Shown here: piece after piece, positions 1-64,000 of the stretch
Position numbering within the stretch: position 1 is the stretch's first letter
Layout: each line of letters begins with the position of its first letter
Source of the DNA: an uncultured Acetobacteraceae bacterium
Lineage (GTDB): Bacteria; Pseudomonadota; Alphaproteobacteria; Acetobacterales; Acetobacteraceae
NCBI GenBank assembly: GCA_903877125.1
Contig: CAIRCM010000136.1
Location: 1-64,000, forward strand
Direction of reading: 5' to 3'
Length of the DNA stretch: 64,000 nucleotides
Notes under the pieces: model-generated
Seen by the model: only the letters and a program-made list of their open reading frames with translations
What the model was told of the DNA's origin: nothing
Database searches by the model: none
Translations under genes and position numbers: made by a program

Positions 1-32
1 AGCCGTTCCGCCAGGCGGCGAAAAAGCCGCGC

Positions 33-109
33 TGGCAGGGGCGGAGGGTCTCGAACTCTCAACCTCCGGTTTTGGAGACCGGCGCTCTAGCCAATTGAGC
101 TACGCCCCT
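33..109 (-). tRNA. tRNA-Trp (CCA)
   Basis: Read on the minus strand, a 7-bp acceptor stem (AGGGGCG/CGCCCCT), D arm, anticodon loop CTCCAAA with anticodon CCA, and a TTCGAGA T loop fold as a normal tRNA. The discriminator base is G, as expected for bacterial tRNA-Trp, and the 3' CCA is encoded (positions 33-35). The gene lies at the left edge, so its downstream neighbour is not visible. Confidence 0.95.
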
Positions 110-164
110 ACACGGCAGGACGCGTAAAAAGGACGGACGGGCTCAGATGTCAAGAGCCGTGTTG

Positions 165-1211
165 TCAAACGGCTTCCAACGGCGCGTGCAGACGGGTTCC
201 CTCACAGATGATCCCACCGCGATCGCCGATGGTCACGCTGCCCCAGCGTTCGGCGTAACCCGCCGGCAGCGGCCGCGCCCCGGGCGCGGCGAGCCACAGG
301 CGCAGCAGGTGCCGTTTGCGATCCGGTTCCGGCCAGTCCACGAACGCGGTGCGGTCGTGCAGCGTGGTGTGGTTGTGAACCAGCTGGATGTCCCCGGGCT
401 GGAGCTGCATGTCCAGCCGCAGGGTCGTGTCTTCCGCCAGCCGATCGAAACAGTCCAATGCGGCGATGTCCTGATCGGTGAGGCGCGGGGCCTCGGGGAA
501 GCGCTGCGACGACCGCACGTAATGCGGCGCGTACAGCGCCGACAGATACCCCTCGTAGTCGTTATAGATCGGCAGCTCGAACCACGGCTTCTTGCCGAAC
601 GGCACTTCCCCCCGGCGATCCGTGGGCATGGGCTGGAACAGGCGGTGTACCAGATCGGGATGCCGTTCGGCCATGGCGTTGTAGACGGACATGGAGCTGG
701 TGAGCGACGACAACCCGCCCGATTGCGCGGTCTTCAGGCAGAGCAGCCCGACGATGTCGCACGAATCGGTGTGGAAATTCTGCCGCTCGGTCGTCTGATA
801 GATGCGGACATTCGGATCGGTTGTGGCGAGACCCATGTCCCGGACATGCCCCAGCACATGGCCCTTGGCATTCTGCGACCGGGCGTGACCGAAATACGTG
901 CCGATGCCCCAATAGGCCATGGCGCTGTCTTCGATCGGGCGATCCGTCACCGGCAGCCCGCGCAGCACCACGAAGCCGCGCCCGTTCAGGATCTCATGGC
1001 GCAGCCCATCCAGGACCGGGCCGAGTTTTGGCAACGGGAAATCGGCGCGGGTGACGCGGGCGATATCCTGACCCCGAACGGTGGCCATCGCGGCCTCGAT
1101 CTCCTGGATCTCGGCGGCGGAGAGTGTGTAGGTCCAGGTCTCCGGCCGCTGCGCCAGTTCGGCGCCAATCCAGGCGGAGGGGCCGGTGATGAGGGGGCGC
1201 GGTGGGGTCAT
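165..1211 (-). CDS. TauD/TfdA-family Fe(II)/2-oxoglutarate dioxygenase
   Basis: A 348-residue protein of the TauD/TfdA family (clavaminate synthase-like fold), which couples 2-oxoglutarate decarboxylation to oxidation of a substrate, usually by hydroxylation. The iron triad is visible: HTD at residues 147-149 and a distal His near 285 (motif TTLHDRTAF). The Arg of RHLLRLWL near 304 should bind 2-oxoglutarate. The start ATG has an excellent ribosome site, GGGAGGA, six bases upstream. It is transcribed away from a MmgE/PrpD gene that starts about 110 bp to the right, a pairing that recurs as neighbours at 23.7-25.9 kb. The substrate cannot be read from sequence; a cytosolic catabolic role is inferred. 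Confidence 0.88.
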   Translation of the reverse strand: MTPPRPLITGPSAWIGAELAQRPETWTYTLSAAEIQEIEAAMATVRGQDIARVTRADFPLPKLGPVLDGLRHEILNGRGFVVLRGLPVTDRPIEDSAMAYWGIGTYFGHARSQNAKGHVLGHVRDMGLATTDPNVRIYQTTERQNFHTDSCDIVGLLCLKTAQSGGLSSLTSSMSVYNAMAERHPDLVHRLFQPMPTDRRGEVPFGKKPWFELPIYNDYEGYLSALYAPHYVRSSQRFPEAPRLTDQDIAALDCFDRLAEDTTLRLDMQLQPGDIQLVHNHTTLHDRTAFVDWPEPDRKRHLLRLWLAAPGARPLPAGYAERWGSVTIGDRGGIICEGTRLHAPLEAV

Positions 1212-1322
1212 GAGGGGTCCTCCCGGTCAATGGGTGCGACCCTAGACCGATCCGGCGCCGGTTTCCAATCCGCGGCGCCTGACGCATGCTGCCGGCCAAC
1301 ATCACCGCGGGGAGACGCCACC

Positions 1323-2660
1323 ATGCAGAGCAACGGTCCGGCCATTGGCACGTTCATCGCCGCCGCCCGCGCGCGGGCTTTGCCGCCGGAGGTCCTGGAC
1401 GCCGCGCGCCTGTGCCTGGCGGACTGGATGGGCGTGGCCATCGGCGCGGCGGACGAACCCGCCGGGCGCATCGTGCGCCAGACCGTGGCGCAATGGCGCA
1501 GCACCGGCCGCGCCAGCCTGCTGTTCGGTGGCACCGCCGCGGCCCCCTTCGCGGCCCTGGCGAACGGCACGCTGGCCCATTGCCTCGACTTCGATGACAC
1601 CTATGTCGATGCCGTGACCCATACCAGCGCCCCCGTCTGGGCGGCCACGCTGGCGCTGGGGGAGGAGACGGAGGCCTCCGAAGCCACGATGCTCTCTGCC
1701 TTCGTCACCGGCTTCGAGGTCGCCGCCCGCGTCGGCCATGGCCTGGGCCAGGCCGCCACGGCGCGCGGCTGGCACGGCACGGGGGTGTTCGGGCGCATCG
1801 GCGCGGCGGCGGCCGCGGCGGCCCTGCTGGGGCTGGATGCGGAGCGGGCGTTGCACGCGGTGGCGCTGGCGGCGACCCAGACCAGCGGGCTGACCGCGTC
1901 ATTCGGGACCATGGCCAAGCCGTTCCATGCCGGGAAGGCCGCGATGGACGGCGTCCTGTCGGCGCAACTCGCGGCCGGTGGGTTCACCGGCGCGGTCGGC
2001 ATCCTGGAGCCGGGGGCGGGGCTGGATAACGCGGTGATTCAGGATGGATCGCTGGCGATCACGCCGATCGCATTCTCCGACTGGAGGATCCTGCGCAACA
2101 GCTTCAAGCCCTATGCGGCGTGCCATCTGATCCATCCCTCGATCGACGCGGCCAAGGTGCTGCTGGCGGAGGGGTTGGACCTGGGCGCTGTGCGGTCGGT
2201 GCGCGCCGATGTCGGGGCGCTGGCGGTCAAGGTGACCGGCGGCGGCGATGGGCACCCGGCTACGCCTTTGGCGGGAAAATTCGATCTGCGCTACTGCGTG
2301 GCGCTGGCGCTGCACGGGCGCGACGCCTCGGCGGCCGATTTCCGGGAGCCCTGGACGCTGGAGCCGGCCATTGCCGCCACGGCGTCCAAGATCGACGTGC
2401 GCCACGATCCGCAGATGGGCTTCGCCTGTGCCACCATGGCGATCGAGACCGCCGCCGGGGCGGTGTCGGCGTTTGTGCCGGTGGCGAAGGGCCATCCGGG
2501 CAACCCGATGTCGTGGGACGACATGGACCGCAAGTTCGGCGGGCTGGTGGCCCCGGCTTTGCAGAACCGGACCGGGGCGATGCTGGGCCACCTGCGCCGG
2601 TTTGGTGATGGCGGGGCGTTGGCGGAGGTGCGGGGGATGCTGGCGTCGCTGGCGGGGTAA
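1323..2660 (+). CDS. MmgE/PrpD family protein (2-methylcitrate dehydratase-like)
   Basis: A 445-residue member of the MmgE/PrpD family, whose known members dehydrate 2-methylcitrate or related hydroxy acids (cis-aconitate decarboxylase also belongs here). Family landmarks are the early LDFDDTY segment (about residues 83-89), the THTSAP stretch after it, a central Ala-rich helical region, and the KPYAACHLIHP block. The frame is open far upstream, but that part is antisense to the dioxygenase gene; the ATG at 1323, just after GGGGAGACGCC, gives the normal family length. It ends shortly before a hairpin shared with the convergent hppA gene. The substrate is unknown. Confidence 0.88.
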   Translation: MQSNGPAIGTFIAAARARALPPEVLDAARLCLADWMGVAIGAADEPAGRIVRQTVAQWRSTGRASLLFGGTAAAPFAALANGTLAHCLDFDDTYVDAVTHTSAPVWAATLALGEETEASEATMLSAFVTGFEVAARVGHGLGQAATARGWHGTGVFGRIGAAAAAAALLGLDAERALHAVALAATQTSGLTASFGTMAKPFHAGKAAMDGVLSAQLAAGGFTGAVGILEPGAGLDNAVIQDGSLAITPIAFSDWRILRNSFKPYAACHLIHPSIDAAKVLLAEGLDLGAVRSVRADVGALAVKVTGGGDGHPATPLAGKFDLRYCVALALHGRDASAADFREPWTLEPAIAATASKIDVRHDPQMGFACATMAIETAAGAVSAFVPVAKGHPGNPMSWDDMDRKFGGLVAPALQNRTGAMLGHLRRFGDGGALAEVRGMLASLAG

Positions 2661-2693
2661 ACAAAACGGCCCCGGACTCGCGCCCGGGGCCGT
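2660..2693 (-). terminator. intrinsic terminator of hppA
   Basis: A perfect 10-bp stem (ACGGCCCCGG 2666-2675 with CCGGGGCCGT 2684-2693) lies between two convergent genes. On the minus strand it is followed by TTTTGTTT, as expected for a Rho-independent terminator of hppA. The plus-strand side lacks a clear T run, so it is weaker for the MmgE/PrpD gene. Confidence 0.75.
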
Positions 2694-2720
2694 CTGTTCG
2701 TCCGCCGGAGCGGGCGAAGC

Positions 2721-4805
2721 TTACTTCAGCATCCCGGCCAAAATCGCCAGCAGCAGCAGCGCCACGATGTTGGTGATCTTGATCATCGGGTTCACCGCCG
2801 GGCCGGCGGTGTCCTTGTACGGGTCGCCGACGGTGTCGCCGGTTACCGCCGCCTTGTGCGCGTCGGAGCCCTTGCCGCCATGGTTGCCCTCTTCGATGTA
2901 CTTCTTCGCGTTATCCCACGCACCGCCACCGGAGGTCATGGAGATCGCGACGAACAGCCCCGTCACGATCGTGCCCAGCAGCATCGCGCCCAAGGACGCG
3001 AACGCCGCTGCCCGGCCAGCCACCAGATCGATCAGGATCCACAGCGCGATCGGCGCGCCGATCGGCAGCAGCGACGGCAGCAGCTTCTCTTTGATCGCGG
3101 CCTTGGTCAGCATGTCCACGGCCTTGCCGTATTCCGGCTGGGCGGTCCCGGCCATGATGCGCGGGATCTCCCGGAACTGACGGCGGACTTCCACCACCAC
3201 CGAACCGGCCGCGCGTCCCACCGCCGTCATGCCCATCGCCGCGAACAGATACGGCAGCAGGCCGCCGATGATCAACCCGACCACGACATACGGGTTCTGC
3301 AGCGTGAAATCGACGTTCAGCGTCGGGAAGTAGTGCTTCAGATCGACGGTATAAGCCGCGAACAGCACCAGCGAGGCCAGACCGGCCGACCCGATCGCAT
3401 AGCCCTTGGTCACCGCCTTCGTGGTGTTGCCCACCGCGTCCAGCGCGTCGGTCGTCACACGCACTTCCTTCGGCAGATCGGCCATCTCCGCGATGCCGCC
3501 CGCGTTGTCCGTCACCGGGCCGTACGCATCCAACGCCACGATCATGCCCGCCAGCGACAGCATCGTCGTCGCCGCGATCGCGATGCCGAACAGGCCAGCC
3601 TGCATGAACGCCACGATGATGCCGATGCAGATCACCACAACCGGCAGCGCCGTCGATTCCATCGAGATCGCCAGACCCTGGATCACGTTCGTGCCGTGAC
3701 CGGTGGTCGAGCTCTGCGCGATCGACCGCACCGGCCGATACTCGGTCGCGGTGTAGTATTCGGTGATCCAAACCAAAAGACCGGTCACCGCCAGCCCGAC
3801 CAGACCGCAGATGAACAGCTTCATGCCGGTCGTCGTGCCGTCGATGGTGCCGAAGCCCACGAACCATTGAATGATCCCGGCGACGCCGACCACCGACAGA
3901 ATGCCGGTCACGATCAGACCCTTGTACAGCGCCTTCATGATCCCGTTATCGGCGCCCAGCTTCACGAAGTAGGTGCCCACGATCGAGGTCAGGATGCACA
4001 CCCCGCAAATCCCGAGCGGGAGCATCAGCAACGAAGCCTGCGCCGCGCCGGTGAAGGTGATCGCCGCCAGCAGCATGGTGGCGACGATGGTCACCGCATA
4101 GGTCTCGAACAGGTCAGCGGCCATACCGGCGCAGTCACCGACGTTGTCGCCCACGTTGTCGGCGATCACGGCGGGGTTGCGGGGGTCATCCTCGGGAATG
4201 CCGGCTTCGACCTTGCCCACCAGGTCCGCGCCCACGTCCGCGCCCTTGGTGAAGATACCGCCGCCGAGACGGGCGAAGATGGAGATCAACGACCCGCCCA
4301 GGCCCAACGCCACCAGGGCTTCCATCGTCGGCCGCATGTCCGCACCGGCGGCCAGACCGGCCTTGAGGATGAAGAAGTAACCCGCGACGCCCAGCAGGCC
4401 CAGACCGACCACGAGCAGACCGGTGATCGCGCCCGCCTTGAACGCGATGTCCAGACCCGCGGCCAGACCCTGCCGCGACGCCTGCGCCGTGCGCACATTC
4501 GCGCGCACCGACACGTTCATGCCGACATAGCCGGCAGCCGCGGACAGCAGCGCACCGATCGCGAAGCCGATCGCGGTTTTCACGCCGAGGAGCAGCAGCA
4601 ACACGACGGCGAGGACCACACCGACCATGCCGATCGTGGTATATTGGCGGTTCAGGTAAGCGCGGGCGCCTTCCTGCACGGCGGCGGCGATTTCCTGCAT
4701 GCGGGCATTGCCGGCGTCCGCCGCCAAAACCTGCTTCGCAGTGATAAGGCCATAGATCAACGCCAGCACACCGCAGGCGATGATCGCGATTTGGGCCGAT
4801 TGCAT
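2721..4805 (-). CDS. hppA: membrane-bound proton-translocating pyrophosphatase
   Basis: A 694-residue integral membrane H+-PPase that hydrolyses cytoplasmic pyrophosphate and pumps protons. The substrate-binding loop is intact ([18 protein letters not shown] followed by NVGDNVGD), and about 15-16 hydrophobic helices are visible. The motif [10 protein letters not shown] carries Lys at the position that distinguishes K+-independent enzymes (K+-dependent ones have Ala), so it should be the H+-pumping, K+-independent type. The frame opens 62 codons further upstream, but the ATG at 4805 begins the normal N-terminal helix ([19 protein letters not shown]). It is a single-gene unit with a terminator at 2660-2693. 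Confidence 0.96.
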
Positions 4806-4976
4806 CCGAGGTTTTCCTCTTATCGAATCAGTTATGGCAGCCAAGGCGGCGGGCGCGCACGCGCGCATCCGCCCCGGCCAGGGTGGAAGTGGCCGGGCGT
4901 ATGCCAGAACAGTGAACCAGACGCAAATACCACGCTTGCGCGCCGCCGCCGGGAAGGCCAAATTCCCCGGCACGGT

Positions 4977-5053
4977 GCGCCTGTAGCTCAATTGGTTAGA
5001 GCTGGCGGCTCATAACCGCTCGGTTGTAGGTTCGAGTCCTACCGGGCGCACCA
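4977..5053 (+). tRNA. tRNA with CAU anticodon (probably Ile2, possibly elongator Met)
   Basis: A complete 77-base tRNA with encoded CCA: acceptor GCGCCTG/CGGGCGC, anticodon loop CTCATAA, T loop TTCGAGT. It lacks the initiator C1-A72 mismatch. The acceptor has C4-G69 and C5-G68, pairs used by TilS to recognise tRNA-Ile2 in E. coli, and the anticodon stem GGCGG/CCGCT resembles ileX, so tRNA-Ile2 (lysidine-modified CAU) is favoured. A covariance-model score for Met versus Ile2 would settle it. Its last 44 bases are antisense to the open end of the gene to the right. Confidence 0.9.
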
Positions 5054-5861
5054 AAACTTTTCGTAACCCATACTGAAACGGCCGCGTCCGCGCCGCCCGC
5101 TCCCGCGGATAGCCGAGGGACACTTCCTCGTGCCGGACCCCGTCATATGCCTCGGTGAGCGGAATATGCAGATGCCCGTACACCGACACCACGCAGCGAT
5201 ACCGCGTGTGCCAATCGGCGGTCGCCCGCGTGCCGCACCAAAGGCTGAACACCGGATGCCGCAGCCGCCGCAACGGCCCCGGATGCAGCGGCCAATGCGC
5301 GATCAGCACCGTCCGTGCACCCGCCGGAATCGCGTCCAGCCGCGCCTGCGTGATCCGCAGCCGCGCGGCGCACCACGATTCCCGGTCCGGATACGGTGCC
5401 GGATTGAGGAAATGCTCGTCGGTGCAAACCACCCGTTCGGCATACGCCCGACTCATGGTGTCACGCTTGGATTCGTGATCAGGCCGGAGGGAGTAGTCGT
5501 ACAGCACGAACAGCGGTGCGACGACGATATCGCCCGCCGGATCGGGCCAGAGTGGATAAGGATCCTCGGGCGTCAGCACATCGATCCGCCGGCAGGCTTC
5601 CACCAGATGCTCGTAGCGCGCGACCCCGCACAGGGTCGGGTCGCCCCGCGACCAAAGGTCATGATTGCCCGGTGCCCACAACACTTTGTCGAAGCGCGCA
5701 CGCATCAGGGCCAGAAAATCCACCAGATGGCCGCGGTTGTGCGACACGTCGCCCGCCACGATCAACCAATCGTCGGGCGAGTCCGGGCGCAGCGCCTCAG
5801 CGATCGAGCGGTTCGCGGGGTGGTTCAAATGCAGGTCGCTGATCGCGAACAGGGTGGTCAC
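5010..5861 (-). CDS. metallophosphoesterase (calcineurin-like)
   Basis: A 283-residue cytosolic metallophosphoesterase. All metal-binding blocks are present in order: SDLHLN at the N-terminus, GDVSHNRG, GNHD, AHWPLH and GHLH. This is the dinuclear-metal calcineurin fold, acting on phosphomonoesters or diesters of unknown identity. No stop codon occurs before the neighbouring tRNA, so the frame reads through the antisense of its 3' half; the C-terminal 14 or so residues (VRPVGLEPTTERL) are a tRNA-derived tail and not part of the fold. The core enzyme ends around residue 268. Confidence 0.85.
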   Translation of the reverse strand: MTTLFAISDLHLNHPANRSIAEALRPDSPDDWLIVAGDVSHNRGHLVDFLALMRARFDKVLWAPGNHDLWSRGDPTLCGVARYEHLVEACRRIDVLTPEDPYPLWPDPAGDIVVAPLFVLYDYSLRPDHESKRDTMSRAYAERVVCTDEHFLNPAPYPDRESWCAARLRITQARLDAIPAGARTVLIAHWPLHPGPLRRLRHPVFSLWCGTRATADWHTRYRCVVSVYGHLHIPLTEAYDGVRHEEVSLGYPRERAARTRPFQYGLRKVLVRPVGLEPTTERL

Positions 5862-5926
5862 TGACGCCTCCTGCCCGCTGCGCTAGCATGGACTCCCCGC
5901 TCGTGCATCCCATCCAGGAATCCCGC

Positions 5927-6847
5927 GTGACGATCCTCCCCAGCCCGCAACAGCTCCGCTACCTCGTGGCCCTCGCCGAGACCCGGCATTTCGGCCGCGC
6001 CGCCCTCGCTTGTTCGGTGACCCAATCCACGCTGTCGGCCGGGTTGCTCGCGCTCGAACGCCAGCTCGACGCGCCCATCCTGGACCGTGGCGCCGGCCGG
6101 CACGTCGTGTTCACCCCCCTTGGCCTGGAACTGGTCGACCGCGCCCGCACCGCCCTCGCCGCCCTCGAAGCCGTCAGCGAGGCGGCCGACGCCGCTCGGG
6201 AACCACTCTCCGGCCCATTGCGCTTCGGTGTGATCCCCTCCATCGGGCCGTTCCTGCTGCCGCGCCTGATGCCGGCTTTACGCACGGCATTTCCCCGGCT
6301 GCGGCTTTATTTGCGGGAGGATACGACCGCCCGTCTGGTCGACCGTCTCGCCGCCAATCGCCTGGACCTGCTGCTGCTGGCGCTGCCCTGCGACTGCGGC
6401 GGTGCCGATGCGCTTCAAGTCGCGCGGGACAATTTCATCGTCGCTCTCCCCCCCGATCACCGGCTGGCGCAGGAGGACACCGTGCCCGTCAGCGCGCTGG
6501 CGACGGAGCGGCTGCTGCTGCTGGAGGACGGGCACTGCCTGCGCGACCAGGCGCTCGCGGTGTGCGGCCTCTTGGCCGGAGAGCGCGGGGATCAGGACGG
6601 TTTCGCGGCCACCAGCCTGCACACCCTGGTGCAGATGGTCGCCGGCGGACTGGGAGTGACGCTGCTGCCCCGTCTGGCGGTTGCCGCGGGCATCGCCGAG
6701 GGTAGCGGGGTGGTGCTGCGACCGCTGTCCGCCGCGGGGGCGTGGCGGACGCTTGGGCTGGCTTGGCGGCCGAATGCGCCGCGTGCCGCGGATTACCGGG
6801 CGCTGGCCGCCCGGCTGGCGGATGTTTGCCGGGAGATGGTGGGGTAG
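5927..6847 (+). CDS. oxyR: OxyR-type LysR regulator (peroxide sensor)
   Basis: A 306-residue LysR regulator closely matching OxyR. An N-terminal winged helix (about residues 5-65) precedes the sensor domain. The redox block EDGHCLRDQALAVC holds both cysteines of E. coli OxyR (C199 and C208 equivalents, here C204 and C213) with identical spacing, so H2O2 sensing by a disulfide is likely. The GTG at 5927 is chosen because AGGAA lies 6 bases upstream and the protein then starts like E. coli OxyR; an ATG at 5888 has no ribosome site. No catalase or ahpC gene is adjacent. It is divergent from the metallophosphoesterase gene. Confidence 0.92.
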   Translation: MTILPSPQQLRYLVALAETRHFGRAALACSVTQSTLSAGLLALERQLDAPILDRGAGRHVVFTPLGLELVDRARTALAALEAVSEAADAAREPLSGPLRFGVIPSIGPFLLPRLMPALRTAFPRLRLYLREDTTARLVDRLAANRLDLLLLALPCDCGGADALQVARDNFIVALPPDHRLAQEDTVPVSALATERLLLLEDGHCLRDQALAVCGLLAGERGDQDGFAATSLHTLVQMVAGGLGVTLLPRLAVAAGIAEGSGVVLRPLSAAGAWRTLGLAWRPNAPRAADYRALAARLADVCREMVG

Positions 6848-6995
6848 GGGGCCCGTCGGGCGTGCCGTGGCGACCGTGCACGGTGTCGTGTGCGATGTGA
6901 CGGTATTGACCTGACAATCGGTCGCACCGAAGGAGTTGCCGCCTTCCGCGAGACGCGGCAGGCTCGCTTCTCAGGCCGGTAAACGGAGTCCAAAA

Positions 6996-7823
6996 GTGAA
7001 GCTAGGAATCGTCACAATCCCCCGCCGCATGGCGGAAACCAGCACGACGCCAGTCATCGAACAGGTCGTCTCGATCGCCCAAAACGTCGAAAAGCTCGGC
7101 TTCCACGGGCTTTGGGTCACCGACGCCTTCGCCCGCGGTTTCCCCACCCTCGATCCCCTCGTCCTGCTCGGCGTCCTCGCCGGCACCACGAAAACCATCG
7201 AGCTCGGCACCTGCGTCGTCCAGTTGCCCCTTCGTCATCCGGTCGAGCACGCCCATCGGGTGCAAACCCTGAACCTGCTGGCCAACGGCCGTCTGCGCTT
7301 CGGTGTCGGCAGCGGTTCGACCAAGCACGATTTCGATGCCGTACAGGCCGATTACGAGGCCCGGTTCAAAACCCTGCCCGCCTACCTCGCGGTCATGCAG
7401 CGCGTGTGGAACGGAGAGGGTGTCTACGGCCCCCCCATTTCCGTCTGGCCCGGTACCGAAGGCGGGCCGCCCGTCATGCTCGGCGCCTGGCGCAGCCAAC
7501 GCTGGATCAACCTCGCCGCCCATCATTGCCAGGGCTGGATCGCCTCCGGCATTCATGGATCTTACGAGGACCTCGAACTCGGTATCAAAATGTACCGCGA
7601 AGCCGGCGGCAAACGCGTCATCCTCGCCAACGTCTTCACCGAATTCCGCCCCGACACGCCCGTGGGTATTTCCCACCACGTGCCAAAAATCACCCTGCAA
7701 TGCACCCCGGCCGAGGCAAAGGAGCGCCTGAAACGGTTGGAAGGCATGGGCGTGGACGATGTGCTGTGCGTCGTGCCCGCCGACGACCCTTCGCAGTTGG
7801 ATACGATCCGCGGCCTGATCTGA
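6996..7823 (+). CDS. LLM-class flavin-dependent oxidoreductase (luciferase-like)
   Basis: A 275-residue protein of the bacterial luciferase-like superfamily, which uses FMN or F420 for oxidation or monooxygenation. Typical blocks are EKLGFHGLWVTDAF, GTCVVQLPLRHPVEHA, the NGRLRFGVGSGS segment and PPVMLGAWRSQRW. The GTG at 6996 is taken as start because GGAG lies 7 bases upstream and the protein then begins with the typical first strand (VKLGIVTIP); an in-frame codon at 6936 has no support. A 90-base internal part (7521-7610) recurs in broken form at 8289-8378. The substrate is unknown. Confidence 0.85.
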   Translation: MKLGIVTIPRRMAETSTTPVIEQVVSIAQNVEKLGFHGLWVTDAFARGFPTLDPLVLLGVLAGTTKTIELGTCVVQLPLRHPVEHAHRVQTLNLLANGRLRFGVGSGSTKHDFDAVQADYEARFKTLPAYLAVMQRVWNGEGVYGPPISVWPGTEGGPPVMLGAWRSQRWINLAAHHCQGWIASGIHGSYEDLELGIKMYREAGGKRVILANVFTEFRPDTPVGISHHVPKITLQCTPAEAKERLKRLEGMGVDDVLCVVPADDPSQLDTIRGLI

Positions 7824-8565
7824 CCGCACCGCTGGCCAAATCTGCCGGCTTGCGTGGAGTGGGGTCGAACTTGAACACATCGGCAAGGGACGTATTCGCG
7901 CGGCGGAGGTTGTTCCGAAGGTGCGGGAGCGGCCCCAGCTCCACCTGACGCCCTGGTATGACAAACAATCGCGGGGACCCGAAGATTCCAGCATCACCAT
8001 TGGATATTTGCGCTGTCCGCGGCGCCGTCAACGGGACAGGTGCGTCTTCATGGCGGCCGTGAATGAGGAATTCGCATCGGAACCGCGAACACCGCGACAC
8101 TAAAGTACGTTCAGGATACGTGAAAAAAATTGTCGCAAACTAATCCGACGCGGAGTACGTGCTCGTTCGATAGGGCTTGCCGTTGCGGACGGTTGAAGTG
8201 ACCCTTCGACCCATTGTGATTGTGTATCTATTCGGCAGCCAACGGCGGAGCCAGGTCAGTACACCCCCGCGAGCGACTGGTAGGCGCGCATCATTGCCCG
8301 CGCTGGATCGCCCCCGGCATTCACGGATCTTACGAGGACCTCGACCGCGGCATCAAAATCTACCGCGAAGCCGGCCGCGGTCCCCGTCATCGGCCCATCG
8401 TCGATGAGTCAACGTTTCGGGTTGCTGGCATAGGTAGATTCCGAATCTTTCGCTCGGCCCGGCGGCCCGCCATCCTTGCGACAGCAGGGGCCGACCAAAC
8501 CCCTGAAATTTGGGTCCGAGTTTAAAGCTTTACGAAAATTTCCTCGGGCCGCCTTCGATCCCGGT
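7824..8565. other. gene-poor intergenic region
   Basis: About 740 bases with no open frame showing coding features in either strand; short frames here lack ribosome sites and recognisable domains. Composition is more AT-rich in patches than in neighbouring genes (for example 8100-8150 and 8210-8235). The only recognisable content is the degenerate copy of the preceding oxidoreductase gene at 8289-8378 and, at the right end, the putative kaiC promoter. It looks like decayed DNA. Confidence 0.6.
8289..8378 (+). pseudogene. remnant of a luciferase-like oxidoreductase gene
   Basis: These 90 bases match 7521-7610 of the intact oxidoreductase gene at about 81 of 90 positions by eye. The frame translates to HHCPRWIAPGIHGSYEDLDR against HHCQGWIASGIHGSYEDLEL in the intact gene. 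No homologous sequence is seen on either side, so it is a fragment, not a gene. It could be the relic of a tandem duplication that decayed, or of a diverged paralogue. Confidence 0.75.
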
Positions 8566-8594
8566 TTGAATTGCCCGCAACGGGACAAAATAAT
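8566..8594 (+). promoter_or_regulatory. putative sigma-70-type promoter of the kai operon
   Basis: TTGAAT (8566-8571), 17 bases, then AATAAT (8589-8594), 15 bases before the proposed kaiC ATG at 8610. The spacing is ideal for the housekeeping sigma factor and it sits in the AT-richest stretch before the operon. No GGAAC/CGTT general-stress (EcfG) promoter was seen upstream. Confidence 0.45.
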
Positions 8595-8609
8595 GTGGCG
8601 CGAGGTCTC

Positions 8610-10364
8610 ATGGCGACGATAAAATTAAAGGTGGCAGACGAAAAGCCTCCCAGCCTTCCAAAAGCCCCCACCGGCATCGTGGGCCTCGATGAAATCACCG
8701 CCGGTGGTCTTCCCGCCGGGCGGCCCACACTCATCGCCGGGAGCGCGGGGTGCGGCAAGACGATGCTGGCAATGGAGTTCCTTGTGCGCGGCGCGACGGA
8801 GTTCAGCGAGCCTGGCGTATTCATGATGTTCGAAGAAAACGCCGACGAACTCATCGCCAACGTCCGCTCGCTCGGATTCGACCTCGATGACCTCGTGACA
8901 CGGAAGATGATCGCGCTCGATCATGTGCACATCGAGCGAAGCGACATCGAAGAAACCGGCGCCTACGACCTCGAAGGCCTGTTTATCCGCCTCGGCCATG
9001 CAATCGATTCCATCGGCGCGAAACGCCTGGTCCTGGACACCGTCGAGGCGCTGTTCGCCGGCCTGCCGAATGAGGCCATCCTGCGGTCCGAACTGCGTCG
9101 TCTGTTCCGCTGGTTGAAGGATCGCGGCATCACCGCCATCATCACCGGAGAAAAGGGGGATGGAACCGCGATCACCCGCCACGGACTGGAAGAATATGTC
9201 GCCGACTGCGTGATCGTCCTGGATCAGCGCGTGCGGGACCAGATCTCCACCCGGCGGTTGAGGGTGCTGAAATATCGCGGCACGGCGCATGGAACGAACG
9301 AATACCCGTTCATGATTGGAACGAGCGGATTTTCCGTGCTGCCGGTGACATCGTTGCAACTCGATCATCGCGTGTCGCAGCAGCGGGTGTCTACAGGGGT
9401 GCAGCGTCTCGACGAAATGCTCGGCGGACAGGGAGTGTTTCGAGGCAGCAGCGTGCTGATTTCCGGCTCGCCCGGTACCGGCAAAAGCAGCATTGCCGCG
9501 AAATTCCTCGAAACCGCCTGCCAGCGCGGGGACCGGGCGGCGTATTTCGCCTACGAGGAATCCAAGGCACAGATCGTACGCAACATGCGCTCCATCGGCA
9601 TCGACCTGGAACCCTGGATCGACAAGGGGCTGCTGGAAATTCACGCCTCGCGCCCCACGCATCTGGGACATGAACAGCACCTGGTGGTCATGCACGATCT
9701 GGTGCGAGTGTTCAAACCGGCCGTGGTCGCGGTCGATCCGATCAGCAACCTGTTCATGGCGCACGACGATGCGGAGGTGAAACCGACACTGATGCGGCTG
9801 ATCGACTGGCTCAAGACAGAACAAATCACCGCGGTCCTGACTAGTCTGACCAGCGGCGGCGCATCGCCGTCGGAACTGGACGATCCCCTTGTCGGTGTTT
9901 CCTCCCTGATGGATACGTGGTTGCTGCTTCGTAATTCCGAAATCGCGGGGGAGCGTAACCGCACGATCTTCGTGCGGAAATCGCGCGGAATGGCGCATTC
10001 CAATCAGGTCCGCGAATTCGTTTTAAGCGACAAGGGCATCGATCTCGTGGATGTCTATGTCGGTCGAGATCGCGTACTGACCGGAAGCGCGCGCATGGCG
10101 CAGGAAGCGCAGGAACGGGCCGCCGCCACCCTGCACGCCCAGGATCACGAACGCAAATTGAGGCTCCTGGCCAGCAAGCGAAAGGCGATCGAAGCCCAGA
10201 TCGCCGTGTTGCGAGCCGAAGCCGAGGCCGATGAGGCCGAACTCGATTTCATCGTCGCCGAACAGACATTGCAGAATACGATCGAGAATCGGGATAACGC
10301 CGACATAATCCGCCGGCGTGTCGGTATAGCCCGAATGAACGCCATCGCAACGGGCAACCCATGA
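8610..10364 (+). CDS. kaiC: KaiC-like circadian clock ATPase/autokinase
   Basis: A 584-residue double-domain KaiC. CI carries Walker A GSAGCGKT (44-51) and the catalytic Glu pair in [11 protein letters not shown] carries GSPGTGKSS (286-294) and AYEESKAQ. The CII phosphorylation segment VSSLMDT places Ser at 431 and 432, the same numbers as S431/T432 in the Synechococcus protein. After the core, an extra ~88 residues (about 497-584) rich in Ala, Glu, Arg and Gln look like a coiled coil; the cyanobacterial protein is only 519 long. The ATG at 8610 is preferred over a codon at 8571, which would overlap the promoter. It is the first gene of a five-gene overlapping operon, with no kaiA. Confidence 0.95.
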
Positions 10365-10660
10365 GTATCGTCCCCGCATTCAAACTGCGCCTTTACATCG
10401 CCGGGCACACAGCGAAATCGGTCGCGGCCTTCGCCAATCTGCACCGCATCTGCGAAACGCATCTCGCCGGCCAGTACACCATCGAAGTAATCGACCTCAG
10501 GGAACCGCCGCAACTGGCCGTCGGCGACCAAATTCTTGCCGTTCCCACGCTGGTGCGGTGCCTGTCCGAGCCGATCAAGAAAATCATCGGCGACCTCTCC
10601 AACGAGGCACGCGTGCTGGTCGGCCTGGACATCAAACCCTCCACGCAAGCGACGGCATGA
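10361..10660 (+). CDS. kaiB: KaiB-like protein (first copy)
   Basis: A 99-residue KaiB. It aligns along its length with cyanobacterial Kai[10 protein letters not shown] at the N-terminus, [40 protein letters not shown]. KaiB switches fold to bind the CI ring of phosphorylated KaiC and reset the cycle. Its ATG overlaps the kaiC stop (ATGA), implying coupled translation. The cis-Pro region (VPTL) typical of the thioredoxin-like state is kept. It is a distinct sequence from the second copy directly downstream. Confidence 0.94.
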
Positions 10661-10995
10661 AAAATCTGGCGACGATTCTGGCCGAAGGCGACGCGATGCG
10701 TGCCTCCGCCCATTATGTCTTGCATCTATATATCGCGGGATCGACGCCTAATTCAGTCCGCGCGCTCGCGAACGTCCGTCAGATCTGCGAGGAATGGCTG
10801 GACGGGCGCTACGATCTGGAGGTCCTGGACATCGCCCAAAACCCGGCGCTGGCAGCGCCGGCGCGCATCCTCGCCGCGCCGACGTTGATCCGCCTGGCGC
10901 CGCTGCCGATACGCTGCTTCATCGGCGACATGTCGCGAAGGGACAGCATGCTGGTCAGTCTGGGGTTGCGCCCCCTGGTCGCGTGGTCCGCATGA
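10657..10995 (+). CDS. kaiB: KaiB-like protein (second, divergent copy)
   Basis: A 112-residue second KaiB with about 17 additional N-terminal residues before [20 protein letters not shown], a block that is closer to cyanobacterial KaiB ([13 protein letters not shown]) than the first copy is. The C-terminal half, [20 protein letters not shown], is more diverged: Cys and Asp-Met replace usual residues. The ATG overlaps the stop of the first copy (ATGA at 10657). It may bind KaiC differently, compete with the first copy, or act on the kinase encoded next; this is inference. Confidence 0.92.
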
Positions 10996-12554
10996 AACCG
11001 AAGCGCCTCACCAAAGCGGCGATATTCCTGGAAAACCAGGACCTTCGTGCACGATTGGACGATGTGGAGGAAATGCTGCGCGCGATCGGCCGGGGAGAGG
11101 CGGATGCGCTGGTGATCGAGAATGGCGCCGGCCCGAAGGTCTATACCATCGAAGGGGATGAGGCCGAAGCGAACCGGTTCCGTAGCGATATGCTTGCGAT
11201 GGTCAGCGATGCCATCGTCGCCGTGGACGACAACGAGCGCATAATTTACGTCAATGCGGCCGCGGAGCGGCTGTACGGGTTTCCGGCATCGTCGGCACTC
11301 GGGCGGAAGTTGGCGGAAATCCGCACCTCGCACTGGCCAAGCCCCGAAGCCAGAGAAGCGGCTGTTGCAATGTTCAGGGACCGTGGAGAATGGCATGGGG
11401 ATCATGTCCATATCCTGAACGACGGCCGTATTATCGATATCGAATCAAGCAGCACAAAATTGCGAAACGGATACGGAGGCTTGGGTGGCCGGTTGTCGGT
11501 CATGCGCGACGTCAGCGCGCGTAAGAAGCATGAAACGCAGGTGGCGATCTCCGAGACACGCTACCGCCGGCTGTTCGAATCGGCCCACGACGGCATTCTG
11601 ATTCTCAACCCCGGAACGCGCAAAATCGTCGATGCCAACCCCTTCATGACCCAAATGCTGGGCTATTCGCATGCCGAACTGGTGGGTAGAGAATTGTTCG
11701 AGATCGGCCTGCTGAAGGACGAATCCGCCAGTCAGGAAATGTTCCAAAAACTGCGGGCAACGCGGGCGGTGCGGTATGACAACCTGCCGCTGGAAACCCG
11801 CGCCGGACAGCATCAGGATGTCGAAGTCGTAGCTAATCTCTACGACGAAAGTGGTGATCCGGTCATTCAATGTAACATCCGCGACATCACCGAACGCCGC
11901 CGTGCCGAAGAACACGTGAAACTGCTGATGGCCGAGGTCAATCATCGGGCGAAAAACCTGCTCGCCGTGGTGCAGGCCTTCGCGCATCAGACCGCGAAAT
12001 ACGGCGATCCCGCGAACTTCACCGAACAGTTGTCCGATCGGATCGACGGTCTGGCCGCCGGCCAGGATTTGCTGGTGCGAAACCATTGGATGGGCGTGGA
12101 CGTCGCCGATCTTGTCGAGGTGCAGTTGGCCCATTTCAAGGACCTGATCGGTACCCGCGTGCTGATCGACGGCCCGCCCGCTTTGACATTGAACATGGCG
12201 GCCGCCCAGGGCATCGGAATGGCTCTGCATGAACTGGCGACCAATGCCGCCAAGTATGGCGCGCTGTCGAACCGCGTCGGCAGGGTGCACATCGCCTGGC
12301 GGGTGACGGACGCCCCCAAACCGACCTTCTCGATGTCCTGGCAAGAAAGCGGCGGCCCTGTCGTGGCCCCGCCGACCCGCAAAGGCTTCGGCCAAATCGT
12401 CATCGGCCGCATGGCGGAGGCCTCGGTCGAAGGTCGCGCCGAGATGGCGTTTCGGCCAAGTGGGCTCTCGTGGGACCTGTCAGCGTCTGTCGAGAATACC
12501 TTGGTGTCGACCGGATCGCGAGTTCAAATGAGGACCGGCAATGACGCACGATAG
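10992..12554 (+). CDS. PAS-PAS HWE-family sensor histidine kinase
   Basis: A 520-residue soluble kinase with no membrane segment. An N-terminal helical segment (1-55, ending in a GRGEADALVIENG block seen in many PAS kinases) is followed by two PAS domains (about 57-170 and 180-295). The HWE domain has phospho-acceptor H318 in AEVNHRAKNLLAVV, the N box LHELATNAAKYGALS and the diagnostic W-x-E in MSWQESGGP. HWE kinases are typical of alphaproteobacteria and often feed response pathways for light or general stress. The start overlaps the second kaiB stop (ATGA) and the end overlaps the regulator by 14 bases, so it is the likely output of the Kai module. Confidence 0.92.
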   Translation: MKPKRLTKAAIFLENQDLRARLDDVEEMLRAIGRGEADALVIENGAGPKVYTIEGDEAEANRFRSDMLAMVSDAIVAVDDNERIIYVNAAAERLYGFPASSALGRKLAEIRTSHWPSPEAREAAVAMFRDRGEWHGDHVHILNDGRIIDIESSSTKLRNGYGGLGGRLSVMRDVSARKKHETQVAISETRYRRLFESAHDGILILNPGTRKIVDANPFMTQMLGYSHAELVGRELFEIGLLKDESASQEMFQKLRATRAVRYDNLPLETRAGQHQDVEVVANLYDESGDPVIQCNIRDITERRRAEEHVKLLMAEVNHRAKNLLAVVQAFAHQTAKYGDPANFTEQLSDRIDGLAAGQDLLVRNHWMGVDVADLVEVQLAHFKDLIGTRVLIDGPPALTLNMAAAQGIGMALHELATNAAKYGALSNRVGRVHIAWRVTDAPKPTFSMSWQESGGPVVAPPTRKGFGQIVIGRMAEASVEGRAEMAFRPSGLSWDLSASVENTLVSTGSRVQMRTGNDAR

Positions 12555-12909
12555 CCAAACCCCCCGAGTTCTCATCGTCGAGGATGAGCCCATGCTCGCT
12601 TATGCCCTGGAGGAGTTGGTCATCGAAGCCGGCTTCCAGATCGCGGGCGTGGCCGGAAAACTGGACGCTGCGATCGAGATCATCGATCGCGGCGTCTGCG
12701 ATGCCGCCATCCTTGACGCGAACTTGAAGGGTGTCAGCGCGGGACCCGCGGCTGAGGCGCTGAAGGCGCGCGGAGTACCCTTTATCATCCTGTCGGGGTA
12801 TTCCCAGGATCAACGCCACATGGATTTCGCCGGCGCGATCCACCTTCAAAAGCCCTGCCGCCCGGAACGCCTGATCGAGGCCCGACGCAGTATCCTGCTG
12901 GTTCCATGA
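12541..12909 (+). CDS. single-domain response regulator
   Basis: A 122-residue receiver domain with no output domain. The acidic pair (VEDEP), phospho-acceptor D59 (ILDANLKG), switch Ser (FIILSGYS) and Lys (LQKPCRP) are all present. The SGYS block resembles the FATGY-type receivers that partner HWE kinases. It overlaps the kinase gene by 14 bases and closes the operon. As it has no DNA-binding domain, it should act by protein contact or as a phosphate shuttle or sink; the target is not in this window. Confidence 0.92.
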   Translation: MTHDSQTPRVLIVEDEPMLAYALEELVIEAGFQIAGVAGKLDAAIEIIDRGVCDAAILDANLKGVSAGPAAEALKARGVPFIILSGYSQDQRHMDFAGAIHLQKPCRPERLIEARRSILLVP

Positions 12910-12958
12910 GCAACAACAGCCGGATTATCAGGTCAGCTGTTGCCCCACGCCCCCCACG

Positions 12959-14392
12959 CTAACACGATGACGATGAACATCCCCCGCACCCGCTGCTCCC
13001 GCCGCTGTCGCCCCCGCCGCTGCTGCAACCGCTGCTCCCGCTGCCCCCGTCGCTGCCACACCCCGAGGAACTGCCGGTCCCTCCCGTGCGGTGCGCCGGT
13101 ATCGCCAGCGCGGCATAGGGCGTGCCGATCAATACCCCCGCTCCGCCCAGGGCCAGGGCAAGCGCCAGTTCGCTTTCCAGCGGTGCCCGGATCAGCCGCT
13201 TCATTTGACCGCGCATCTGTTTCAGCAAATCGTCGCCCGCCCGGCTCCGAAACGGCCGCCGCATCACCGCGATGATCGCTGCCAGGAGGGTCAGGACCAG
13301 CATAAGGATCAAAAACCCGACGGGCCGGTCACGGTCCAGCCCAACCTGTATTTTCTCCACCCCAAGGACAAACAGCGGTGCGAACAGCACGAGCGTTACC
13401 AGCGATATGGTCGCCCGGCGTGCATGGGTCAGCACCAGCCCGCGCTGTTCCAAAGACCCCCGGATGGTCGTCAAGGCCGGCGCCGCGGTTGCGCGAACCC
13501 TGCCGTAGCGCGCGCCATCGTTCACATAGGGCGCCAGCAGCCCCGGCACCGTTGTATTCGGCCGCACGGCGATCAGGCCACTGGGTGCGATCGTGACATT
13601 CCCGCCGGCCATCGCCTCCAGCATCGCGGTCGCGAACGCGCGCTGGGGGCCGCCCGCGAGGTAGGCCGTCTCGGCCGTGCTCAGCGCACCGCCATGCACC
13701 GCCGGCCCCACGCCCCGCAGCATATGCCGTGCGAAAATCGTCAGAATCCCCACCAGGATGAGGCAACCGACATAGAATTGCAGGAACGCCGCCCCGCTCA
13801 AATCCAACGGGTTCGCCATTTGCGCCATGGCCGAGGCGGGAAACACCGCCATCGCCATGAGCCCAAAAGCCCAACGCCCGGATAGTCGAGGCCGCGGGAG
13901 GACGAACATCCGTTCGGTATCGATGGTACGAAACCGCGGCCGTTGGCCGAACTGTCGCTGGGTGGACGGCCAGAACGCCTCCGGCGGTGGTCCGAACCAG
14001 GCCTCGTACGTGACCAGCGTCCGAGCATACTGTTCGCGGAACTTCCGGTCTTCCGCCGCTCCGCCCTCGGTCGGGTCGTGATGCAGGCGATGCCCCAGCA
14101 CCTGCCCGCACCAGACATCCCAATAATCCCGCGAATACGTCAGATGCTTATGCCAGACCTCGTCCACATCTTCGCTCGGCGTTACCGGCGAGCCCTGCAC
14201 CACCGACAGGAAGCAGAAACGGCGGTGTTCTTCGATGATTTGGCGGGTGTAAGCCAGCGTCCAGGATTTTTCCCGGGCAATGCGGCGCGTGAAGTCCAGC
14301 GGGGTGCCAGGTATCTCGAACGGGTGGGCGACGATCCGTTCCCATAGCGCGCGTCGCTCGCCGGTCCAGTGCGGTTTGGTCAAAAACTCCAT
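12959..14392 (-). CDS. TIGR04222-type membrane protein with Cys/Gly/Ser tail
   Basis: A 477-residue protein with a soluble N-terminal part (about 1-165, including DEVWHKHLTYSRDYWDVW, a block shared with glycine-rich-domain proteins), then four or so hydrophobic helices (near 175-195, 205-225, 330-350, 365-385, and a last one near 415-435). The end is a low-complexity tail of about 33 residues made only of Cys, Gly, Ser and Asp, with Cys in a spaced pattern and as the last residue. This matches the TIGR04222 family, whose function is unknown. The gene converges on the kai operon, ending 50 bases from the response regulator gene. Confidence 0.75.
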   Translation of the reverse strand: MEFLTKPHWTGERRALWERIVAHPFEIPGTPLDFTRRIAREKSWTLAYTRQIIEEHRRFCFLSVVQGSPVTPSEDVDEVWHKHLTYSRDYWDVWCGQVLGHRLHHDPTEGGAAEDRKFREQYARTLVTYEAWFGPPPEAFWPSTQRQFGQRPRFRTIDTERMFVLPRPRLSGRWAFGLMAMAVFPASAMAQMANPLDLSGAAFLQFYVGCLILVGILTIFARHMLRGVGPAVHGGALSTAETAYLAGGPQRAFATAMLEAMAGGNVTIAPSGLIAVRPNTTVPGLLAPYVNDGARYGRVRATAAPALTTIRGSLEQRGLVLTHARRATISLVTLVLFAPLFVLGVEKIQVGLDRDRPVGFLILMLVLTLLAAIIAVMRRPFRSRAGDDLLKQMRGQMKRLIRAPLESELALALALGGAGVLIGTPYAALAIPAHRTGGTGSSSGCGSDGGSGSSGCSSGGGDSGGSSGCGGCSSSSC

Positions 14393-14562
14393 GCCATCCA
14401 GTTAGCATCCGGCCCGCGCCCGTGCGACCGCGGACTGTGGCGCTAAAGCAAATGTGACCGCCGTCACATCCCCTGGCACCTCGCGCGCCCGGACCACCCC
14501 CACCTGACACATTTGCCGTGGCCCGCTACCATCCCCCGCATCGAACAAGGGGGAACCGAACC

Positions 14563-15498
14563 ATGTGGGAACCGAGCGCACGTTATCCCGATCCGGCCGT
14601 GCAGGTCTTGGACGCCAGCTTCAATCAGTATCGCCTGCCGCTCGCGTCGGTCGAACGACTCTACACCGGCTGCCGGTGGTCGGAAGGCCCGGTCTACGTC
14701 GGCGATGGCCGCTACCTGCTCTGGAGCGACATTCCCAACGACCGCATCCTGAAATGGGAGGAGGAAACTGGCGTTGTCTCGGTCTTCCGCAAGACATCCT
14801 ACAACGCCAACGGCAACACCCGCGATCGGCAGGGCCGCCTGGTGACCTGCGAACACCGCGGCCGTCGCGTCAGCCGCACCGAATACGACGGAACGATCAC
14901 CACGATCGTCGACAGTTTCGAGGGCAAACGCCTGAACTCCCCCAACGATGTCGTGGTCAAATCCGACGGCTCGATCTGGTTCACCGACCCAGCCTTCGGC
15001 ATCAGCGGCTACTATGAGGGCGAAAAGGCCGACGCCGAGTTGCCGATGGCGGTCTACCGCGTCGATGGCGTCACCGGCCACGTCGCCAAGATGACCGACA
15101 CGGTCGAAGGTCCAAACGGCCTGGCCTTCTCGCCCGATGAATCGATCCTCTATGTCGTGGCGTCGCGCGCGATGCCGAACCGCAAGATCGAGGCATTCGA
15201 TATCACCGACAGCGGATTGAAGAACCAGCGCGTATTCATCGACGCCGGCCCCGGCACGCCCGACGGCTTCCGCGTCGATATCGACGGCAACCTGTGGTGC
15301 GGCTGGGGGATGGGCGATCCGGCGCTGGATGGCGTGCGGGTGTTCAACAAACATGCCCAGCCTATCGGCCACATCGCACTGCCCGAACGCGCGGCGAACC
15401 TGTGCTTCGGCGGACGTTTCCGCAACCGCCTGTTCATGGCGGCGAGCCACGGGCTGTACTCGCTCTACGTCAACACCCAGGGAGCCATTGGGGGATAG
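14563..15498 (+). CDS. SMP-30/gluconolactonase/LRE family protein
   Basis: A 311-residue six-bladed beta-propeller of the SMP-30 family, calcium-type lactonases that open sugar lactones. Metal ligands of the family are visible: Glu in RWSEGPVY, Asn in LNSPNDVVV, Asn in EGPNGLAFSPDES and Asp in GTPDGFRVDIDGNLW. The ATG at 14563 follows AAGGGGG at a good distance; a codon at 14518 would add 15 unlikely residues. No signal peptide is seen. It has a clear paralogue at 40361-41314 that shares the same blocks. It is followed by a VOC gene 87 bases on. Confidence 0.88.
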   Translation: MWEPSARYPDPAVQVLDASFNQYRLPLASVERLYTGCRWSEGPVYVGDGRYLLWSDIPNDRILKWEEETGVVSVFRKTSYNANGNTRDRQGRLVTCEHRGRRVSRTEYDGTITTIVDSFEGKRLNSPNDVVVKSDGSIWFTDPAFGISGYYEGEKADAELPMAVYRVDGVTGHVAKMTDTVEGPNGLAFSPDESILYVVASRAMPNRKIEAFDITDSGLKNQRVFIDAGPGTPDGFRVDIDGNLWCGWGMGDPALDGVRVFNKHAQPIGHIALPERAANLCFGGRFRNRLFMAASHGLYSLYVNTQGAIGG

Positions 15499-15518
15499 CC
15501 TTTTGGTATCCGTCTAAG

Positions 15519-15552
15519 CCGGGGTCTTCGCGGTCACCCCCGCGAACCCCGG
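15519..15552 (+). terminator. strong GC hairpin between the lactonase and VOC genes
   Basis: CCGGGG and TTCGCGG (split by a two-base bulge) pair with CCGCGAA and CCCCGG across a short loop, 21 bases after the lactonase stop. There is no T run, so it may be a transcript-end stabiliser or a Rho-independent terminator of the weak kind. It separates the gene from the VOC gene. Confidence 0.4.
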
Positions 15553-15585
15553 ACGGTTCAAAGGGCACCGGCTCAGGAGTCAAAG

Positions 15586-16053
15586 ATGAACATAGATATC
15601 AACGGTATGGCCCATGTCATCCTGACCGTGAGCCAGTTCGACGCCGCCCGACGCTTCTACGGCAGCCTGTGCACGGCAATGGGCATGAAGCCGGTCTTCG
15701 ATGGCGAGCAGTTCTGCTACTGGGTCGGCGGACGCACCGCGATCGGCATCGAACCCTGCGATCCCGCCCATGCCCAGGAACGCTTCGTTCAAGCTCGGGT
15801 TGGGCTGCATCACATCTGCCTGCGCGCCCGCGGCCGCGATGATGTGGACCGGTGCGCGGCCCTGCTGCGCGAGATCGGGGCGACGATCGTGCGCGGCCCG
15901 AACGAAAGCACCTGGGCACCGGGCTATTATTCGGTGTTGTTCGAAGATCCCGACGGCATCCGCCTGGAAATCAATCACGTCCCCGGCGTCGGATTGCTCG
16001 CCGATGGCGCATCGTTGAACCCGACCGAGGGCTACGGCGAGCCGCGGGCCTGA
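15586..16053 (+). CDS. VOC-family (glyoxalase/dioxygenase-fold) protein
   Basis: A 155-residue vicinal-oxygen-chelate protein with the usual pair of beta-alpha-beta-beta-beta units. Likely metal ligands are His in MAHVILTV, His in VGLHHICLRA and Glu in IRLEINHVP. Family members act as glyalase, extradiol dioxygenase, epimerase or resistance proteins; nothing here selects one. The ATG follows CAGGAGTCAAAG, a good ribosome site. It converges on the MidA-like gene with about 40 bases between the stops. Confidence 0.85.
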   Translation: MNIDINGMAHVILTVSQFDAARRFYGSLCTAMGMKPVFDGEQFCYWVGGRTAIGIEPCDPAHAQERFVQARVGLHHICLRARGRDDVDRCAALLREIGATIVRGPNESTWAPGYYSVLFEDPDGIRLEINHVPGVGLLADGASLNPTEGYGEPRA

Positions 16054-16092
16054 TACCAGCGGCCTCGGCGAGGCCGGTGCCGGTCGCGGCGA

Positions 16093-17109
16093 TCACGGCC
16101 CAAATCCCGGCAACGGCGGACAGGATGCGCTCCCGATCGCCAATGCCTTGAACAGCCGTCCCATCCGGTCGGGTTCCCCCAACCGCCGTGCCGCCTCCAT
16201 CGTCGCCGCCGCGCGCGCCGGCGGCAGGTTGCGCGCCAAACGGTTGCTGCGCTGAAACAGGCCCAGTGCCGCCAGAAACATGCCTTGCGGCACCGGCCCA
16301 TGCACCGAGGCCCTACCCCCCCGCGCGACCTCGGCCAGTGTGGCGAAATCCACGTGCGCGGTCAGATCGGCGCTCCCTGCCGGTCCCAGCGGATCGGCCG
16401 GTTTGCCGCCGGCCAAAGCCTGTAGGCTGTCGCCAAAACCGCTATGTTCCGGCCCATAGTCCAAAAACAGCGCCGCCCCCGGATGTCGGCCGAAACGATC
16501 GACCAGCGCCCGGACGACAGCTTCGGCCGGTTCGTTGATTTCCCGTACGATGGGACCGCCCGTCTTCACGCCAGCCGGCGGTGACAAACCAACCGTCGAG
16601 GGTCGTTCCGAGAACAGCCCATCTGCGACATATCGTTCCAGCCATCGGTCTGTCTGCCAGACGAACTGACGGATCGGCAGTGCATCGAGGAACTCGTTGG
16701 CCAGCAGAATCATCGGCCCCACCGGCACCTCGGACAAATCATCGTGCCACACTGCATCCGGCACCCGCGTTGCCTGCTCCGCCCGTAGCCGCGGCGAGGT
16801 CTCGATCAGATGAACCCGCAACGCCGTCCTGAACGCAGGCATCGCCTGAGCCACCGCCCGCAACGCGTCCGCCATCAGCGTGCCGCGTCCCGGTCCGGCC
16901 TCCACCAACATCACCGGCACCGGCGATCCCAGCAGCTGCCAGGTCACCGCCGCCCAAAGGCCCAGGATCTCCCCGAAGACCTGACTGATTTCCGGTGAGG
17001 TCGTGAAGTCGGCAAAAGGATCGTGCGTGGCGTAATAGGCGGCATTGGCGCGCGCCATGAAGGCGTCGAGCCGCTCCATCGTCACCGGTACGACCGCCGG
17101 ATCAGCCAT
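16093..17109 (-). CDS. MidA/NDUFAF7-like SAM-dependent methyltransferase
   Basis: A 338-residue protein of the family that includes NDUFAF7, the protein arginine methyltransferase of complex I assembly. The N-terminal block HDPFADFTTSPEISQVFGE and the SAM-binding motif LVEAGPGRGTLMADALR are diagnostic, and LANEFLDALPIRQFVW follows as in the family. Bacterial members are conserved but their substrate is unproven. The start overlaps the end of lgt by 28 bases, so it is the last gene of an hldD-lgt-midA unit. Confidence 0.88.
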   Translation of the reverse strand: MADPAVVPVTMERLDAFMARANAAYYATHDPFADFTTSPEISQVFGEILGLWAAVTWQLLGSPVPVMLVEAGPGRGTLMADALRAVAQAMPAFRTALRVHLIETSPRLRAEQATRVPDAVWHDDLSEVPVGPMILLANEFLDALPIRQFVWQTDRWLERYVADGLFSERPSTVGLSPPAGVKTGGPIVREINEPAEAVVRALVDRFGRHPGAALFLDYGPEHSGFGDSLQALAGGKPADPLGPAGSADLTAHVDFATLAEVARGGRASVHGPVPQGMFLAALGLFQRSNRLARNLPPARAAATMEAARRLGEPDRMGRLFKALAIGSASCPPLPGFGP

Positions 17110-17861
17110 ACGCCAGCCAAAACCATCGGAATCGACAGCAACTGCCCCATCGTGATCCCACCTGGCAGAAAGCCGAGGAACGCGTCGGGCTCGCGGAAAA
17201 ACTCACCGGTGATGCGTGCCAGACCGTACCCGGTCAGAAACACTCCGGTCAGCATGCCGGCCCGAGCGAGCATGGCCTCCCGTCGCGACAGCACGAACAG
17301 CACCGCGAACAGCACCACGCCTTCGAGCAGCGCCTGGTAGAGCTGGCTCGGGTGGCGCGGGATGTCACCGCCCGTCGGGAAGACCATCGCCCAAGGCACC
17401 CAGTCCGGCGCCGGCCGGCCCCACAGCTCCCCGTTCACGAAATTCGCCAACCGCCCGAAACACAGCCCGATCGGTGTCACCACCGCGAGTCGGTCGGCGA
17501 AGGGCAGCAGTTTGATGCCATTACGACGACAGAACCAGAACGTCGCGATCGATACCCCCAGCATCCCGCCATGAAAGCTCATGCCTCCGGTCCAGACCTG
17601 AACGATACGGATCGGGTCGGCCAGAAACGCGCTGGGCTGGTAGAAGAACACATAGCCAAGCCGCCCGCCGAGAACGACGCCCAGCGTCGCCCAGGTCAGA
17701 AAATCGTCGACCTGCAACGGTTGCGCCACCGCCGGTGTTCGCACCACAAGCCGGCGCATCATGCGCCAGCCCAGCACAAGGCCCGCGATATACGCCATCG
17801 CATACCAGCGAATGCCGAACGGTCCGATCTGGATAACCGGGTCGATCTGGGGAAAGGTCAT
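17082..17861 (-). CDS. lgt: prolipoprotein diacylglyceryl transferase
   Basis: A 259-residue polytopic inner-membrane enzyme that transfers diacylglycerol from phosphatidylglycerol to the lipobox cysteine of prolipoproteins. The family signature FGRLANFVNGELWGRP is intact, as is GGMSFHGGMLG with the conserved His. Seven membrane helices are visible. The frame is open far upstream, but the ATG at 17861 begins the usual N-terminus and overlaps the hldD stop by four bases (ATGA). Substrates in this window would include the DUF3035 lipoprotein at 39651-40229. Confidence 0.96.
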   Translation of the reverse strand: MTFPQIDPVIQIGPFGIRWYAMAYIAGLVLGWRMMRRLVVRTPAVAQPLQVDDFLTWATLGVVLGGRLGYVFFYQPSAFLADPIRIVQVWTGGMSFHGGMLGVSIATFWFCRRNGIKLLPFADRLAVVTPIGLCFGRLANFVNGELWGRPAPDWVPWAMVFPTGGDIPRHPSQLYQALLEGVVLFAVLFVLSRREAMLARAGMLTGVFLTGYGLARITGEFFREPDAFLGFLPGGITMGQLLSIPMVLAGVWLIRRSYR

Positions 17862-18832
17862 ACGAATAGATCCGCCTTGCTCAGGTGGTCCTGCACGTAA
17901 CGGCGGATGCCTTCTTCCAGCGGGGTGAACTGGCCCGCGTAGCCGGCGCCCCGCAGACGGTCCATCGGCGCCTGGGTGAAGGATTGATACTGCCCGCGCA
18001 GGCTTGCGGGCATCTCGATGAACGCGACGTTCCGCGGCTGACCCGCGGCGTCGCAAACCGCGTGCGCCAGATCGAGGTAGGTGCGCGCCGTACCCGTGCC
18101 CAAATTGAACAGCCCGCTGACCCCCGGCGTGTCCAACAGCCACAGCATCGTGTCGACAACGTCGCCGACCCAGATGAAGTCGCGCGATTGGGCGCCATCC
18201 GCCAGACCCGGTTGATCCGACTTGAACAGCCGCGCCGGACCGCCGGCCGCGACCTCGTCGTATTTCACCTTCACGACCGAGATCATCTTGCCTTTGTGAT
18301 ACTCGTTCGGCCCGTAAACGTTGAAAAACTTCAGCCCGGCCCATTGCGGCGGACGTTCCCGCGCCCGCGCCAGCCGACGCACGACCTCCAGATCGAAGGC
18401 GTGCTTGGTCCAGCCATACAGGTTCAGCGGCCGCAGCCGCTCCAGCGCGGCCGGATCGTCGTCGAAGCTCTGCGCCCCGTCGCCGTAGGTCGCGGCCGAG
18501 GACGCGTAGACGAAGCGCACCCCCCGATCCCCGCACCATTCCCACAGAAAGCGGCTGAGCTCGACATTGGTGGCCCAGGTATGGTCCCCATCGACAGCGG
18601 TGGTTTCCGACACCGCGCCCAGGTGAAAAACCATCTCCAAGGGTGGACGGGTGTCGAGAAAATCGCGCAAACCCTCCGGCCGAATCACCCGCGACGGCGG
18701 GTGCTTGGCCAGATTGCGCCATTTGCCGTCGCTGCCGAGGGTGTCGACAACAACGGTCTCCTGCCCCCGCGTTACGAGGGCTGCTTGCAGATTGGAGCCG
18801 ATAAAGCCGGCACCGCCAGTGACCAGGATCAT
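17858..18832 (-). CDS. hldD: ADP-L-glycero-D-manno-heptose 6-epimerase
   Basis: A 324-residue extended SDR that makes ADP-L-glycero-beta-D-manno-heptose for the lipopolysaccharide inner core. It begins with the NAD(P) motif TGGAGFIGSN, has SSAATYGDG with the catalytic Ser, the YGWTKHAFD block with the Tyr-x-x-x-Lys pair, and the heptose-specific LKFFNVYGPNEYHKG. The size and motifs fit HldD (RfaD) and not a generic sugar epimerase. It is the first gene of the hldD-lgt-midA operon and is divergent from ubiK. Its presence implies heptose-containing LPS. Confidence 0.94.
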   Translation of the reverse strand: MILVTGGAGFIGSNLQAALVTRGQETVVVDTLGSDGKWRNLAKHPPSRVIRPEGLRDFLDTRPPLEMVFHLGAVSETTAVDGDHTWATNVELSRFLWEWCGDRGVRFVYASSAATYGDGAQSFDDDPAALERLRPLNLYGWTKHAFDLEVVRRLARARERPPQWAGLKFFNVYGPNEYHKGKMISVVKVKYDEVAAGGPARLFKSDQPGLADGAQSRDFIWVGDVVDTMLWLLDTPGVSGLFNLGTGTARTYLDLAHAVCDAAGQPRNVAFIEMPASLRGQYQSFTQAPMDRLRGAGYAGQFTPLEEGIRRYVQDHLSKADLFV

Positions 18833-18895
18833 GGGAACGCGTTATAGGGAAGCGAGGCGATCCCACCAACAGGGGCCCGCCCATAGGAGACCGCG

Positions 18896-19159
18896 ATGTC
18901 AGACCGCCCCCGCATTTTCGACGACCTCGCCGGCGTGGCCGGGGGTGCGATTTCAGCCCTCGCCGGTATGCGCGAAGAAGCCGAGGCCATGTTCCGCGCT
19001 CGGGTGGACGAGACGATCCGCAAGCTCGATCTCGTGCGTCGGGACGAGCTGGAGGCGATCGCGGAAATGGCCGCCAACGCCCGCGCTGGCCAGGAAGCGG
19101 CCGAGGCGCGTCTGGCGGCACTGGAGGCCAGGGTCGCCGCGCTGGAGGCCAAGAGCTAG
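18896..19159 (+). CDS. ubiK: UbiK-like accessory factor (BMFP family)
   Basis: An 87-residue protein: an amphipathic N-terminal helix, a central GAISALAGMREEAEAMFRAR segment, and a C-terminal coiled coil (AEARLAALEARVAALEAKS). This matches the BMFP/UbiK family, which trimerises, binds lipid and assists ubiquinone synthesis through UbiJ in E. coli. The ATG follows TAGGAGACCGCG. It stands alone between two divergent or convergent units. Assignment rests on family similarity. Confidence 0.85.
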   Translation: MSDRPRIFDDLAGVAGGAISALAGMREEAEAMFRARVDETIRKLDLVRRDELEAIAEMAANARAGQEAAEARLAALEARVAALEAKS

Positions 19160-19187
19160 TCGTAACGAGGCCGGCGCCGCATCCGCT

Positions 19188-20996
19188 TCAGGATGAGGAC
19201 GCGCGCGCGCCCACGCCAAGCGCGGGCCGGGTCCGGCCTGACCACGCCGGTTGTTGTGCGGCCATCAGCCGATCCGCTTCTTCGGCCGGCATCGGCCGCC
19301 CCAGAAAGTAGCCCTGCCCGAACGTGCATCCCAGTTCCCGCAACCGGTCCAGCGTCGCACGGTTCTCGATCCCCTCGGCCGTGATTTCCAGGCCAAGCGC
19401 ATGCCCGAAATCGATGATCGCCGCGACGTAGCGCGACGCCTCGGGATCGGTGTCGAGGTCCCGCATGAATTCCCTATCCACCTTCACCTTGTCGAACGGC
19501 AGTTCCCGCAGGTGGTAAAGGCTGGAAAATCCGGTCCCGAAATCGTCCAGCGCGATCGTCAGCCCCAGGGCGCGCAGACGGTCCAGCACCTCCCGCGCGA
19601 TGCGGGCGTCATGCACCAAAGCGTTTTCGGTGATTTCGAGTTCCATCCGCTCGCCCGGGAAGCCGGCGGTCGTCAGGATGTCCCGCATCACATCGGGCAG
19701 CCGCGTATCTTGCAACTCCACCGGCGAGACGTTGATCGCGAGCTTGATCCGCGCCGGCCAATGCAACGCCGCTCGGCACGCCCGCATCAACAGCGAGCCG
19801 AACATCGCGGACGATTGATTGGTCTCCTCCACCAGCGGCAGAAAATCGGCCGGCGACAGCAGGCCGTGGTCGGGATGCGACCAGCGAGCCAGGACTTCGA
19901 ACCCGACGATCGTATTGTCGTCCATCCGCACCAGAGGTTGGAAATACGGCAGGATGGCGCCGGTCGCGATGGCCACCGGCAGTTCGCGACGCAGCGCGTC
20001 GGATTTCTCCATCGCCTCCGCCATGCGCGGCTCGAAGAACCGGTAGGTATCGCCGCCGCCACCACGGGCATGGATCATCGCGATGTCGGCGGCGCGCAGC
20101 AAAGCGGCGGCGGACGCCCCGTCGCGCGCGCTGACGGCAATGCCGACACTGGCGCCGATATCGACGGTCGCCGATCCCGCCTCGATCGGCTCCCCCAGAG
20201 CCCGGATCAGGTCGCGGGCACGGGCGGCGGTCGCCGAATCGCCCTCGGCCGCGCGGATCAGCACCGCGAAATCGTCATCGCCCAGCCGGGCGACGAGTAA
20301 CTCGCCTTCCATGGCCAGGGTCAGGCGGCCCGCGACCTCCCGCAGCAGACGTTCGGCGATCTCATGGCCGTAGCGGTCGCTGGCCGCACCGAAACGGTCG
20401 ACATCGAGCAGCAGCACCGCCACATCCTGCCGATCGGTCAGCAACTGATTCAGCGTTTCCAAAAAGCACTCGCGGTTGGCGAGGTCGGTGAGCGGATCGC
20501 GGAAAACACGCTGACGGAGCTTGCCCCGGGCCTCGGCCAGCAAGGCTTCGGTCCTGGCGTGTTCGGTGATGTCGGTCAGGATCAGCATCGCGCCGGCGCC
20601 GTTGGGCAATGGCCGGTTCTGGCACGACATCGCGACCGTATGGCCGTCGCGGTGGCGCACCGTCATCCGGGAGCCCGGCACGGGGCGGGTCAGATCCACC
20701 TCTGCCCGGCGCCTGATGTCCGCCGGCGTGTATCCCAGCACGGCTTCGCACGATGGCGAGACATAGACCGGCTGGCCCAGCGCATCGAGGCGAACCACGA
20801 TCTGCGGTCCGGCGTCCATCAGCGTTTGAAACAGCAGTTGCTGGTCGGCGTGGTCGGCCCGCAGATGCGCGAGATTCCAGTCCCGCATGCGCAGATCCTG
20901 CGCCATCCGGCGAAAGCCAGGCCAAAGCGTCAGCCAGCCGATCAGCGTGCCCGCCAGCCCGAAGCCGCCCATCGTCAAAATCGTATCGACGCGCAT
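19188..20996 (-). CDS. PAS-GGDEF-EAL protein, likely c-di-GMP phosphodiesterase
   Basis: A 602-residue protein with an N-terminal membrane helix (about 7-27), a PAS domain (about 52-145), a GGDEF domain (about 155-310) and an EAL domain (about 325-585). The GGDEF signature is changed to LGDDDF, so cyclase activity is doubtful. The EAL domain keeps its metal and catalytic blocks: EVLARW, INVSPVEL, LEITENAL, LDDFGTGFSS, KVDREFM and AEGIEN. It should hydrolyse cyclic di-GMP at the membrane under control of the PAS signal. It is divergent from ogt and stands alone. Confidence 0.9.
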   Translation of the reverse strand: MRVDTILTMGGFGLAGTLIGWLTLWPGFRRMAQDLRMRDWNLAHLRADHADQQLLFQTLMDAGPQIVVRLDALGQPVYVSPSCEAVLGYTPADIRRRAEVDLTRPVPGSRMTVRHRDGHTVAMSCQNRPLPNGAGAMLILTDITEHARTEALLAEARGKLRQRVFRDPLTDLANRECFLETLNQLLTDRQDVAVLLLDVDRFGAASDRYGHEIAERLLREVAGRLTLAMEGELLVARLGDDDFAVLIRAAEGDSATAARARDLIRALGEPIEAGSATVDIGASVGIAVSARDGASAAALLRAADIAMIHARGGGGDTYRFFEPRMAEAMEKSDALRRELPVAIATGAILPYFQPLVRMDDNTIVGFEVLARWSHPDHGLLSPADFLPLVEETNQSSAMFGSLLMRACRAALHWPARIKLAINVSPVELQDTRLPDVMRDILTTAGFPGERMELEITENALVHDARIAREVLDRLRALGLTIALDDFGTGFSSLYHLRELPFDKVKVDREFMRDLDTDPEASRYVAAIIDFGHALGLEITAEGIENRATLDRLRELGCTFGQGYFLGRPMPAEEADRLMAAQQPAWSGRTRPALGVGARASSS

Positions 20997-21180
20997 GTGC
21001 CCACCATCGTCCCATGAAGGATGCTGGCGGCAGTATGGGCAGCGAAAGGTGAATCAAAGGTTAACGCGCGCGCATTTTCTTTCAGTGCCTGTCGGGGAAA
21101 ACCCGCCGGACCGACACCGAGGCTTGACTCACGGCGCGCCTGGGTCTGCCATCCGCCCTTCCGTCAGGATTCACACGCCC

Positions 21181-21636
21181 GTGCCCCAACGATCATTGCA
21201 CACCCCGGTAGGCGACATCACGGTTTTCGAGGACGACGGCGCCATCGTTTCGCTGGATTGGGGCTGGGTGGAGGCGCAGGACAGCACCCCGTTGCTGCTG
21301 GAAGCCGAAGCGCAACTGCACGCCTATTTGGATGGTGAACGCAAAAAATTCGATCTGCCGCTGGCACTCATGGGGACGTCCTACCGGCGCAAGGTGTGGC
21401 AGGCGTTGATCGATATTCCCTATGGCGCCGTCCGCACGTACGGGGAAATCGCCGCCGTCGTGGGCGGCAGCCCGCGGTCGGTGGGCCAGGCCAACGGGTC
21501 GAACCCCATTCCCCTGATCATCCCCTGCCACCGGGTAGTAGCGGGAACGCACCTGGGCGGCTATTCCGGCGGCGACGGGGCGGATACGAAACGCTGGCTG
21601 CTCGCTTTGGAAGGCGGCACCGGGCCCTTGCTGTAA
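21181..21636 (+). CDS. ogt: methylated-DNA-protein cysteine methyltransferase
   Basis: A 151-residue suicide DNA-repair enzyme that removes methyl groups from O6-methylguanine. The active-site block IIPCHRVV holds C116, and the DNA-binding helix YGAVRTYGEIA with the Arg finger precedes it. There is no AdaA domain, so it is Ogt type. The frame is open to 20887, but GTG at 21181 gives a normal N-terminus (PQRSLHTPVGDITVF) with AGGA about 11 bases upstream. It is followed by qor after 56 bases and a small hairpin. Confidence 0.9.
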   Translation: MPQRSLHTPVGDITVFEDDGAIVSLDWGWVEAQDSTPLLLEAEAQLHAYLDGERKKFDLPLALMGTSYRRKVWQALIDIPYGAVRTYGEIAAVVGGSPRSVGQANGSNPIPLIIPCHRVVAGTHLGGYSGGDGADTKRWLLALEGGTGPLL

Positions 21637-21650
21637 CCAACAACCTTAGG

Positions 21651-21674
21651 GGGTCGCCAGTTCGGCGGCCCTTT
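21651..21674 (+). terminator. possible weak intrinsic terminator after ogt
   Basis: GGGTCGCC pairs with GGCGGCCC (one G-T pair) around a five-base loop, followed by only TTT. It lies between ogt and the quinone oxidoreductase gene and may partly separate them. Confidence 0.4.
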
Positions 21675-21692
21675 GTCGCACGGAGAACTCTT

Positions 21693-22664
21693 ATGTCGAA
21701 GGCCATCCGCATTCACGCCAATGGCGGCCCCGAGGTGATGAAGTGGGAGGATATCCCCACCCCAGATCCCGGCCCGGGTGAGGCATTGATCAAGCAGGAA
21801 GCCGTTGGCCTGAACTATATCGACGTCTATTTTCGGACCGGCCTCTACAAGGCGCCGAACATGCCGCTGATCATCGGCCAGGAAGGCGCGGGCACGGTGA
21901 CCGCCGTGGGTTCGGGCGTGACCGATCTGGCGCCGGGCGATCGCGTCGCCTATGCCGGCGCCCTGGGGGGGTATGCGACGGACCGGGTGATTTCGGCCGA
22001 CAAGCTGGTGAAACTGCCGGATGCGATCCCGTTCCAGACCGGCGCGGCGATGATGCTCCAAGGCATGACCGCGCAATACCTGCTGCATCGCACCTACCCG
22101 GTGAAAAAGGGCGACACCATCGTGGTGCACGCGGCGGCCGGCGGCGTCGGACTGATCCTGTGCCAATGGGCGAAGCACCTCGGCGTCACGGTCATCGGCG
22201 TCGTATCCTCCGAGGAAAAAGCCGAACTCGCTCGGGCCAACGGTGCGCAGCATACGGTCGTCGGCTACTCCAGCCTCGTCGCGGACGTAAAGCGCATTAC
22301 CGGCGGGGCCATGGTGCCGGTCGTCTATGACAGCATCGGCAAGGACACGTTCACGACCTCGCTCGACTGTCTGGCGCCGCTCGGCATGATGGTGTGCTAC
22401 GGCGCTGCGTCGGGTCCGGTCCCGCCGTTCGATCTGGGTGTGCTCGCGGCCAAGGGCAGCCTGTTCCTGACCCGTCCGTCGCTGGCGACCTACACCGCCA
22501 AGACCGCCGATCTGCGCACGGTGTCGGCCAGCCTGTTCGATGTGGTGGCGAGCGGCGCGGTCAATATCCAGGTCAACCAGACCTACCCGCTGAAGGACGC
22601 GGCTCAGGCGCATATCGCGCTGGAATCCCGCAAGACGACCGGCAGCACGGTGCTGATTCCGTAA
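21693..22664 (+). CDS. qor: quinone oxidoreductase (zeta-crystallin-like MDR)
   Basis: A 323-residue medium-chain dehydrogenase of the NADPH:quinone reductase branch. It has the GroES-like N-terminal half with GLNYIDVYFRTG and IIGQEGAGTV, and the Rossmann half with VHAAAGGVGLILCQWAK (AxxGGVG). The zinc ligands of alcohol dehydrogenases are absent, as usual in this branch. The ATG at 21693 follows GGAGAACTCTT. Single-electron quinone reduction or detoxification of reactive carbonyls is likely; cytosolic. Confidence 0.9.
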   Translation: MSKAIRIHANGGPEVMKWEDIPTPDPGPGEALIKQEAVGLNYIDVYFRTGLYKAPNMPLIIGQEGAGTVTAVGSGVTDLAPGDRVAYAGALGGYATDRVISADKLVKLPDAIPFQTGAAMMLQGMTAQYLLHRTYPVKKGDTIVVHAAAGGVGLILCQWAKHLGVTVIGVVSSEEKAELARANGAQHTVVGYSSLVADVKRITGGAMVPVVYDSIGKDTFTTSLDCLAPLGMMVCYGAASGPVPPFDLGVLAAKGSLFLTRPSLATYTAKTADLRTVSASLFDVVASGAVNIQVNQTYPLKDAAQAHIALESRKTTGSTVLIP

Positions 22665-22670
22665 GGCACG

Positions 22671-22745
22671 CCGACGATATCGCCCACGCCGAGACACCGG
22701 CGATACCACCCACGCCGAGACACCGACGATACCACCCCCGCCGAT
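22671..22745. repeat. short tandem repeat of a 26-base unit
   Basis: Two adjacent 26-base copies (22688-22713 and 22714-22739) that begin GCCGAGACACCG and differ at two positions, preceded by a 17-base partial copy and followed by the first few bases of another. It fills the gap between the qor stop and the SDR gene. No open frame uses it. Confidence 0.8.
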
Positions 22746-22785
22746 CATGGGCTAAACTCCTCTCGTCAAAAACGGGAGGAAACCC

Positions 22786-23553
22786 ATGTCCGGCTTACTC
22801 GACGGCAAATCCGCGCTCATCACCGGCGGCGGCGGCGGTATCGGCCGCGCCACCGCGCTCGCCTTCGCACGGGAGGGCGCGCGGCTCGCCGTGGCCGATT
22901 TCAACCAACAGGCGGCGCAGGAAACCGTTGCCCAGGTCAATGCGGCCGGCGGGCAGGCCATGACGCTCACGGGCGATGTGACCGACAGCGCGACCGTCCA
23001 GGCGATGGTTGCTTCGGTGGTCGCCACCTATGGGCGATTGGATTGCGCGTTCAACAACGCCGGCATCGCCGGGTTCCAGGTCGATGCCGCGGGCAAGCGC
23101 ACGCATGAATGGTCCGACGCGGCGTTCGAACGGATGATCGATGTCAACCTCAAGGGCGTGTGGCTCTGTATGAAGCACGAACTGCCGCAAATGATCGCGC
23201 AGGGCGGCGGGGTCATCGTCAACACCGGCTCCATCGCCGGGCTGGTCGGGCTACGCACCTCGTCGGCCTACGTCGCCGCCAAGCATGGCGTGCTCGGCCT
23301 GACCAAGACGGCGGCGATCGAATACGCGGCCGACAATATCCGCGTGAACGCAGTCTGCCCCGGTTATATCCAAACCAACATGACAGCCGAAGTCATGCAA
23401 CGGCGCGGTACCGAGATCATGGCGAACACGCCGTTCGGCCGCATGGGCACGCCGGGCGAAATCGCCGAGATGGTGGTCTGGCTCAGCAGCGACCGCGCAT
23501 CCTACGTCACCGGCGGATGCTACAATGTCGATGGCGGGTATATGGCGGTCTGA
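22786..23553 (+). CDS. SDR-family oxidoreductase
   Basis: A 255-residue classical short-chain dehydrogenase. It has the cofactor motif TGGGGGIGRA, the NNAG block, the catalytic Ser in NTGSIAG and the Tyr-Lys pair in SSAYVAAKHG, ending with the usual VTGGCYNVDGGYMAV. Asp in VADFNQQ at the end of beta-2 suggests NAD(H). The ATG follows GGGAGGAAACCC. It is the first of four genes (SDR, TfdA-like dioxygenase, MmgE/PrpD, amidohydrolase) on one strand; substrate unknown. Confidence 0.9.
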   Translation: MSGLLDGKSALITGGGGGIGRATALAFAREGARLAVADFNQQAAQETVAQVNAAGGQAMTLTGDVTDSATVQAMVASVVATYGRLDCAFNNAGIAGFQVDAAGKRTHEWSDAAFERMIDVNLKGVWLCMKHELPQMIAQGGGVIVNTGSIAGLVGLRTSSAYVAAKHGVLGLTKTAAIEYAADNIRVNAVCPGYIQTNMTAEVMQRRGTEIMANTPFGRMGTPGEIAEMVVWLSSDRASYVTGGCYNVDGGYMAV

Positions 23554-23575
23554 GGCCGCGGCCCGCATTAAAACC

Positions 23576-23608
23576 AACCTTCCCGCCCCAAAACCGGGCG
23601 GGAAGGTT
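23576..23608. terminator. perfect 13-bp hairpin between SDR and dioxygenase genes
   Basis: AACCTTCCCGCCC (23576-23588) pairs without mismatch with GGGCGGGAAGGTT (23596-23608) around a seven-base loop. There is no T run on the plus strand; the minus strand has GGTTTTAATG after the stem. It may be a transcript stabiliser, a processing site or a partial terminator within the gene run. Confidence 0.55.
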
Positions 23609-23663
23609 GCCCCCCGCACCAACCTCGCTATCCTCCCCCGACAAGAAACCGGGAGAGAAATCC

Positions 23664-24548
23664 ATGTCCATCACGGTCAAGCAGCTCCGCCCGCTGTTCA
23701 TGGGCGAGATCGGCAACATCGATCTGCGTGAACCGCTGGACAAACCCACCGTCGACGCCCTCACCGCCGCCATCGACCAGCACGCGGTCCTGGTCTTCCA
23801 CGACCAGTTCATCACCGATGAGCAGCAACAGGCCTTCAGCCGAAATTTCGGCGATCTGGAAACGACAGTCCGGGCCTACCGCAAGGATTTCGTCCCCCGC
23901 CTCGATGTGCACATGGCCGACATCTCCAACCTCGACGAGAACAACCGCATCCTTCCCGCCAACGACCGCCGCCGCCTGAACGCGCTCGGCAACCGCCTCT
24001 GGCATTCCGATTCCAGCTTCAAGCGCGTTCCCGCGCGCTTCTCCCTCCTGTCCGCCAGGACCATCCCATCCTGGGGCGGCGAGACCCAGTTCGCCGACAT
24101 GCGCGCCGCCTGGGACGCACTGCCCCACCGGGTGAAGGCCAGGATCGAACCCATGATCTGCGAGCACACCCAGCTGTTCTCCCGCGCCAAGATCGGCTTC
24201 ACCGATTGGGCCGAGGAAGAACGGGTAAAGATGGCCCCGGTCCCGCAGGTGATGGTCCGCACCCACCCCGGCTCCGGCCGCAAATCGATCTATCTGTCCT
24301 CCCACGCCGGCCGCATCCGCGGGATGGAGGAACCGGAAGCCCGCATGCTCCTCCTCGATCTCAGCGAGTTCGCCACCCAGCCCCAATTTGTCTACAGCCA
24401 CACCTGGAAGGTCGGCGACCTCGTGATGTGGGATAACCGCTGCACCATGCATCGGGCCCGAGAATACGATGAAACCGAGGTGCGCGATCTGCATCGCACC
24501 ACCGTATCGGACGGTCGTCCAACCGTGCCGGAAGAGTTGGCGGCATAA
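23664..24548 (+). CDS. TfdA/TauD-family 2-oxoglutarate dioxygenase
   Basis: A 294-residue Fe(II)/2-oxoglutarate dioxygenase of the TfdA type (which includes taurine, alkylsulfate and 2,4-D dioxygenases). The triad is H114 and D116 (LWHSDSSF) with H263 (WDNRCTMHRA), and R278 (DLHRTT) should bind 2-oxoglutarate. The phenoxyacetate-degrading TfdA shares the WHSDSSF and MWDNRCTMHR blocks, so an ether- or acid-cleaving role is possible but not shown. The ATG at 23664 follows GGGAGAGAAATCC. The gene lies inside the SDR-dioxygenase-MmgE-amidohydrolase run. Confidence 0.9.
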   Translation: MSITVKQLRPLFMGEIGNIDLREPLDKPTVDALTAAIDQHAVLVFHDQFITDEQQQAFSRNFGDLETTVRAYRKDFVPRLDVHMADISNLDENNRILPANDRRRLNALGNRLWHSDSSFKRVPARFSLLSARTIPSWGGETQFADMRAAWDALPHRVKARIEPMICEHTQLFSRAKIGFTDWAEEERVKMAPVPQVMVRTHPGSGRKSIYLSSHAGRIRGMEEPEARMLLLDLSEFATQPQFVYSHTWKVGDLVMWDNRCTMHRAREYDETEVRDLHRTTVSDGRPTVPEELAA

Positions 24549-24561
24549 AGGAAAACCAGCC

Positions 24562-25920
24562 ATGACCGTCGCCCGCGAACTCGCCGAATTCCTGACCGGG
24601 GTTTCGGTATCCGACCTGCCCGACCAGGCCCTCGACCACGCCGCGATGGTGATCGCCAGCACCTTCGCCAGTGCCGCCTTCGGCACCACCATCGAGTCCG
24701 CCCAAATCGTCCGCGATCTGACCAGGGATCAGGGCGGTCGCCCCGACTCCTCCATCTGGTTCGATACCGGCGCCAAGTTGCCGGTTGCCCAGGTCGCCCG
24801 CGTCAACGCCATGCTGAGCGACGCCGCCGCCTCCGACGACAGCGATCTCCGAAACATCGTCCATGCCGGCACGCCGCTCACCGCCGTATCCCTCGCGATG
24901 GCCGAGCGGCTCGGTTCCAGCGGGCAGGACGTGCTGGACGCCATCGTCATCGGCTACGAGGTCGCCGGCCGCCTCAGCGAGCCCATCACCCCCGGTTTCC
25001 GAAACCGCGGCTTCCACGGCTGCCTCGGCGCCGCCATGGCCGCCGCCGGCGCGGCCGCGCGCATGCTCCGCCTGAACGCCGAGCAGATGGCGCAGACCAT
25101 CGCAATCACCGCGGTGTCGATCGGCGGCCTTGCCACCGCCGCCGACACCTCCGTCGCCCGCGAATACCACGCCGGCCTCGCCGCGATGCACGGCGTCAAT
25201 GCCGCGCTGGCCGCGCAAAGGGGCTTCAAGGTCGAAGAACGCATCCTGGAAACCTACCAGGGCTTCTTCGAATCATTTGGTGGCGTCGATGGTGCCGCGG
25301 CCGGACGGATCGCTTTGGCTGGCATGGGCGAAAGCTGGGACATCGTCACCGACATGGCGATCAAGCTGGTGCCCGGCGGCCACCCCTACCACGCCTTCGC
25401 CGAGGCCGCCGCCAAAGCCGCCCGCGCCGGCGGCTTCTCCCCCGACGAGATCGACAGCATCGAAGTCTCCCGCCCCGGCCTCACCAAACTCAGCGGCCCC
25501 AAACACCCGGCGGATCTGATCGATATGGCGCACAGCCCGGCCAACTTCCTCGCTGCCGGTGCCGCCGATTGGGGCTTCGGCTGGATCAACGCCAGCCCGG
25601 AGAAGATCGCCGACCCCGTCATCCACCGCCTGATCGACAAGGTCCGCGTTGGCCCACCGCCAACCGAACACACCGCGCTCTACCGCCAGGGCGCGACGGT
25701 GACGATCACCGCCACTGATGGCCGCTTCGCCCGTAGCACCGTACTCCTGCCCCACGGCTCCGGCGCGCTCGGCATCGACTGGGCCGATATCGACGCGAAA
25801 TACCGGGCGCTGATGCCGGCGTCGGGCCTGTCCGCCTCGGCCATCGAAGCCAGCCTCGCTGCCGTGAAGAACATCCGGGCGACCAACGACATTTCGTCCC
25901 TGCTCGGCCTGTTGCGGTAA
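24562..25920 (+). CDS. MmgE/PrpD family protein
   Basis: A 452-residue MmgE/PrpD protein, paralogous to the one at 1323-2660. Landmarks are the N-terminal helical region with the DAAASDDSDLRNIVHAG block in place of the LDFDDT motif, the GFRNRGFHG segment and the LVPGGHPYHAF block. The altered substrate-side blocks suggest a different hydroxy-acid substrate from the first copy. It starts 13 bases after the dioxygenase stop (AAAGGAAAACCAGCC before the ATG), so the two are cotranscribed. The substrate is unknown. Confidence 0.88.
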   Translation: MTVARELAEFLTGVSVSDLPDQALDHAAMVIASTFASAAFGTTIESAQIVRDLTRDQGGRPDSSIWFDTGAKLPVAQVARVNAMLSDAAASDDSDLRNIVHAGTPLTAVSLAMAERLGSSGQDVLDAIVIGYEVAGRLSEPITPGFRNRGFHGCLGAAMAAAGAAARMLRLNAEQMAQTIAITAVSIGGLATAADTSVAREYHAGLAAMHGVNAALAAQRGFKVEERILETYQGFFESFGGVDGAAAGRIALAGMGESWDIVTDMAIKLVPGGHPYHAFAEAAAKAARAGGFSPDEIDSIEVSRPGLTKLSGPKHPADLIDMAHSPANFLAAGAADWGFGWINASPEKIADPVIHRLIDKVRVGPPPTEHTALYRQGATVTITATDGRFARSTVLLPHGSGALGIDWADIDAKYRALMPASGLSASAIEASLAAVKNIRATNDISSLLGLLR

Positions 25921-25931
25921 CCGGGAGTCGC

Positions 25932-27155
25932 ATGATGTCGCGCACCCTGATCAAATCCGCCTCGGTCTGGAACGGCACCGGCGCCGCCGCTTTCCCCGCC
26001 GACGTCCTGATCGAAAACGACACGATCCTCACGATCGCCCGCACCCTGGGCCAGCTCGACGCCTCCGGCGCCACCGTCGTCGACGCCGCCGGCAAAACCC
26101 TGATGCCCGGCTTGGTCGAAGGCCACGCCCACATCACCTTCATCAACGGTGCCCGCCCCACCGACCTCGGCGATACCCCGCCCGAGGAACACACCCTCAT
26201 CGCCGCCCGCAACGCCCGCCTGCTGCTCGATAGCGGCTTCACCAGCGCCTACAGCGCCGCATCCGCCAAACTCCGCATCGACGTCGTCATCCGCAACGCC
26301 ATCGAGGCCGGCGACCTGCCAGGCCCCCGGCTCAAAGCCTGCGGTCCTGAAATCACCGTCACCGGCGGTCTTGGCGACGAACGCCGCGCCCACCAGTTCC
26401 GCGATAGCTTCGCCATCGTCGCCGACGGCCCTACCGAAATCACCAAACTGGCCCGTCTGTGCATTCGGGAGGGCGTGGACAGCATCAAGCTGAACATCTC
26501 CGGCGACGACTTCACCACACGCGGCGGCCCCCCGCGCACCGTCATGACCTCGGATGAAGTCCGCGCAGGCGTCACCGCCGCCCATGATTACGGTCGGATG
26601 GTCAACGCCCACTGCCGTGCCGCCGAAAGCGTCAAGCGCGCGGTCCGCTGCGGCGTCGATGTCATCTACCACTGCGAACACGCCGACGAGGAAGCGCTCG
26701 ACCTCCTGGAATCGGTAAAGGATCGCGTCTTCGTCGGCCCCGCCATCGGCCTGCTTCAGGCAGCCAAGGGCCTGCCCCATCCCAAATTGCAGCGCAGCTT
26801 CGACCTCGGCCTGGAATCCGCCTGCCGCACCTATCCTGAAATGAAAAAGCGCGGCATCCGTGTTGTCGTCGGCGGCGACTACGGTTTCGCCCGCACCCCG
26901 CAAGGCGAAAACGCCCGAGACATCGAACACTTCGTCCGCCTGCTCGGCTACACCCCCGCCGAGGCCCTGGTCTGCGCTACCCGCCACGGCGCCGAACTGA
27001 TGGGGATCGACGCCGGATTGGTGAAGGAAGGCTGCCTCGCCGACCTCCTGCTGGTCGACGGTGACCCGGTCGCCGATGTCCGCCTGCTTCAGGATTCCCG
27101 CCGGCTGGTCGGCATCTGGAAAGGCGGCGTGGCGCACAAGCTGATGGTACCCTAA
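25932..27155 (+). CDS. amidohydrolase-family metal-dependent hydrolase
   Basis: A 407-residue imidazolonepropionase/prolidase-like amidohydrolase. Metal ligands are visible: H65 and H67 (EGHAH), probable carboxylated K186 (IKLNISG), H227 (NAHC), H247 or H250 (YHCEHAD) and D316 (GGDYGF). The N- and C-terminal parts form the small beta domain. No signal peptide is present. The ATG follows GGGAGTCGC, 11 bases after the MmgE gene. It likely opens a cyclic amide or lactone, or removes an acyl group, in the same pathway; this is inference. Confidence 0.88.
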   Translation: MMSRTLIKSASVWNGTGAAAFPADVLIENDTILTIARTLGQLDASGATVVDAAGKTLMPGLVEGHAHITFINGARPTDLGDTPPEEHTLIAARNARLLLDSGFTSAYSAASAKLRIDVVIRNAIEAGDLPGPRLKACGPEITVTGGLGDERRAHQFRDSFAIVADGPTEITKLARLCIREGVDSIKLNISGDDFTTRGGPPRTVMTSDEVRAGVTAAHDYGRMVNAHCRAAESVKRAVRCGVDVIYHCEHADEEALDLLESVKDRVFVGPAIGLLQAAKGLPHPKLQRSFDLGLESACRTYPEMKKRGIRVVVGGDYGFARTPQGENARDIEHFVRLLGYTPAEALVCATRHGAELMGIDAGLVKEGCLADLLLVDGDPVADVRLLQDSRRLVGIWKGGVAHKLMVP

Positions 27156-27253
27156 CATCGCATCGCTGCGTCTGATCGCGCCGCACCCTTGATATCGCAG
27201 GACGGTCCCCGCACATAACGCAGCGGTCGTTTGGAACGAGAGAGGCAATTCGC

Positions 27254-27520
27254 ATGGTCAGCGTAACGTCCGCCGAAGTGCAGCGCGATTTCGCTGTTTA
27301 TCGCGAAGTGGCCGAAGGGGCGCGCGGCGCGCCCGAACCTGTGACTGTCCTGCACGGGGACCGGCCATCGGTGGTTATTCTCTCGGCCGATGAATTCGCA
27401 CGCTTGAAGCTGCGCGACAAGCAGTCGATGGCGACCGAGGATCTGCCGGAGTGGCTCGTCGACCAGATCGCCGTGTCCGAGATGGATTCCCGATTTTCCC
27501 ACCTTGATGAGACGCCGTAG
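27254..27520 (+). CDS. Phd/YefM-family antitoxin
   Basis: An 88-residue protein with the Phd/YefM N-terminal fold: VTSAEVQRDFAVYREVA, then PVTVLHGDRPSVVILSADEFARL, which matches the typical DNA-binding and dimer part. The C-terminal ~35 residues are acidic and probably wrap the toxin. GAGAGG lies 8 bases before the ATG. Its stop touches the start of the next gene, the usual arrangement for a toxin-antitoxin operon, in which the antitoxin normally represses its own promoter. Confidence 0.85.
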   Translation: MVSVTSAEVQRDFAVYREVAEGARGAPEPVTVLHGDRPSVVILSADEFARLKLRDKQSMATEDLPEWLVDQIAVSEMDSRFSHLDETP

Positions 27521-27955
27521 ATGCCGCTACCCGAGCTGACGCTCGGTCTTGTGGTCCGATACGAGTATTTGTGGCATCGGCGAGCAGCCACAACCGAAAC
27601 TGGTGACAAGGAGCGCCCCGCGTGCGTGGTCGCGACGTTTCGGCGCCCGGGCCTCCGGGACAATTTCGTGATTTATTTGCCCATTTCCCACACGCCGCCA
27701 TCTGGCGATGAGGAAGGCGTAGAGTTGCCGGACGCCGTTAAGGCAAAAGCGGGATTGGACGCCGCACCGCAATGGGTGCTGGTGTCGGAATGCAATGTCG
27801 ATGCTTGGCCGTTCGACCTTCGGCCTCTGCCGGGCCAGCCGGAGAACTTCCACCACGGTCATTTACCGCCGGGTATGTTCAAAACGATCCGTGACCGCTT
27901 TGTGGAGCGGTATCGAGGGAAACGGGTGAAGTTGGTCGAACGGGATGGCGCCTGA
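27521..27955 (+). CDS. probable PemK/MazF-like toxin partner
   Basis: A 144-residue basic protein starting on the base after the antitoxin stop. The opening LGLVVRYEYLWHRRA, then KERPACVVATF and YLPISHTPP, resemble the SH3-like core of PemK/MazF relatives, with the Arg-Pro of KERPAC in the position of the MazF KxRPxVV motif. The second half (HHGHLPPGMFKTIRDRF) ends in a helix as in that group. Ribonuclease activity is inferred from the family and from the antitoxin neighbour; the match is distant. Confidence 0.6.
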   Translation: MPLPELTLGLVVRYEYLWHRRAATTETGDKERPACVVATFRRPGLRDNFVIYLPISHTPPSGDEEGVELPDAVKAKAGLDAAPQWVLVSECNVDAWPFDLRPLPGQPENFHHGHLPPGMFKTIRDRFVERYRGKRVKLVERDGA

Positions 27956-27979
27956 TCGGGTGGCGGGCGCTTCCGCGGA

Positions 27980-28420
27980 TCAACGCCTGCCCGCGAAAAA
28001 CCCCCGCAGCAAAGCCGCTGCCTCGGTCTCCCGCACCCCCCCGACAACTTCCGGCCGGTGGTGACTGGACGACGCATCGTAAATCCGCGCCCCATGCTCC
28101 ACGCCCCCACTCTTGGGATCGTAAGCCCCGAAGATCAGCCGCCGGATGCGAAAGAACCCGATCGCCTGGGCACACATCGGACACGGCTCCAGCGTCACCA
28201 CCAGATCGCAGTCCGGCAACCGCGCCGAACCGCGAACCTGCCCAGCCACCCGCAGCGCCAGCATTTCCGCATGGGCGGCGGCATCGTGATCCGCCTCCAC
28301 CCGGTTGCCGGCCCGCGCCAGGATCGTTCCATCGGCTCCAACGACGACCGCGCCAACCGGCACCTCCCCGCGCGCCGCGGCCAGCCGAGCCTCCTCCAAC
28401 GCGATTTCCATCGGTTCCAA
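27980..28420 (-). CDS. tadA: tRNA-specific adenosine deaminase
   Basis: A 146-residue zinc deaminase that converts A34 to inosine in tRNA-Arg(ACG). The catalytic H50-A-E52 (AAHAEM) and C80 and C83 (EPCPMC) are in place, and the length is normal for bacterial TadA. An alternative ATG three codons in is possible. It converges on the PemK-like gene (24 bases between the stops) and is divergent from the amidotransferase gene. Confidence 0.94.
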   Translation of the reverse strand: MEPMEIALEEARLAAARGEVPVGAVVVGADGTILARAGNRVEADHDAAAHAEMLALRVAGQVRGSARLPDCDLVVTLEPCPMCAQAIGFFRIRRLIFGAYDPKSGGVEHGARIYDASSSHHRPEVVGGVRETEAAALLRGFFAGRR

Positions 28421-28479
28421 ACGCGGTTTCCTATCGGATTGCTTGCTGTCTTGCCTCTCGGGGGTCTAGCAAGCCTCGC

Positions 28480-29196
28480 ATGAGCAAGCGACCTGTCGTT
28501 GGTGTGACGTTGGATTCCGAGCAGCCGGGGGGTTACTCGAAATACCCGTGGTACGCGGTGCGGCAGAACTATGCCGATGCGATCGTCGCGGCCGGCGGCC
28601 TGCCTATCGCGCTGCCGCATGACGCCACCCTGGCCGAACCCTATCTCGACCTGATCGACGCCCTCGTCGTCACCGGCGGCGCCTTCGACGTCGACCCGTC
28701 CTTGTATGGCGAAGGCACGCGTCACGCGACCGTCACCCTCAAGCAGGACCGTACCGCCGCCGAGCTGGCCCTCACCAACGGCGCGCTCCAGCGCAACATG
28801 CCGGTGCTCGGCATTTGCGGCGGGCAGCAGCTTCTCGCCGTCGCGCTGGGCGGCACCTTGATCCAGCACATTCCCGACACGATCCCCAACGCCCTGCCGC
28901 ACGAGCAGCCCAACCCGCGGCACGAGCCAGGACACGCCATCGCGGTCACCCCCAACACCCTCCTGCACCGGATCGTCGGCACGGTGGAGATGCGGGTGAA
29001 CTCCGCCCACCACCAGGCGGTACGCCACCCAGGCCCCCGAGCGATCGTCGACGCCACCGCCCCGGACGGCGTGATCGAGGGAATAGAAGACCCGGCCTAC
29101 CGGTTCTGCCTCGGCGTCCAATGGCACCCCGAATTCCTCATCGACCCCGGTGACCGGCGCATCTTCGATGCTTTGATGGGGGCCTGCCGCGCATGA
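28480..29196 (+). CDS. class I glutamine amidotransferase-like hydrolase (peptidase C26)
   Basis: A 238-residue PuuD-like enzyme that hydrolyses gamma-glutamyl amide bonds, for example gamma-glutamyl-GABA. The nucleophile Cys sits in GICGGQQLL, and the His-x-Glu pair in QWHPEF. The ATG is preceded by a short leader with no strong ribosome site. Its stop overlaps the rluB start (ATGA). A second, divergent member lies at 60277-61020. Confidence 0.88.
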   Translation: MSKRPVVGVTLDSEQPGGYSKYPWYAVRQNYADAIVAAGGLPIALPHDATLAEPYLDLIDALVVTGGAFDVDPSLYGEGTRHATVTLKQDRTAAELALTNGALQRNMPVLGICGGQQLLAVALGGTLIQHIPDTIPNALPHEQPNPRHEPGHAIAVTPNTLLHRIVGTVEMRVNSAHHQAVRHPGPRAIVDATAPDGVIEGIEDPAYRFCLGVQWHPEFLIDPGDRRIFDALMGACRA

Positions 29197-29960
29197 CCGA
29201 CGACACCGAAAAGGGCGACCGCATCGCCAAGTTTCTCGCCCGAGCCGGCGTCGCAAGCCGCCGCGATGCCGAAAAAATGCTGGCCGAGGGCCGTGTCCGC
29301 CTCAACAACACCGTCGTCACCCACCCCGCCACCTTCGTGGCCAAGGGCGATCTGATCGTCGTCGATGGCAAACTGGTCGAGGAACCCGAACGCACCCGCC
29401 TCTGGCGCTACCACAAGCCGGACGGCCTGGTGACCACCCATCACGACCCCGAGGGCCGGCCAACGGTGTTCGACAAGCTCCGCGACCGGCTACCCCGGGT
29501 GATCAGCGTCGGCCGCCTCGATCTCACCAGCGAGGGCCTGTTGCTCCTCACCAATGATGGCGCCTTGGCGCGACATCTCGAACTGCCCTCGACCGGATGG
29601 ATCCGCCGCTATCGGGTGCGGGTGTTCGGCAATCCCGATCCCAAGGCGCTGTCCGCGCTTTCCAGCGGCGTCAGCATCGAGGGTGTGAAATACGCCCCCA
29701 TCGAAGCCGCTTTGGACTCCCGCAAGGGCGACAACGCCTGGATCACCGTTGCCCTGACCGAAGGCCGCAACCGGGAGGTCCGGCGTGTCATGCAGCACCT
29801 TGGCCTGCACGTCTCGCGCCTGATCCGCCTCGCCTACGGGCCCTTCCAGCTTGGCACGCTGGCCCGCGGAGAAGTCGAGGAAGTCCCGCCACGGGTTCTG
29901 CGCGACCAGTTACCCGCGCTGGCCAGCCCCGTGCCGGCCAGGCCGCACCAACGCGGCTGA
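29193..29960 (+). CDS. rluB: 23S rRNA pseudouridine synthase, RluB-like
   Basis: A 255-residue RsuA/RluB-family synthase. It has an N-terminal S4 RNA-binding domain (KFLARAGVASRRDAEKML), then the catalytic domain with the Asp in GRLDLTSEGLLLLTNDG and the family end NREVRRVMQHLG. The substrate is probably the 23S rRNA (RluB), although RsuA/RluE cannot be excluded on sequence alone. It overlaps the previous gene by four bases and is followed at once by rsmD. Confidence 0.88.
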   Translation: MTDDTEKGDRIAKFLARAGVASRRDAEKMLAEGRVRLNNTVVTHPATFVAKGDLIVVDGKLVEEPERTRLWRYHKPDGLVTTHHDPEGRPTVFDKLRDRLPRVISVGRLDLTSEGLLLLTNDGALARHLELPSTGWIRRYRVRVFGNPDPKALSALSSGVSIEGVKYAPIEAALDSRKGDNAWITVALTEGRNREVRRVMQHLGLHVSRLIRLAYGPFQLGTLARGEVEEVPPRVLRDQLPALASPVPARPHQRG

Positions 29961-29961
29961 G

Positions 29962-30507
29962 ATGCGCATCGTCGCCGGGCAGTGGCGCGGACGCACTTTG
30001 TCCGCCCCATCGGGAACCACCACGCGACCGACCGCCGACCGTGTGCGGCAGGCGTTGTTCGACATATTGCTGCACGCCCCCTGGGCGGGCCGGGACTGCA
30101 TCGACGATGCCGTGGTGTTGGACGTTTTCGCCGGCACCGGCGCCATCGGCCTGGAATCCCTCTCGCGCGGCGCCGCTCGCGTCACCTTCATCGAGCAGGA
30201 CCGAGCCGCCTTGGCCGCGCTGCGGGCGAATATCGCGGCGTGCCGGGCGGAAGCGCGGTGCGAGGTCCTGGCGATGGACGTCGCACGCGTGCCCGCCGGA
30301 GAACCCGCGTCGCTGGTCTTCCTCGATCCCCCCTACGGACAAGGATTGGTGGAATCCGCGCTGAAACGCCTGCGCGTCGCCAACCGGATCGCGCCGGGCG
30401 CCTTGGTCGTCGCGGAATGCGGTCGGGACGAACCCGCTCTGGTCATCGACCCCCTGGCCGAACGGACGCACGGCGCGGCGCGGATTACCGTTTGGCGGGC
30501 GACCTGA
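29962..30507 (+). CDS. rsmD: 16S rRNA (guanine-966-N2)-methyltransferase
   Basis: A 181-residue RsmD. It begins MRIVAGQWRGRTL, has the SAM-binding motif VLDVFAGTGAIGLESLSRGA and the catalytic FLDPPYGQG. The ATG at 29962, one base after the rluB stop, gives the usual length; the frame is open to 29851 but that part lies inside rluB. It works on 30S assembly and shares a transcript with rluB. Confidence 0.95.
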   Translation: MRIVAGQWRGRTLSAPSGTTTRPTADRVRQALFDILLHAPWAGRDCIDDAVVLDVFAGTGAIGLESLSRGAARVTFIEQDRAALAALRANIAACRAEARCEVLAMDVARVPAGEPASLVFLDPPYGQGLVESALKRLRVANRIAPGALVVAECGRDEPALVIDPLAERTHGAARITVWRAT

Positions 30508-30522
30508 TCGTGATTGCCGCGT

Positions 30523-31779
30523 CTATTCCTCGGTATCGCTGTCCAGGACATCGGTGGAGTCCAGCTCCAGCAGCCGATCCGCTTCGGCGCCATCCAGCAC
30601 TTCGACATCGCGCAATTTGCGGCTGACCGCTCGGGTGCGCCGGCGTGCATCGTCGATCGTTTTGCTCATGGTGCCGGCATTCTTCGACAGCCGGTCCAGC
30701 ACCGCATCCATCTTCTGCATTTCCGCACGGGTCGCGCCCAGCAGGCCGCGGACGAGATCGACATTGTGTTCCAAGGCGAGCGTCACGAAGCCCAGATGTA
30801 CCGTCTTCAGCAAGGCCGGGAAAAGGCTGGGACCCATGACCAGGACCTTGAAGTCGCGGCCGATGTCGTCGATCAGGCCGGGGATTCGTGCGACCTCGGC
30901 GTAAAGTGAGTCGGTTGGCAGATACAGTACCGCGAACTCCACCGTCACGGGCGGATAGATATATTTCGCGTGGATTTTCTTCGCCTCGTCGCGGATGCGC
31001 CGGTCCAGTTCGCGCCCCGCGGCCCGCGCCCCTTCGACGTCCCCGGCGTCAGTGGCATCCAGCAGCCGTTCGTAATCCGCGATTGGAAATTTCGCGTCGA
31101 TCGGCAGCAGCGGGCGCTGATCCTTTTCGCCGCGCATCGGCATGATCACCGCGAACTCCACCATGTCGTCGGAATCGGGGCGGATCTTGCGGTTTGTGAA
31201 ATAGGACCCCTGGGGCAGGGCGTCATCGAGCATGGCGCGCACCTGCGCTTCGCCCCAGCCGCCGCGAGTCTTCACGTTTCCGAACAGGCGCTTGATGTCG
31301 CCGATCTGCGCGGTCACCGCCTGAACGTCACCCATCGCCTTTTGTACGGCGGCGAATTGGTCGATCACCCGTTCGAAGCTGGATTTCATCTGCTTTTCGA
31401 CGGCTTCGTGCAGCTGCTCGTTCACGGATTTCTGGATTTCCGCGAGCTTGGTCTCATTACCCTCCCGCATTTCCTTCAGCTTGGCTTCCACCATCGCCCG
31501 TGTTGCTTGCAGATGGCCGGCAATCTGCTCGCCCGACAGCCGCTGCCCCTCGGACAGCGCGAGGCGCAATTCGCCCTGTTCCCGGGACAATACGGTCCGG
31601 ATCTGTTCGGTAGCGATATCGAAACCGCCGCGCAGTTCCGTCATCCGGCGGATATTTTCCGCCTCCGCGGCGCGCATTGTTGCGCGGGTCGTTTCGGCCT
31701 CGCCCCTGGTGCCGGTGACGGTCTGCTCCAGCAGCAGGCGCAAGGTGGCCATGTCGCGCGCTTGTCGCATGACCAGCAA
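30523..31779 (-). CDS. rmuC: DNA recombination protein RmuC
   Basis: An RmuC homologue of about 418 residues with a long coiled coil (about 20-150) and the conserved RmuC domain (about 165-355) holding KTRGGWGEAQVRAMLDD, LPIDAKFPIADYERLL, and YLPTDSLYAEV. RmuC suppresses inversion at short inverted repeats. The first standard start codon is a TTG at 31779, which leaves out a normal N-terminal membrane helix. The same frame extends up to a CTG at 31842 that would encode one ([20 protein letters not shown]) and has GGAG 7 bases before it. So the real start may be non-standard. Confidence 0.88.
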   Translation of the reverse strand: MLVMRQARDMATLRLLLEQTVTGTRGEAETTRATMRAAEAENIRRMTELRGGFDIATEQIRTVLSREQGELRLALSEGQRLSGEQIAGHLQATRAMVEAKLKEMREGNETKLAEIQKSVNEQLHEAVEKQMKSSFERVIDQFAAVQKAMGDVQAVTAQIGDIKRLFGNVKTRGGWGEAQVRAMLDDALPQGSYFTNRKIRPDSDDMVEFAVIMPMRGEKDQRPLLPIDAKFPIADYERLLDATDAGDVEGARAAGRELDRRIRDEAKKIHAKYIYPPVTVEFAVLYLPTDSLYAEVARIPGLIDDIGRDFKVLVMGPSLFPALLKTVHLGFVTLALEHNVDLVRGLLGATRAEMQKMDAVLDRLSKNAGTMSKTIDDARRRTRAVSRKLRDVEVLDGAEADRLLELDSTDVLDSDTEE

Positions 31780-31831
31780 GGCCGCGACCAGGGCGGCGAC
31801 GGCGGCGACGGCGGCGACGATCGCGGCGATT

Positions 31832-33859
31832 TCAAACGCCAGTATCGATCTCCACGACTTGGGGTAACAGCGGCACCAACGCGACCAGATCGCGTTCCGC
31901 CCGGCAGACCAGGAACTGCCGTTTGGGGTCGTCCTCCATCGGCTCCTCGACCGTCAGCATGAGGCTGCCATCGGTGGCAAGCGGCAGCGCGGTCAGGCCG
32001 ATGTCGCCATATACCTTCAACAGACCGGCCCCGGTGCGCCAGAACGCCGGATCCAGGCCTTCCTGCCGCGCGAGATCGCGCAAGCGCCAGATGGCGGAAA
32101 CCCGGTCGGTGTCCTGCCCCACGGGATCGCCCAGGCCCAGCAGCACGGGGCCGACGCGGCGGAAAGGAATGCCGGCGCGCTGCGCCTCCCCCATCACGAC
32201 GCCATCGGCGGGGATCGCGGCGGCGTTGTAACCGTCTGCACCACCGATGGCGACCAGCCGGCGGCGCGTCTCGTCGCTCCAGGTCAGGAAGCGGACGCGG
32301 CCCGGGCGGACGAGCCACCAGATCGCCGTCAGGGCCAGTATCACCGCGGTCGCGACCGTGAAGCGAACCGGCGGCGGCACGGCGGGCGACATGACAATGG
32401 CCCACCAGGCATCGTTGGTGACCGCATGTACGTGCTGGCGTGTTGTTGCCAAACCGATCAAGCTGGCGGCCAGCACGAGAAGCGACACCGCGCTGGCGGG
32501 TTCGAGCGGGCCGCTCAGCAGGCTGGCGTGGCGATAAAAGTGCGCGCGGAACGGTGCCACCAGCATCACGGTCAGAATCAGCACCGCCGATACCCAGAGC
32601 AGATTGTCCTGTGTCGCGGTGAAGGCGGCGCCCGAGATCAGCAGCAGAATCGCCAGACCCCAAGCGAGGTTGACCCGGTGCGACAAACCAATCGCCATGA
32701 CCACCAATCCCGCCCCGATCAGCGACGGGATATAGGCGCCGGCCCGCATCGCGAGTTCCGCATATTCGGAATCCAGCCATGCGAAGTCGGGGACCGGGGC
32801 GAGGACGCCCAACAAAAGCAGGACCATGCCGCACAGACCAACCGCGCCGGTCGCTGCGGTGACGGCGAAGTCGGGCTCGCTCCATTTACTGATGGCCTGC
32901 GGGCCGGACATGCGGCTGATGCGCTGCAACAGGCCGCCGCCGCGCAGCAGGATTTCATTGCCCGCGAACATCGAACCGGCAAGGAACAGCGGAATGATGT
33001 AGTAATAAAGGCGGAAGATGACGATCGCGCCAACGACCGGCGGGGCATCCATGTAGGGTGCCAGACCCAGCAGCATCGCGGCGTCGAACACGCCGATGCC
33101 GCCCGGCAGGTTGGCGGCGAGACCGGCGGAATAGGACGCCACGTAGACGCCCAGAAACATCAGCCAGGTCAGACCGGGTGCGGATGGCAGCAAGGCATAG
33201 AAAATCGTGGCGGTGGTCGCGACGTCGACCGTGGCCAGTGCCACCTGCAACAACGCCATCCGGAATCCCGGCAGTGCGATCTCGTGCCCGAACACTTTGA
33301 AATTGCCGAGAACGGTTGCAAGGCTGACATAACCGATAACGATGGCCCAAAGCAGGGCGCCGGCGGCGTAAAGACCCACGGTGGGAATATGCTGACCCAG
33401 GAAGGGGACCGATGTCGGCTCCACGAACAGCACGATCCCGCCCAGGACCATGCCACCCAGCCCGAACGTCAAGCTGCAGAAGGCGATGGTCTTGCCGATC
33501 TGAAGCGGTGTGAGGCCCCAGTGCGCGTAGAGCCGGTACCGCACCGCGGCGCCGGAAACCGCGGCGAACCCGAGATTGTGCGACAGTGCATAGGCACAGA
33601 AGGACGCGAAAGCGACCCGGCCATAGGACACTTTGTGCCCGGCGTAGATCGTGCCCAGGCGGTCGTAGAATGTCAGGAAGAAGTAGGACAGGATTGTCCA
33701 GACGAAGGAAAACCCGAGCGCCAGAGCCGGGATGGCCCGCAGGGAGTCCCCGATGTCCTTGAGCTTGAGATGCCGGAACTCGTGCTGAACGACATAGATG
33801 GCGCCGACCAGCAGGGCGACGCCCAGCACGGCGGGCAGATGGCGGAAAATGCCCTTCAT
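31832..33859 (-). CDS. MprF-like membrane protein (flippase domain with short C-terminal LPG-synthase-type domain)
   Basis: A 675-residue protein with about 13-14 membrane helices. The N-terminal part (about 1-330) is the flippase-type domain, with [22 protein letters not shown] and [11 protein letters not shown] motifs. The C-terminal soluble domain (about 530-675) begins like the MprF aminoacyl-transferase domain ([25 protein letters not shown]), but MprF proteins are generally some 840-870 long, so this domain is short. Aminoacyl transfer to phosphatidylglycerol is therefore unsure. It starts inside the lysS stop (ATGA) and its neighbour supplies lysyl-tRNA, the usual donor. Confidence 0.8.
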
Positions 33860-35427
33860 GTGCGGGCCAAAGCGTCGTCGATCAATCCAATGGTTTCCTT
33901 GATGCCATATAAAGCGACGAACCCGCCGAACCGCGGCCCCTCCTGTTGCCCGAGCAGCACCTGATAAAGCGCGCCGAACCAGGCGCGGAGTTCAGGGAAC
34001 GGGTGGCGTTTGCCAACCTCGAACACCGCATTCTGGATCGCCTCCGCGCCCGATCCGGCCGGCAAGGCCGCCAAGGTCTGGCCCAGATCCTGAATGGCCA
34101 GGCGTTCGTCCGCGGTCGGGTCGCGATAGCGTTTTTCCGGCCGGACGAAGTCCTGATAATACGCCACGGCATGGTCGACGAGCCGCGCGAGCAGCGGTTC
34201 GGATGCGGGCGTGGCGTTCGGGGCGTAGCGGCGGATGAAACCCCAGAGGATATCCGGCTCATGAGCGTTCACCACGCTCGCGAGGTTTAGGAGCATGGCG
34301 AAGGACAAGGGACTGCCGGCGTGATTTGGCAGGGTGCCTTTGTGGATGTGCCAGGCGGGATTGGTCATGCGCGCCGGCGGTTCCTGCGATGGCATGCGGT
34401 CGATATTGGCGATGTACTCGTCCACCGCCCGCGGGATGACGTCGAAATACAACCGCTTGGCACGTTGCGGCTGATTGTACATGAACTGTTGCAGCGATTC
34501 CGGCGGGGCGTAGCGCAGCCAATCCTCCACCGACAGTCCGTTGCCCTTGGACTTGCTGATCTTCTGCCCATCGGCGTCGAGGAACAGTTCGTACGTGAAG
34601 CCCTCGGGCGGAGCAGAACCCAGAATGCGGCATATCCGGCCCGAGAGGCGCACGCTGTCGATGAGGTCCTTGCCGGACATCTCGTAATCGACGGAAAGCG
34701 CGTACCAACGCATCGCCCAATCCGCCTTCCACTGCATTTTGCAGTGCCCGCCCGTGACCGGCGTTTCGAATGACTCTCCGGTGTCCGGGTCCTGCCAGAC
34801 GACAGTACCGGCGTGCGGGTTCAGTTCCCGCATCGGCACCTGCATGACGATGCCGGTCTTGGGGTGGATGGGCAGGAAGGGCGAGTAGGTGGCGCGCCGG
34901 TCCGGCCCCAGCGTGGGAAGGATGACCGCCAGCACCTCGGCATGGCATTCCAGCATGCGGCGGGCGGCGGCATCGAAGCGGCCGTCTGCATAGTATTCGG
35001 TGGACGAGGCGAATTCGTATTCGAAGCCGAAGCTGTCGAGGAAGGCGCGCAGGCGGGCGTTGTTGTGCGCGCCGAAACTGTCGTGCGTGCCGAAAGGGTC
35101 GGGGATCCGGGTGAGCGGCCGGCCCAGGTATTCGGTCAGCATTTCCTTGTTGGGCACGTTGTCGGGAACCTTGCGCAACCCGTCCATGTCGTCGCTGAAC
35201 GCCAGCAGCTTTGACGGCAAACCGGTGAGTTCGGTGAACGCCCGGCGCACCCAGGACGTGCGCGCGACTTCGCCGAACGTGCCGATATGCGGCAGGCCGG
35301 AGGGGCCGTAGCCGGTTTCGAACAGCGCCTGGCCGCGGCCGGATTTGGCCAGTCGCTGAGCGACTTTCGCCGCTTCCTCGAACGGCCAGGCCTTTGGGAC
35401 GGTTATGTTGCAAAGCGTATCTGACAT
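33856..35427 (-). CDS. lysS: lysyl-tRNA synthetase, class I
   Basis: A 523-residue class I LysRS, the archaeal-type form found in many alphaproteobacteria. The HIGH-type motif is PHIGTF (in [11 protein letters not shown]) and the KMSKS-type motif is KISKSKGNG. The ATG at 35427 (MSDTLCNIT) gives the normal length; the frame extends another 65 codons without support. It is the first gene of the minus-strand lysS-mprF-rmuC group, which would couple lysyl-tRNA supply with a possible lysyl-lipid transferase. Confidence 0.95.
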
Positions 35428-35459
35428 GCGGCGGAAGCTATGGACCGCCGGGCTGCCGG

Positions 35460-35858
35460 TCAATGGATCGAGTTGCCACCATCGATAAAATGCACCTTCA
35501 ACCGCTCGTCCAAGGGCACAACCGCCACGGCAGCCATCGGCGCGGGCGTCGCGGGCCTTGCGCCAAGCTTGGTTTGGGCGGCGCGGATGCTTTGGTCGAG
35601 GCGGTTGACCGCGTCCGCGCACAAAGCCCGTACATCGGCGGATTGACCGGGTTCGGCGGCGCGGCGAGTGAATTCGGCCAACAGCGCCTGCTGGGCCACG
35701 ATATGCGAAGCCAGGATCGCTTCCGCGGCGTCGCGGGGTTCATAGGCCGCGAGCATCGTCCGCGCCGTCTGCACATCGGCCAGTTTCGCCGCGATCACCG
35801 TATCGCGCAGGAGCGCTCGGGTAAAAGGATTGTCCTCGTCCAGGAAGGTTTTCGACAT
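35460..35858 (-). CDS. conserved-looking hypothetical protein
   Basis: A 132-residue protein that is largely helical, starting [19 protein letters not shown]. The first ~95 residues look like a helical bundle; the end ([14 protein letters not shown]) may be disordered. I do not recognise a family, signal peptide or membrane segment. The ATG at 35858 is preferred over a GTG at 35885, which would run into the promoter space of the divergent CMD gene. It lies 32 bases upstream of lysS on the same strand. Confidence 0.6.
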
Positions 35859-35981
35859 AAAATGGTGTCCGACGCGCCAAACCAAACAGCGATATTGGGC
35901 GGCCTGCCCAGGCGGTCAAGCTTTGTGCGCATCCGGCCCTTGGGGGTAGCGTGCCGGCGAAGCACATCAGGAGAGACCGCA

Positions 35982-36560
35982 ATGCCCCGTATCCCGCCCG
36001 TGCCGGAAGCCGACATGAACGCCGAACAGCGGCGCGTTTTCGACGCGATGATCGCGGGACAGCGGAAGGCCGCGCCGATCGGTCCCCTGGCGGTCGCGAT
36101 GCATCACCCGCCGTTGGCGGAAACCATGTCGGCGCTGGGTCTCGTGCTGCGGTTCAATTCCAGTTTCCCGCCGCGTTTGCGGGAGTTCACCATATTGCTG
36201 ACCGGGCGGTATTGGGACTGCCAGTTCGAATGGGCTTCGCACGAGGCCGAGGCCCGCAAGGCCGGTCTGTCGGATATGTCGATCGAAACGCTGCGCGCCG
36301 GCGGGTCGGATTTTGCCGCCGCCGACGAGCAGGCGATCCACGACTACGGCATGGCGTTGCTGCGGCGGCATTTCGCGCCCGAGGACACCTACCAACGGAT
36401 CGTCGCGCTGTTCGGGGTCGCCGGGGCGGTCGAGCTCACCGGCCTGATCGGCTACTACGCGATGGTTGCCCTGATGTTGAACGCGGCGGAATATGAAATC
36501 CCGGCGGGGATGAAGCCGCCGCTGCCCCGCCAGCCGGAATCGCGCGAATCGCGCGGGTAA
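35982..36560 (+). CDS. carboxymuconolactone decarboxylase-family protein
   Basis: A 192-residue all-helical protein of the CMD/AhpD-like superfamily. The region LREFTILLTGRYWDCQFEWASHEAEARKAG is the family core, but the CxxC of AhpD is replaced by DCQFEW, so a peroxidase role is doubtful and a decarboxylase-like or ring-opening role is more likely. The ATG follows CAGGAGAGACCGCA. It is followed by a 220-base gap leading to the cold-shock gene. Confidence 0.85.
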   Translation: MPRIPPVPEADMNAEQRRVFDAMIAGQRKAAPIGPLAVAMHHPPLAETMSALGLVLRFNSSFPPRLREFTILLTGRYWDCQFEWASHEAEARKAGLSDMSIETLRAGGSDFAAADEQAIHDYGMALLRRHFAPEDTYQRIVALFGVAGAVELTGLIGYYAMVALMLNAAEYEIPAGMKPPLPRQPESRESRG

Positions 36561-36681
36561 GCTATGCGTCTGACGCAGAGTGTGTGTGGATGCAACACTT
36601 CGCAACCCGTATACGGTGAAAAAATGTCGTCCGACCTGATGAATGGCGTGCATCGGGAACGGAATATGGTTAATCTGCGCC

Positions 36682-36740
36682 AGTCGGCCCCTGGGACCGA
36701 CTACCAACCGGCGGAAGGTGCCGTAAGGCATCGGATGCCT
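36682..36740 (+). promoter_or_regulatory. structured 5' leader of the cold-shock gene
   Basis: Three hairpins follow one another in the leader: AGTCGG/CCGACT (36682-36702), CGGC/GCCG (36709-36723) and AGGCAT/ATGCCT with a 3-base loop (36726-36740). The first and last are perfect six-base stems. Cold-shock genes often carry structured leaders that act as temperature sensors, so this may be a cis-acting RNA element. It ends 40 bases before the start codon. Confidence 0.5.
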
Positions 36741-36780
36741 CGAACAACGCGTATGGCATGAGGACGACCTTCTCTTGAAT

Positions 36781-37473
36781 ATGAACAACCGCGGCCGTGG
36801 ACGCCCCCCTCGGCGGCGCGGCTTCGACGATGATTTTTCGTTCGACCGAGCACCCCCTGGCGATATGCCCCGGCCCAGCAGCAGCGCAGCACCGTCGTGG
36901 CCGTCATCGGCCGGCTTCGGTCCGGAACACGATGCGACCGTAAAGTGGTTCAACCCTGAGAAAGGGTTCGGCTTTGTGGCGCTATCCGATGGTTCGGGCG
37001 ATGCCTTCCTGCATGCCAATACGCTGAACCAGGCCGGCCATAATGCCGTCAGCCCCGGTGCATCCCTGCGGGTGCGCATCGGCCAAGGCCAGAAGGGCCG
37101 TCAGGTGTCCGAAGTGCTGTCTGTCGACGAAAGCACCGCGACCCCGTCGGCAGGCCGTGGCGCCGGCATGGGCGGTCCGCGCCCCGCCGGTGGCGGATAC
37201 GGCGGCGGCATGGGCGGTGGCATGGGCGGCGGGGCTCCCCGCCGCGGTGCGCCCACCGGTCCGTCGGTTGAAATGCAGGGCACCGTGAAGTGGTACAACG
37301 CCACGAAGGGCTTTGGCTTCGTCGCTCCGCTGGAAGGCGGCAAGGACGTGTTCGTCCATGCCTCCGCTCTGCAGCGCGCGAACGTCATGCAGCTCGCCGA
37401 AGGCCAGACCATTTGGATGGATGTCGTGCAAGGCGCCAAAGGCCCCGAAGCGGCGTCGATCCGGGTCGACTGA
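36781..37473 (+). CDS. double cold-shock-domain protein
   Basis: A 230-residue protein with two cold-shock domains. The first (about 50-115) has VKWFNPEKGFGFVALSD and DAFLHANTL; the second (about 160-225) has VKWYNATKGFGFV and DVFVHASAL. RNP1 and RNP2 are therefore present in both. A disordered N-terminus rich in Arg, Gly and Pro and a Gly/Met linker (about 120-155) separate them. Such proteins bind single-stranded nucleic acid and can act as RNA chaperones. The ATG at 36781 (MNNRGRG) is chosen; a TTG two codons upstream is possible. A strong terminator follows. Confidence 0.9.
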   Translation: MNNRGRGRPPRRRGFDDDFSFDRAPPGDMPRPSSSAAPSWPSSAGFGPEHDATVKWFNPEKGFGFVALSDGSGDAFLHANTLNQAGHNAVSPGASLRVRIGQGQKGRQVSEVLSVDESTATPSAGRGAGMGGPRPAGGGYGGGMGGGMGGGAPRRGAPTGPSVEMQGTVKWYNATKGFGFVAPLEGGKDVFVHASALQRANVMQLAEGQTIWMDVVQGAKGPEAASIRVD

Positions 37474-37503
37474 TCACCGCCAATTCGCGGTAAAGACGAC
37501 TGT

Positions 37504-37541
37504 AATGGCCTGCCCAAATCATGGGCAGGCCATTATTTTTG
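37504..37541 (+). terminator. strong intrinsic terminator after the cold-shock gene
   Basis: A perfect 12-bp stem (AATGGCCTGCCC 37504-37515 with GGGCAGGCCATT 37523-37534) with a seven-base loop is followed by ATTTTTG. This is a textbook Rho-independent terminator. Confidence 0.92.
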
Positions 37542-37652
37542 TAATACAAGTCACAGAATTTTCTTACTTGTTTGTGAGCTGCATCACACACAATACGGCA
37601 ACCCCCCAGTAGCGTTTTGCTCAATTAATGCATGGGCTCGGGGGACAATGAG

Positions 37653-38456
37653 ATGATGGACCGTACGGTAGCAGGCATGGGCCTGAAGCTTGAGGATGTG
37701 GCCGGGATGCGCCGGGTCGGCAATCTCGATCACGCGCGTATCCTGTCCGACCTGCGGGACGCCGGCGTCTCGGCACGTCAGCTCGTTTGGTTCGGTTTTC
37801 AACCGCTTGGCGACTATGACCGCGTTCTCTTGGCCCGCGATGACCGGGATGGAAAATACGAAGGCGCGTTGCTGGTGCAATGCCGCGCGATGGGGAATAC
37901 GCACTTCCTGTTGATCGAGGCGCTGATCGGTGGATCCACCCCCCGTGCCGAGGCGTTGGCGCGGCGACTGTTGGCCTATGTCCTGCTCAGTTTCGATTCT
38001 TTTCAGGATCGACCAGTCGCCGTTCTGGCAAAAACCCGCAACGCCACACTCAGCCGCATCATGCAGGAAACCGCCGCTCGGATCGACGGCGCCGGATTTT
38101 ATCCCGAACCGACAGGCCAGGCGGTGCCGTGGATGAGCGCATCGCTCGCGCACCGAATGGCGCGCCAGGTCGGTCCGGATCGCCGGTTCATGGCGACACG
38201 ACTGGCATTGGTGGCTGGCAGCGAAGACGTGTACGGCGATGGTCCGATGCTCGCGGCCATCGATCTGACAGCGGTGGACGAACTCACGCTGGCGGACGCC
38301 ACACGCCTGATATTCCGTCGCCGTCCCTCGCGCCTGGCGCTGAAGCAGGCGCCGACAACAATGATCGTGACCCTGCCGCCGGCACATATCGCCGCGCGTG
38401 CACTTCAGACGACTTCAGCCGGACCCGTGTCCGTGGGACCTGCGACTAGGCGTTAG
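37653..38456 (+). CDS. unrecognised protein, GNAT-like in outline
   Basis: A 267-residue soluble protein that I do not recognise. The middle (about 65-155) has a strand-helix pattern resembling an acetyltransferase: GALLVQCRAMGNTHFLLIEAL, a long helix, then PVAVLAKTRNATLSRIMQETA and the end DGAGFYPEPTG. No signature P-loop (Q/R-x-x-G-x-G/A) is visible, so this is a weak hint only. GGGGGA lies 7 bases before the ATG at 37653; an ATG at 37632 is possible. The end overlaps the convergent gene by 11 bases. The upstream 100 bases are AT-rich. Confidence 0.6.
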   Translation: MMDRTVAGMGLKLEDVAGMRRVGNLDHARILSDLRDAGVSARQLVWFGFQPLGDYDRVLLARDDRDGKYEGALLVQCRAMGNTHFLLIEALIGGSTPRAEALARRLLAYVLLSFDSFQDRPVAVLAKTRNATLSRIMQETAARIDGAGFYPEPTGQAVPWMSASLAHRMARQVGPDRRFMATRLALVAGSEDVYGDGPMLAAIDLTAVDELTLADATRLIFRRRPSRLALKQAPTTMIVTLPPAHIAARALQTTSAGPVSVGPATRR

Positions 38457-39654
38457 AGTTGCCGGGGACGCCGATCTGAACCTTGACCGCGGCGTGGCGG
38501 GGATTGGGGATCGGCAAGAAACTGTACCCGAACCGGACCACATGGGGCTCGGACGTGGCGGCGATTTTGCCCATGATGACACTCATGGCGGACACATGCC
38601 GGTAGCGGCGGCCCTGTGTGTGAAATGTCGCGTAAATCGCATCCACCAGGGGTTGTTCCAGCGCACCCGACGTCGCACCCGGTGACAGCACGATCATGCC
38701 CGGCCTTTTGGGGTTGATGCGAGATTTGGAGGCCAGCAGTCGCTCCTGTACCTCGGCGCGAAGCCGATCGAAGTCGAGCTGTGGTGCGGGCTGCCACTCG
38801 TACTGGCTGAACGGATCCACGATGCAGGTCAGCCGGTCCGTCGGCCCCATGGCGATGGCAAAATCCTTGACCCTGCCCGACCCATCGTGCGTCGGCAAAA
38901 AGGCGACCCGGTTGCCGGAATCGGACAGCAGCTTGGCGGTGGCGAACAGGTCCAGACCGTGCAGCGAAAAGCCCGTGTCGGCGGCGGTCGCCGCCATTTC
39001 GGGAAACAGCGGATGGTGCGACCAGCATTCGTTGAAATAGCGGAAAGCCGCGGCCACGGTGCTCGCGACCGAGGCCTCATCGGTTGCCGCGCAAGCCCAA
39101 TGCGGGTCGGCAATGCCAGTGCGCAAGGTGCGTATCGCCCAGGCGAGCGGATATCGCGCGAAGCTCGACAGGTGTTTGGTGTTTTCGGCCGCGGCGGCCT
39201 CGCTCAGATCGGTAGCCAGCAGCCCGCTTGTCAGACGATCGTAATCCGCCTCCAGCGCATCCAGCCAGTCAGGCGTGAACGCCACCACGTCGGATGCGGG
39301 GCCGGCGGGTTGATAGATGCGCATGAGACGGTCGAGTTCTTCCCGCCCGGCGAGTACCTGGCCGGGCGGGATCGAAGCACCCTCCGGCGGGATTTCAGCC
39401 GAGCGGTCGAGGGGGATGACGGCGGCCGGGGGGCTGTTGAGGGCTGACAGGCCGGGCGTGGTGGTGATCGCGTTACAGGCAGCGCACTGAAAATCCACCG
39501 CCAGAAAATTCTTCGGATCGTAACCGCGCACCAGCTCAGACTGCCCGCATCGGCAGTTCAGCACACCGGTACCATGGCCTAGGAAGATTGGTCGACCGGG
39601 GGCCTGCGCGAAATGCGGTGCCCGCTCCATCGTCGCGGCTGCCGCTTGCGTCAC
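38446..39654 (-). CDS. unrecognised protein with N-terminal zinc ribbon
   Basis: A 402-residue soluble protein. The N-terminal 60 residues have CRCGQ and, about 20 residues later, CAAC, which suggests a small zinc ribbon. The rest is mixed alpha/beta with no family I can name; RPGMIVLSPGATSGALEQPLVDAIYATF may be a conserved core. It lies directly downstream of, and starts inside the stop of, the DUF3035 lipoprotein gene (ATGA), so the two are cotranscribed. The function is unknown. Confidence 0.6.
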   Translation of the reverse strand: MTQAAAATMERAPHFAQAPGRPIFLGHGTGVLNCRCGQSELVRGYDPKNFLAVDFQCAACNAITTTPGLSALNSPPAAVIPLDRSAEIPPEGASIPPGQVLAGREELDRLMRIYQPAGPASDVVAFTPDWLDALEADYDRLTSGLLATDLSEAAAAENTKHLSSFARYPLAWAIRTLRTGIADPHWACAATDEASVASTVAAAFRYFNECWSHHPLFPEMAATAADTGFSLHGLDLFATAKLLSDSGNRVAFLPTHDGSGRVKDFAIAMGPTDRLTCIVDPFSQYEWQPAPQLDFDRLRAEVQERLLASKSRINPKRPGMIVLSPGATSGALEQPLVDAIYATFHTQGRRYRHVSAMSVIMGKIAATSEPHVVRFGYSFLPIPNPRHAAVKVQIGVPGNSNA

Positions 39655-40229
39655 ATCCAGGAAAACAGGCTCGAGAACCAGCCGCGCTGTTTATCCTGGA
39701 AGATGGGCGTCGTGCCGGTGGTCGGCGGTGCACCAAGGGCTGCATTGGCCTTGACCCGTTCCGCCTCGGCCGCCGGATTGACCACGGCGCTGTTGGGATC
39801 GGATTTGCGCCAATAGAGCAGACGATCGACGAAGCCGCGATCAGCGTTGTCGACCCGGGTGTCCCTATCGACCTGGGTGCGGATATTGGGCGGCGCATCC
39901 GGCCCGGTTTGTGCCAGCAGGGCGCTTTGGCCGGGGCTGGTCGCGGGGGCAGGCGTGTTCAGGGCGGATTGCGGGACCAGCACTTCCTGCGCTTGGCGCG
40001 GTGCCGACGTCTCCTGCGGCCGCGGGGCGCCCGGCCGCGGCGGGCGGAGGTTGTAATCCGGCGGCAGAGACAACAGCGCCCGTGTCGTCACCAGAAACTC
40101 GTCCGGCGCGTCGCGGGTGAGGCCGAACGTGCGGGCGAGGCCGCCGTTGTCACAGCCGGCCAGCAGCACAACACTGCCGGTCACGAGCAACGCACGGGTG
40201 AAGGGCCGTTGAAGATGGTTCTTTCGCAT
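39651..40229 (-). CDS. DUF3035-family lipoprotein
   Basis: A 192-residue probable outer-membrane lipoprotein: a basic start, a hydrophobic segment and the lipobox LLAGC with Cys at about residue 26. It then carries TRDAPDEFLVTTRALLSLPPDYNLRPP, the hallmark of DUF3035 proteins of alphaproteobacteria, and a Pro/Ala-rich low-complexity middle. It needs lgt (17082-17861) for maturation. The function is unknown. The next gene is translationally coupled. Confidence 0.85.
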   Translation of the reverse strand: MRKNHLQRPFTRALLVTGSVVLLAGCDNGGLARTFGLTRDAPDEFLVTTRALLSLPPDYNLRPPRPGAPRPQETSAPRQAQEVLVPQSALNTPAPATSPGQSALLAQTGPDAPPNIRTQVDRDTRVDNADRGFVDRLLYWRKSDPNSAVVNPAAEAERVKANAALGAPPTTGTTPIFQDKQRGWFSSLFSWM

Positions 40230-40360
40230 AGGGCGACTTCTTACTCGGGGAAGGCCTTGGGCCGCAAGGCGCGGATTGGGTTGCGGGTGGGCGAATCTGG
40301 GCAGCTTCCGACATGCGGGAGGACCGTCTAGCCTGCCGGGAAACGTCCAAAGGTGCTTTC

Positions 40361-41314
40361 ATGACACTTCCCCTCGGCAATCTGCCGGACACAAGGTATC
40401 CCGACCCCCGGATCGAACCGTTGGATGCGCGTTTCGTCTACAAGCAGGGCAATGCGGCGATCGAGCGGATCGCGACCGGTTTTCGCTGGGCCGAGGGGCC
40501 GGTGTGGTTCGGCGATCATGGGTGCCTGATCTTCAGCGACATTCCGAACAATCGCATGATGCGGTGGCAGGAAAGCGACGGGCATCTGTCGGTTTTCCGC
40601 GCGCCGTCGCATTACACCAACGGCAACACCCGTGATCGGCAGGGGCGGCTGATTTCCTGTGAGCATGACTCGCGCCGGGTGACCCGCACCGAGCTGGATG
40701 GTTCGGTCACGGTGCTGATCGATCGGTTCGACGGGCGGCCGTTGAACGCGCCCAACGATGTCGTGGTGGCCAGCGACGGTGCCGTGTGGTTCACCGATCC
40801 GGGTTATGGCATCGACGGGCCGTATGAGGGCCACGCCGCACCGGCAGAACTGCCACGAAATGTTTATCGGTGGGATTCCGGGACGGGTGCGGCCACGGTG
40901 GTCGCGGACGATTTCGTGCGTCCCAACGGGATCGGATTTTCGCCCGACGAACGCAGGCTGTATGTCGTCGATTCCGGCATCTCCCACGGTGGGCCCGCCC
41001 ATATCCGGGTTTTCGATGTCGATGGCGCGGTGTTGCGCAACGGCCGGGTGTTTGCCGACGATTTTCTGCCAGGCATGACCGACGGCCTGCGGTGCGACGT
41101 CGATGGCAATGTCTGGTGCAGCATGGGGTGGGGCGATCCGGCCGAGGACGGGGTACGCTGCTACGCGCCTAATGGCGATCCGATTGGCAAGATTCATCTG
41201 CCCGAAAGCTGCGCCAATCTTTGTTTCGGCGGGCCCAAGAAGGACCGGCTGTTCATGTGTGCCAGCACTTCGGTTTACGCTCTCTATATCAACGGAAAGG
41301 GGACGGGGCTATGA
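40361..41314 (+). CDS. SMP-30/gluconolactonase family protein (second copy)
   Basis: A 317-residue six-bladed SMP-30 propeller paralogous to 14563-15498. The metal ligands are Glu in RWAEGPVW, Asn in LNAPNDVVV, Asn in RPNGIGFSPDE and Asp in GMTDGLRCDVDGNVW. The ATG at 40361 gives a start matching the first copy. Its stop overlaps the start of the beta-propeller lactonase (ATGA), so two lactonases of different folds are made together, suggesting a sugar-lactone pathway. Confidence 0.88.
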   Translation: MTLPLGNLPDTRYPDPRIEPLDARFVYKQGNAAIERIATGFRWAEGPVWFGDHGCLIFSDIPNNRMMRWQESDGHLSVFRAPSHYTNGNTRDRQGRLISCEHDSRRVTRTELDGSVTVLIDRFDGRPLNAPNDVVVASDGAVWFTDPGYGIDGPYEGHAAPAELPRNVYRWDSGTGAATVVADDFVRPNGIGFSPDERRLYVVDSGISHGGPAHIRVFDVDGAVLRNGRVFADDFLPGMTDGLRCDVDGNVWCSMGWGDPAEDGVRCYAPNGDPIGKIHLPESCANLCFGGPKKDRLFMCASTSVYALYINGKGTGL

Positions 41315-42378
41315 CCGACGTATTTGCGTATGTGGGCGGCTATACGACACCGGATCGGGACGGCCGGGGCAACGGCATCAATGTCTACCGTATCGACGCC
41401 AGCAGCGGTGCCTGGACCCACCTGCAAAATATCGGCGGGCTCGAAAATCCGTCGTTGTTCACGTTGAACCGTGCGGGCACGCGGCTTTGGTCGGTGCATG
41501 GCGGGCGCAGTCTGATCAGCGCGTTCAGCATCGATCGGGTGTCCGGGCATCTGACGCTGCTCAACCAGCAGGATTGCGGCGGGACGAATCCGGTCGATAC
41601 GGCACTCGATCCCAGCGAACGGCATCTGGTAGTGGCGAATTACGGGACCGGATCGGTCGCGGTGCTGCCGCTTGCCGACGATGGGCGGGTCCTGCCGGTC
41701 AGCCAGTCCGTTACGCTGGAAGGCACGCCCGGCCCAGATCCGGTGCATCAAACCCAATCCCACCCGCATGCCGCGATTTTCGACCCGAGTGGGCGTTTCG
41801 TGGTGATTCCGGACAAGGGTTTCGATCGCACGTTCTTCTTCCGCTTCGATGGCGGGCGGATCGCGCCGACCGCGCAAGGCTCGATCGCCTCGAAAACCGG
41901 TGCGGCGCCGCGGCACACGATTTTTCACCAAACGTTGCCGATTTTGTACGTCAACAACGAGCTGGATTCAACCGTGACCGTTTTCGACTGGAATGCCGAG
42001 ACGGGGCATGCGACGGAATCGCAGGTGGTGACCACGCTTCCCGGCGGCCATCAAGGGCGAAACACCACGGCGGAAATCGCCACGACCCGCGACGGGCGTT
42101 TTCTTTACGTATCCAACCGCGGGCAGGACAGCATCGTGTTGTATAATATCGATCCGACCAACGGGCATCTTTCCTATGTCGAACATATGCCGACAGGCGG
42201 CACGCGCCCGCGGTTTTTCACGTTGAAATTGGCCGAAAGTCATATCTTCGCGGCCAATCAGGACAGCGACGACATCACTGTATTCGCGGTCGCGTCGGAT
42301 ACGGGGCGTTTGACTCCGACGGGGACGCGAATTCATGTTGGCAGCCCGTCGGCGATCAGTTTACTGTCAGCCCCTTGA
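41311..42378 (+). CDS. 6-phosphogluconolactonase-type beta-propeller lactonase
   Basis: A 355-residue seven-bladed propeller of the lactonase family (Pgl/YbhE type), with repeated units such as FAYVGGYTTPDRDG, ENPSLFTLNRAGTRLW, VVANYGTGSVAVLPL, TQSHPHAAIFDPSGRFVV and RGQDSIVLYNIDP. The His in QSHPHA is a conserved active-site residue. It likely hydrolyses a sugar lactone, together with the gluconolactonase-like gene that overlaps its start. No signal peptide is seen. Confidence 0.87.
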   Translation: MTDVFAYVGGYTTPDRDGRGNGINVYRIDASSGAWTHLQNIGGLENPSLFTLNRAGTRLWSVHGGRSLISAFSIDRVSGHLTLLNQQDCGGTNPVDTALDPSERHLVVANYGTGSVAVLPLADDGRVLPVSQSVTLEGTPGPDPVHQTQSHPHAAIFDPSGRFVVIPDKGFDRTFFFRFDGGRIAPTAQGSIASKTGAAPRHTIFHQTLPILYVNNELDSTVTVFDWNAETGHATESQVVTTLPGGHQGRNTTAEIATTRDGRFLYVSNRGQDSIVLYNIDPTNGHLSYVEHMPTGGTRPRFFTLKLAESHIFAANQDSDDITVFAVASDTGRLTPTGTRIHVGSPSAISLLSAP

Positions 42379-42442
42379 ACAACGGGAACGAGTCGGGCGA
42401 ATAATACGATTCGCTTGCCGCATTGTAAAACAGGGAAACGCA

Positions 42443-43255
42443 ATGGCTAAAGCTGCTCCGAAAAAGAAATCCAGCGCCAAAAAGGCTGCTCGGACTTCCG
42501 CCAAGACCGAAACGCCGGCCAAGAAGAAGGCCGCACCAGCGAAAGCCGCCGCGAAAAAGGCCGCGCCGAAGAAGGCCGCTACGGCCAAGGCGCCCGCGAA
42601 ACGTCCGGTGGGACGTCCGCCAGCAGCGAAAAAGGCAGCCGCGAAAAAGGCAGCCCCACCCAGCCGGCGTCCGGTCGGACGGCCACCGGGCAAAAAGACC
42701 GCGGCCAAAGCAACCGCGAAACGTCCCGTCGGGCGTCCGCCGGCAAAGAAAAAAGCCGCTGCCGCCAAGTCCGCCACCGCCAAGGTTGCCGCGAAGCGTC
42801 CCGTCGGGCGCCCGCCCGGCAAAAAGAAAGCCGCCGCGCCAGTCAAACGCGGTCGCCCCGCCGCGAAAAAGGTCGCCACCCAGGCCTTCACCGTCAGCCA
42901 TTGGAACGAGGCGGATTTCAAGGCAGATGGACTGCGGTCCTACGCGCATTACCGCGACCTCGGCATAGCCGCGGCGACCAACGGTCTGTGCCAGGCGCAC
43001 GTCATCCGCCTGATCCCGCCCTGCACCGACGAAGTGCGCAAGCGGCATATCCACGAAACCGAACTGCAATTGATCTACGTGCTGAAGGGCTGGATCAAGA
43101 ACGAGTTCGAAGGTCACGGGGAGCAGATGATGTCCGCCGGAACCTGCTGGCTACAGCCGCCGGGGATCAAGCATACCGTGCTGGATTACTCCCCCGATTG
43201 CGAAATGCTGGAAATCATCGTCCCGGCGGATTTCAAAACTACCGAAGTCGCGTAA
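42443..43255 (+). CDS. AT-hook/histone-H1-like N-terminus fused to a cupin domain
   Basis: A 270-residue two-part protein. Residues 1-145 are Lys/Ala/Pro-rich, like histone H1-type tails, with four near-identical AT-hook cores RPVGRPP starting at residues 54, 76, 94 and 119, and an RGRP near 137. Residues about 150-270 are a cupin: metal-binding HIHETELQ and later PPGIKHTVLD fit the double-stranded beta-helix. The hooks should bind AT-rich minor groove, so the protein may sense a small ligand at DNA; this is inference. GGGAAACGCA precedes the ATG. The repeats are also visible in the DNA. Confidence 0.85.
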   Translation: MAKAAPKKKSSAKKAARTSAKTETPAKKKAAPAKAAAKKAAPKKAATAKAPAKRPVGRPPAAKKAAAKKAAPPSRRPVGRPPGKKTAAKATAKRPVGRPPAKKKAAAAKSATAKVAAKRPVGRPPGKKKAAAPVKRGRPAAKKVATQAFTVSHWNEADFKADGLRSYAHYRDLGIAAATNGLCQAHVIRLIPPCTDEVRKRHIHETELQLIYVLKGWIKNEFEGHGEQMMSAGTCWLQPPGIKHTVLDYSPDCEMLEIIVPADFKTTEVA

Positions 43256-43267
43256 AAGAACCGTGAC

Positions 43268-43293
43268 GGCCGTCCGGAACCAACCGGACGGCC
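43268..43293. repeat. perfect 10-bp inverted repeat
   Basis: GGCCGTCCGG (43268-43277) and CCGGACGGCC (43284-43293) around a six-base loop, between the cupin gene and the ABC transporter genes. There is no T run, so it may be a transcript stabiliser, a weak terminator or an operator. Confidence 0.6.
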
Positions 43294-43316
43294 AAGCAAT
43301 GTTGGGAGGATCGATC

Positions 43317-44510
43317 ATGACGGGCTTGAACCGCCGTACACTGTTGTCCGCCGCCGCTGCCGCGCCAGTGGTGCTGCGCCATGCGCGCGGCGAAACCCCC
43401 ATCAAGATCGGCATGCCCCTGGCGCTGACCGGCCCATCCGGTGAGATCGGCCAGCAGATGCGCCATGGCGCCGAGTTCTGGCTGAAGGAAGTCAACGCCG
43501 CCGGCGGGCTGCTCGGCCGGCAGGTCGCGCTGCAGATCGAGGATACCACCGGCGATCCCGCGACCTGCGTGCGCAAAGCGCAGGAGGTCGTGGAACGCGA
43601 CGGCTGCAAGCTGCTGTTCGGCATGGTGCTGTCGTCGGAAGCGCTCGCGGTGGTGCCGAAACTGGCCGAATGGAACGCGATTTTCATGTCGTCGGACAAC
43701 GGCGACGGACGGCTGACCGGATCGTCGTTCGTGCCGAATTTCTTTCGCGCGAACATTTCGGGGCCGATGGAAACGCGCGTGATCTCGCTGTGGCTGCGCG
43801 AAGGGCAGATGAAGAAATTCTTCGCGCTGGGCATGGACTATGCCTGGGGCCACAACAGCATCGGCGTCTTCAAGGACGAGGTGACAAAAGCCGGCAAAAC
43901 CTTCCTTGGCGACGTTTATTCGCCGATTGGGACGAAGGACTTCTCGACCTATATCACCAAGATCCGGCAGTCCGGCGCGGACGGGTGTTTCCTGGTGCTC
44001 CAGGGCGACGACAATGCCGCCTTCCTGTCGCAGGCGCATGAATACCGGCTGTCGGACAGGGTGCAGCTGATCACCTCGATCGTCGATTTGAATTCGATCC
44101 ATGCGGTGGGCGATGCGGCCATCGGTCTCGCCGGATCGACCCGCTATGTGGCCACGATCGATAACCCGGCCAACAAGGCGTTCGTGGCCGATTGGCAGAA
44201 GCAATTCAACGCGCTGCCCGACGTGTTCGAGGGCGAGCAGTATCAGGCCTGCAAAATGTTGCAGGCCGGGATCGAGGCAGCGAAGAGCATTGATGCCGAA
44301 AAGCTGCGCCCGGCGCTGGAGGTGGCAACGATCGACAGCATCAAGGGCAAGATCGCGATGCGCGCCTGCGATCATCAGGCCGTGCAAGGCGGGTATATCG
44401 TGAAGGTGAAGAAGCAGGACGGCGCCAAATATCCAGTGCCCGAAATCATCGCGACTTTCCCCGGCGACAAAGTCACGCCCGCATGCCGGCAGATGACGTT
44501 CGAAAGCTGA
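43317..44510 (+). CDS. branched-chain amino-acid-type ABC transporter substrate-binding protein
   Basis: A 397-residue periplasmic binding protein of the LivK type. The N-terminus (LNRRTLLSAAAAAPVV) has a twin-Arg pair and a hydrophobic core and may use the Tat or Sec route. The mature part begins TPIKIGMPLALTGPSGEIG, typical of the family, and continues with GLLGRQVALQIEDTTGDP. The ligand could be a branched-chain amino acid, amide or aromatic acid. GGGAGGATCGATC precedes the ATG. It heads a five-gene transporter operon. Confidence 0.9.
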   Translation: MTGLNRRTLLSAAAAAPVVLRHARGETPIKIGMPLALTGPSGEIGQQMRHGAEFWLKEVNAAGGLLGRQVALQIEDTTGDPATCVRKAQEVVERDGCKLLFGMVLSSEALAVVPKLAEWNAIFMSSDNGDGRLTGSSFVPNFFRANISGPMETRVISLWLREGQMKKFFALGMDYAWGHNSIGVFKDEVTKAGKTFLGDVYSPIGTKDFSTYITKIRQSGADGCFLVLQGDDNAAFLSQAHEYRLSDRVQLITSIVDLNSIHAVGDAAIGLAGSTRYVATIDNPANKAFVADWQKQFNALPDVFEGEQYQACKMLQAGIEAAKSIDAEKLRPALEVATIDSIKGKIAMRACDHQAVQGGYIVKVKKQDGAKYPVPEIIATFPGDKVTPACRQMTFES

Positions 44511-45379
44511 TGGACGTCTCGGCGTTTCTGGTCACCCAGAGTCTGAATGCGCTCTCCCAGGCGGCACTGCTGTTCTTCCTGGGATGCGGCTTGACGCTGA
44601 TCTTCGGCATCATGCGCATCGTCAACTTCGCGCACGGCGCGTTCTTCATGCTCGGCGCCTATGTCGGCTGGTCCGCGGTCGGACTGACCGGCAGCTTCTG
44701 GGCCGCGCTCCTGTTCGCCCCCATCCTGGTGGGCGGCTTCGGTGCGGCCTTCGAAATGGGCCTGCTCCGCCGGCTCTACGGACGCGACGGGCACGCGTTC
44801 CTGATGGTCACGTTCGGTCTGACGTTGATCATGGGGGAGGCAATCCGGCTGATCTGGGGCGTGAACGCGCTCCAGGTCGAAATCCCGAAATTGCTGTCCG
44901 GCATTGTCTTCATCCTTGATGAGCCGTTCCCGATCTATCGCCTGTTCCTGGCCGGCGCCGGGATCGTCGTGGCCATCGGGATCTGGCAGTTTCTGGAACG
45001 CACGCGCCTCGGCTTGCTGATCCGGGCGACGTCGCAGAACGCGGAAATGGTGCATGCGCTGGGAACCGACGTGCGCCTGGTCCGATCCGCGGTCTTCGGC
45101 ATCGGCTGCGGGTTGGCCGGCATCGGCGGTGTTCTGGCGGCGCCGATGGTCACCGCGTCGCTGGGCATGGCACCCAACGCGGTGATCGATACGTTCGTGA
45201 TCGTGATCATCGGCGGCATGGGCAGCTTCCTCGGCTCGATGATCGGCGCCGTGCTGGTGGCCTTCGTGCAGGTCTTCGGCAGCTATTTTTTCCCCGATTT
45301 CGCGATGTCGTTCATGTACCTGATCATGGCGACGATCCTGGTCTTCCGCCCCGGCGGCCTGCTGGGGAAGGAGGCTTAA
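44510..45379 (+). CDS. livH: branched-chain amino-acid-type ABC permease (LivH)
   Basis: A 289-residue inner-membrane permease with about eight helices, of the LivH type: FGIMRIVNFAHGAFFMLGAY, then GIGCGLAGIGGVLAAPMV, and the end FRPGGLLGKEA. The ATG at 44510 overlaps the last base of the binding-protein stop; a codon at 44483 would overlap more and is less likely. It pairs with LivM to form the transmembrane channel. Confidence 0.92.
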   Translation: MDVSAFLVTQSLNALSQAALLFFLGCGLTLIFGIMRIVNFAHGAFFMLGAYVGWSAVGLTGSFWAALLFAPILVGGFGAAFEMGLLRRLYGRDGHAFLMVTFGLTLIMGEAIRLIWGVNALQVEIPKLLSGIVFILDEPFPIYRLFLAGAGIVVAIGIWQFLERTRLGLLIRATSQNAEMVHALGTDVRLVRSAVFGIGCGLAGIGGVLAAPMVTASLGMAPNAVIDTFVIVIIGGMGSFLGSMIGAVLVAFVQVFGSYFFPDFAMSFMYLIMATILVFRPGGLLGKEA

Positions 45380-45383
45380 GGAC

Positions 45384-46304
45384 ATGCGCATGCTGCTTGC
45401 CGTCGCGCTGCTGCTGGCGCTGCTGCCGTTTGGCCTGCCGCCCTATGCCATGACCCTACTGACCGAGGCATTGATCATGGGCCTGTTCGCCATGAGCCTC
45501 GATCTCATGGTCGGCTACGCTCGGCTGATCTCCTTCGGGCACGCCGCCGCTTATGGGCTGGGGGCCTACACCTGCGGAAATATCCTTCTGCACACCGATA
45601 TTCCGCTGCCCTTCGCGGTGCTGCTCGCCGGACTGTTCAGCGGGATCGTGGCCATCGGCGTGGCATGGGTCTGCACCCAGGCCACCGGCGTTTCATTCTC
45701 GATGCTGACGCTGGCGTTCGCGCAATTGCTGTACGCCGTGGCCTTCAAGTGGACTCCGGTGACCGGCGCATCGGACGGGCTGGCTGGGATTCCGCGCAGC
45801 CCGGGCCCGTTCGGCGTCACCTGGTTCGCGACGAAATCGGGCTTCTATTACCTGACGATGGCGTGCCTGATCGGTGGCTTCTTGTTCGCCCGAGCACTGG
45901 TGCGCTCACCCTTTGGGGCGGTGTTGCGAGGGATACGGGAGAATGAGGCCAAGACCCTCTCCCTCGGCTACAACACCCGTCTCTACAAGATCGCGGTCGT
46001 CGCCGCGTCCTACATGCTGGGTGGGCTGGCGGGCGCGCTTTATGCCCCCTTCGCCGGGTTCGCGAACACCGAACTGCTGTTCTGGCTGCTGTCCGGTCAG
46101 GTGCTGATCATGGTGATCGTCGGCGGCACCGGCACCCTCGTCGGTCCGATCCTGGGCGCCGTGTTTTTCCTGTTCGTGCAACAGCAGCTATCGACATACA
46201 CCGATTCCTGGGCCCTGTTCTTCGGCGTGATCTTCATCGGTTTCGTGCTGTTCGCCCCGGAAGGGATCTTGGGCCTGGCCCGTCGCTGGACGAGGGCGCA
46301 CTGA
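45384..46304 (+). CDS. livM: branched-chain amino-acid-type ABC permease (LivM)
   Basis: A 306-residue LivM-type permease with about nine helices: LDLMVGYARLISFGHAAAYG, then LRGIRENEAKTLSLGYNT and GGTGTLVGPILGAVFF, ending GILGLARRW. GGAGGCTTAAGGAC before the ATG includes good ribosome sites. Its stop shares a base with the livG start, so translation is coupled. Confidence 0.92.
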   Translation: MRMLLAVALLLALLPFGLPPYAMTLLTEALIMGLFAMSLDLMVGYARLISFGHAAAYGLGAYTCGNILLHTDIPLPFAVLLAGLFSGIVAIGVAWVCTQATGVSFSMLTLAFAQLLYAVAFKWTPVTGASDGLAGIPRSPGPFGVTWFATKSGFYYLTMACLIGGFLFARALVRSPFGAVLRGIRENEAKTLSLGYNTRLYKIAVVAASYMLGGLAGALYAPFAGFANTELLFWLLSGQVLIMVIVGGTGTLVGPILGAVFFLFVQQQLSTYTDSWALFFGVIFIGFVLFAPEGILGLARRWTRAH

Positions 46305-47053
46305 TGTCGCTTTTGGAACTGCAAGGCCTGACCAAGCGCTATGGCGGAATCGTCGCGGTCAACGACGTGACGATGGCGGTGGAAGAAGGCGAGGTCAGAG
46401 CCGTGATCGGTCCAAACGGCGCGGGCAAGACCAGCCTGTTTCACTTGATCACCGGCGTCGTGAAACCGACGGTGGGCGAAATCCATTTCGGCGGACACCG
46501 CGTGTCGGCCATGCCGGCGTTCGGCCGATGCCAGCTCGGGATGTCGCGCACGTTCCAGATCACCGCGCTGTTTCCTGAAATGTCGGCACGCGAGAACACA
46601 CGGCTCGCCGCCCAGGCCCGCGACCCCAAGCGCTGGCTGCCGCTTGGCGGCGGCGGGGTGTTCGCCGAAGCCGCGCGGCGCGGCGACGCAGCCCTCGAAC
46701 GGCTCGGCCTGACCCATGTTGCCGAACGCCCGGCGGGCCTCCTGTCGCACGGCGATCAGCGCCTGCTGGAGGTCGCGATGGCCCTCGCCCAGCAACCGCG
46801 TCTGCTGCTGATGGATGAGCCGACGCAAGGCCTGTCGGTCGAGGAAACCGCCCAGGCAGTCGATGTGCTCGCCGGCCTGTTCGCCGGTGGCGGCCTGACG
46901 GTTCTGCTGGTGGAACACGATATGGAGGTCGTCTTCCGCCTCGCCACCAAAATGACCGTGCTGCACCGGGGTACGGTGATCGCCGATGGCGATCCCGACT
47001 CGGTCAAGGCCGATCCGGTGGTGCAGGACGCCTATCTCGGAGGCTATGCCTGA
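46304..47053 (+). CDS. livG: branched-chain amino-acid-type ABC ATPase (LivG)
   Basis: A 249-residue ATPase. Walker A is GPNGAGKTS, the signature in this copy is SHGDQRLLEVAMAL (in place of LSGGQ, as is usual in LivG), and Walker B is LLLMDEPTQGLS. It couples ATP to transport by LivH and LivM. The ATG shares a base with the livM stop, and the stop shares a base with the livF start. Confidence 0.92.
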   Translation: MSLLELQGLTKRYGGIVAVNDVTMAVEEGEVRAVIGPNGAGKTSLFHLITGVVKPTVGEIHFGGHRVSAMPAFGRCQLGMSRTFQITALFPEMSARENTRLAAQARDPKRWLPLGGGGVFAEAARRGDAALERLGLTHVAERPAGLLSHGDQRLLEVAMALAQQPRLLLMDEPTQGLSVEETAQAVDVLAGLFAGGGLTVLLVEHDMEVVFRLATKMTVLHRGTVIADGDPDSVKADPVVQDAYLGGYA

Positions 47054-47748
47054 TGCTGGTGATCGAGGGTCTCAACACCCATTACGGCGCCAGCCATGTG
47101 CTGCAGGGTGTCGATCTCACCGTCCCGGTGGGGCGGATCTGCGCCCTGCTGGGGCGCAACGGGGTGGGCAAGACAACGACGATGCGCAGTGTGATGGGAC
47201 TGGTCCGCCCCACCAGCGGCCGCGTGCTGCTGGACGGCACCGACATCGCCGGTTGGCCGGCGCATCGGGTCGCCCGGGCCGGGGTCGCCTATGTGCCGGA
47301 AGGACGGCTGATCTTCCCCGACCTGACCGTGATCGAGAATATCGAGGTCGCGCAGCGCATTCCCGCGAAAGCATGGCCCATCCCCAGGCTGCTGGAACTG
47401 TTCCCGTCCCTGAAAGAACGGGCCCGTAACAAGGGCGCCCACTTGTCCGGCGGGGAGCAGCAGATGCTCGCAATCGCCAGGGCGTTGGTCAGCGATCCCA
47501 AGGTGCTGCTGCTCGACGAGCCGAGTCAGGGGCTGGCCCCGCTGGTGGTCCGGGAACTGGCACGGGTGATCCAGTTGCTGTGCGACGACGGGGTTACAAT
47601 TCTGCTGGTCGAGCAGAACATGAAACTGGCCGAGGCGGTCGCCAGCGAACTGCACATCATGGTCAAGGGCCGCATGGTCTACGGCGCGTCGCCGGAAAAA
47701 TTCCGAGCCGAAGAGCAAGAGATCAGGCGGCGTTACTTGACGGTATAA
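47053..47748 (+). CDS. livF: branched-chain amino-acid-type ABC ATPase (LivF)
   Basis: A 231-residue ATPase and partner of LivG: Walker A LGRNGVGKTTTM, signature LSGGEQQMLAIARAL, Walker B VLLLDEPSQGLAP, and the late LLVEQNMKLA block of LivF. It ends the transporter operon. No terminator is evident before the convergent small gene. Confidence 0.92.
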   Translation: MLVIEGLNTHYGASHVLQGVDLTVPVGRICALLGRNGVGKTTTMRSVMGLVRPTSGRVLLDGTDIAGWPAHRVARAGVAYVPEGRLIFPDLTVIENIEVAQRIPAKAWPIPRLLELFPSLKERARNKGAHLSGGEQQMLAIARALVSDPKVLLLDEPSQGLAPLVVRELARVIQLLCDDGVTILLVEQNMKLAEAVASELHIMVKGRMVYGASPEKFRAEEQEIRRRYLTV

Positions 47749-47782
47749 CCGGGGCCGGATCGGTCGGCCGGACCGCTTACGC

Positions 47783-47983
47783 TCACAGGTAGAATGCAAT
47801 CTGACGTTCGATGTCGTCCGTCAGGCGCCCGCCGCCGCGGGCCACCAGATCGGACACGGCTTTCTCGGCGTCGGCGCGCCGGTTGTCGGCGAGGGCATCG
47901 AGCATGCACCGCCAGATCGAGTGGTGTTGCGGGTCCGCGACAGGAGCGGGCGTCAGATCGCGGGGATGATTGATGAAACTCAT
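47783..47983 (-). CDS. small unrecognised protein, 66 residues
   Basis: A short protein starting MSFINHPRDLTPAPVADP, with a predicted helical second half (SIWRCMLDALADNRRADAEK, then GGGRLTDDIERQIAFYL). GGAA lies about 10 bases before the ATG. It lies 28 bases downstream of another small gene on the same strand, and the two are divergent from the GcvA-like regulator. The family is not recognised. Confidence 0.6.
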   Translation of the reverse strand: MSFINHPRDLTPAPVADPQHHSIWRCMLDALADNRRADAEKAVSDLVARGGGRLTDDIERQIAFYL

Positions 47984-48011
47984 GGCTGTTGTTCCTTTTC
48001 CGGTGGCGCGT

Positions 48012-48152
48012 TCAGAAGGGCGGCATGTGCCGAAGCATCTCGGGGTCGGCGTCTTCGAAGAATGAAGGCAGGCGATCCAGCGTGCGGTAAGCCCAATCGG
48101 CGAAAAGCGCCCAAAGGTTGCTTTGGTGGCCGGTGGTGGTCGCTGTCGACAT
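48012..48152 (-). CDS. small unrecognised protein, 46 residues
   Basis: A 46-residue frame starting MSTATTTGHQSNLWALFADW and ending ADPEMLRHMPPF, with AAGGAGAACCACC before the ATG, an ideal ribosome site. The core LWALFADWAYRTLDRLPSFF is amphipathic and could associate with a membrane. Too short for many gene finders. It faces away from the GcvA-like gene (117 bases between start codons), which suggests it is a target of that regulator. Confidence 0.6.
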   Translation of the reverse strand: MSTATTTGHQSNLWALFADWAYRTLDRLPSFFEDADPEMLRHMPPF

Positions 48153-48271
48153 GGTGGTTCTCCTTGGTCCGGCGCTTGAGATTTTCTGCCGGCGAACCGA
48201 AAACTATGCCCTGAAAATAACGGCGACAAACGATGTTTCCTCGCGGGTCGATTTAGATTATCTCATGTGTG

Positions 48272-49186
48272 ATGACCCACGGCCTACTCCCGCTGAACGC
48301 CCTCCGTGCCTTCGAGGCAACCGCCCGTCATCTGAGCTTCAAGAATGCCGCGGAGGAACTGTTCGTCACCCCCGCGGCCTTGAGCCATCAGATCAAGGCG
48401 CTGGAGGAATTCTTCGGCCAGGCGTTGTTCACCCGGAAATTGCGCGCCATCGAACTGACTCCGGCGGGCGAGGCCTTGTATCCTGGCCTGCGGCTGGCCT
48501 TCGCGCAGATGCGGCAAAGCGTCGAACTGCTCAACCGCATGCCGAGCGACAACGTGCTGGTGGTTAGCGCATCGCCAGGATTTACCGCGAAATGGCTGGC
48601 ACCCCGGCTCTGGCGCTTCATGCAGGCCAGTCCGGAGATTGAAACCAGGGTATCCGCGAGCTTCGGACTCGCGAATTTCGTGACCGACGGCGTGGATATC
48701 GCCATTCGCAACAGCCGCAGCCGGGCAACCGGCCTTTGGTCGCGGCCGCTGTTTCCGGTGACGCTGCTCCCGGTGATCAGCCCCAAGCTGGTTGCTGAAA
48801 AAGCCCTGTCCGTCCCCGCCGACCTCACCCGAATCGCGCTGATCCACGACGACATGCTCGGTGCGGTCACCGGCACGCCGCGCTGGGCGGATTGGTTCGC
48901 CGCCGCGGGAATTTTGGAGCCGCACACCGGGACCAATCTTCGTTTCACCAGCCCCGATCACGCCTTGGACGCGGCCGTGGAGGGCGCGGGCGCGCTGCTC
49001 GCCCATCTCGTGATGGCATATGATGACCTGCGGACGGGCCGGCTGGTTTCCCCCTTTGGGCCACGTATGGAAACCCCCCACCATTTTCAGCTGGTGGCGC
49101 CGGAATCCCATTTGCAACAGCCGAAAGTGAGGGCTTTCGTCGATTGGATCGTATCCGAGGCGGATAGTTTGTCTGACGCCGTATAA
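48272..49186 (+). CDS. GcvA-like LysR-family transcriptional regulator
   Basis: A 304-residue LysR regulator of the GcvA group. The helix-turn-helix is LNALRAFEATARHLSFKNAAEELFVTPAALSHQI, and the effector domain has SASPGFTAKWLAPRLWRF and GVDIAIRNS, as in GcvA. In LysR systems the regulator commonly controls the divergent gene, here the two small genes at 47783-48152. The ligand is unknown. An in-frame GTG one codon before the ATG is possible. Confidence 0.88.
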   Translation: MTHGLLPLNALRAFEATARHLSFKNAAEELFVTPAALSHQIKALEEFFGQALFTRKLRAIELTPAGEALYPGLRLAFAQMRQSVELLNRMPSDNVLVVSASPGFTAKWLAPRLWRFMQASPEIETRVSASFGLANFVTDGVDIAIRNSRSRATGLWSRPLFPVTLLPVISPKLVAEKALSVPADLTRIALIHDDMLGAVTGTPRWADWFAAAGILEPHTGTNLRFTSPDHALDAAVEGAGALLAHLVMAYDDLRTGRLVSPFGPRMETPHHFQLVAPESHLQQPKVRAFVDWIVSEADSLSDAV

Positions 49187-49197
49187 TCGGCTGCCCT

Positions 49198-50379
49198 TCA
49201 CAGGGCGACGGCGACCCCCGCGAGACCGCCCAGAACCACGACCAACAAAGGCGGCGCGCGCCAGACGACCAGCAGCACGAAGCCGGCGATCGCGATCGCG
49301 CAGTCGCTCGGCCGCGACACCGACCCGGTCCAGACGGGATTGTAGAGCGCGGCACCCAGCACCCCGACGACTGCGGCGTTGATGCCGCGCATCGCGGATT
49401 GGGCATCGGGACGGCCGCGCAGCGCATGCCAGAATGGAAGCGTGCCAGCCATGGCGAGGGTGCCGGGAACGAAAATCGCCAGCAGGCCGATGACCGACCC
49501 GAGGACCCCGCCCGGTCCGATGTTGGACACCGCGCCAAGGTAGGCGGCGAAGGTGAACACCGGTCCGGGCATAGCCTGAGTGACCCCGTAGCCGGCCAGA
49601 AAGCTGCTGTCGGACGCCCACCCGGGCACCACCACTGCATCGCGCAACAACGGCAAAACCACATGACCGCCACCGAAGACCAGGGCCCCGGCCCGGTAGA
49701 ACGCGTCCCACAATGCCAAGACCCCCCCGGCGGGAATGAACGCGATCGCCAGCAGTGCGAAGAACCCACCGAGGCATACCATCCCAGCGGTGCGCGACAC
49801 CGGCATCGCCATCGCATCGTCCGCCGGTTCAACCGTGGCTCGGCAGAACACCAGTCCAGCCAGACCGCCCGCGACGATGACGCCGACCTGGCTGAGCGAG
49901 CCGGGCGCAAGCAGGACTGGGATTGTCGCGAGGGCCGCGATGGATGCCCGTTGCCGATCGGGACAGAGGCTGCGTGCCATCCCCAATACGGCCTGCGCGA
50001 CGATCGCGACGGCGACCAGTTTCAACCCATGCAGCAACCCCGCGCCGGTCGTGGACTGCCCGATATGGCCCGCGCCGAACGCGAACAGCAGCATCAGGAT
50101 CGCCGATGGAAGGGTGAAGCCAGCCCAGGCCGCCAGCCCGCCCAAGGCGCCGCCGCGCATCAACCCGATCGCGAAACCGGTCTGGCTGGACCCCGGACCC
50201 GGCAAAAACTGCGACAGCGCGACGACATCGGCATAGGCCCGCTCGCTCAGCCAGCGTCGGCGCTCCACGAATTCGGCGCGAAAATAACCGAGATGCGCGA
50301 CCGGGCCGCCGAAGGATGTGACGCCCAGGCGAAGAAACGCTGAAAAGACCTCGGCCACGTTGCCGTTCTGCTGGGACAT
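49198..50379 (-). CDS. chrA: chromate transporter (CHR family, full-length)
   Basis: A 393-residue membrane protein made of two homologous CHR halves. The first half has FLRLGVTSFGGPVAHLGYF and SQFLPGPGSSQTGFAIG; the second has GALVFGGGHVVLPLLRD and TQAMPGPVFTFAAYLG. It is the long-chain form that exports chromate, using proton motive force. The ATG at 50379 has an AGGA about 10 bases upstream and is preferred over the TTG at 50391. It converges on the LysR gene. Confidence 0.92.
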   Translation of the reverse strand: MSQQNGNVAEVFSAFLRLGVTSFGGPVAHLGYFRAEFVERRRWLSERAYADVVALSQFLPGPGSSQTGFAIGLMRGGALGGLAAWAGFTLPSAILMLLFAFGAGHIGQSTTGAGLLHGLKLVAVAIVAQAVLGMARSLCPDRQRASIAALATIPVLLAPGSLSQVGVIVAGGLAGLVFCRATVEPADDAMAMPVSRTAGMVCLGGFFALLAIAFIPAGGVLALWDAFYRAGALVFGGGHVVLPLLRDAVVVPGWASDSSFLAGYGVTQAMPGPVFTFAAYLGAVSNIGPGGVLGSVIGLLAIFVPGTLAMAGTLPFWHALRGRPDAQSAMRGINAAVVGVLGAALYNPVWTGSVSRPSDCAIAIAGFVLLVVWRAPPLLVVVLGGLAGVAVAL

Positions 50380-50465
50380 TGGGTGGGCCAATCCTGTTGC
50401 CGGGGAATGGTTAGCTCAGTGGGCGGTCGGGTCAATCGGAGAGCCGGAGAAATTTCGGCGGCGCC

Positions 50466-50491
50466 GCATCCACCTGTGTTCGGCGGGCGTA
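50466..50491 (+). promoter_or_regulatory. ECF-sigma-type promoter of the fasciclin gene
   Basis: GCATCCACC (50466-50474), 13 bases, CGTA (50488-50491), 50 bases before the fasciclin ATG. Exactly the same motif with the same 13-base spacer lies in front of the sigma-factor operon (52379-52404, minus), which makes it a strong candidate for the -35/-10 pair of that sigma factor. The CATCC part resembles the -35 of mycobacterial SigK (CCATCC). Confidence 0.75.
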
Positions 50492-50541
50492 ACCCTATCA
50501 GCGGCCACGATCCGCCGCTTCACCCGAGAGGAGTCCATCCC

Positions 50542-51096
50542 ATGAAACGCACTGCCTTGCTCGCCGCGTTCGTCGTCGTTGCGCTTCCCGCTTTCGCCGC
50601 CACTATGGACAACACCGTCATGGTCGGCGGTCAGGCCATGTATCCGTCGAAAACCATCGTCGCCAACGCGGTCAATTCCGCCGATCACACCACGCTCGTC
50701 GCCGCGGTGAAGGCCGCGGGTCTGGTCGATACGCTGAACAGCAAAGGTCCGTTCACGGTCTTCGCCCCGACCAACGAGGCCTTCGCTGCCCTGCCGGCCG
50801 GCACGGTCGATACGCTCGTCAAACCGGAAAACAAGGCCACGCTGACCAAGATCCTGACCTATCACGTGGTTGCCGGCGACTACGACACCACCAAACTGCG
50901 GTCGATGATCGTCGAAGGGCACGGCAAAGCCATGCTCAAGACGGTCGAGGGCGGCAGGCTGACGCTGATGATGAACGGATCGAACAACATCGCGATCACC
51001 GATGAAAAGGGCAACGTCGCCGACATCGCGATATCCGATGTGCATCAGTCGAACGGCGTGATCCAGGTGATCGATCGCGTTCTGATGCCGGGCTAA
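50542..51096 (+). CDS. secreted fasciclin (FAS1) domain protein
   Basis: A 184-residue protein with a cleavable signal peptide (about 1-20, ending FAATM) and a single FAS1 domain: KGPFTVFAPTNEAFAALPAG, then ILTYHVVAGDY and the end SNGVIQVIDRVLMPG. FAS1 domains mediate adhesion in many organisms. The ATG at 50542 follows GAGAGGAGTCCATCC. Its promoter is identical in type to that of the convergent ECF sigma operon, so it is a probable target. A terminator follows. Confidence 0.92.
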   Translation: MKRTALLAAFVVVALPAFAATMDNTVMVGGQAMYPSKTIVANAVNSADHTTLVAAVKAAGLVDTLNSKGPFTVFAPTNEAFAALPAGTVDTLVKPENKATLTKILTYHVVAGDYDTTKLRSMIVEGHGKAMLKTVEGGRLTLMMNGSNNIAITDEKGNVADIAISDVHQSNGVIQVIDRVLMPG

Positions 51097-51116
51097 CCGA
51101 TCGTCGTACGAACCAA

Positions 51117-51152
51117 GGCGGGGACGGTCTGTCCGTCCCCGCCGCTTTTTTT
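51117..51152 (+). terminator. strong intrinsic terminator after the fasciclin gene
   Basis: A perfect 11-bp stem (GGCGGGGACGG 51117-51127 with CCGTCCCCGCC 51133-51143) with a five-base loop is followed by GC and seven T. Only the plus strand has the T run. Confidence 0.92.
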
Positions 51153-51161
51153 ACGCGCTGT

Positions 51162-51821
51162 TCAGTTTACCCGCGACAACGTGCCACCATACACGACCGG
51201 GCCGGTTGGCTGTCCGGTCGGCGACCCACCCCTTGGTTCCAGGCTCACCAGAAGCTGTGTGTCGGGCGCCAACGACGCGATCAGCGCTCGGCCCGCGACC
51301 GGCAGCACCCCGAGCGAACGCGGCTTCGCATCTCCCTTGGCCAGCGCCCAGAGTTCCAGGTCCTTGTCGGTCGGGACCTGGATCGCGCCGTTCGGGCGGA
51401 TCGTCAGCCGGCCACCGCTTTCCTCCGTCGCCAGCAACACCGCCGTCCCGTTCGCGATGGGCGCGAGGACGGCGACATGCGCCGGTTCGGGGCGACGCAG
51501 GACGAGGAACGCCGCGAGCGATGCCGCGATCGCCAGCGAGGCGATGGTGCCGATTTGCCATTGGCGCACACGGCGCAGCGGCACGACGTTGCTGGTGGTC
51601 GAGCCGGTCGCCTGCTCAATCCGCGCCCACAGTCCGGCCGGCGGTTCGACCGGCTCCGCGATCGCCGCCATCGGCGCCAACCGCCGCTCCCAACGCGCGA
51701 CTGCCCCGGCGAAGGCGGGATCTTGCGCGATGCGCTGTTCCGCGGCTCGGCGCTCCTCGGGATCGAGCGTGCCGAGCACGAATTCGCCGGCGAGGGCATC
51801 GGATTCGTCGCGATCGGTCAT
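51162..51821 (-). CDS. anti-sigma factor, RskA-like
   Basis: A 219-residue single-pass protein: the N-terminal anti-sigma part (MTDRDESDALAGEFVLGTL, then ERRAAEQRIAQDP) is on the inside, a membrane helix spans about 92-112 (IGTIASLAIAASLAAFLVL), and the C-terminal ~105 residues (RskA-type, beta-rich) are periplasmic. It should hold the ECF sigma factor inactive. The ATG at 51821 overlaps the sigma stop (ATGA) and is preferred over a codon at 51833. Release normally follows proteolysis; the signal is unknown. Confidence 0.9.
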   Translation of the reverse strand: MTDRDESDALAGEFVLGTLDPEERRAAEQRIAQDPAFAGAVARWERRLAPMAAIAEPVEPPAGLWARIEQATGSTTSNVVPLRRVRQWQIGTIASLAIAASLAAFLVLRRPEPAHVAVLAPIANGTAVLLATEESGGRLTIRPNGAIQVPTDKDLELWALAKGDAKPRSLGVLPVAGRALIASLAPDTQLLVSLEPRGGSPTGQPTGPVVYGGTLSRVN

Positions 51822-52369
51822 GCCGCCAGACACTCCCTCAGGGCCAGCAGGCTTCGGCGGATCGCCGATTTCACGGTTCCCAGGGGAATGCTGAGCTTTA
51901 GTGCGAGTTCGCCATGCGAGAACCCGTCGACGAAGGCCATCGTCACCATTGTCCGACGGGTGGGTTCCAGTTGTTCGAGGCAGTGTTTCAGCGCCACACC
52001 CTCCGACGATGCGACCATGCGGGACAGGATGTCGGGGCTGTCGTCGGGTGCGTCCTCGCCTTCGTAGCCCAGCACCTCCCGCGCGGTGCGCCGGACGATG
52101 TCCAACGCTCGGTACCGCACCAGCGTGAACAGAAAGGCCTCGGCGCTGCCGCGTTCAGGGTCGAAGCGATGCGCCTGCTGCCAGATCTGAACGAAGGCCT
52201 CCTGCGTCGCATCGGCGGCAAGCGACGGCTGCCGGACGATGCGCAAAGCGATGCCGTGCAACTTGGCACCCCACCGGTCATACAGCATGCGAAACGCGGT
52301 CCGGTCACCGTAGGCACAACGATGCAGTAGCGTGGCGGTATCGTCGGTGAGGGCGGTGCTGTCCGGCAT
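51818..52369 (-). CDS. ECF-type RNA polymerase sigma factor (SigK-like)
   Basis: A 183-residue ECF sigma factor with region 2 (FRMLYDRWGAKLHGIALRIV and DATQEAFVQIWQQAHRFDP) and region 4 (LEPTRRTMVTMAFVDGFSHG, then LGTVKSAIRRSLLALRECL). It is cotranscribed and overlaps the anti-sigma gene. A promoter of type GCATCCACC-N13-CGTA lies directly upstream, so autoregulation is likely. The -10 is only about 10 bases from the ATG, so the transcript may be nearly leaderless. Confidence 0.93.
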   Translation of the reverse strand: MPDSTALTDDTATLLHRCAYGDRTAFRMLYDRWGAKLHGIALRIVRQPSLAADATQEAFVQIWQQAHRFDPERGSAEAFLFTLVRYRALDIVRRTAREVLGYEGEDAPDDSPDILSRMVASSEGVALKHCLEQLEPTRRTMVTMAFVDGFSHGELALKLSIPLGTVKSAIRRSLLALRECLAA

Positions 52370-52378
52370 GCAACGCTA

Positions 52379-52404
52379 TACGTGCGCTGCAGCCCGGTGG
52401 ATGC
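52379..52404 (-). promoter_or_regulatory. ECF-sigma-type promoter of the sigma/anti-sigma operon
   Basis: On the minus strand GCATCCACC (52404-52396), 13 bases, CGTA (52382-52379), 10 bases before the sigma ATG. The motif and spacing equal those of the fasciclin promoter at 50466-50491. Confidence 0.75.
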
Positions 52405-52413
52405 ACCGCGCGG

Positions 52414-52812
52414 TTACTTTTTCTCGGTCACGCCCAGATCGCGGGCCACGACCGGTTCGTGCATCAGCCGGTTGATCTCCATCGCGTAATCCAACGCGGT
52501 ATCCGGCTGGAACGACAAGTCGGGCACGGCGCGCAGTTTCATCGCCTTGGCGATTTGCCCGCGCAGATAGGGCGTGGCCCGCTTCAGTGCGGGGATCAGC
52601 GCGGCCACATCCGATCGCCCAAGGCGGGCGATGAACGCCGTCGCCCGCTTCAGATCGGGTCCGATCCGCACCTCGGTCACGGTGATGTCGGCTTCCGCGA
52701 GGTCGGGGTCGCGGAATTCATGGCGCGCGAATATGCCGGCGAGCACGTGGCGGACTTCCTCCCCCACGCGCAACTGTCGCTGGCTTGGTGCGCCGGACGC
52801 TGGCTTCTTCAA
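52414..52812 (-). CDS. rbfA: 30S ribosome-binding factor A
   Basis: A 132-residue RbfA, a KH-like protein that helps 16S rRNA maturation and binds the 30S. The core [20 protein letters not shown] and the segment [21 protein letters not shown] are typical, with the later [21 protein letters not shown]. The TTG at 52812 is chosen: it shares two bases with the infB stop (TTGA) and has GGAG upstream, whereas a GTG further up lies far inside infB. It ends the rimP-nusA-ylxR-infB-rbfA operon. Confidence 0.9.
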
Positions 52813-55508
52813 CCCGGAACCATCTCCACTTCGAAGCACTCGACGACGTCGCCGATCTGCAGGTCGTGGAAGTTGGCGAACGACAGGCCGCATTCGTAGC
52901 CACGCGCGACTTCTCGGACATCGTCCTTGAAGCGCTTGAGCTGGGTGAGTTCGCCGTTGTGGATAACGACGTTGTCACGCAGCACGCGCACACCGGTGCC
53001 GCGCTTGACGAGGCCTTCGGTGATCATGCAGCCCGCGACCTTGCCGGTCTTGGTGATGTCGAACACCGCGCGAACCTCGGCGTAGCCCAGGAATTTCTCG
53101 CGTGCCTTCGGTGCCACCTTGCCGCGGACCAATTTTTCGATGTCGTCAGCGACGTCGTAGATGATCGAGAAGTAGCGAATCTCGACACCGTCCCGCTGTG
53201 CCATTTCCCGGGCCTGCGAGGTGGCCCGGACGTTGAACGCGACCAGCACCGCGTTGGATGCTTTGGCGAGTTGGACGTCGCTTTCGGTGATCTGCCCGAC
53301 GCCGGCCAGAAGGACGCGGACCCGTACTTCCTCGTGCGCCAGTTTCAGCACGGTGGCCTGAATGGCCTCGGCGCTGCCCTGGACGTCGGCCTTGATGAGG
53401 ACCGCGACTTCCTTCTGTTCGCCGGCCTGGATGCGGGCGAGCATCTGATCCAGCGTGCCGCGCGCGAGCGTGTTGGCGCCGGCGGTTTTGTCGCGCTGGC
53501 GACGTTGGCGGAATTCGGTGATTTCCCGCGCCCGCTGTTCGTTTTCCACGACCACGAACGGTTCACCCGCACTCGGCACACCGCTGAGACCGAGGATTTC
53601 GGCCGGCATCGACGGTTCCGCTTCCCGCAGGTTGCGACCCTTGTCGTCGAGCATCGCACGCACGCGGCCCCACTCCGCCCCCGCGACGACGATGTCGCCC
53701 TGGTAGAGGGTGCCCTTCTGCACCAGGATCGTCGCGACCGGACCGCGACCGCGATCCAGACGGCTTTCGATCACCGTGCCCTCGGCCGTGCGATCCGGAT
53801 TGGCCTTCAGCTCCAGCAGTTCGGCCTGGAGCATGATGGCTTCTTCGAGCTTGTCGAGGCCGGTCTTTTTCAGGGCCGAAACTTCGACATCCTGCGTCTC
53901 GCCGCCCAGTTCCTCGACCACCACCTCGTACTGCAGCAGTTCCTGCCGCACGCGGTTGGGGTTGGAATCGGGCTTGTCCATCTTGTTGATGGCGATGATC
54001 AGCGGGGCGTTGGCGGCCTGGGCGTGTTTGATGGCCTCGATGGTCTGGGGCATCACGCCGTCGTCCGCCGCGACGACCAGCACCACGATATCGGTGACCG
54101 ACGCGCCGCGCGACCGCATGGCGGTAAACGCCTCATGGCCCGGCGTGTCGATGAAGGTGATCTGGTTGGCGTTCTCGGTCATCACCTGATACGCGCCGAT
54201 GTGCTGGGTGATGCCGCCGGCCTCGCCAGCCGCGACATCGGTCGAACGAAGCGCATCGAGCAAGGACGTCTTGCCGTGATCGACGTGGCCCATGATCGTC
54301 ACGACCGGCGGGCGGGTCTGCAGTTCGGCATCGGTATCGACCATGCCTTCCAGCCCGGTTTCGACGTCGGATTCCGACACGCGGCGAACGCGATGGCCGA
54401 ATTCCTGCACCACCAGTTCGGCGGTGTCGGCATCGAGCGACTGCGTGATCGTCGCCATCACGCCCATCCGCATCAAGGCCTTGATCACGTCGGGTGCGCG
54501 GGCGGCCATACGGTTGGCCAGTTCCTGGACCGTGATGGCATCGGGCAGAATGACGTCGCGAACGACCTTCACCTGATCGGCGCGCAAGCGCTCCAACTCC
54601 GCCTGACGGCGTTCGCGCTCGCGTTGGCGGCGTACGGAGGCGAGTGAACGGACGCGATCGTCTTCACCCTCGATGGCGGCCTGCACGTCGATGCGGCCGG
54701 CGCGGCGGCGGTCGTTCGTGCCGCCTTTCGGCGCGACAACGGGGGGGCGCCGGGCGGGGGCGCCGCCGGGGCCGGGGCGGCGAGCCGCGCGGCTTTCCTC
54801 TTCTTCTTCGGGCCGTCCACCGGGACGCAGGCGCAGTGTTTCGGCGGCCGACGACGGCGTCGCCGGGCCTGGCTTGGCGGCTGGTTTTGCCGCGGGTTTG
54901 GCTGGCGCGGCTTCCGCGGGTGCCTTGGCGACCACGGGTTCCGGCTTGGCGGCCGGGGTCGGCGCTGGGGCAGGGGTTTCCTCGGGTTCCGGCGCTTTGC
55001 GGCCCGCGGCGAGGTCAGCGGCGGCCGCGGCGGCTGCCTTGGCTTCTGCAATGCGGCGGGCTTCAGCCTCGGCCTTCTCGCGGGCCTCTTCCTCGCGCCG
55101 GCGGTTTTCTTCCGCCTGCGAGAGGATGGAGATGGTTTCCTGCTCGCGCCGTTCGGCTTCGCGGCGGGCAGCCTCGCGCTGCTGTTCGAGCAGCACCTTT
55201 TGCCGGGTGGCGAGTTCCGCCTCCGTCAGCGCCCGACCGGCGCCGGGCGCCGGGCGCGCGGCAGGTCCAGGTGGGCGCGGTGCCGCGGGGGCGCCGAGCG
55301 GCCGAGGGGCCGGCGCACCGGCTGCCGCGGCGGGGTTGGGGATGGGGGCACGCTTCTTGCGCACCTCGACCTGTACGACTTTCGAACGCCCGTGGCTGAA
55401 ACTCTGCCTGACCGAGCCCGCGTCGACGGTACGACCCAATCCAAGCGTTCCCGAGGGGCGCAGAGAGAGTCTTGCTTTACCGCCGTCCTGATCGTTGCCT
55501 TCGCTCAT
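52809..55508 (-). CDS. infB: translation initiation factor IF-2
   Basis: An 899-residue IF-2. It has an N-terminal IF2-associated segment, a long Pro/Ala/Glu/Arg-rich disordered region (about 40-300), the helix [20 protein letters not shown], then the GTPase domain from about residue 400 with [22 protein letters not shown] and NKMDK. The two C-terminal beta-barrel domains follow. It places fMet-tRNA on the 30S. The ATG at 55508, one base after the ylxR stop, is preferred over a GTG at 55523. Confidence 0.96.
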
Positions 55509-55509
55509 A

Positions 55510-56253
55510 TTACCCGCTGGCACCCATTTCTGCGTTCAAAACCGCGATCGTCCTAATTCTCAGTCCGGCAAGCCGTCCCGCTTCGATTGCGAGGGACTCG
55601 GCCAGTTTTCCTGGTGCGATCGCGACATGCACCACGAAATCCCGTCCGAAAAGCCTGCCCATCGCCGCACCCGGCAAAGGGTCCATAATCAACACCGACG
55701 ACGAAACGCCCGACAAAAACCGGGCTTTTTCGGGGCCGCTGCCATCCGAAGCCTGCAGGATCAGGCGGGCACGATTGGCACGCATCCATTCGCGCGCCTT
55801 TTCGAACCCCGCCATGGCCTGACCGGCTCTGCGCGCTAAACCCAACAACTCCGCGATCCGCCGGACCAGCGCTTCCTCTAGCACGGAAGGGAGGTTCGAG
55901 GGCACGGCAACCGGCCCGCGTGCAGCTCTTGCGAACGCACGCACAAGCTGACGGTGGCTGTCCGCCTCAGCGCGTCCGGGTTCTAACACATCCCCGCGCG
56001 CGCTCAACCAAATTCCCCGCCCCGGCAGCCGCGCGGCAAGATCGGGCACGATGGCGCGATCCGGTCCAACGACAAAGCGGATCATCTGTTCCTTCGGCAA
56101 CCGCTCGCGTGTGACGACGCAGCGGCGGAGCGGACCGGTTTCCAACTCCTCGTCGGCGTCGTCGGGTTCTGTGAGGGCGAGTTCAGTCGTGGCCCGCCTC
56201 CTCAGCGACTTCGGCCTCGAGAGCCGGTTCTTCCTCGTCGAACCAGTGGGCAC
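55510..56253 (-). CDS. YlxR/DUF448 RNA-binding protein fused to L7Ae-like domain
   Basis: A protein of up to 247 residues. The YlxR part (about 40-120) has GPLRRCVVTRERLPKEQMIRFV and the LPGRGIWLSA loop. The C-terminal L7Ae-like part (about 125-245) has LLGLARRAGQAMAGFEKAREWM. The true start is unsettled: a GTG at 56253 would overlap nusA by 71 bases and add about 20 unlikely residues. The strongest SD-like site (GAGGAGG) precedes only an ACG codon at 56190; a TTG lies at 56143-56145. It sits between nusA and infB, as in many bacteria. Confidence 0.85.
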   Translation of the reverse strand: MPTGSTRKNRLSRPKSLRRRATTELALTEPDDADEELETGPLRRCVVTRERLPKEQMIRFVVGPDRAIVPDLAARLPGRGIWLSARGDVLEPGRAEADSHRQLVRAFARAARGPVAVPSNLPSVLEEALVRRIAELLGLARRAGQAMAGFEKAREWMRANRARLILQASDGSGPEKARFLSGVSSSVLIMDPLPGAAMGRLFGRDFVVHVAIAPGKLAESLAIEAGRLAGLRIRTIAVLNAEMGASG

Positions 56254-57730
56254 GCGCGGCCATGATCACCGCATTGGCGGTTTCTTCGTCCATCGCTTCG
56301 GCACCGACGATGTCCCGCAACTCGTCGCCCGCGAGGTCGGCGAGATCGTCGAGCGTCTTCACGCCCTTCTCGCCCAGCGCCACAAGCATGGCCGGGGTGA
56401 AAATTTCGAACGACGCGACGTCGTCCGTCACGCCCAGCGCGATGCGCTTGTCGCTGAGCTCGTTGTCGCGCTGAGTCAGGAAGGCTTCCGCGCGGCGGAC
56501 CAGTTCCTCGGCGACGGAGTCGTCGAAGCCCTCGATGGCCGCGACTTCTTCGATCGGCGTATAGGCCAGTTCCTCGACGGTGTTGAAGCCTTCGGTCACC
56601 AGCAGCGCGGCAATGACGTCGTCCACATCCAGTGCTTCGACGAACAGGCCGGAGCGGCGGCGGAATTCTTCCTGGCGGCGTTCGGATTCCTCGGCTTCCG
56701 TCAGGATGTCGATGTCCCAACGGGTGAGCTGCGAAGCCAGACGCACGTTCTGCCCCCGACGGCCAATCGCCAGCGACAACTGCTCGTCCGGCACCACGAC
56801 TTCCACCCGGCCGGCTTCCTCATCGAGCACGACCTTGGTCACCTCGGCCGGGGCGAGCGCGTTCACCACGAACGTGGCGGCCTGCGGCGACCAGGGGATG
56901 ATGTCGATCTTCTCGCCCTGAAGTTCCTGCACCACAGCCTGCACGCGCGAACCACGCATACCGACGCACGCGCCGACCGGGTCGATCGAACTGTCGCGGC
57001 TGATCACCGCCATCTTGGCGCGGCTGCCAGGGTCGCGGGACACCGCCTTGATCTCGATGATGCCATCATAGATTTCCGGCACTTCCTGCGCGAACAGCTT
57101 GGCCAGGAACCCGGGGTGGGTGCGAGATAGGAAGATTTGCGGGCCGCGCGGTTCTTCCCGCACGTCGTAAATATAGGCCCGGACCCGATCGCCGTTGCGG
57201 AAGGATTCGCGCGGGATGAGCTCGTCGCGGCGCAGCAGGGCCTCGGCCTTGCCGAGTTCGACCATCATGTTGCCGTACTCGGTGCGCTTGACGACGCCGT
57301 TGATGATTTCGCCGACACGGTCCTTGAATTCGTCGTACTGCTTTTTGCGCTCGTATTCGCGGACCCGCTGGACGATCACCTGCTTGGCGGTCTGGGCGGC
57401 GATGCGGCCGAAATCGATCGGCGGCAGCGGATCGACGATGTGCTCGCCGACCGATTTGTCGGGGAACAGCTTCATCGCGTCGCGCGACGACATCTGGGTT
57501 TCTTCGTTTTCCACCGTGTCCACGATTTCCGTCCACCGGGACAAGCGGACATCGCCGGTCTTGCGGTCGATGGTGGCTCGGATGTCCTTCTCGTGGCCGT
57601 ACTTCGCCTTGCCGGCTTTCTGGATGGCTTGCTCCATCGCTTCAAGCACTTCCTCGCGCTCGATATTCTTCTCGCGGGCGACGGCGTCGGCGACCAGCAG
57701 CAGTTCGGGGCGTGCGATGGCGGTATCCAT
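56183..57730 (-). CDS. nusA: transcription termination/antitermination protein NusA
   Basis: A 515-residue NusA: N-terminal RNA polymerase-binding domain (1-130), an S1 domain, then two KH domains ([17 protein letters not shown] and [19 protein letters not shown]) and two C-terminal helical acidic repeats (about 350-500, each with the [22 protein letters not shown] pattern). It modulates pausing and termination. The gene follows rimP by 10 bases and overlaps the downstream gene. Confidence 0.96.
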
Positions 57731-57740
57731 GGTCGGCCTC

Positions 57741-58259
57741 TTAGTTTGGCAGCGGTGATTGAGTCGTCGCGTCGATCAACGCGTCGGTGAGAACGAGCTT
57801 GGCTCGACGGATGTCGGCCAACGGCAAAGCGACTTCCTTGCCATCGTCGAGCCGCATATGGGCGTGGGTTTCGTCGGCGCCGAGGGCGACGCCGGAAAAG
57901 CGTTTACGACCCTCGACCGGGAAGATCGTTTCCGCTCGGGCAAGATGGCCGGCGTAGCGAACCCAGTCTTTGGGGCGGGTCAAGGGGCGGTCGATGCCGG
58001 GCGAGCTGACTTCCAAGGTCCAGGGACCAGGCATGGGGTCGTCGACCTGGAGCATGGTGCTCACCTGGTAGCTGACAGTCTCGCAATCCTCGACAGCGAT
58101 CGGTGCCCCGTCGGCGCGATCGATCATGATCTGCACGGTGGGGTTCTGGCGGCCGAGCACGGCGACGCGCACGACCTCGTAGCCCATGAATTCAAGGGTC
58201 GGGCCAAATATCGCGGTGAGCCGGGATTCGAGGCTCGTGTGGTTGGGTTCGGTGTCCAA
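57741..58259 (-). CDS. rimP: ribosome maturation factor RimP
   Basis: A RimP of about 172 residues, needed for 30S assembly: [23 protein letters not shown] and [21 protein letters not shown], then [18 protein letters not shown]. The frame extends upstream to a GTG at 58289, but that stretch is a hairpin plus T-run that looks like a terminator. The first useful start is a TTG (58259), giving the normal N-terminus; no ribosome site is visible. It is the first gene of the operon. Confidence 0.88.
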
Positions 58260-58262
58260 AAA

Positions 58263-58290
58263 CAAAAAAAGGCGGCCGGCGAAGGCCACC
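58263..58290 (-). terminator. terminator-like hairpin before the rimP operon
   Basis: On the minus strand, GGTGGCC (58290-58284) pairs with GGCCGCC (58277-58271) around a six-base loop, followed at once by TTTTTTTG and, after one base, TTTTT. This is a complete intrinsic terminator lying immediately upstream of rimP, pointing into it. It may end a transcript from the right or act as an attenuator for the operon. Confidence 0.7.
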
Positions 58291-58460
58291 CCCCTATAGC
58301 CAGCGGAGAATGAGTGAGAACTTTACATAGACCGGGAGGGGGCAGGTTGCAAGGCGGGGATCGAGGGCGACGGAACAACGGCGACTTTATTATCGGTGTC
58401 GTTTAACAGGAACCCCGGATCGCCCCGTATCCAAGGCAGCCTTGCATACGTCCCCCCGCC

Positions 58461-59504
58461 TTATCGCACAGCCGCCGGACAAGCCGCCGCCGGCACCGAG
58501 TCCATCACGAAATGCAGCAAACAATCGGCAAAGCCCAGCGCGAAGGCCGCGGTGTTTCCGCCGCCATGGCCGGTGATCCCCGCGGGTCGGTCGATCAACA
58601 GGAAGGCACCCACCCTCGATGGCAGGGTGTCACGATATAGGCCGACGCGACGATCCATATCGGTCACAAACCCGTCGCCGGAGAACTCAACGACCGCGAC
58701 GCGCGTGGCAGGCGACCTGATCGCGCGGGTGAAGCTGTAAAGACGGGCCGTCTGGTCCGATCCATCCCCAAAATAAGCAGGAGAAACCGCGATGACAGCG
58801 TCGGCGAGGCCGGGTGTGTCAAGGATTTGCAGACTGGTCCACGCGCCGCGCGATTGTCCGCCGACAACGATCTTCCGCCAGCCCATCCGGCGTAGCGTCA
58901 CGAGGGCGGATCGAAGTCCCTCGGCGGCCTCATCGGGGTAATCGTGCATCGGTTCGCGGTCGAACCTGACAACATCGAAACCGGCATTGTTGAAGGCTCG
59001 GACGTAAGGCTGTGGCTGGTGGCCGCGCGAGTCCGCCAACCCGTTCTTGCCGTGCCCCCAGACGTAAAGCCCGGTCGCGGATGCCGGCCCATGCCAGATG
59101 AACAGCGGATCGGGCACGAAGGCATGCCCGTTGATCTGAATGAGCGGCCCAGGAACGGCGTTGAGCAGTCCGGGCCCCCGGCCCGGCCAGACCACGCGCA
59201 AATCCTCCGCGTAGATCGCGCAGTTCGTCCCGCCATGCCCTGCACAGCTCGCCAATGCCTTGGCCCGAGCGTCCTCAATCGTGCCGGCCCCACCAAACCA
59301 ACCGCTGTATCCGTTGCTTCCGAGTGCAAAGGCCCGCGGCAGGTTCATGAGCAGGAAACGCCCGTATTCGACCCGCCCACTCGCCGAAAGGCCGGGGACA
59401 GCGCCGACATCCAGCACCGCCGGCGCCTGCGCGAAGGCACCGGCGATCCCCAGCAGCCACAGGACCGCCACCCATAAAACAATCATCCCAGGGCGGCGGT
59501 CCAT
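58461..59504 (-). CDS. secreted alpha/beta-hydrolase-like protein
   Basis: A 347-residue protein with a signal peptide (about 8-26, ending AFAQA). The alpha/beta hydrolase nucleophile elbow is GGQSRGAWTSL. An insertion with GAGTIEDARAKALASCAGHG, resembling the DUF4189-like repeat of secreted proteins, precedes the catalytic part. Substrate and class are not known. A 170-base gap to rimP holds no gene. It lies ahead of the SDR and amidotransferase genes on the same strand in reverse order. Confidence 0.75.
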   Translation of the reverse strand: MDRRPGMIVLWVAVLWLLGIAGAFAQAPAVLDVGAVPGLSASGRVEYGRFLLMNLPRAFALGSNGYSGWFGGAGTIEDARAKALASCAGHGGTNCAIYAEDLRVVWPGRGPGLLNAVPGPLIQINGHAFVPDPLFIWHGPASATGLYVWGHGKNGLADSRGHQPQPYVRAFNNAGFDVVRFDREPMHDYPDEAAEGLRSALVTLRRMGWRKIVVGGQSRGAWTSLQILDTPGLADAVIAVSPAYFGDGSDQTARLYSFTRAIRSPATRVAVVEFSGDGFVTDMDRRVGLYRDTLPSRVGAFLLIDRPAGITGHGGGNTAAFALGFADCLLHFVMDSVPAAACPAAVR

Positions 59505-59513
59505 CTTGGTGGT

Positions 59514-60275
59514 TTAGCCGCCGCCGTTGATCGTCAGCACCGTGCCGGTTGTGTAGCCCGATGCCGGGCTGGCAAGGAACGCCACCGCGTTGCCGATTTC
59601 CGCCGGAGAAGCGGCACGGCCGAAAGGCATCGAGGCCGAAAGCTCGCGCCAGCGCGACTCATCGCCCCATTTCTCCACCGCCTCGGCCTTGCGGAGCATG
59701 ATCAGCCGGTCGGTTTCCACCGGGCCGGGGTTGATCGCCACCACGCGCAGACCGTCGGCCGGGGCGCCCTTGCCCAGCGCACGGGTGAACGCCATCAGCG
59801 CCGCGTTGCCGGCGGCGCCCGCGATGTAGCCGGTGGGGAAGCTTTCCCCCGCCGCGCCGATCACGTTGATGATCACACCGGACTTCCGCGCCTTCATCTG
59901 ATCGTAGACCACCCGGCAGAAGGAGATGTAGCCGAACACCTTCAGATCCCACGCCTGGCGCCACGTGGCGTCGTCGATGGCAGATACGGTGCCCGGCGGG
60001 ATGGCGCCGGCGGTGTTCACGAGGATGTCGATCTCCCCGGCTTCCAGCGCGACCTTGCGCACCGCGGCGTCGGACGACAGGTCGGCCGCGATGGTGCGCA
60101 CGTTCACCTGGCGGGTGGCGCGAATGCCGGCGGCGGCCTGATCGAGTTGCGCCTGGTCGCGCGCGACGAGGATGACGTTGCAGCCTTCCTCCGCCAGCAC
60201 CTCGGCGGTGGCGCGGCCGATGCCTTTCGATCCGCCGGTGATCAGTGCCGTCTTGCCCGCGAGTTTCAAATCCAT
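59514..60275 (-). CDS. SDR-family protein without the usual Tyr-Lys pair
   Basis: A 253-residue SDR with cofactor motif TGGSKGIGRA and the NTAG block. In the active-site segment (IGAAGESFPTGYIAGAAGNAAL), alignment on the following NAALMAFT places Gly and Asn at the usual Tyr and Lys sites. The Tyr is shifted by three residues and no Lys follows it. It may have an alternative mechanism or bind without reducing. A glycine-rich end (TTGTVLTINGGG) closes it. The gene follows the C26 gene directly. Confidence 0.85.
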   Translation of the reverse strand: MDLKLAGKTALITGGSKGIGRATAEVLAEEGCNVILVARDQAQLDQAAAGIRATRQVNVRTIAADLSSDAAVRKVALEAGEIDILVNTAGAIPPGTVSAIDDATWRQAWDLKVFGYISFCRVVYDQMKARKSGVIINVIGAAGESFPTGYIAGAAGNAALMAFTRALGKGAPADGLRVVAINPGPVETDRLIMLRKAEAVEKWGDESRWRELSASMPFGRAASPAEIGNAVAFLASPASGYTTGTVLTINGGG

Positions 60276-60276
60276 G

Positions 60277-61020
60277 TCATGCAGCCTTTCTCAGTTTACC
60301 CGATCGCGCCCGGCATGCGTCGCCGAACGCTCGGAACAATGCCAAATTGGCGGGAATTTCGTCGAAGCGCCACTCCGGGTGCCACTGCACGCCCAGTACG
60401 AAGCTGGGTGCGCCGGGATACGACACCGCCTCGACCGTGCCGTCGGGGGCGTGGGCCTCGACCGCCAGTCCGGGCGCGACGCGGTCGATGCACTGGCCGT
60501 GGCGGGAGTTCACCATGAATTCGCCGACCCCGACGATGCGGGCAAGCTGCCCGGTCGCAGCGACCGTGTGCTTCGGACCGTAGGTGATGTCGAGCGGCCC
60601 CTTGCCGCCCCGATGATCCATCCGTCCGGGCAGTTCGTGCACGCGCTGGATCAGCGTGCCGCCCAACGCGACGTTCAGCTCCTGAATGCCGCGGCAGATC
60701 GCCAGCAGCGGGATCCCGCGGGCAATGGCGGCGCGGATCAGCGGCAGCGTGGTGGCGTCGCGTTGGGCATCGTGCCGGTCGGGCGTTTCACTCTCCCCGC
60801 CCGCGTAATGGTCGGGGTGGACGTTGCTGGGGCTGCCGGGGATCAACAGGCCGTCGATGCGATCGAGCAGACCGACCTGCGCCTCCCCCATCGGGGGGAT
60901 CATGATCGGCAGGGCCCCGACGCCATGCATTACCGCGGCCGCGTATCGCGACGGGGTGAGGTGATATTCCCGATCGTCGATTGTTTTGGCGCAGGCGGGG
61001 ATGCCGACGACCAGATCCAT
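60277..61020 (-). CDS. gamma-glutamyl-gamma-aminobutyrate hydrolase-like protein (peptidase C26)
   Basis: A 247-residue class I amidotransferase-like enzyme, second of its kind in the window (first at 28480-29196). The nucleophile is in LLAICRGIQELNV (Cys-Arg-Gly in place of Cys-Gly-Gly) and the His-x-Glu in GVQWHPEW. It starts near a copy of the MFS gene end. The SDR gene begins one base after its stop, so the two are cotranscribed. Confidence 0.88.
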   Translation of the reverse strand: MDLVVGIPACAKTIDDREYHLTPSRYAAAVMHGVGALPIMIPPMGEAQVGLLDRIDGLLIPGSPSNVHPDHYAGGESETPDRHDAQRDATTLPLIRAAIARGIPLLAICRGIQELNVALGGTLIQRVHELPGRMDHRGGKGPLDITYGPKHTVAATGQLARIVGVGEFMVNSRHGQCIDRVAPGLAVEAHAPDGTVEAVSYPGAPSFVLGVQWHPEWRFDEIPANLALFRAFGDACRARSGKLRKAA

Positions 61021-61030
61021 GGGCGGGTTA

Positions 61031-61098
61031 CTCCTGTTGACCGCCCATTATGTCCGGGGCCGCAGGCGATCCGCAATCACCGCGCCCAGCGAACCGCA
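61031..61098. repeat. 68-base direct repeat, left copy (MFS gene end relic)
   Basis: This copy matches 61777-61844 at 66 of 68 positions in the same orientation. On the minus strand it encodes the last residues of the MFS transporter (SLGAVIADRLRPRT, 61048 stop). The part of the gene that would precede is missing, so it is a detached 3' end. Confidence 0.9.
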
Positions 61099-61186
61099 AT
61101 TGAGGATCGTCGGTAACAACAAATAAATGGACCATTGGACCAGACCCATTGTTCCCTCCGACAGAAGACAAAGGCCACGGCGGAAA

Positions 61187-61477
61187 CTATCGACCAACGC
61201 TCCGCCACCCGGCGGAACCGGCTGGTGCCCGAGCACCGGCCAACAGCCCCTCGGTGCTCAGGTCCTCATCCAAGTCGGGCCAATGGATGCCGTAACCCGC
61301 GCCGGCCAACTCCCAATGCGCGCGCTGGGTGGGGGTCGCCGTTTCCAGTCTTGGGTACCAAGCGAGCGGCACGATGATGGTGCGGCCATCCATCAGGAAG
61401 ACCGACAACTCATCATCCGTCACCGCGACATCGCGCACCCGGATGTCCGCGCTTTCAGAGCGAGCCGAAAAACTCAC
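61187..61477 (-). CDS. DUF2442-family protein
   Basis: A 96-residue protein with the DUF2442 core: DIRVRDVAVTDDELSVFLMD, GRTIIVPLAWYPRL and HWELAGAGYGIHWPDLDEDL. A GTG at 61477, with GGAGG 6 bases before it, is the start; a longer frame to 61531 lies inside the neighbour. DUF2442 proteins are often encoded beside DUF4160 proteins, and the pair is suspected to be a toxin-antitoxin-like module. It overlaps DUF4160 by 23 bases and lies between two copies of a direct repeat. Confidence 0.85.
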   Translation of the reverse strand: MSFSARSESADIRVRDVAVTDDELSVFLMDGRTIIVPLAWYPRLETATPTQRAHWELAGAGYGIHWPDLDEDLSTEGLLAGARAPAGSAGWRSVGR

Positions 61478-61694
61478 GCCACGCCTCCAACAGTCTTGGC
61501 TCCAACTCTCGAACCAGCCGCAGGATAGCACTCAATTCGCGCCCGGCAAATCCAGCATTGCTTGCCAGCCGAACCGGCGCGAGCCATACCTTCGCGGATG
61601 CGCCGCCCTTATCGAGGTGTACGTGCGGGGATTCATTGGGTTCGTGGCTCCAGAAATAAATCCGGAAACCGTCGATTCGTGCGATCGTTGGCAT
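61455..61694 (-). CDS. DUF4160-family protein
   Basis: A 79-residue protein with the DUF4160 core PTIARIDGFRIYFWSHEPNE, SPHVHLDKGGASAKVWL and the terminal helix LRLVRELEPRLLEAWREFFG. The ATG at 61694 is chosen; an upstream codon at 61715 would add seven residues. It is cotranscribed with and overlaps DUF2442. The small size and pairing suggest a compact module that could be a toxin-antitoxin system; activity is unproven. Confidence 0.85.
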   Translation of the reverse strand: MPTIARIDGFRIYFWSHEPNESPHVHLDKGGASAKVWLAPVRLASNAGFAGRELSAILRLVRELEPRLLEAWREFFGSL

Positions 61695-61776
61695 CGATTT
61701 CGTCCGTAACGGCATTCGCTTTGCGCCAGCGCATGGCCAACCCCGCCGAACCGCATCTGGAAACCCCGCGCGCGGC

Positions 61777-61844
61777 CTCCTGTTGACCGCCCATTATGTC
61801 CGTGGCCGCAGGCGATCCGCAATCACCGCGCCCAGCGAGCCGCA
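61777..61844. repeat. 68-base direct repeat, right copy (intact MFS gene end)
   Basis: Covers the last 51 bases of the MFS gene and 17 bases beyond its stop. Its partner is at 61031-61098, offset by 746 bases. Confidence 0.9.
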
Positions 61845-63056
61845 GAGCATCAACGCCGCCATGCCGCGCGGGGTGCCGTCGGTCAGCAGGCCCACGAACA
61901 GCCCGCTGGTGGCGCCAAGCGAGAACTGGAACAGCCCCATCAGGGCCGAAGCGCTGCCGGCATGCGCGCCGTGCCGCGACAAGGCGCCGACGGAGGTGTT
62001 GCCGTTGCTGAAACCCTGGCAGCTCAACGCCAGCACCAGGGGGGCGACGGTCAGTGGCAGGATGTGCACGCCTGCGAAGGCCAGCACCGCCGAGGTCGCG
62101 GTGGCGCAGAGGGAAATGCGGGCAATGATCGTCAGCATCCGCGACAGACCAAGGCGGGGCAGCAGACGTGCGTTGATCTGCGACCCCGCGATCAACCCGC
62201 ACGAGCAGAGTCCGAAAATCAGCGCGAACCCGGACGGTGACATCCCGTAGCCCTGGATGAACACCGGCGCCGATCCGGCGAGATAGGCGAACATGCAGAA
62301 ACTGCCGGACCCGCCCATAGCCGCGTGGGTGATGAAGGTCCGCTCCCGGAGAATCAGCCTGTATCGGTCGAGCTGACCCCAGATGCCGAGTTTCACGCGA
62401 CGCGATGCGGGCAGCGTTTCCGGCAGGACCCGCCAAGCCAGGAGGGAGCATGTGGCGCCGTAGATCGCCAGCACCAGGAAAATGGCTCGCCAATGGGCCA
62501 CCATCAGCAACAGCCCGCCAAGACTAGGCGCGAGAATGGGCGCCACGCCCACCACCAACATCAGCCGCGACATCAGCACCGCGGCGCTCTGCCCGGTCGC
62601 GAGATCGCGCACCATCGCGCGCGCGATCACCATGCCGGCCGAAGCCCCGAATGCCGCCAGCGCTCGGAAAACAGCCAGGAACCCCAGGCTGGGCGCAAGG
62701 GCGCAGCCAAGGGTCGCGAGCGCGAAAATGCCGGTGCCCACCATCAGCGGGCGTCGGCGGCCGAAACGGTCGGATAGCGTGCCCTGGGTGACCTGACCAA
62801 TCGCCAGCCCCGCGAACCAGGCCGCGAGCGTGAGCTGCGCGGTGCCGGATGCGGTGCCAAAGGAAGCCTCGACCGCCGGAAAGGCCGGCAGGTACATATC
62901 GGTCGCGGCGGGACCGATGGCGATGAAAAAGCCAAGCAGGCGAGGGAGCCAGGCTGGCATTGTCGGGGTGGTGTGCGGGGCGGCGGAACTCATGCGGGCG
63001 TCGCTATACGGCCGTGCGCCGAATTGCGCGAGTGCTTCGTTGACAAGGGCGGGCAT
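61794..63056 (-). CDS. multidrug-type MFS transporter, Bcr/CflA-like
   Basis: A 420-residue proton-driven efflux protein with 12 membrane helices. It opens LPRLLGFFIAIGPAATDMYLPAFPAVEASFG, the Bcr/CflA hallmark, and has the loop motif GTLSDRFGRRRPLMVG. The substrate range is unknown but drug-like compounds are usual. The ATG at 63056 has TAAGG upstream, while an ATG at 62993 gives a start closer to family average. The last 51 bases lie in the direct repeat described above. Confidence 0.87.
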   Translation of the reverse strand: MPALVNEALAQFGARPYSDARMSSAAPHTTPTMPAWLPRLLGFFIAIGPAATDMYLPAFPAVEASFGTASGTAQLTLAAWFAGLAIGQVTQGTLSDRFGRRRPLMVGTGIFALATLGCALAPSLGFLAVFRALAAFGASAGMVIARAMVRDLATGQSAAVLMSRLMLVVGVAPILAPSLGGLLLMVAHWRAIFLVLAIYGATCSLLAWRVLPETLPASRRVKLGIWGQLDRYRLILRERTFITHAAMGGSGSFCMFAYLAGSAPVFIQGYGMSPSGFALIFGLCSCGLIAGSQINARLLPRLGLSRMLTIIARISLCATATSAVLAFAGVHILPLTVAPLVLALSCQGFSNGNTSVGALSRHGAHAGSASALMGLFQFSLGATSGLFVGLLTDGTPRGMAALMLCGSLGAVIADRLRPRT

Positions 63057-63085
63057 TTTGCCTTAGTCCGCGCCCTCCGGTGATC

Positions 63086-63171
63086 GGAGGGGTGCCCGAG
63101 TGGCTAAAGGGGGCGGACTGTAAATCCGCTGGCGTACGCCTACGTTGGTTCGAATCCAACCCCCTCCACCA
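63086..63171 (+). tRNA. tRNA-Tyr (GUA)
   Basis: An 86-base tRNA with long variable arm and encoded CCA. The acceptor GGAGGGG pairs with CCCCTCC, the anticodon loop is CTGTAAA with anticodon GTA, and the T loop is TTCGAAT. The long variable arm fits class II tRNA-Tyr. Confidence 0.96.
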
Positions 63172-63229
63172 ATCCCCCGGATTCAATCGCGTGTCGAAGG
63201 CCAGGGATCGCTGTCCGGAGTTGTCCGCC

Positions 63230-63982
63230 ATGACCCCCGCGCCGCCAGCGCTCGAAACCCGCGCACTATCGAAGACCTTCGTGCGTCCGGCGGTCGATGC
63301 CCTCAACCTGTTGGTCCATCCCGGAGAATTCTACATCTTGCTCGGCGCCAACGGCGCGGGCAAAACCACCACCCTTCGCATGATTGCCGGCCTGTTGCCG
63401 CCGGACAGCGGCGACATCTTCGTGCATGGCACCGATGCGCGGGCCGACCCGCTGGGCGCCAGACGGAAGATGGCCTGGTTGTCGGACGAACCGATGATCT
63501 ACGAAAAACTGTCGCCGCTCGAGTATCTCGATTTCGTCGCCGGACTCTGGGGCGTGCCGCGCGCCGTGTCGCGTCCCCAAGGTGCGGCGCTGCTCGACAT
63601 GCTCGGCCTCGCCCCGTATGGGCGCGACCGATGCGAGAGCCTGTCGAAAGGCATGCGCCAGAAAGTCGCGCTGGCCGGGGCGCTGGTGCACGACCCCAAA
63701 CTGATCATTCTCGACGAACCGCTGACCGGCCTGGACGCCGGGTCCGCCCGTGTCGTCAAAGCCGCGCTGCGGGACCGGCTGGCGGAAGGGGCCGCGGTGA
63801 TCATGACCACGCATATCCTGGATGTCGCCGAACGGATGGCGGATCGGATCGGGGTGATCGACCAGGGACGGCTGATCGCCGAGGGCACGATGGCGGAATT
63901 GCGCCGGCAGGCGAACACGGGAGAGGCCAGTCTGGAGGATGTATTTCTCAGTCTGATCGCCCCTCAGACACCGGACGCCTGA
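63230..63982 (+). CDS. ABC transporter ATP-binding protein
   Basis: A 250-residue ABC ATPase of the CcmA/NatA-like type: Walker A GANGAGKTTTLRMIAGL, signature LSKGMRQKVALAGAL, Walker B LIILDEPLTGLD and the switch His in MTTHILDVAERMADR. The ATG at 63230 follows GGAG by about 11 bases and the upstream frame overlaps tRNA-Tyr. It would drive export or assembly with a membrane partner. Its stop overlaps the next ATG. Confidence 0.9.
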   Translation: MTPAPPALETRALSKTFVRPAVDALNLLVHPGEFYILLGANGAGKTTTLRMIAGLLPPDSGDIFVHGTDARADPLGARRKMAWLSDEPMIYEKLSPLEYLDFVAGLWGVPRAVSRPQGAALLDMLGLAPYGRDRCESLSKGMRQKVALAGALVHDPKLIILDEPLTGLDAGSARVVKAALRDRLAEGAAVIMTTHILDVAERMADRIGVIDQGRLIAEGTMAELRRQANTGEASLEDVFLSLIAPQTPDA

Positions 63983-64000
63983 TGCAACCCGCCGGCATCG
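63982..64000 (+). CDS. start of the next gene, likely the ABC permease (partial)
   Basis: An ATG at 63982 shares a base with the ATPase stop and opens a frame MQPAGI that is cut by the window end. Membrane partners commonly sit in this position, but nothing in these six codons identifies it. Confidence 0.4.

What the first reader, a model, noticed from the sequence alone, without database searches (positions are those of the whole stretch)
8610..12909. Five-gene KaiC-KaiB-KaiB-HWE kinase-receiver operon without KaiA
Seen: five genes overlap one another (ATGA or 14-base overlaps), so they are made together: KaiC, two different KaiBs, a PAS-PAS HWE histidine kinase and a stand-alone receiver. 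Known: cyanobacterial clocks use KaiA with SasA/RpaA output; KaiA-free KaiBC timers are known in purple bacteria. Inference: this is a self-contained, KaiA-free timing module with a built-in, non-SasA output that links KaiC state to an HWE phosphorelay. It is the most likely undescribed system in the window.
Basis: partly seen in the sequence, partly recalled or inferred. Interest (0 to 1): 0.85.

Follow-up and report, generated by a model that had tools for sequence, protein, structure and literature searches.

The report
KaiBC timer operon with HWE kinase
These five genes form a bacterial KaiC-KaiB timing operon of a kind already studied in purple bacteria, and comparing its relatives exposes a short conserved stretch at the start of the output protein that may be where the timer plugs into cell signalling.

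Summary
In detail: kaiC, two kaiBs, a PAS-PAS-HWE kinase and a stand-alone receiver, overlapping by 4, 4, 4 and 14 nt. It is not an undescribed kind of system: kaiC-kaiB-kinase operons are published, one with a receiver and one with two kaiBs (PMC4794148, PMC3899966, PMC8069551, PMC3164672), and the Cereibacter sphaeroides timer has an HWE kinase behind kaiCB. This is a two-KaiB, separate-receiver variant. New to me is a ~45-residue leader at the kinase N-terminus, without Pfam match: in 69 of 70 related loci with at least 1,500 nt behind KaiC, before PAS in 73 of 73 proteins, with varied outputs behind (HisKA, HWE, HisKA_2, HisKA_3, GGDEF-EAL, HD, none recognised). Of 398 genomes of the window's phylum 11 carry it, 10 within 1 kb of this KaiC type; 0 of 23 with only other KaiCs do. 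KaiB1 forms a clade excluding the KaiB2s; KaiB2 is the more SasA-like, and one natural protein joins KaiB2-leader-PAS-GAF-GGDEF-EAL. Best reading: KaiC state is read through leader and PAS, sets the kinase and passes to the receiver. Signalling and timing are untested.

The parts
8610..10364 (+). kaiC, 584 aa, double ATPase, Ser431-Ser432, C-terminal extension
   Evidence: Pfam PF06745 1.1e-107; best PDB chain 8dba_A, C. sphaeroides KaiC, residues 16-572; motifs
10361..10660 (+). kaiB1, 99 aa, first-position clade, same clade as the C. sphaeroides KaiB
   Evidence: PF07689 3.7e-24; tree, best clade has support 0.969 and 0 errors, 0.951 with 16 more sequences
10657..10995 (+). kaiB2, 112 aa, second-position KaiB, outside the KaiB1 clade
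   Evidence: PF07689 1.5e-22; profile of 41 KaiB2s reaches the SasA sensor domain
10992..12554 (+). PAS-PAS-HWE histidine kinase, 520 aa, His318
   Evidence: PF07536 2.6e-20, PAS matches; H-box, N-box and W-x-E motifs
10992..11162 (+). kai leader, residues 1-57 of the kinase; modelled as helix 8-33 then strands 39-44 and 47-52
   Evidence: profile A3; only copy found in the own genome; model of moderate confidence, pLDDT about 50-90 here
12541..12909 (+). stand-alone receiver, 122 aa, Asp59, no output domain found
   Evidence: PF00072 2e-11, no other Pfam match; motifs

Best explanation
A KaiBC timer (hourglass or ATP/ADP-driven switch) of the C. sphaeroides kind with a built-in two-component output. 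KaiC rings autophosphorylate at Ser431-Ser432 and dephosphorylate as the ATP/ADP ratio falls; KaiB1 binds one KaiC state. KaiB2 and/or the kinase leader read that state; the leader passes it through the PAS domains to the HWE core, which phosphorylates receiver Asp59; the receiver acts by protein contact, since it has no output domain. Shown here: genes, motifs, conserved order, leader-KaiC association, natural fusions. Inferred: every binding event, phosphotransfer and timing behaviour.
For: KaiC aligns to C. sphaeroides KaiC over 16-572, C-terminal extension and Ser pair included; the biochemistry is from passages of PMC10076222. C. sphaeroides has kaiC-kaiB-HWE kinase with the same leader (55.7 bits). 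Leader: 69 of 70 loci with room. In 398 genomes, 10 of 11 leader hits lie within 1 kb of this KaiC type, 10 of 10 genomes with that type have it, 0 of 23 with only other KaiCs do (Fisher 4.5e-19, treating genomes as independent, which they are not). It is the best conserved part: 11 of the top 20 columns in 73 proteins. Natural fusions: KaiB2-leader-PAS-GAF-GGDEF-EAL in L100, leader-PAS-PAS-HWE-REC in L043.
Against: No binding, phosphorylation or rhythm data. C. sphaeroides, Falsirhodobacter, Rhizobium BG4 and Sinorhizobium B11 keep the leader with a single, KaiB1-type KaiB, so it does not need KaiB2. In the less biased whole-genome sample only 5 of 11 operons have two KaiBs; of the 6 with one, 2 are KaiB1-type and 4 fall outside that clade. 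L114 has kaiC-kaiB-kaiB-HisKA-REC without leader. G318 has a partial leader and no KaiC at E 1e-60. Window KaiB2 has Ser and Gly where most KaiB2s have Gly and Asp. The leader profile was built from kai-linked copies, 'this KaiC type' is a post-hoc cut (1e-200; gap from 1.2e-202 to 6.9e-131), and at most 17 (phylum) or 35 (class) candidates per genome were scored. The leader could be a kinase coiled coil that never touches Kai proteins.
Confidence: 0.6

Rival explanations
1. The kinase is input, not output: its PAS domains sense redox or another cue and the phosphorelay sets KaiC.
For: Passages in PMC5520375 and PMC10931921 report that the C. sphaeroides kinase was proposed to pass a redox signal to KaiBC.
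Against: The leader also heads HisKA, HisKA_2, HisKA_3, GGDEF-EAL and HD proteins, more natural as swapped outputs. KaiC of C. sphaeroides responds to ATP/ADP by itself (PMC10076222, passages).
Confidence: 0.2
2. Output feeds the alphaproteobacterial general stress response (PhyR-NepR-EcfG) through the single-domain receiver.
For: HWE kinases and single-domain receivers do so in other Alphaproteobacteria (recalled); the receiver has a weak PhyR-family match, E 2.8e-10, far under the cut-off.
Against: No NepR match in the own genome, while Caulobacter rings; 19 matches to the PhyR model but none over its cut-off (best 67.8 of 240 bits) and each covering only part of it. The assembly is estimated 97.9% complete.
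Confidence: 0.05
3. A stress or metabolic switch (for example UV or temperature tolerance) rather than a clock or hourglass.
For: In M. extorquens, which has a kaiC1-kaiB2-kaiB1-kaiR1 cluster, KaiC1 promotes temperature-dependent UV resistance (PMC8069551, passages).
Against: It does not exclude timing; KaiC here has both Ser sites and the extension of the C. sphaeroides timer.
Confidence: 0.3

Closest known systems
Cereibacter (Rhodobacter) sphaeroides KaiBC with HWE kinase, plasmid pB
   Same: KaiC type with C-terminal extension and Ser pair, KaiB1-type KaiB, HWE kinase with the leader directly behind
   Different: One KaiB; no receiver gene among the listed neighbours (gene table may be incomplete); KaiC tree puts HisKA-bearing lineages between the two; kinases 28% identical
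Methylorubrum extorquens AM1 kaiC1-kaiB2-kaiB1-kaiR1
   Same: KaiC with two KaiBs in a row and a fourth gene (PMC8069551, passages)
   Different: What kaiR1 encodes was not seen; leader not tested there
Bradyrhizobium ORS278 BRADO1478-1481 and R. palustris kaiC-kaiB-PAS kinase
   Same: KaiC, KaiB, PAS kinase and, in ORS278, a CheY-like receiver (PMC3899966, PMC4794148, passages)
   Different: One KaiB listed; kinase class and leader not tested
Cyanobacterial KaiABC with SasA-RpaA
   Same: KaiC and KaiB; a histidine kinase as proposed output
   Different: No KaiA in the operon; kinase has no KaiB-like domain and is HWE; receiver has no DNA-binding domain

Membership tests
KaiA-less KaiBC timer, C. 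sphaeroides type | two-domain KaiC with both P-loops, Glu pairs and a phosphorylatable residue pair | tested here: met
KaiA-less KaiBC timer, C. sphaeroides type | C-terminal coiled-coil extension | tested here: met
   by sequence only: alignment runs to residue 572 against 8dba; no KaiC structure was modelled
KaiA-less KaiBC timer, C. sphaeroides type | KaiB gene beside kaiC | tested here: met
KaiA-less KaiBC timer, C. sphaeroides type | no KaiA or KaiA3 in the genome | not tested
KaiA-less KaiBC timer, C. sphaeroides type | time-dependent KaiC phosphorylation | not testable with these tools
   needs biochemistry
SasA-RpaA output | KaiB-like sensor domain fused to a HisKA kinase | tested here: not met
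   kinase has PAS and HWE only
SasA-RpaA output | regulator with DNA-binding domain | tested here: not met
   receiver only
HWE histidine kinase | HWE domain with phospho-accepting His, N-box and W-x-E | tested here: met
KaiA3 | receiver fused to a KaiA-like C-terminal domain | tested here: not met
   122 aa, Response_reg only
PhyR-NepR general stress response input | PhyR and NepR in the genome | tested here: not met
   Caulobacter ringing for NepR; draft assembly

The most novel reading that the evidence does not exclude
The leader is a dedicated Kai-coupling adaptor, unnamed in Pfam, found by record title in Alpha-, Beta-, Gamma-, Delta- and Zetaproteobacteria, Bacteroidetes, Planctomycetes, Verrucomicrobia, Chloroflexi, Nitrospirae and Methanoperedens. 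Placed before a PAS domain, it lets KaiC/KaiB state drive whatever output lies behind (HWE, HisKA, HisKA_2, HisKA_3, c-di-GMP enzymes, HD, or PAS alone). KaiB2, where present, is a detached SasA-like KaiC reader working with it: a split, interchangeable SasA. (Lowered from 0.35 to 0.30 after counting that 6 of 11 operons in the whole-genome sample have one KaiB, of either kind.)
Probability: 0.3. Interest if true: 0.78.

Novelty: new variant of a known kind. Interest (0 to 1): 0.55.

Why it matters
[quoted passage not shown] The leader, present even in the kinase beside the biochemically studied C. sphaeroides KaiBC, gives a specific 45-residue target for a deletion or pull-down test, and could serve as a marker for KaiC-linked outputs of any class.

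Tried and rejected
General stress response as output: disfavoured for this genome as far as it is assembled. KaiB2 as a constitutively fold-switched form: window KaiB2 has Ser and Gly where T. elongatus KaiB has Gly89 and Asp91, but Gly is kept in 64 of 77 KaiB2s and Asp in 54 of 77, so not claimed for the family; that these sites matter for fold switching is recalled, and a search of PMC11551320 did not find them. Leader as a general PAS-kinase element: one hit in the own genome, 78 candidates scored. G038 leader match: its protein reads as LysR-type by eye (no family search), taken as chance. G019 seemed a leader without this KaiC: its contig is a KaiB2-HWE-REC operon cut at the contig edge. 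Solved structures matching the leader: best E 0.026, a chance-level match. Searches aimed at HWE plus Kai: one search gave 3 papers, none. A Bacteroidota genome survey could not be centred and was dropped.

Literature: 15 papers opened. Section 17 of PMC3164672 was read in full, PMC6769508 as outline and abstract; PMC8069551, PMC10076222, PMC4794148, PMC3899966, PMC10359499, PMC5520375, PMC9041414, PMC11372060, PMC12573494, PMC11551320, PMC6627678, PMC5847659 and PMC10931921 as passages. The primary M. extorquens paper (Iguchi 2018) was seen only as a citation. That the leader is undescribed rests on searches and these readings; none searched for the leader's letters, and supplements and figures were not seen.
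Full report
Observation. The five genes lie where stated, 8610-12909, all on the + strand, with overlaps of 4, 4, 4 and 14 nt. Pfam names them KaiC, KaiB, KaiB, PAS-PAS-HWE_HK and Response_reg. Catalytic motifs are intact: KaiC P-loops 44-51 and 286-293, Glu pairs 75-76 and 316-317, Ser431-Ser432; kinase His318, N-box and W-x-E; receiver acidic pair, Asp59, Ser and Lys. A promoter-like site at 8566-8594 precedes kaiC, but such matches are not evidence of function (4 in the region, 1.4 expected).

What KaiC it is. The best solved relative is C. sphaeroides KaiC (8dba_A, E 5.8e-183), aligned from residue 16 to 572, through the Ser pair and into the C-terminal extension that builds the dodecamer coiled coil (biology from passages of PMC10076222). 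The own genome holds no second KaiC at comparable score; two other matches are E 3.1e-7 and 4.6e-4.

Conservation. Of 59 genomes (own included) 11 had a KaiC at E up to 1e-40 and 9 of them this type. Three congeners have the same five-gene order: G016, G017, G013. A fourth, G019, shows KaiB2-HWE-receiver cut at a contig edge. Five other congeners (G006, G008, G024, G028, G029) have kaiC-kaiB-kaiB followed by a kinase with a HisKA-like H-box and a receiver instead (my own profile and motif, not Pfam); the G029 copy is broken into several frames. Among named contigs L038, L039 and L041 show the full order, L042 and L046 are the G017 and G013 loci again, L040, L047 and L050 have the leader and HWE parts in separate frames, and L043 fuses kinase and receiver and shows no KaiB1.

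Wider survey. Of the 80, 70 have at least 1,500 nt behind KaiC; 64 of these 70 have exactly two KaiBs and the leader, 5 have another number of KaiBs with leader, and 1 (L114) has no leader. Record titles range from Proteobacteria of several classes to Bacteroidetes, Planctomycetes, Verrucomicrobia, Chloroflexi and Methanoperedens; many are MAGs and titles may mislabel bins. In a less biased sample, the 11 this-type operons fetched from whole genomes, only 5 have two KaiBs.

The leader. No listed Pfam or NCBIfam stretch lies in residues 1-54 of the kinase, nor before the first PAS in seven of the eight other leader proteins scanned; in the eighth, P0001, only KaiB does. A profile of 35 copies finds it in 11 of 59 relatives, 4 of 190 genomes of the class and 11 of 398 of the phylum. 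In the phylum set 10 of the 11 lie within 1 kb of a KaiC of this type, all 10 genomes with this type have it, and 0 of 23 genomes with only other KaiCs have it. In the class set 3 of 4 lie beside this KaiC type, 0 of 6 genomes with other KaiCs have it, and the fourth protein reads as LysR-type. In the relatives set 9 of 9 with this type have it; the other two hits are G019 (operon cut by a contig edge) and the same LysR-type protein. G318 has a partial leader and no KaiC at E 1e-60.

What stands behind the leader. In the 73 leader proteins of the 80 loci PAS is found in 73, HisKA in 40, HWE in 9, HisKA_2 in 4, HisKA_3 in 1, GGDEF in 3 and EAL in 3, HD in 1; some match two kinase models. By my motif sort 19 have no recognised output, of which 2 are split genes and 3 reach a contig edge. 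The leader holds 11 of the 20 best conserved columns; the set was picked by leader match, but only 1 of 70 loci with room lacked it. Of 13 plasmid records with this KaiC (9 Cereibacter) I fetched 5: the proteins behind KaiB in C. sphaeroides 2.4.1, Falsirhodobacter, Rhizobium BG4, Sinorhizobium B11 and Pararhizobium all carry the leader. The model of the window kinase (mean pLDDT 75.5, pTM 0.47) shows helix 8-33 and strands 39-44 and 47-52, with confidence falling from about 90 to the 50s.

Two KaiBs. First- and second-position KaiBs (78 each) separate without error at the best clade, KaiB1, support 0.969; the C. sphaeroides KaiB falls in KaiB1. An earlier tree with fewer sequences gave the same split with support only 0.323. 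In five further two-KaiB operons the first KaiB falls in that clade and the second outside, 5 of 5 (support 0.951); of six single KaiBs 2 fall inside and 4 outside. KaiB2 is defined as outside KaiB1, not shown to be one clade. A profile of 41 KaiB2s reaches SasA sensor chains 6x61_B (3.9e-5) and 1t4y_A (6e-4); one of 41 KaiB1s does not at E 0.01, though it touches thioredoxins at 0.007-0.01. In L100 KaiB2 is joined in one frame to leader, PAS, GAF, GGDEF and EAL. KaiB competes with SasA on KaiC (PMC6769508, abstract). Hence the proposal that KaiB2 is a detached SasA-like reader; against it, four of the five fetched plasmid systems keep the leader with one KaiB1-type KaiB.

Output swapping. On a tree of 99 KaiCs (outputs labelled by my motif sort) the window's HWE clade (0.999) sits within a clade of support 1.0 that also holds HisKA and GGDEF-EAL systems, apart from the C. 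sphaeroides HWE group. HWE kinases therefore seem to have come to stand behind the leader more than once; deep nodes are weakly supported, and one intended outgroup fell inside.

Origin. Windows inside the kai region have GC 0.59-0.62 against 0.63-0.71 in windows outside 7500-12500. In G001, which has no KaiC match, the LLM and SGL neighbours lie 47 nt apart, where the window has the kai operon and the gene at 12959-14392 between them; in the three other congeners looked at (G003, G011, G016) SGL was not found in the stretch fetched, which ends close by in G003 and G016. A lateral gain or a move of the operon is likely but rests on one empty site.

Prior work. [quoted passage not shown] that section does not name this leader. 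PMC4794148, PMC3899966 and PMC10931921 (passages) describe kaiC-kaiB with a PAS kinase, PMC3899966 also the receiver, and PMC8069551 (passages) two KaiBs in a row.

Verdict. A known kind of operon, in a two-KaiB, separate-receiver variant, with an uncharacterised leader that makes the output question testable.

Noticed in passing
window 8285-8378: 94-nt partial copy (89%) of the luciferase-like gene at 7517-7610, just upstream of kaiC.
   Followed up: partly
window 12959-14392 (-): Gene without Pfam match, Gly/Ser/Cys-rich tail, sitting with the kai operon between neighbours that are adjacent in G001; matched in 3 of 40 relatives, own included.
   Followed up: partly
L100 2591-5329: Natural KaiB2-leader-PAS-GAF-GGDEF-EAL protein.
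   Followed up: partly
L065, L071: kai loci with four and three KaiB genes before the leader protein.
   Followed up: no
13 loci with Bacteroidetes-type titles among L070-L110: Leader-PAS proteins of about 229-237 aa with no recognised output domain by my motif sort; one (L073) scanned alone with Pfam, only PAS-type sensor matches.
   Followed up: partly
L136 6825-9941 (G318): Protein with a partial leader in a genome without a KaiC match at E 1e-60.
   Followed up: no
L105 12300-12458: A second leader protein directly behind the first, on the same strand.
   Followed up: no
window 19191-20996 (-): GGDEF-EAL protein about 6 kb from the kai operon.
   Followed up: no
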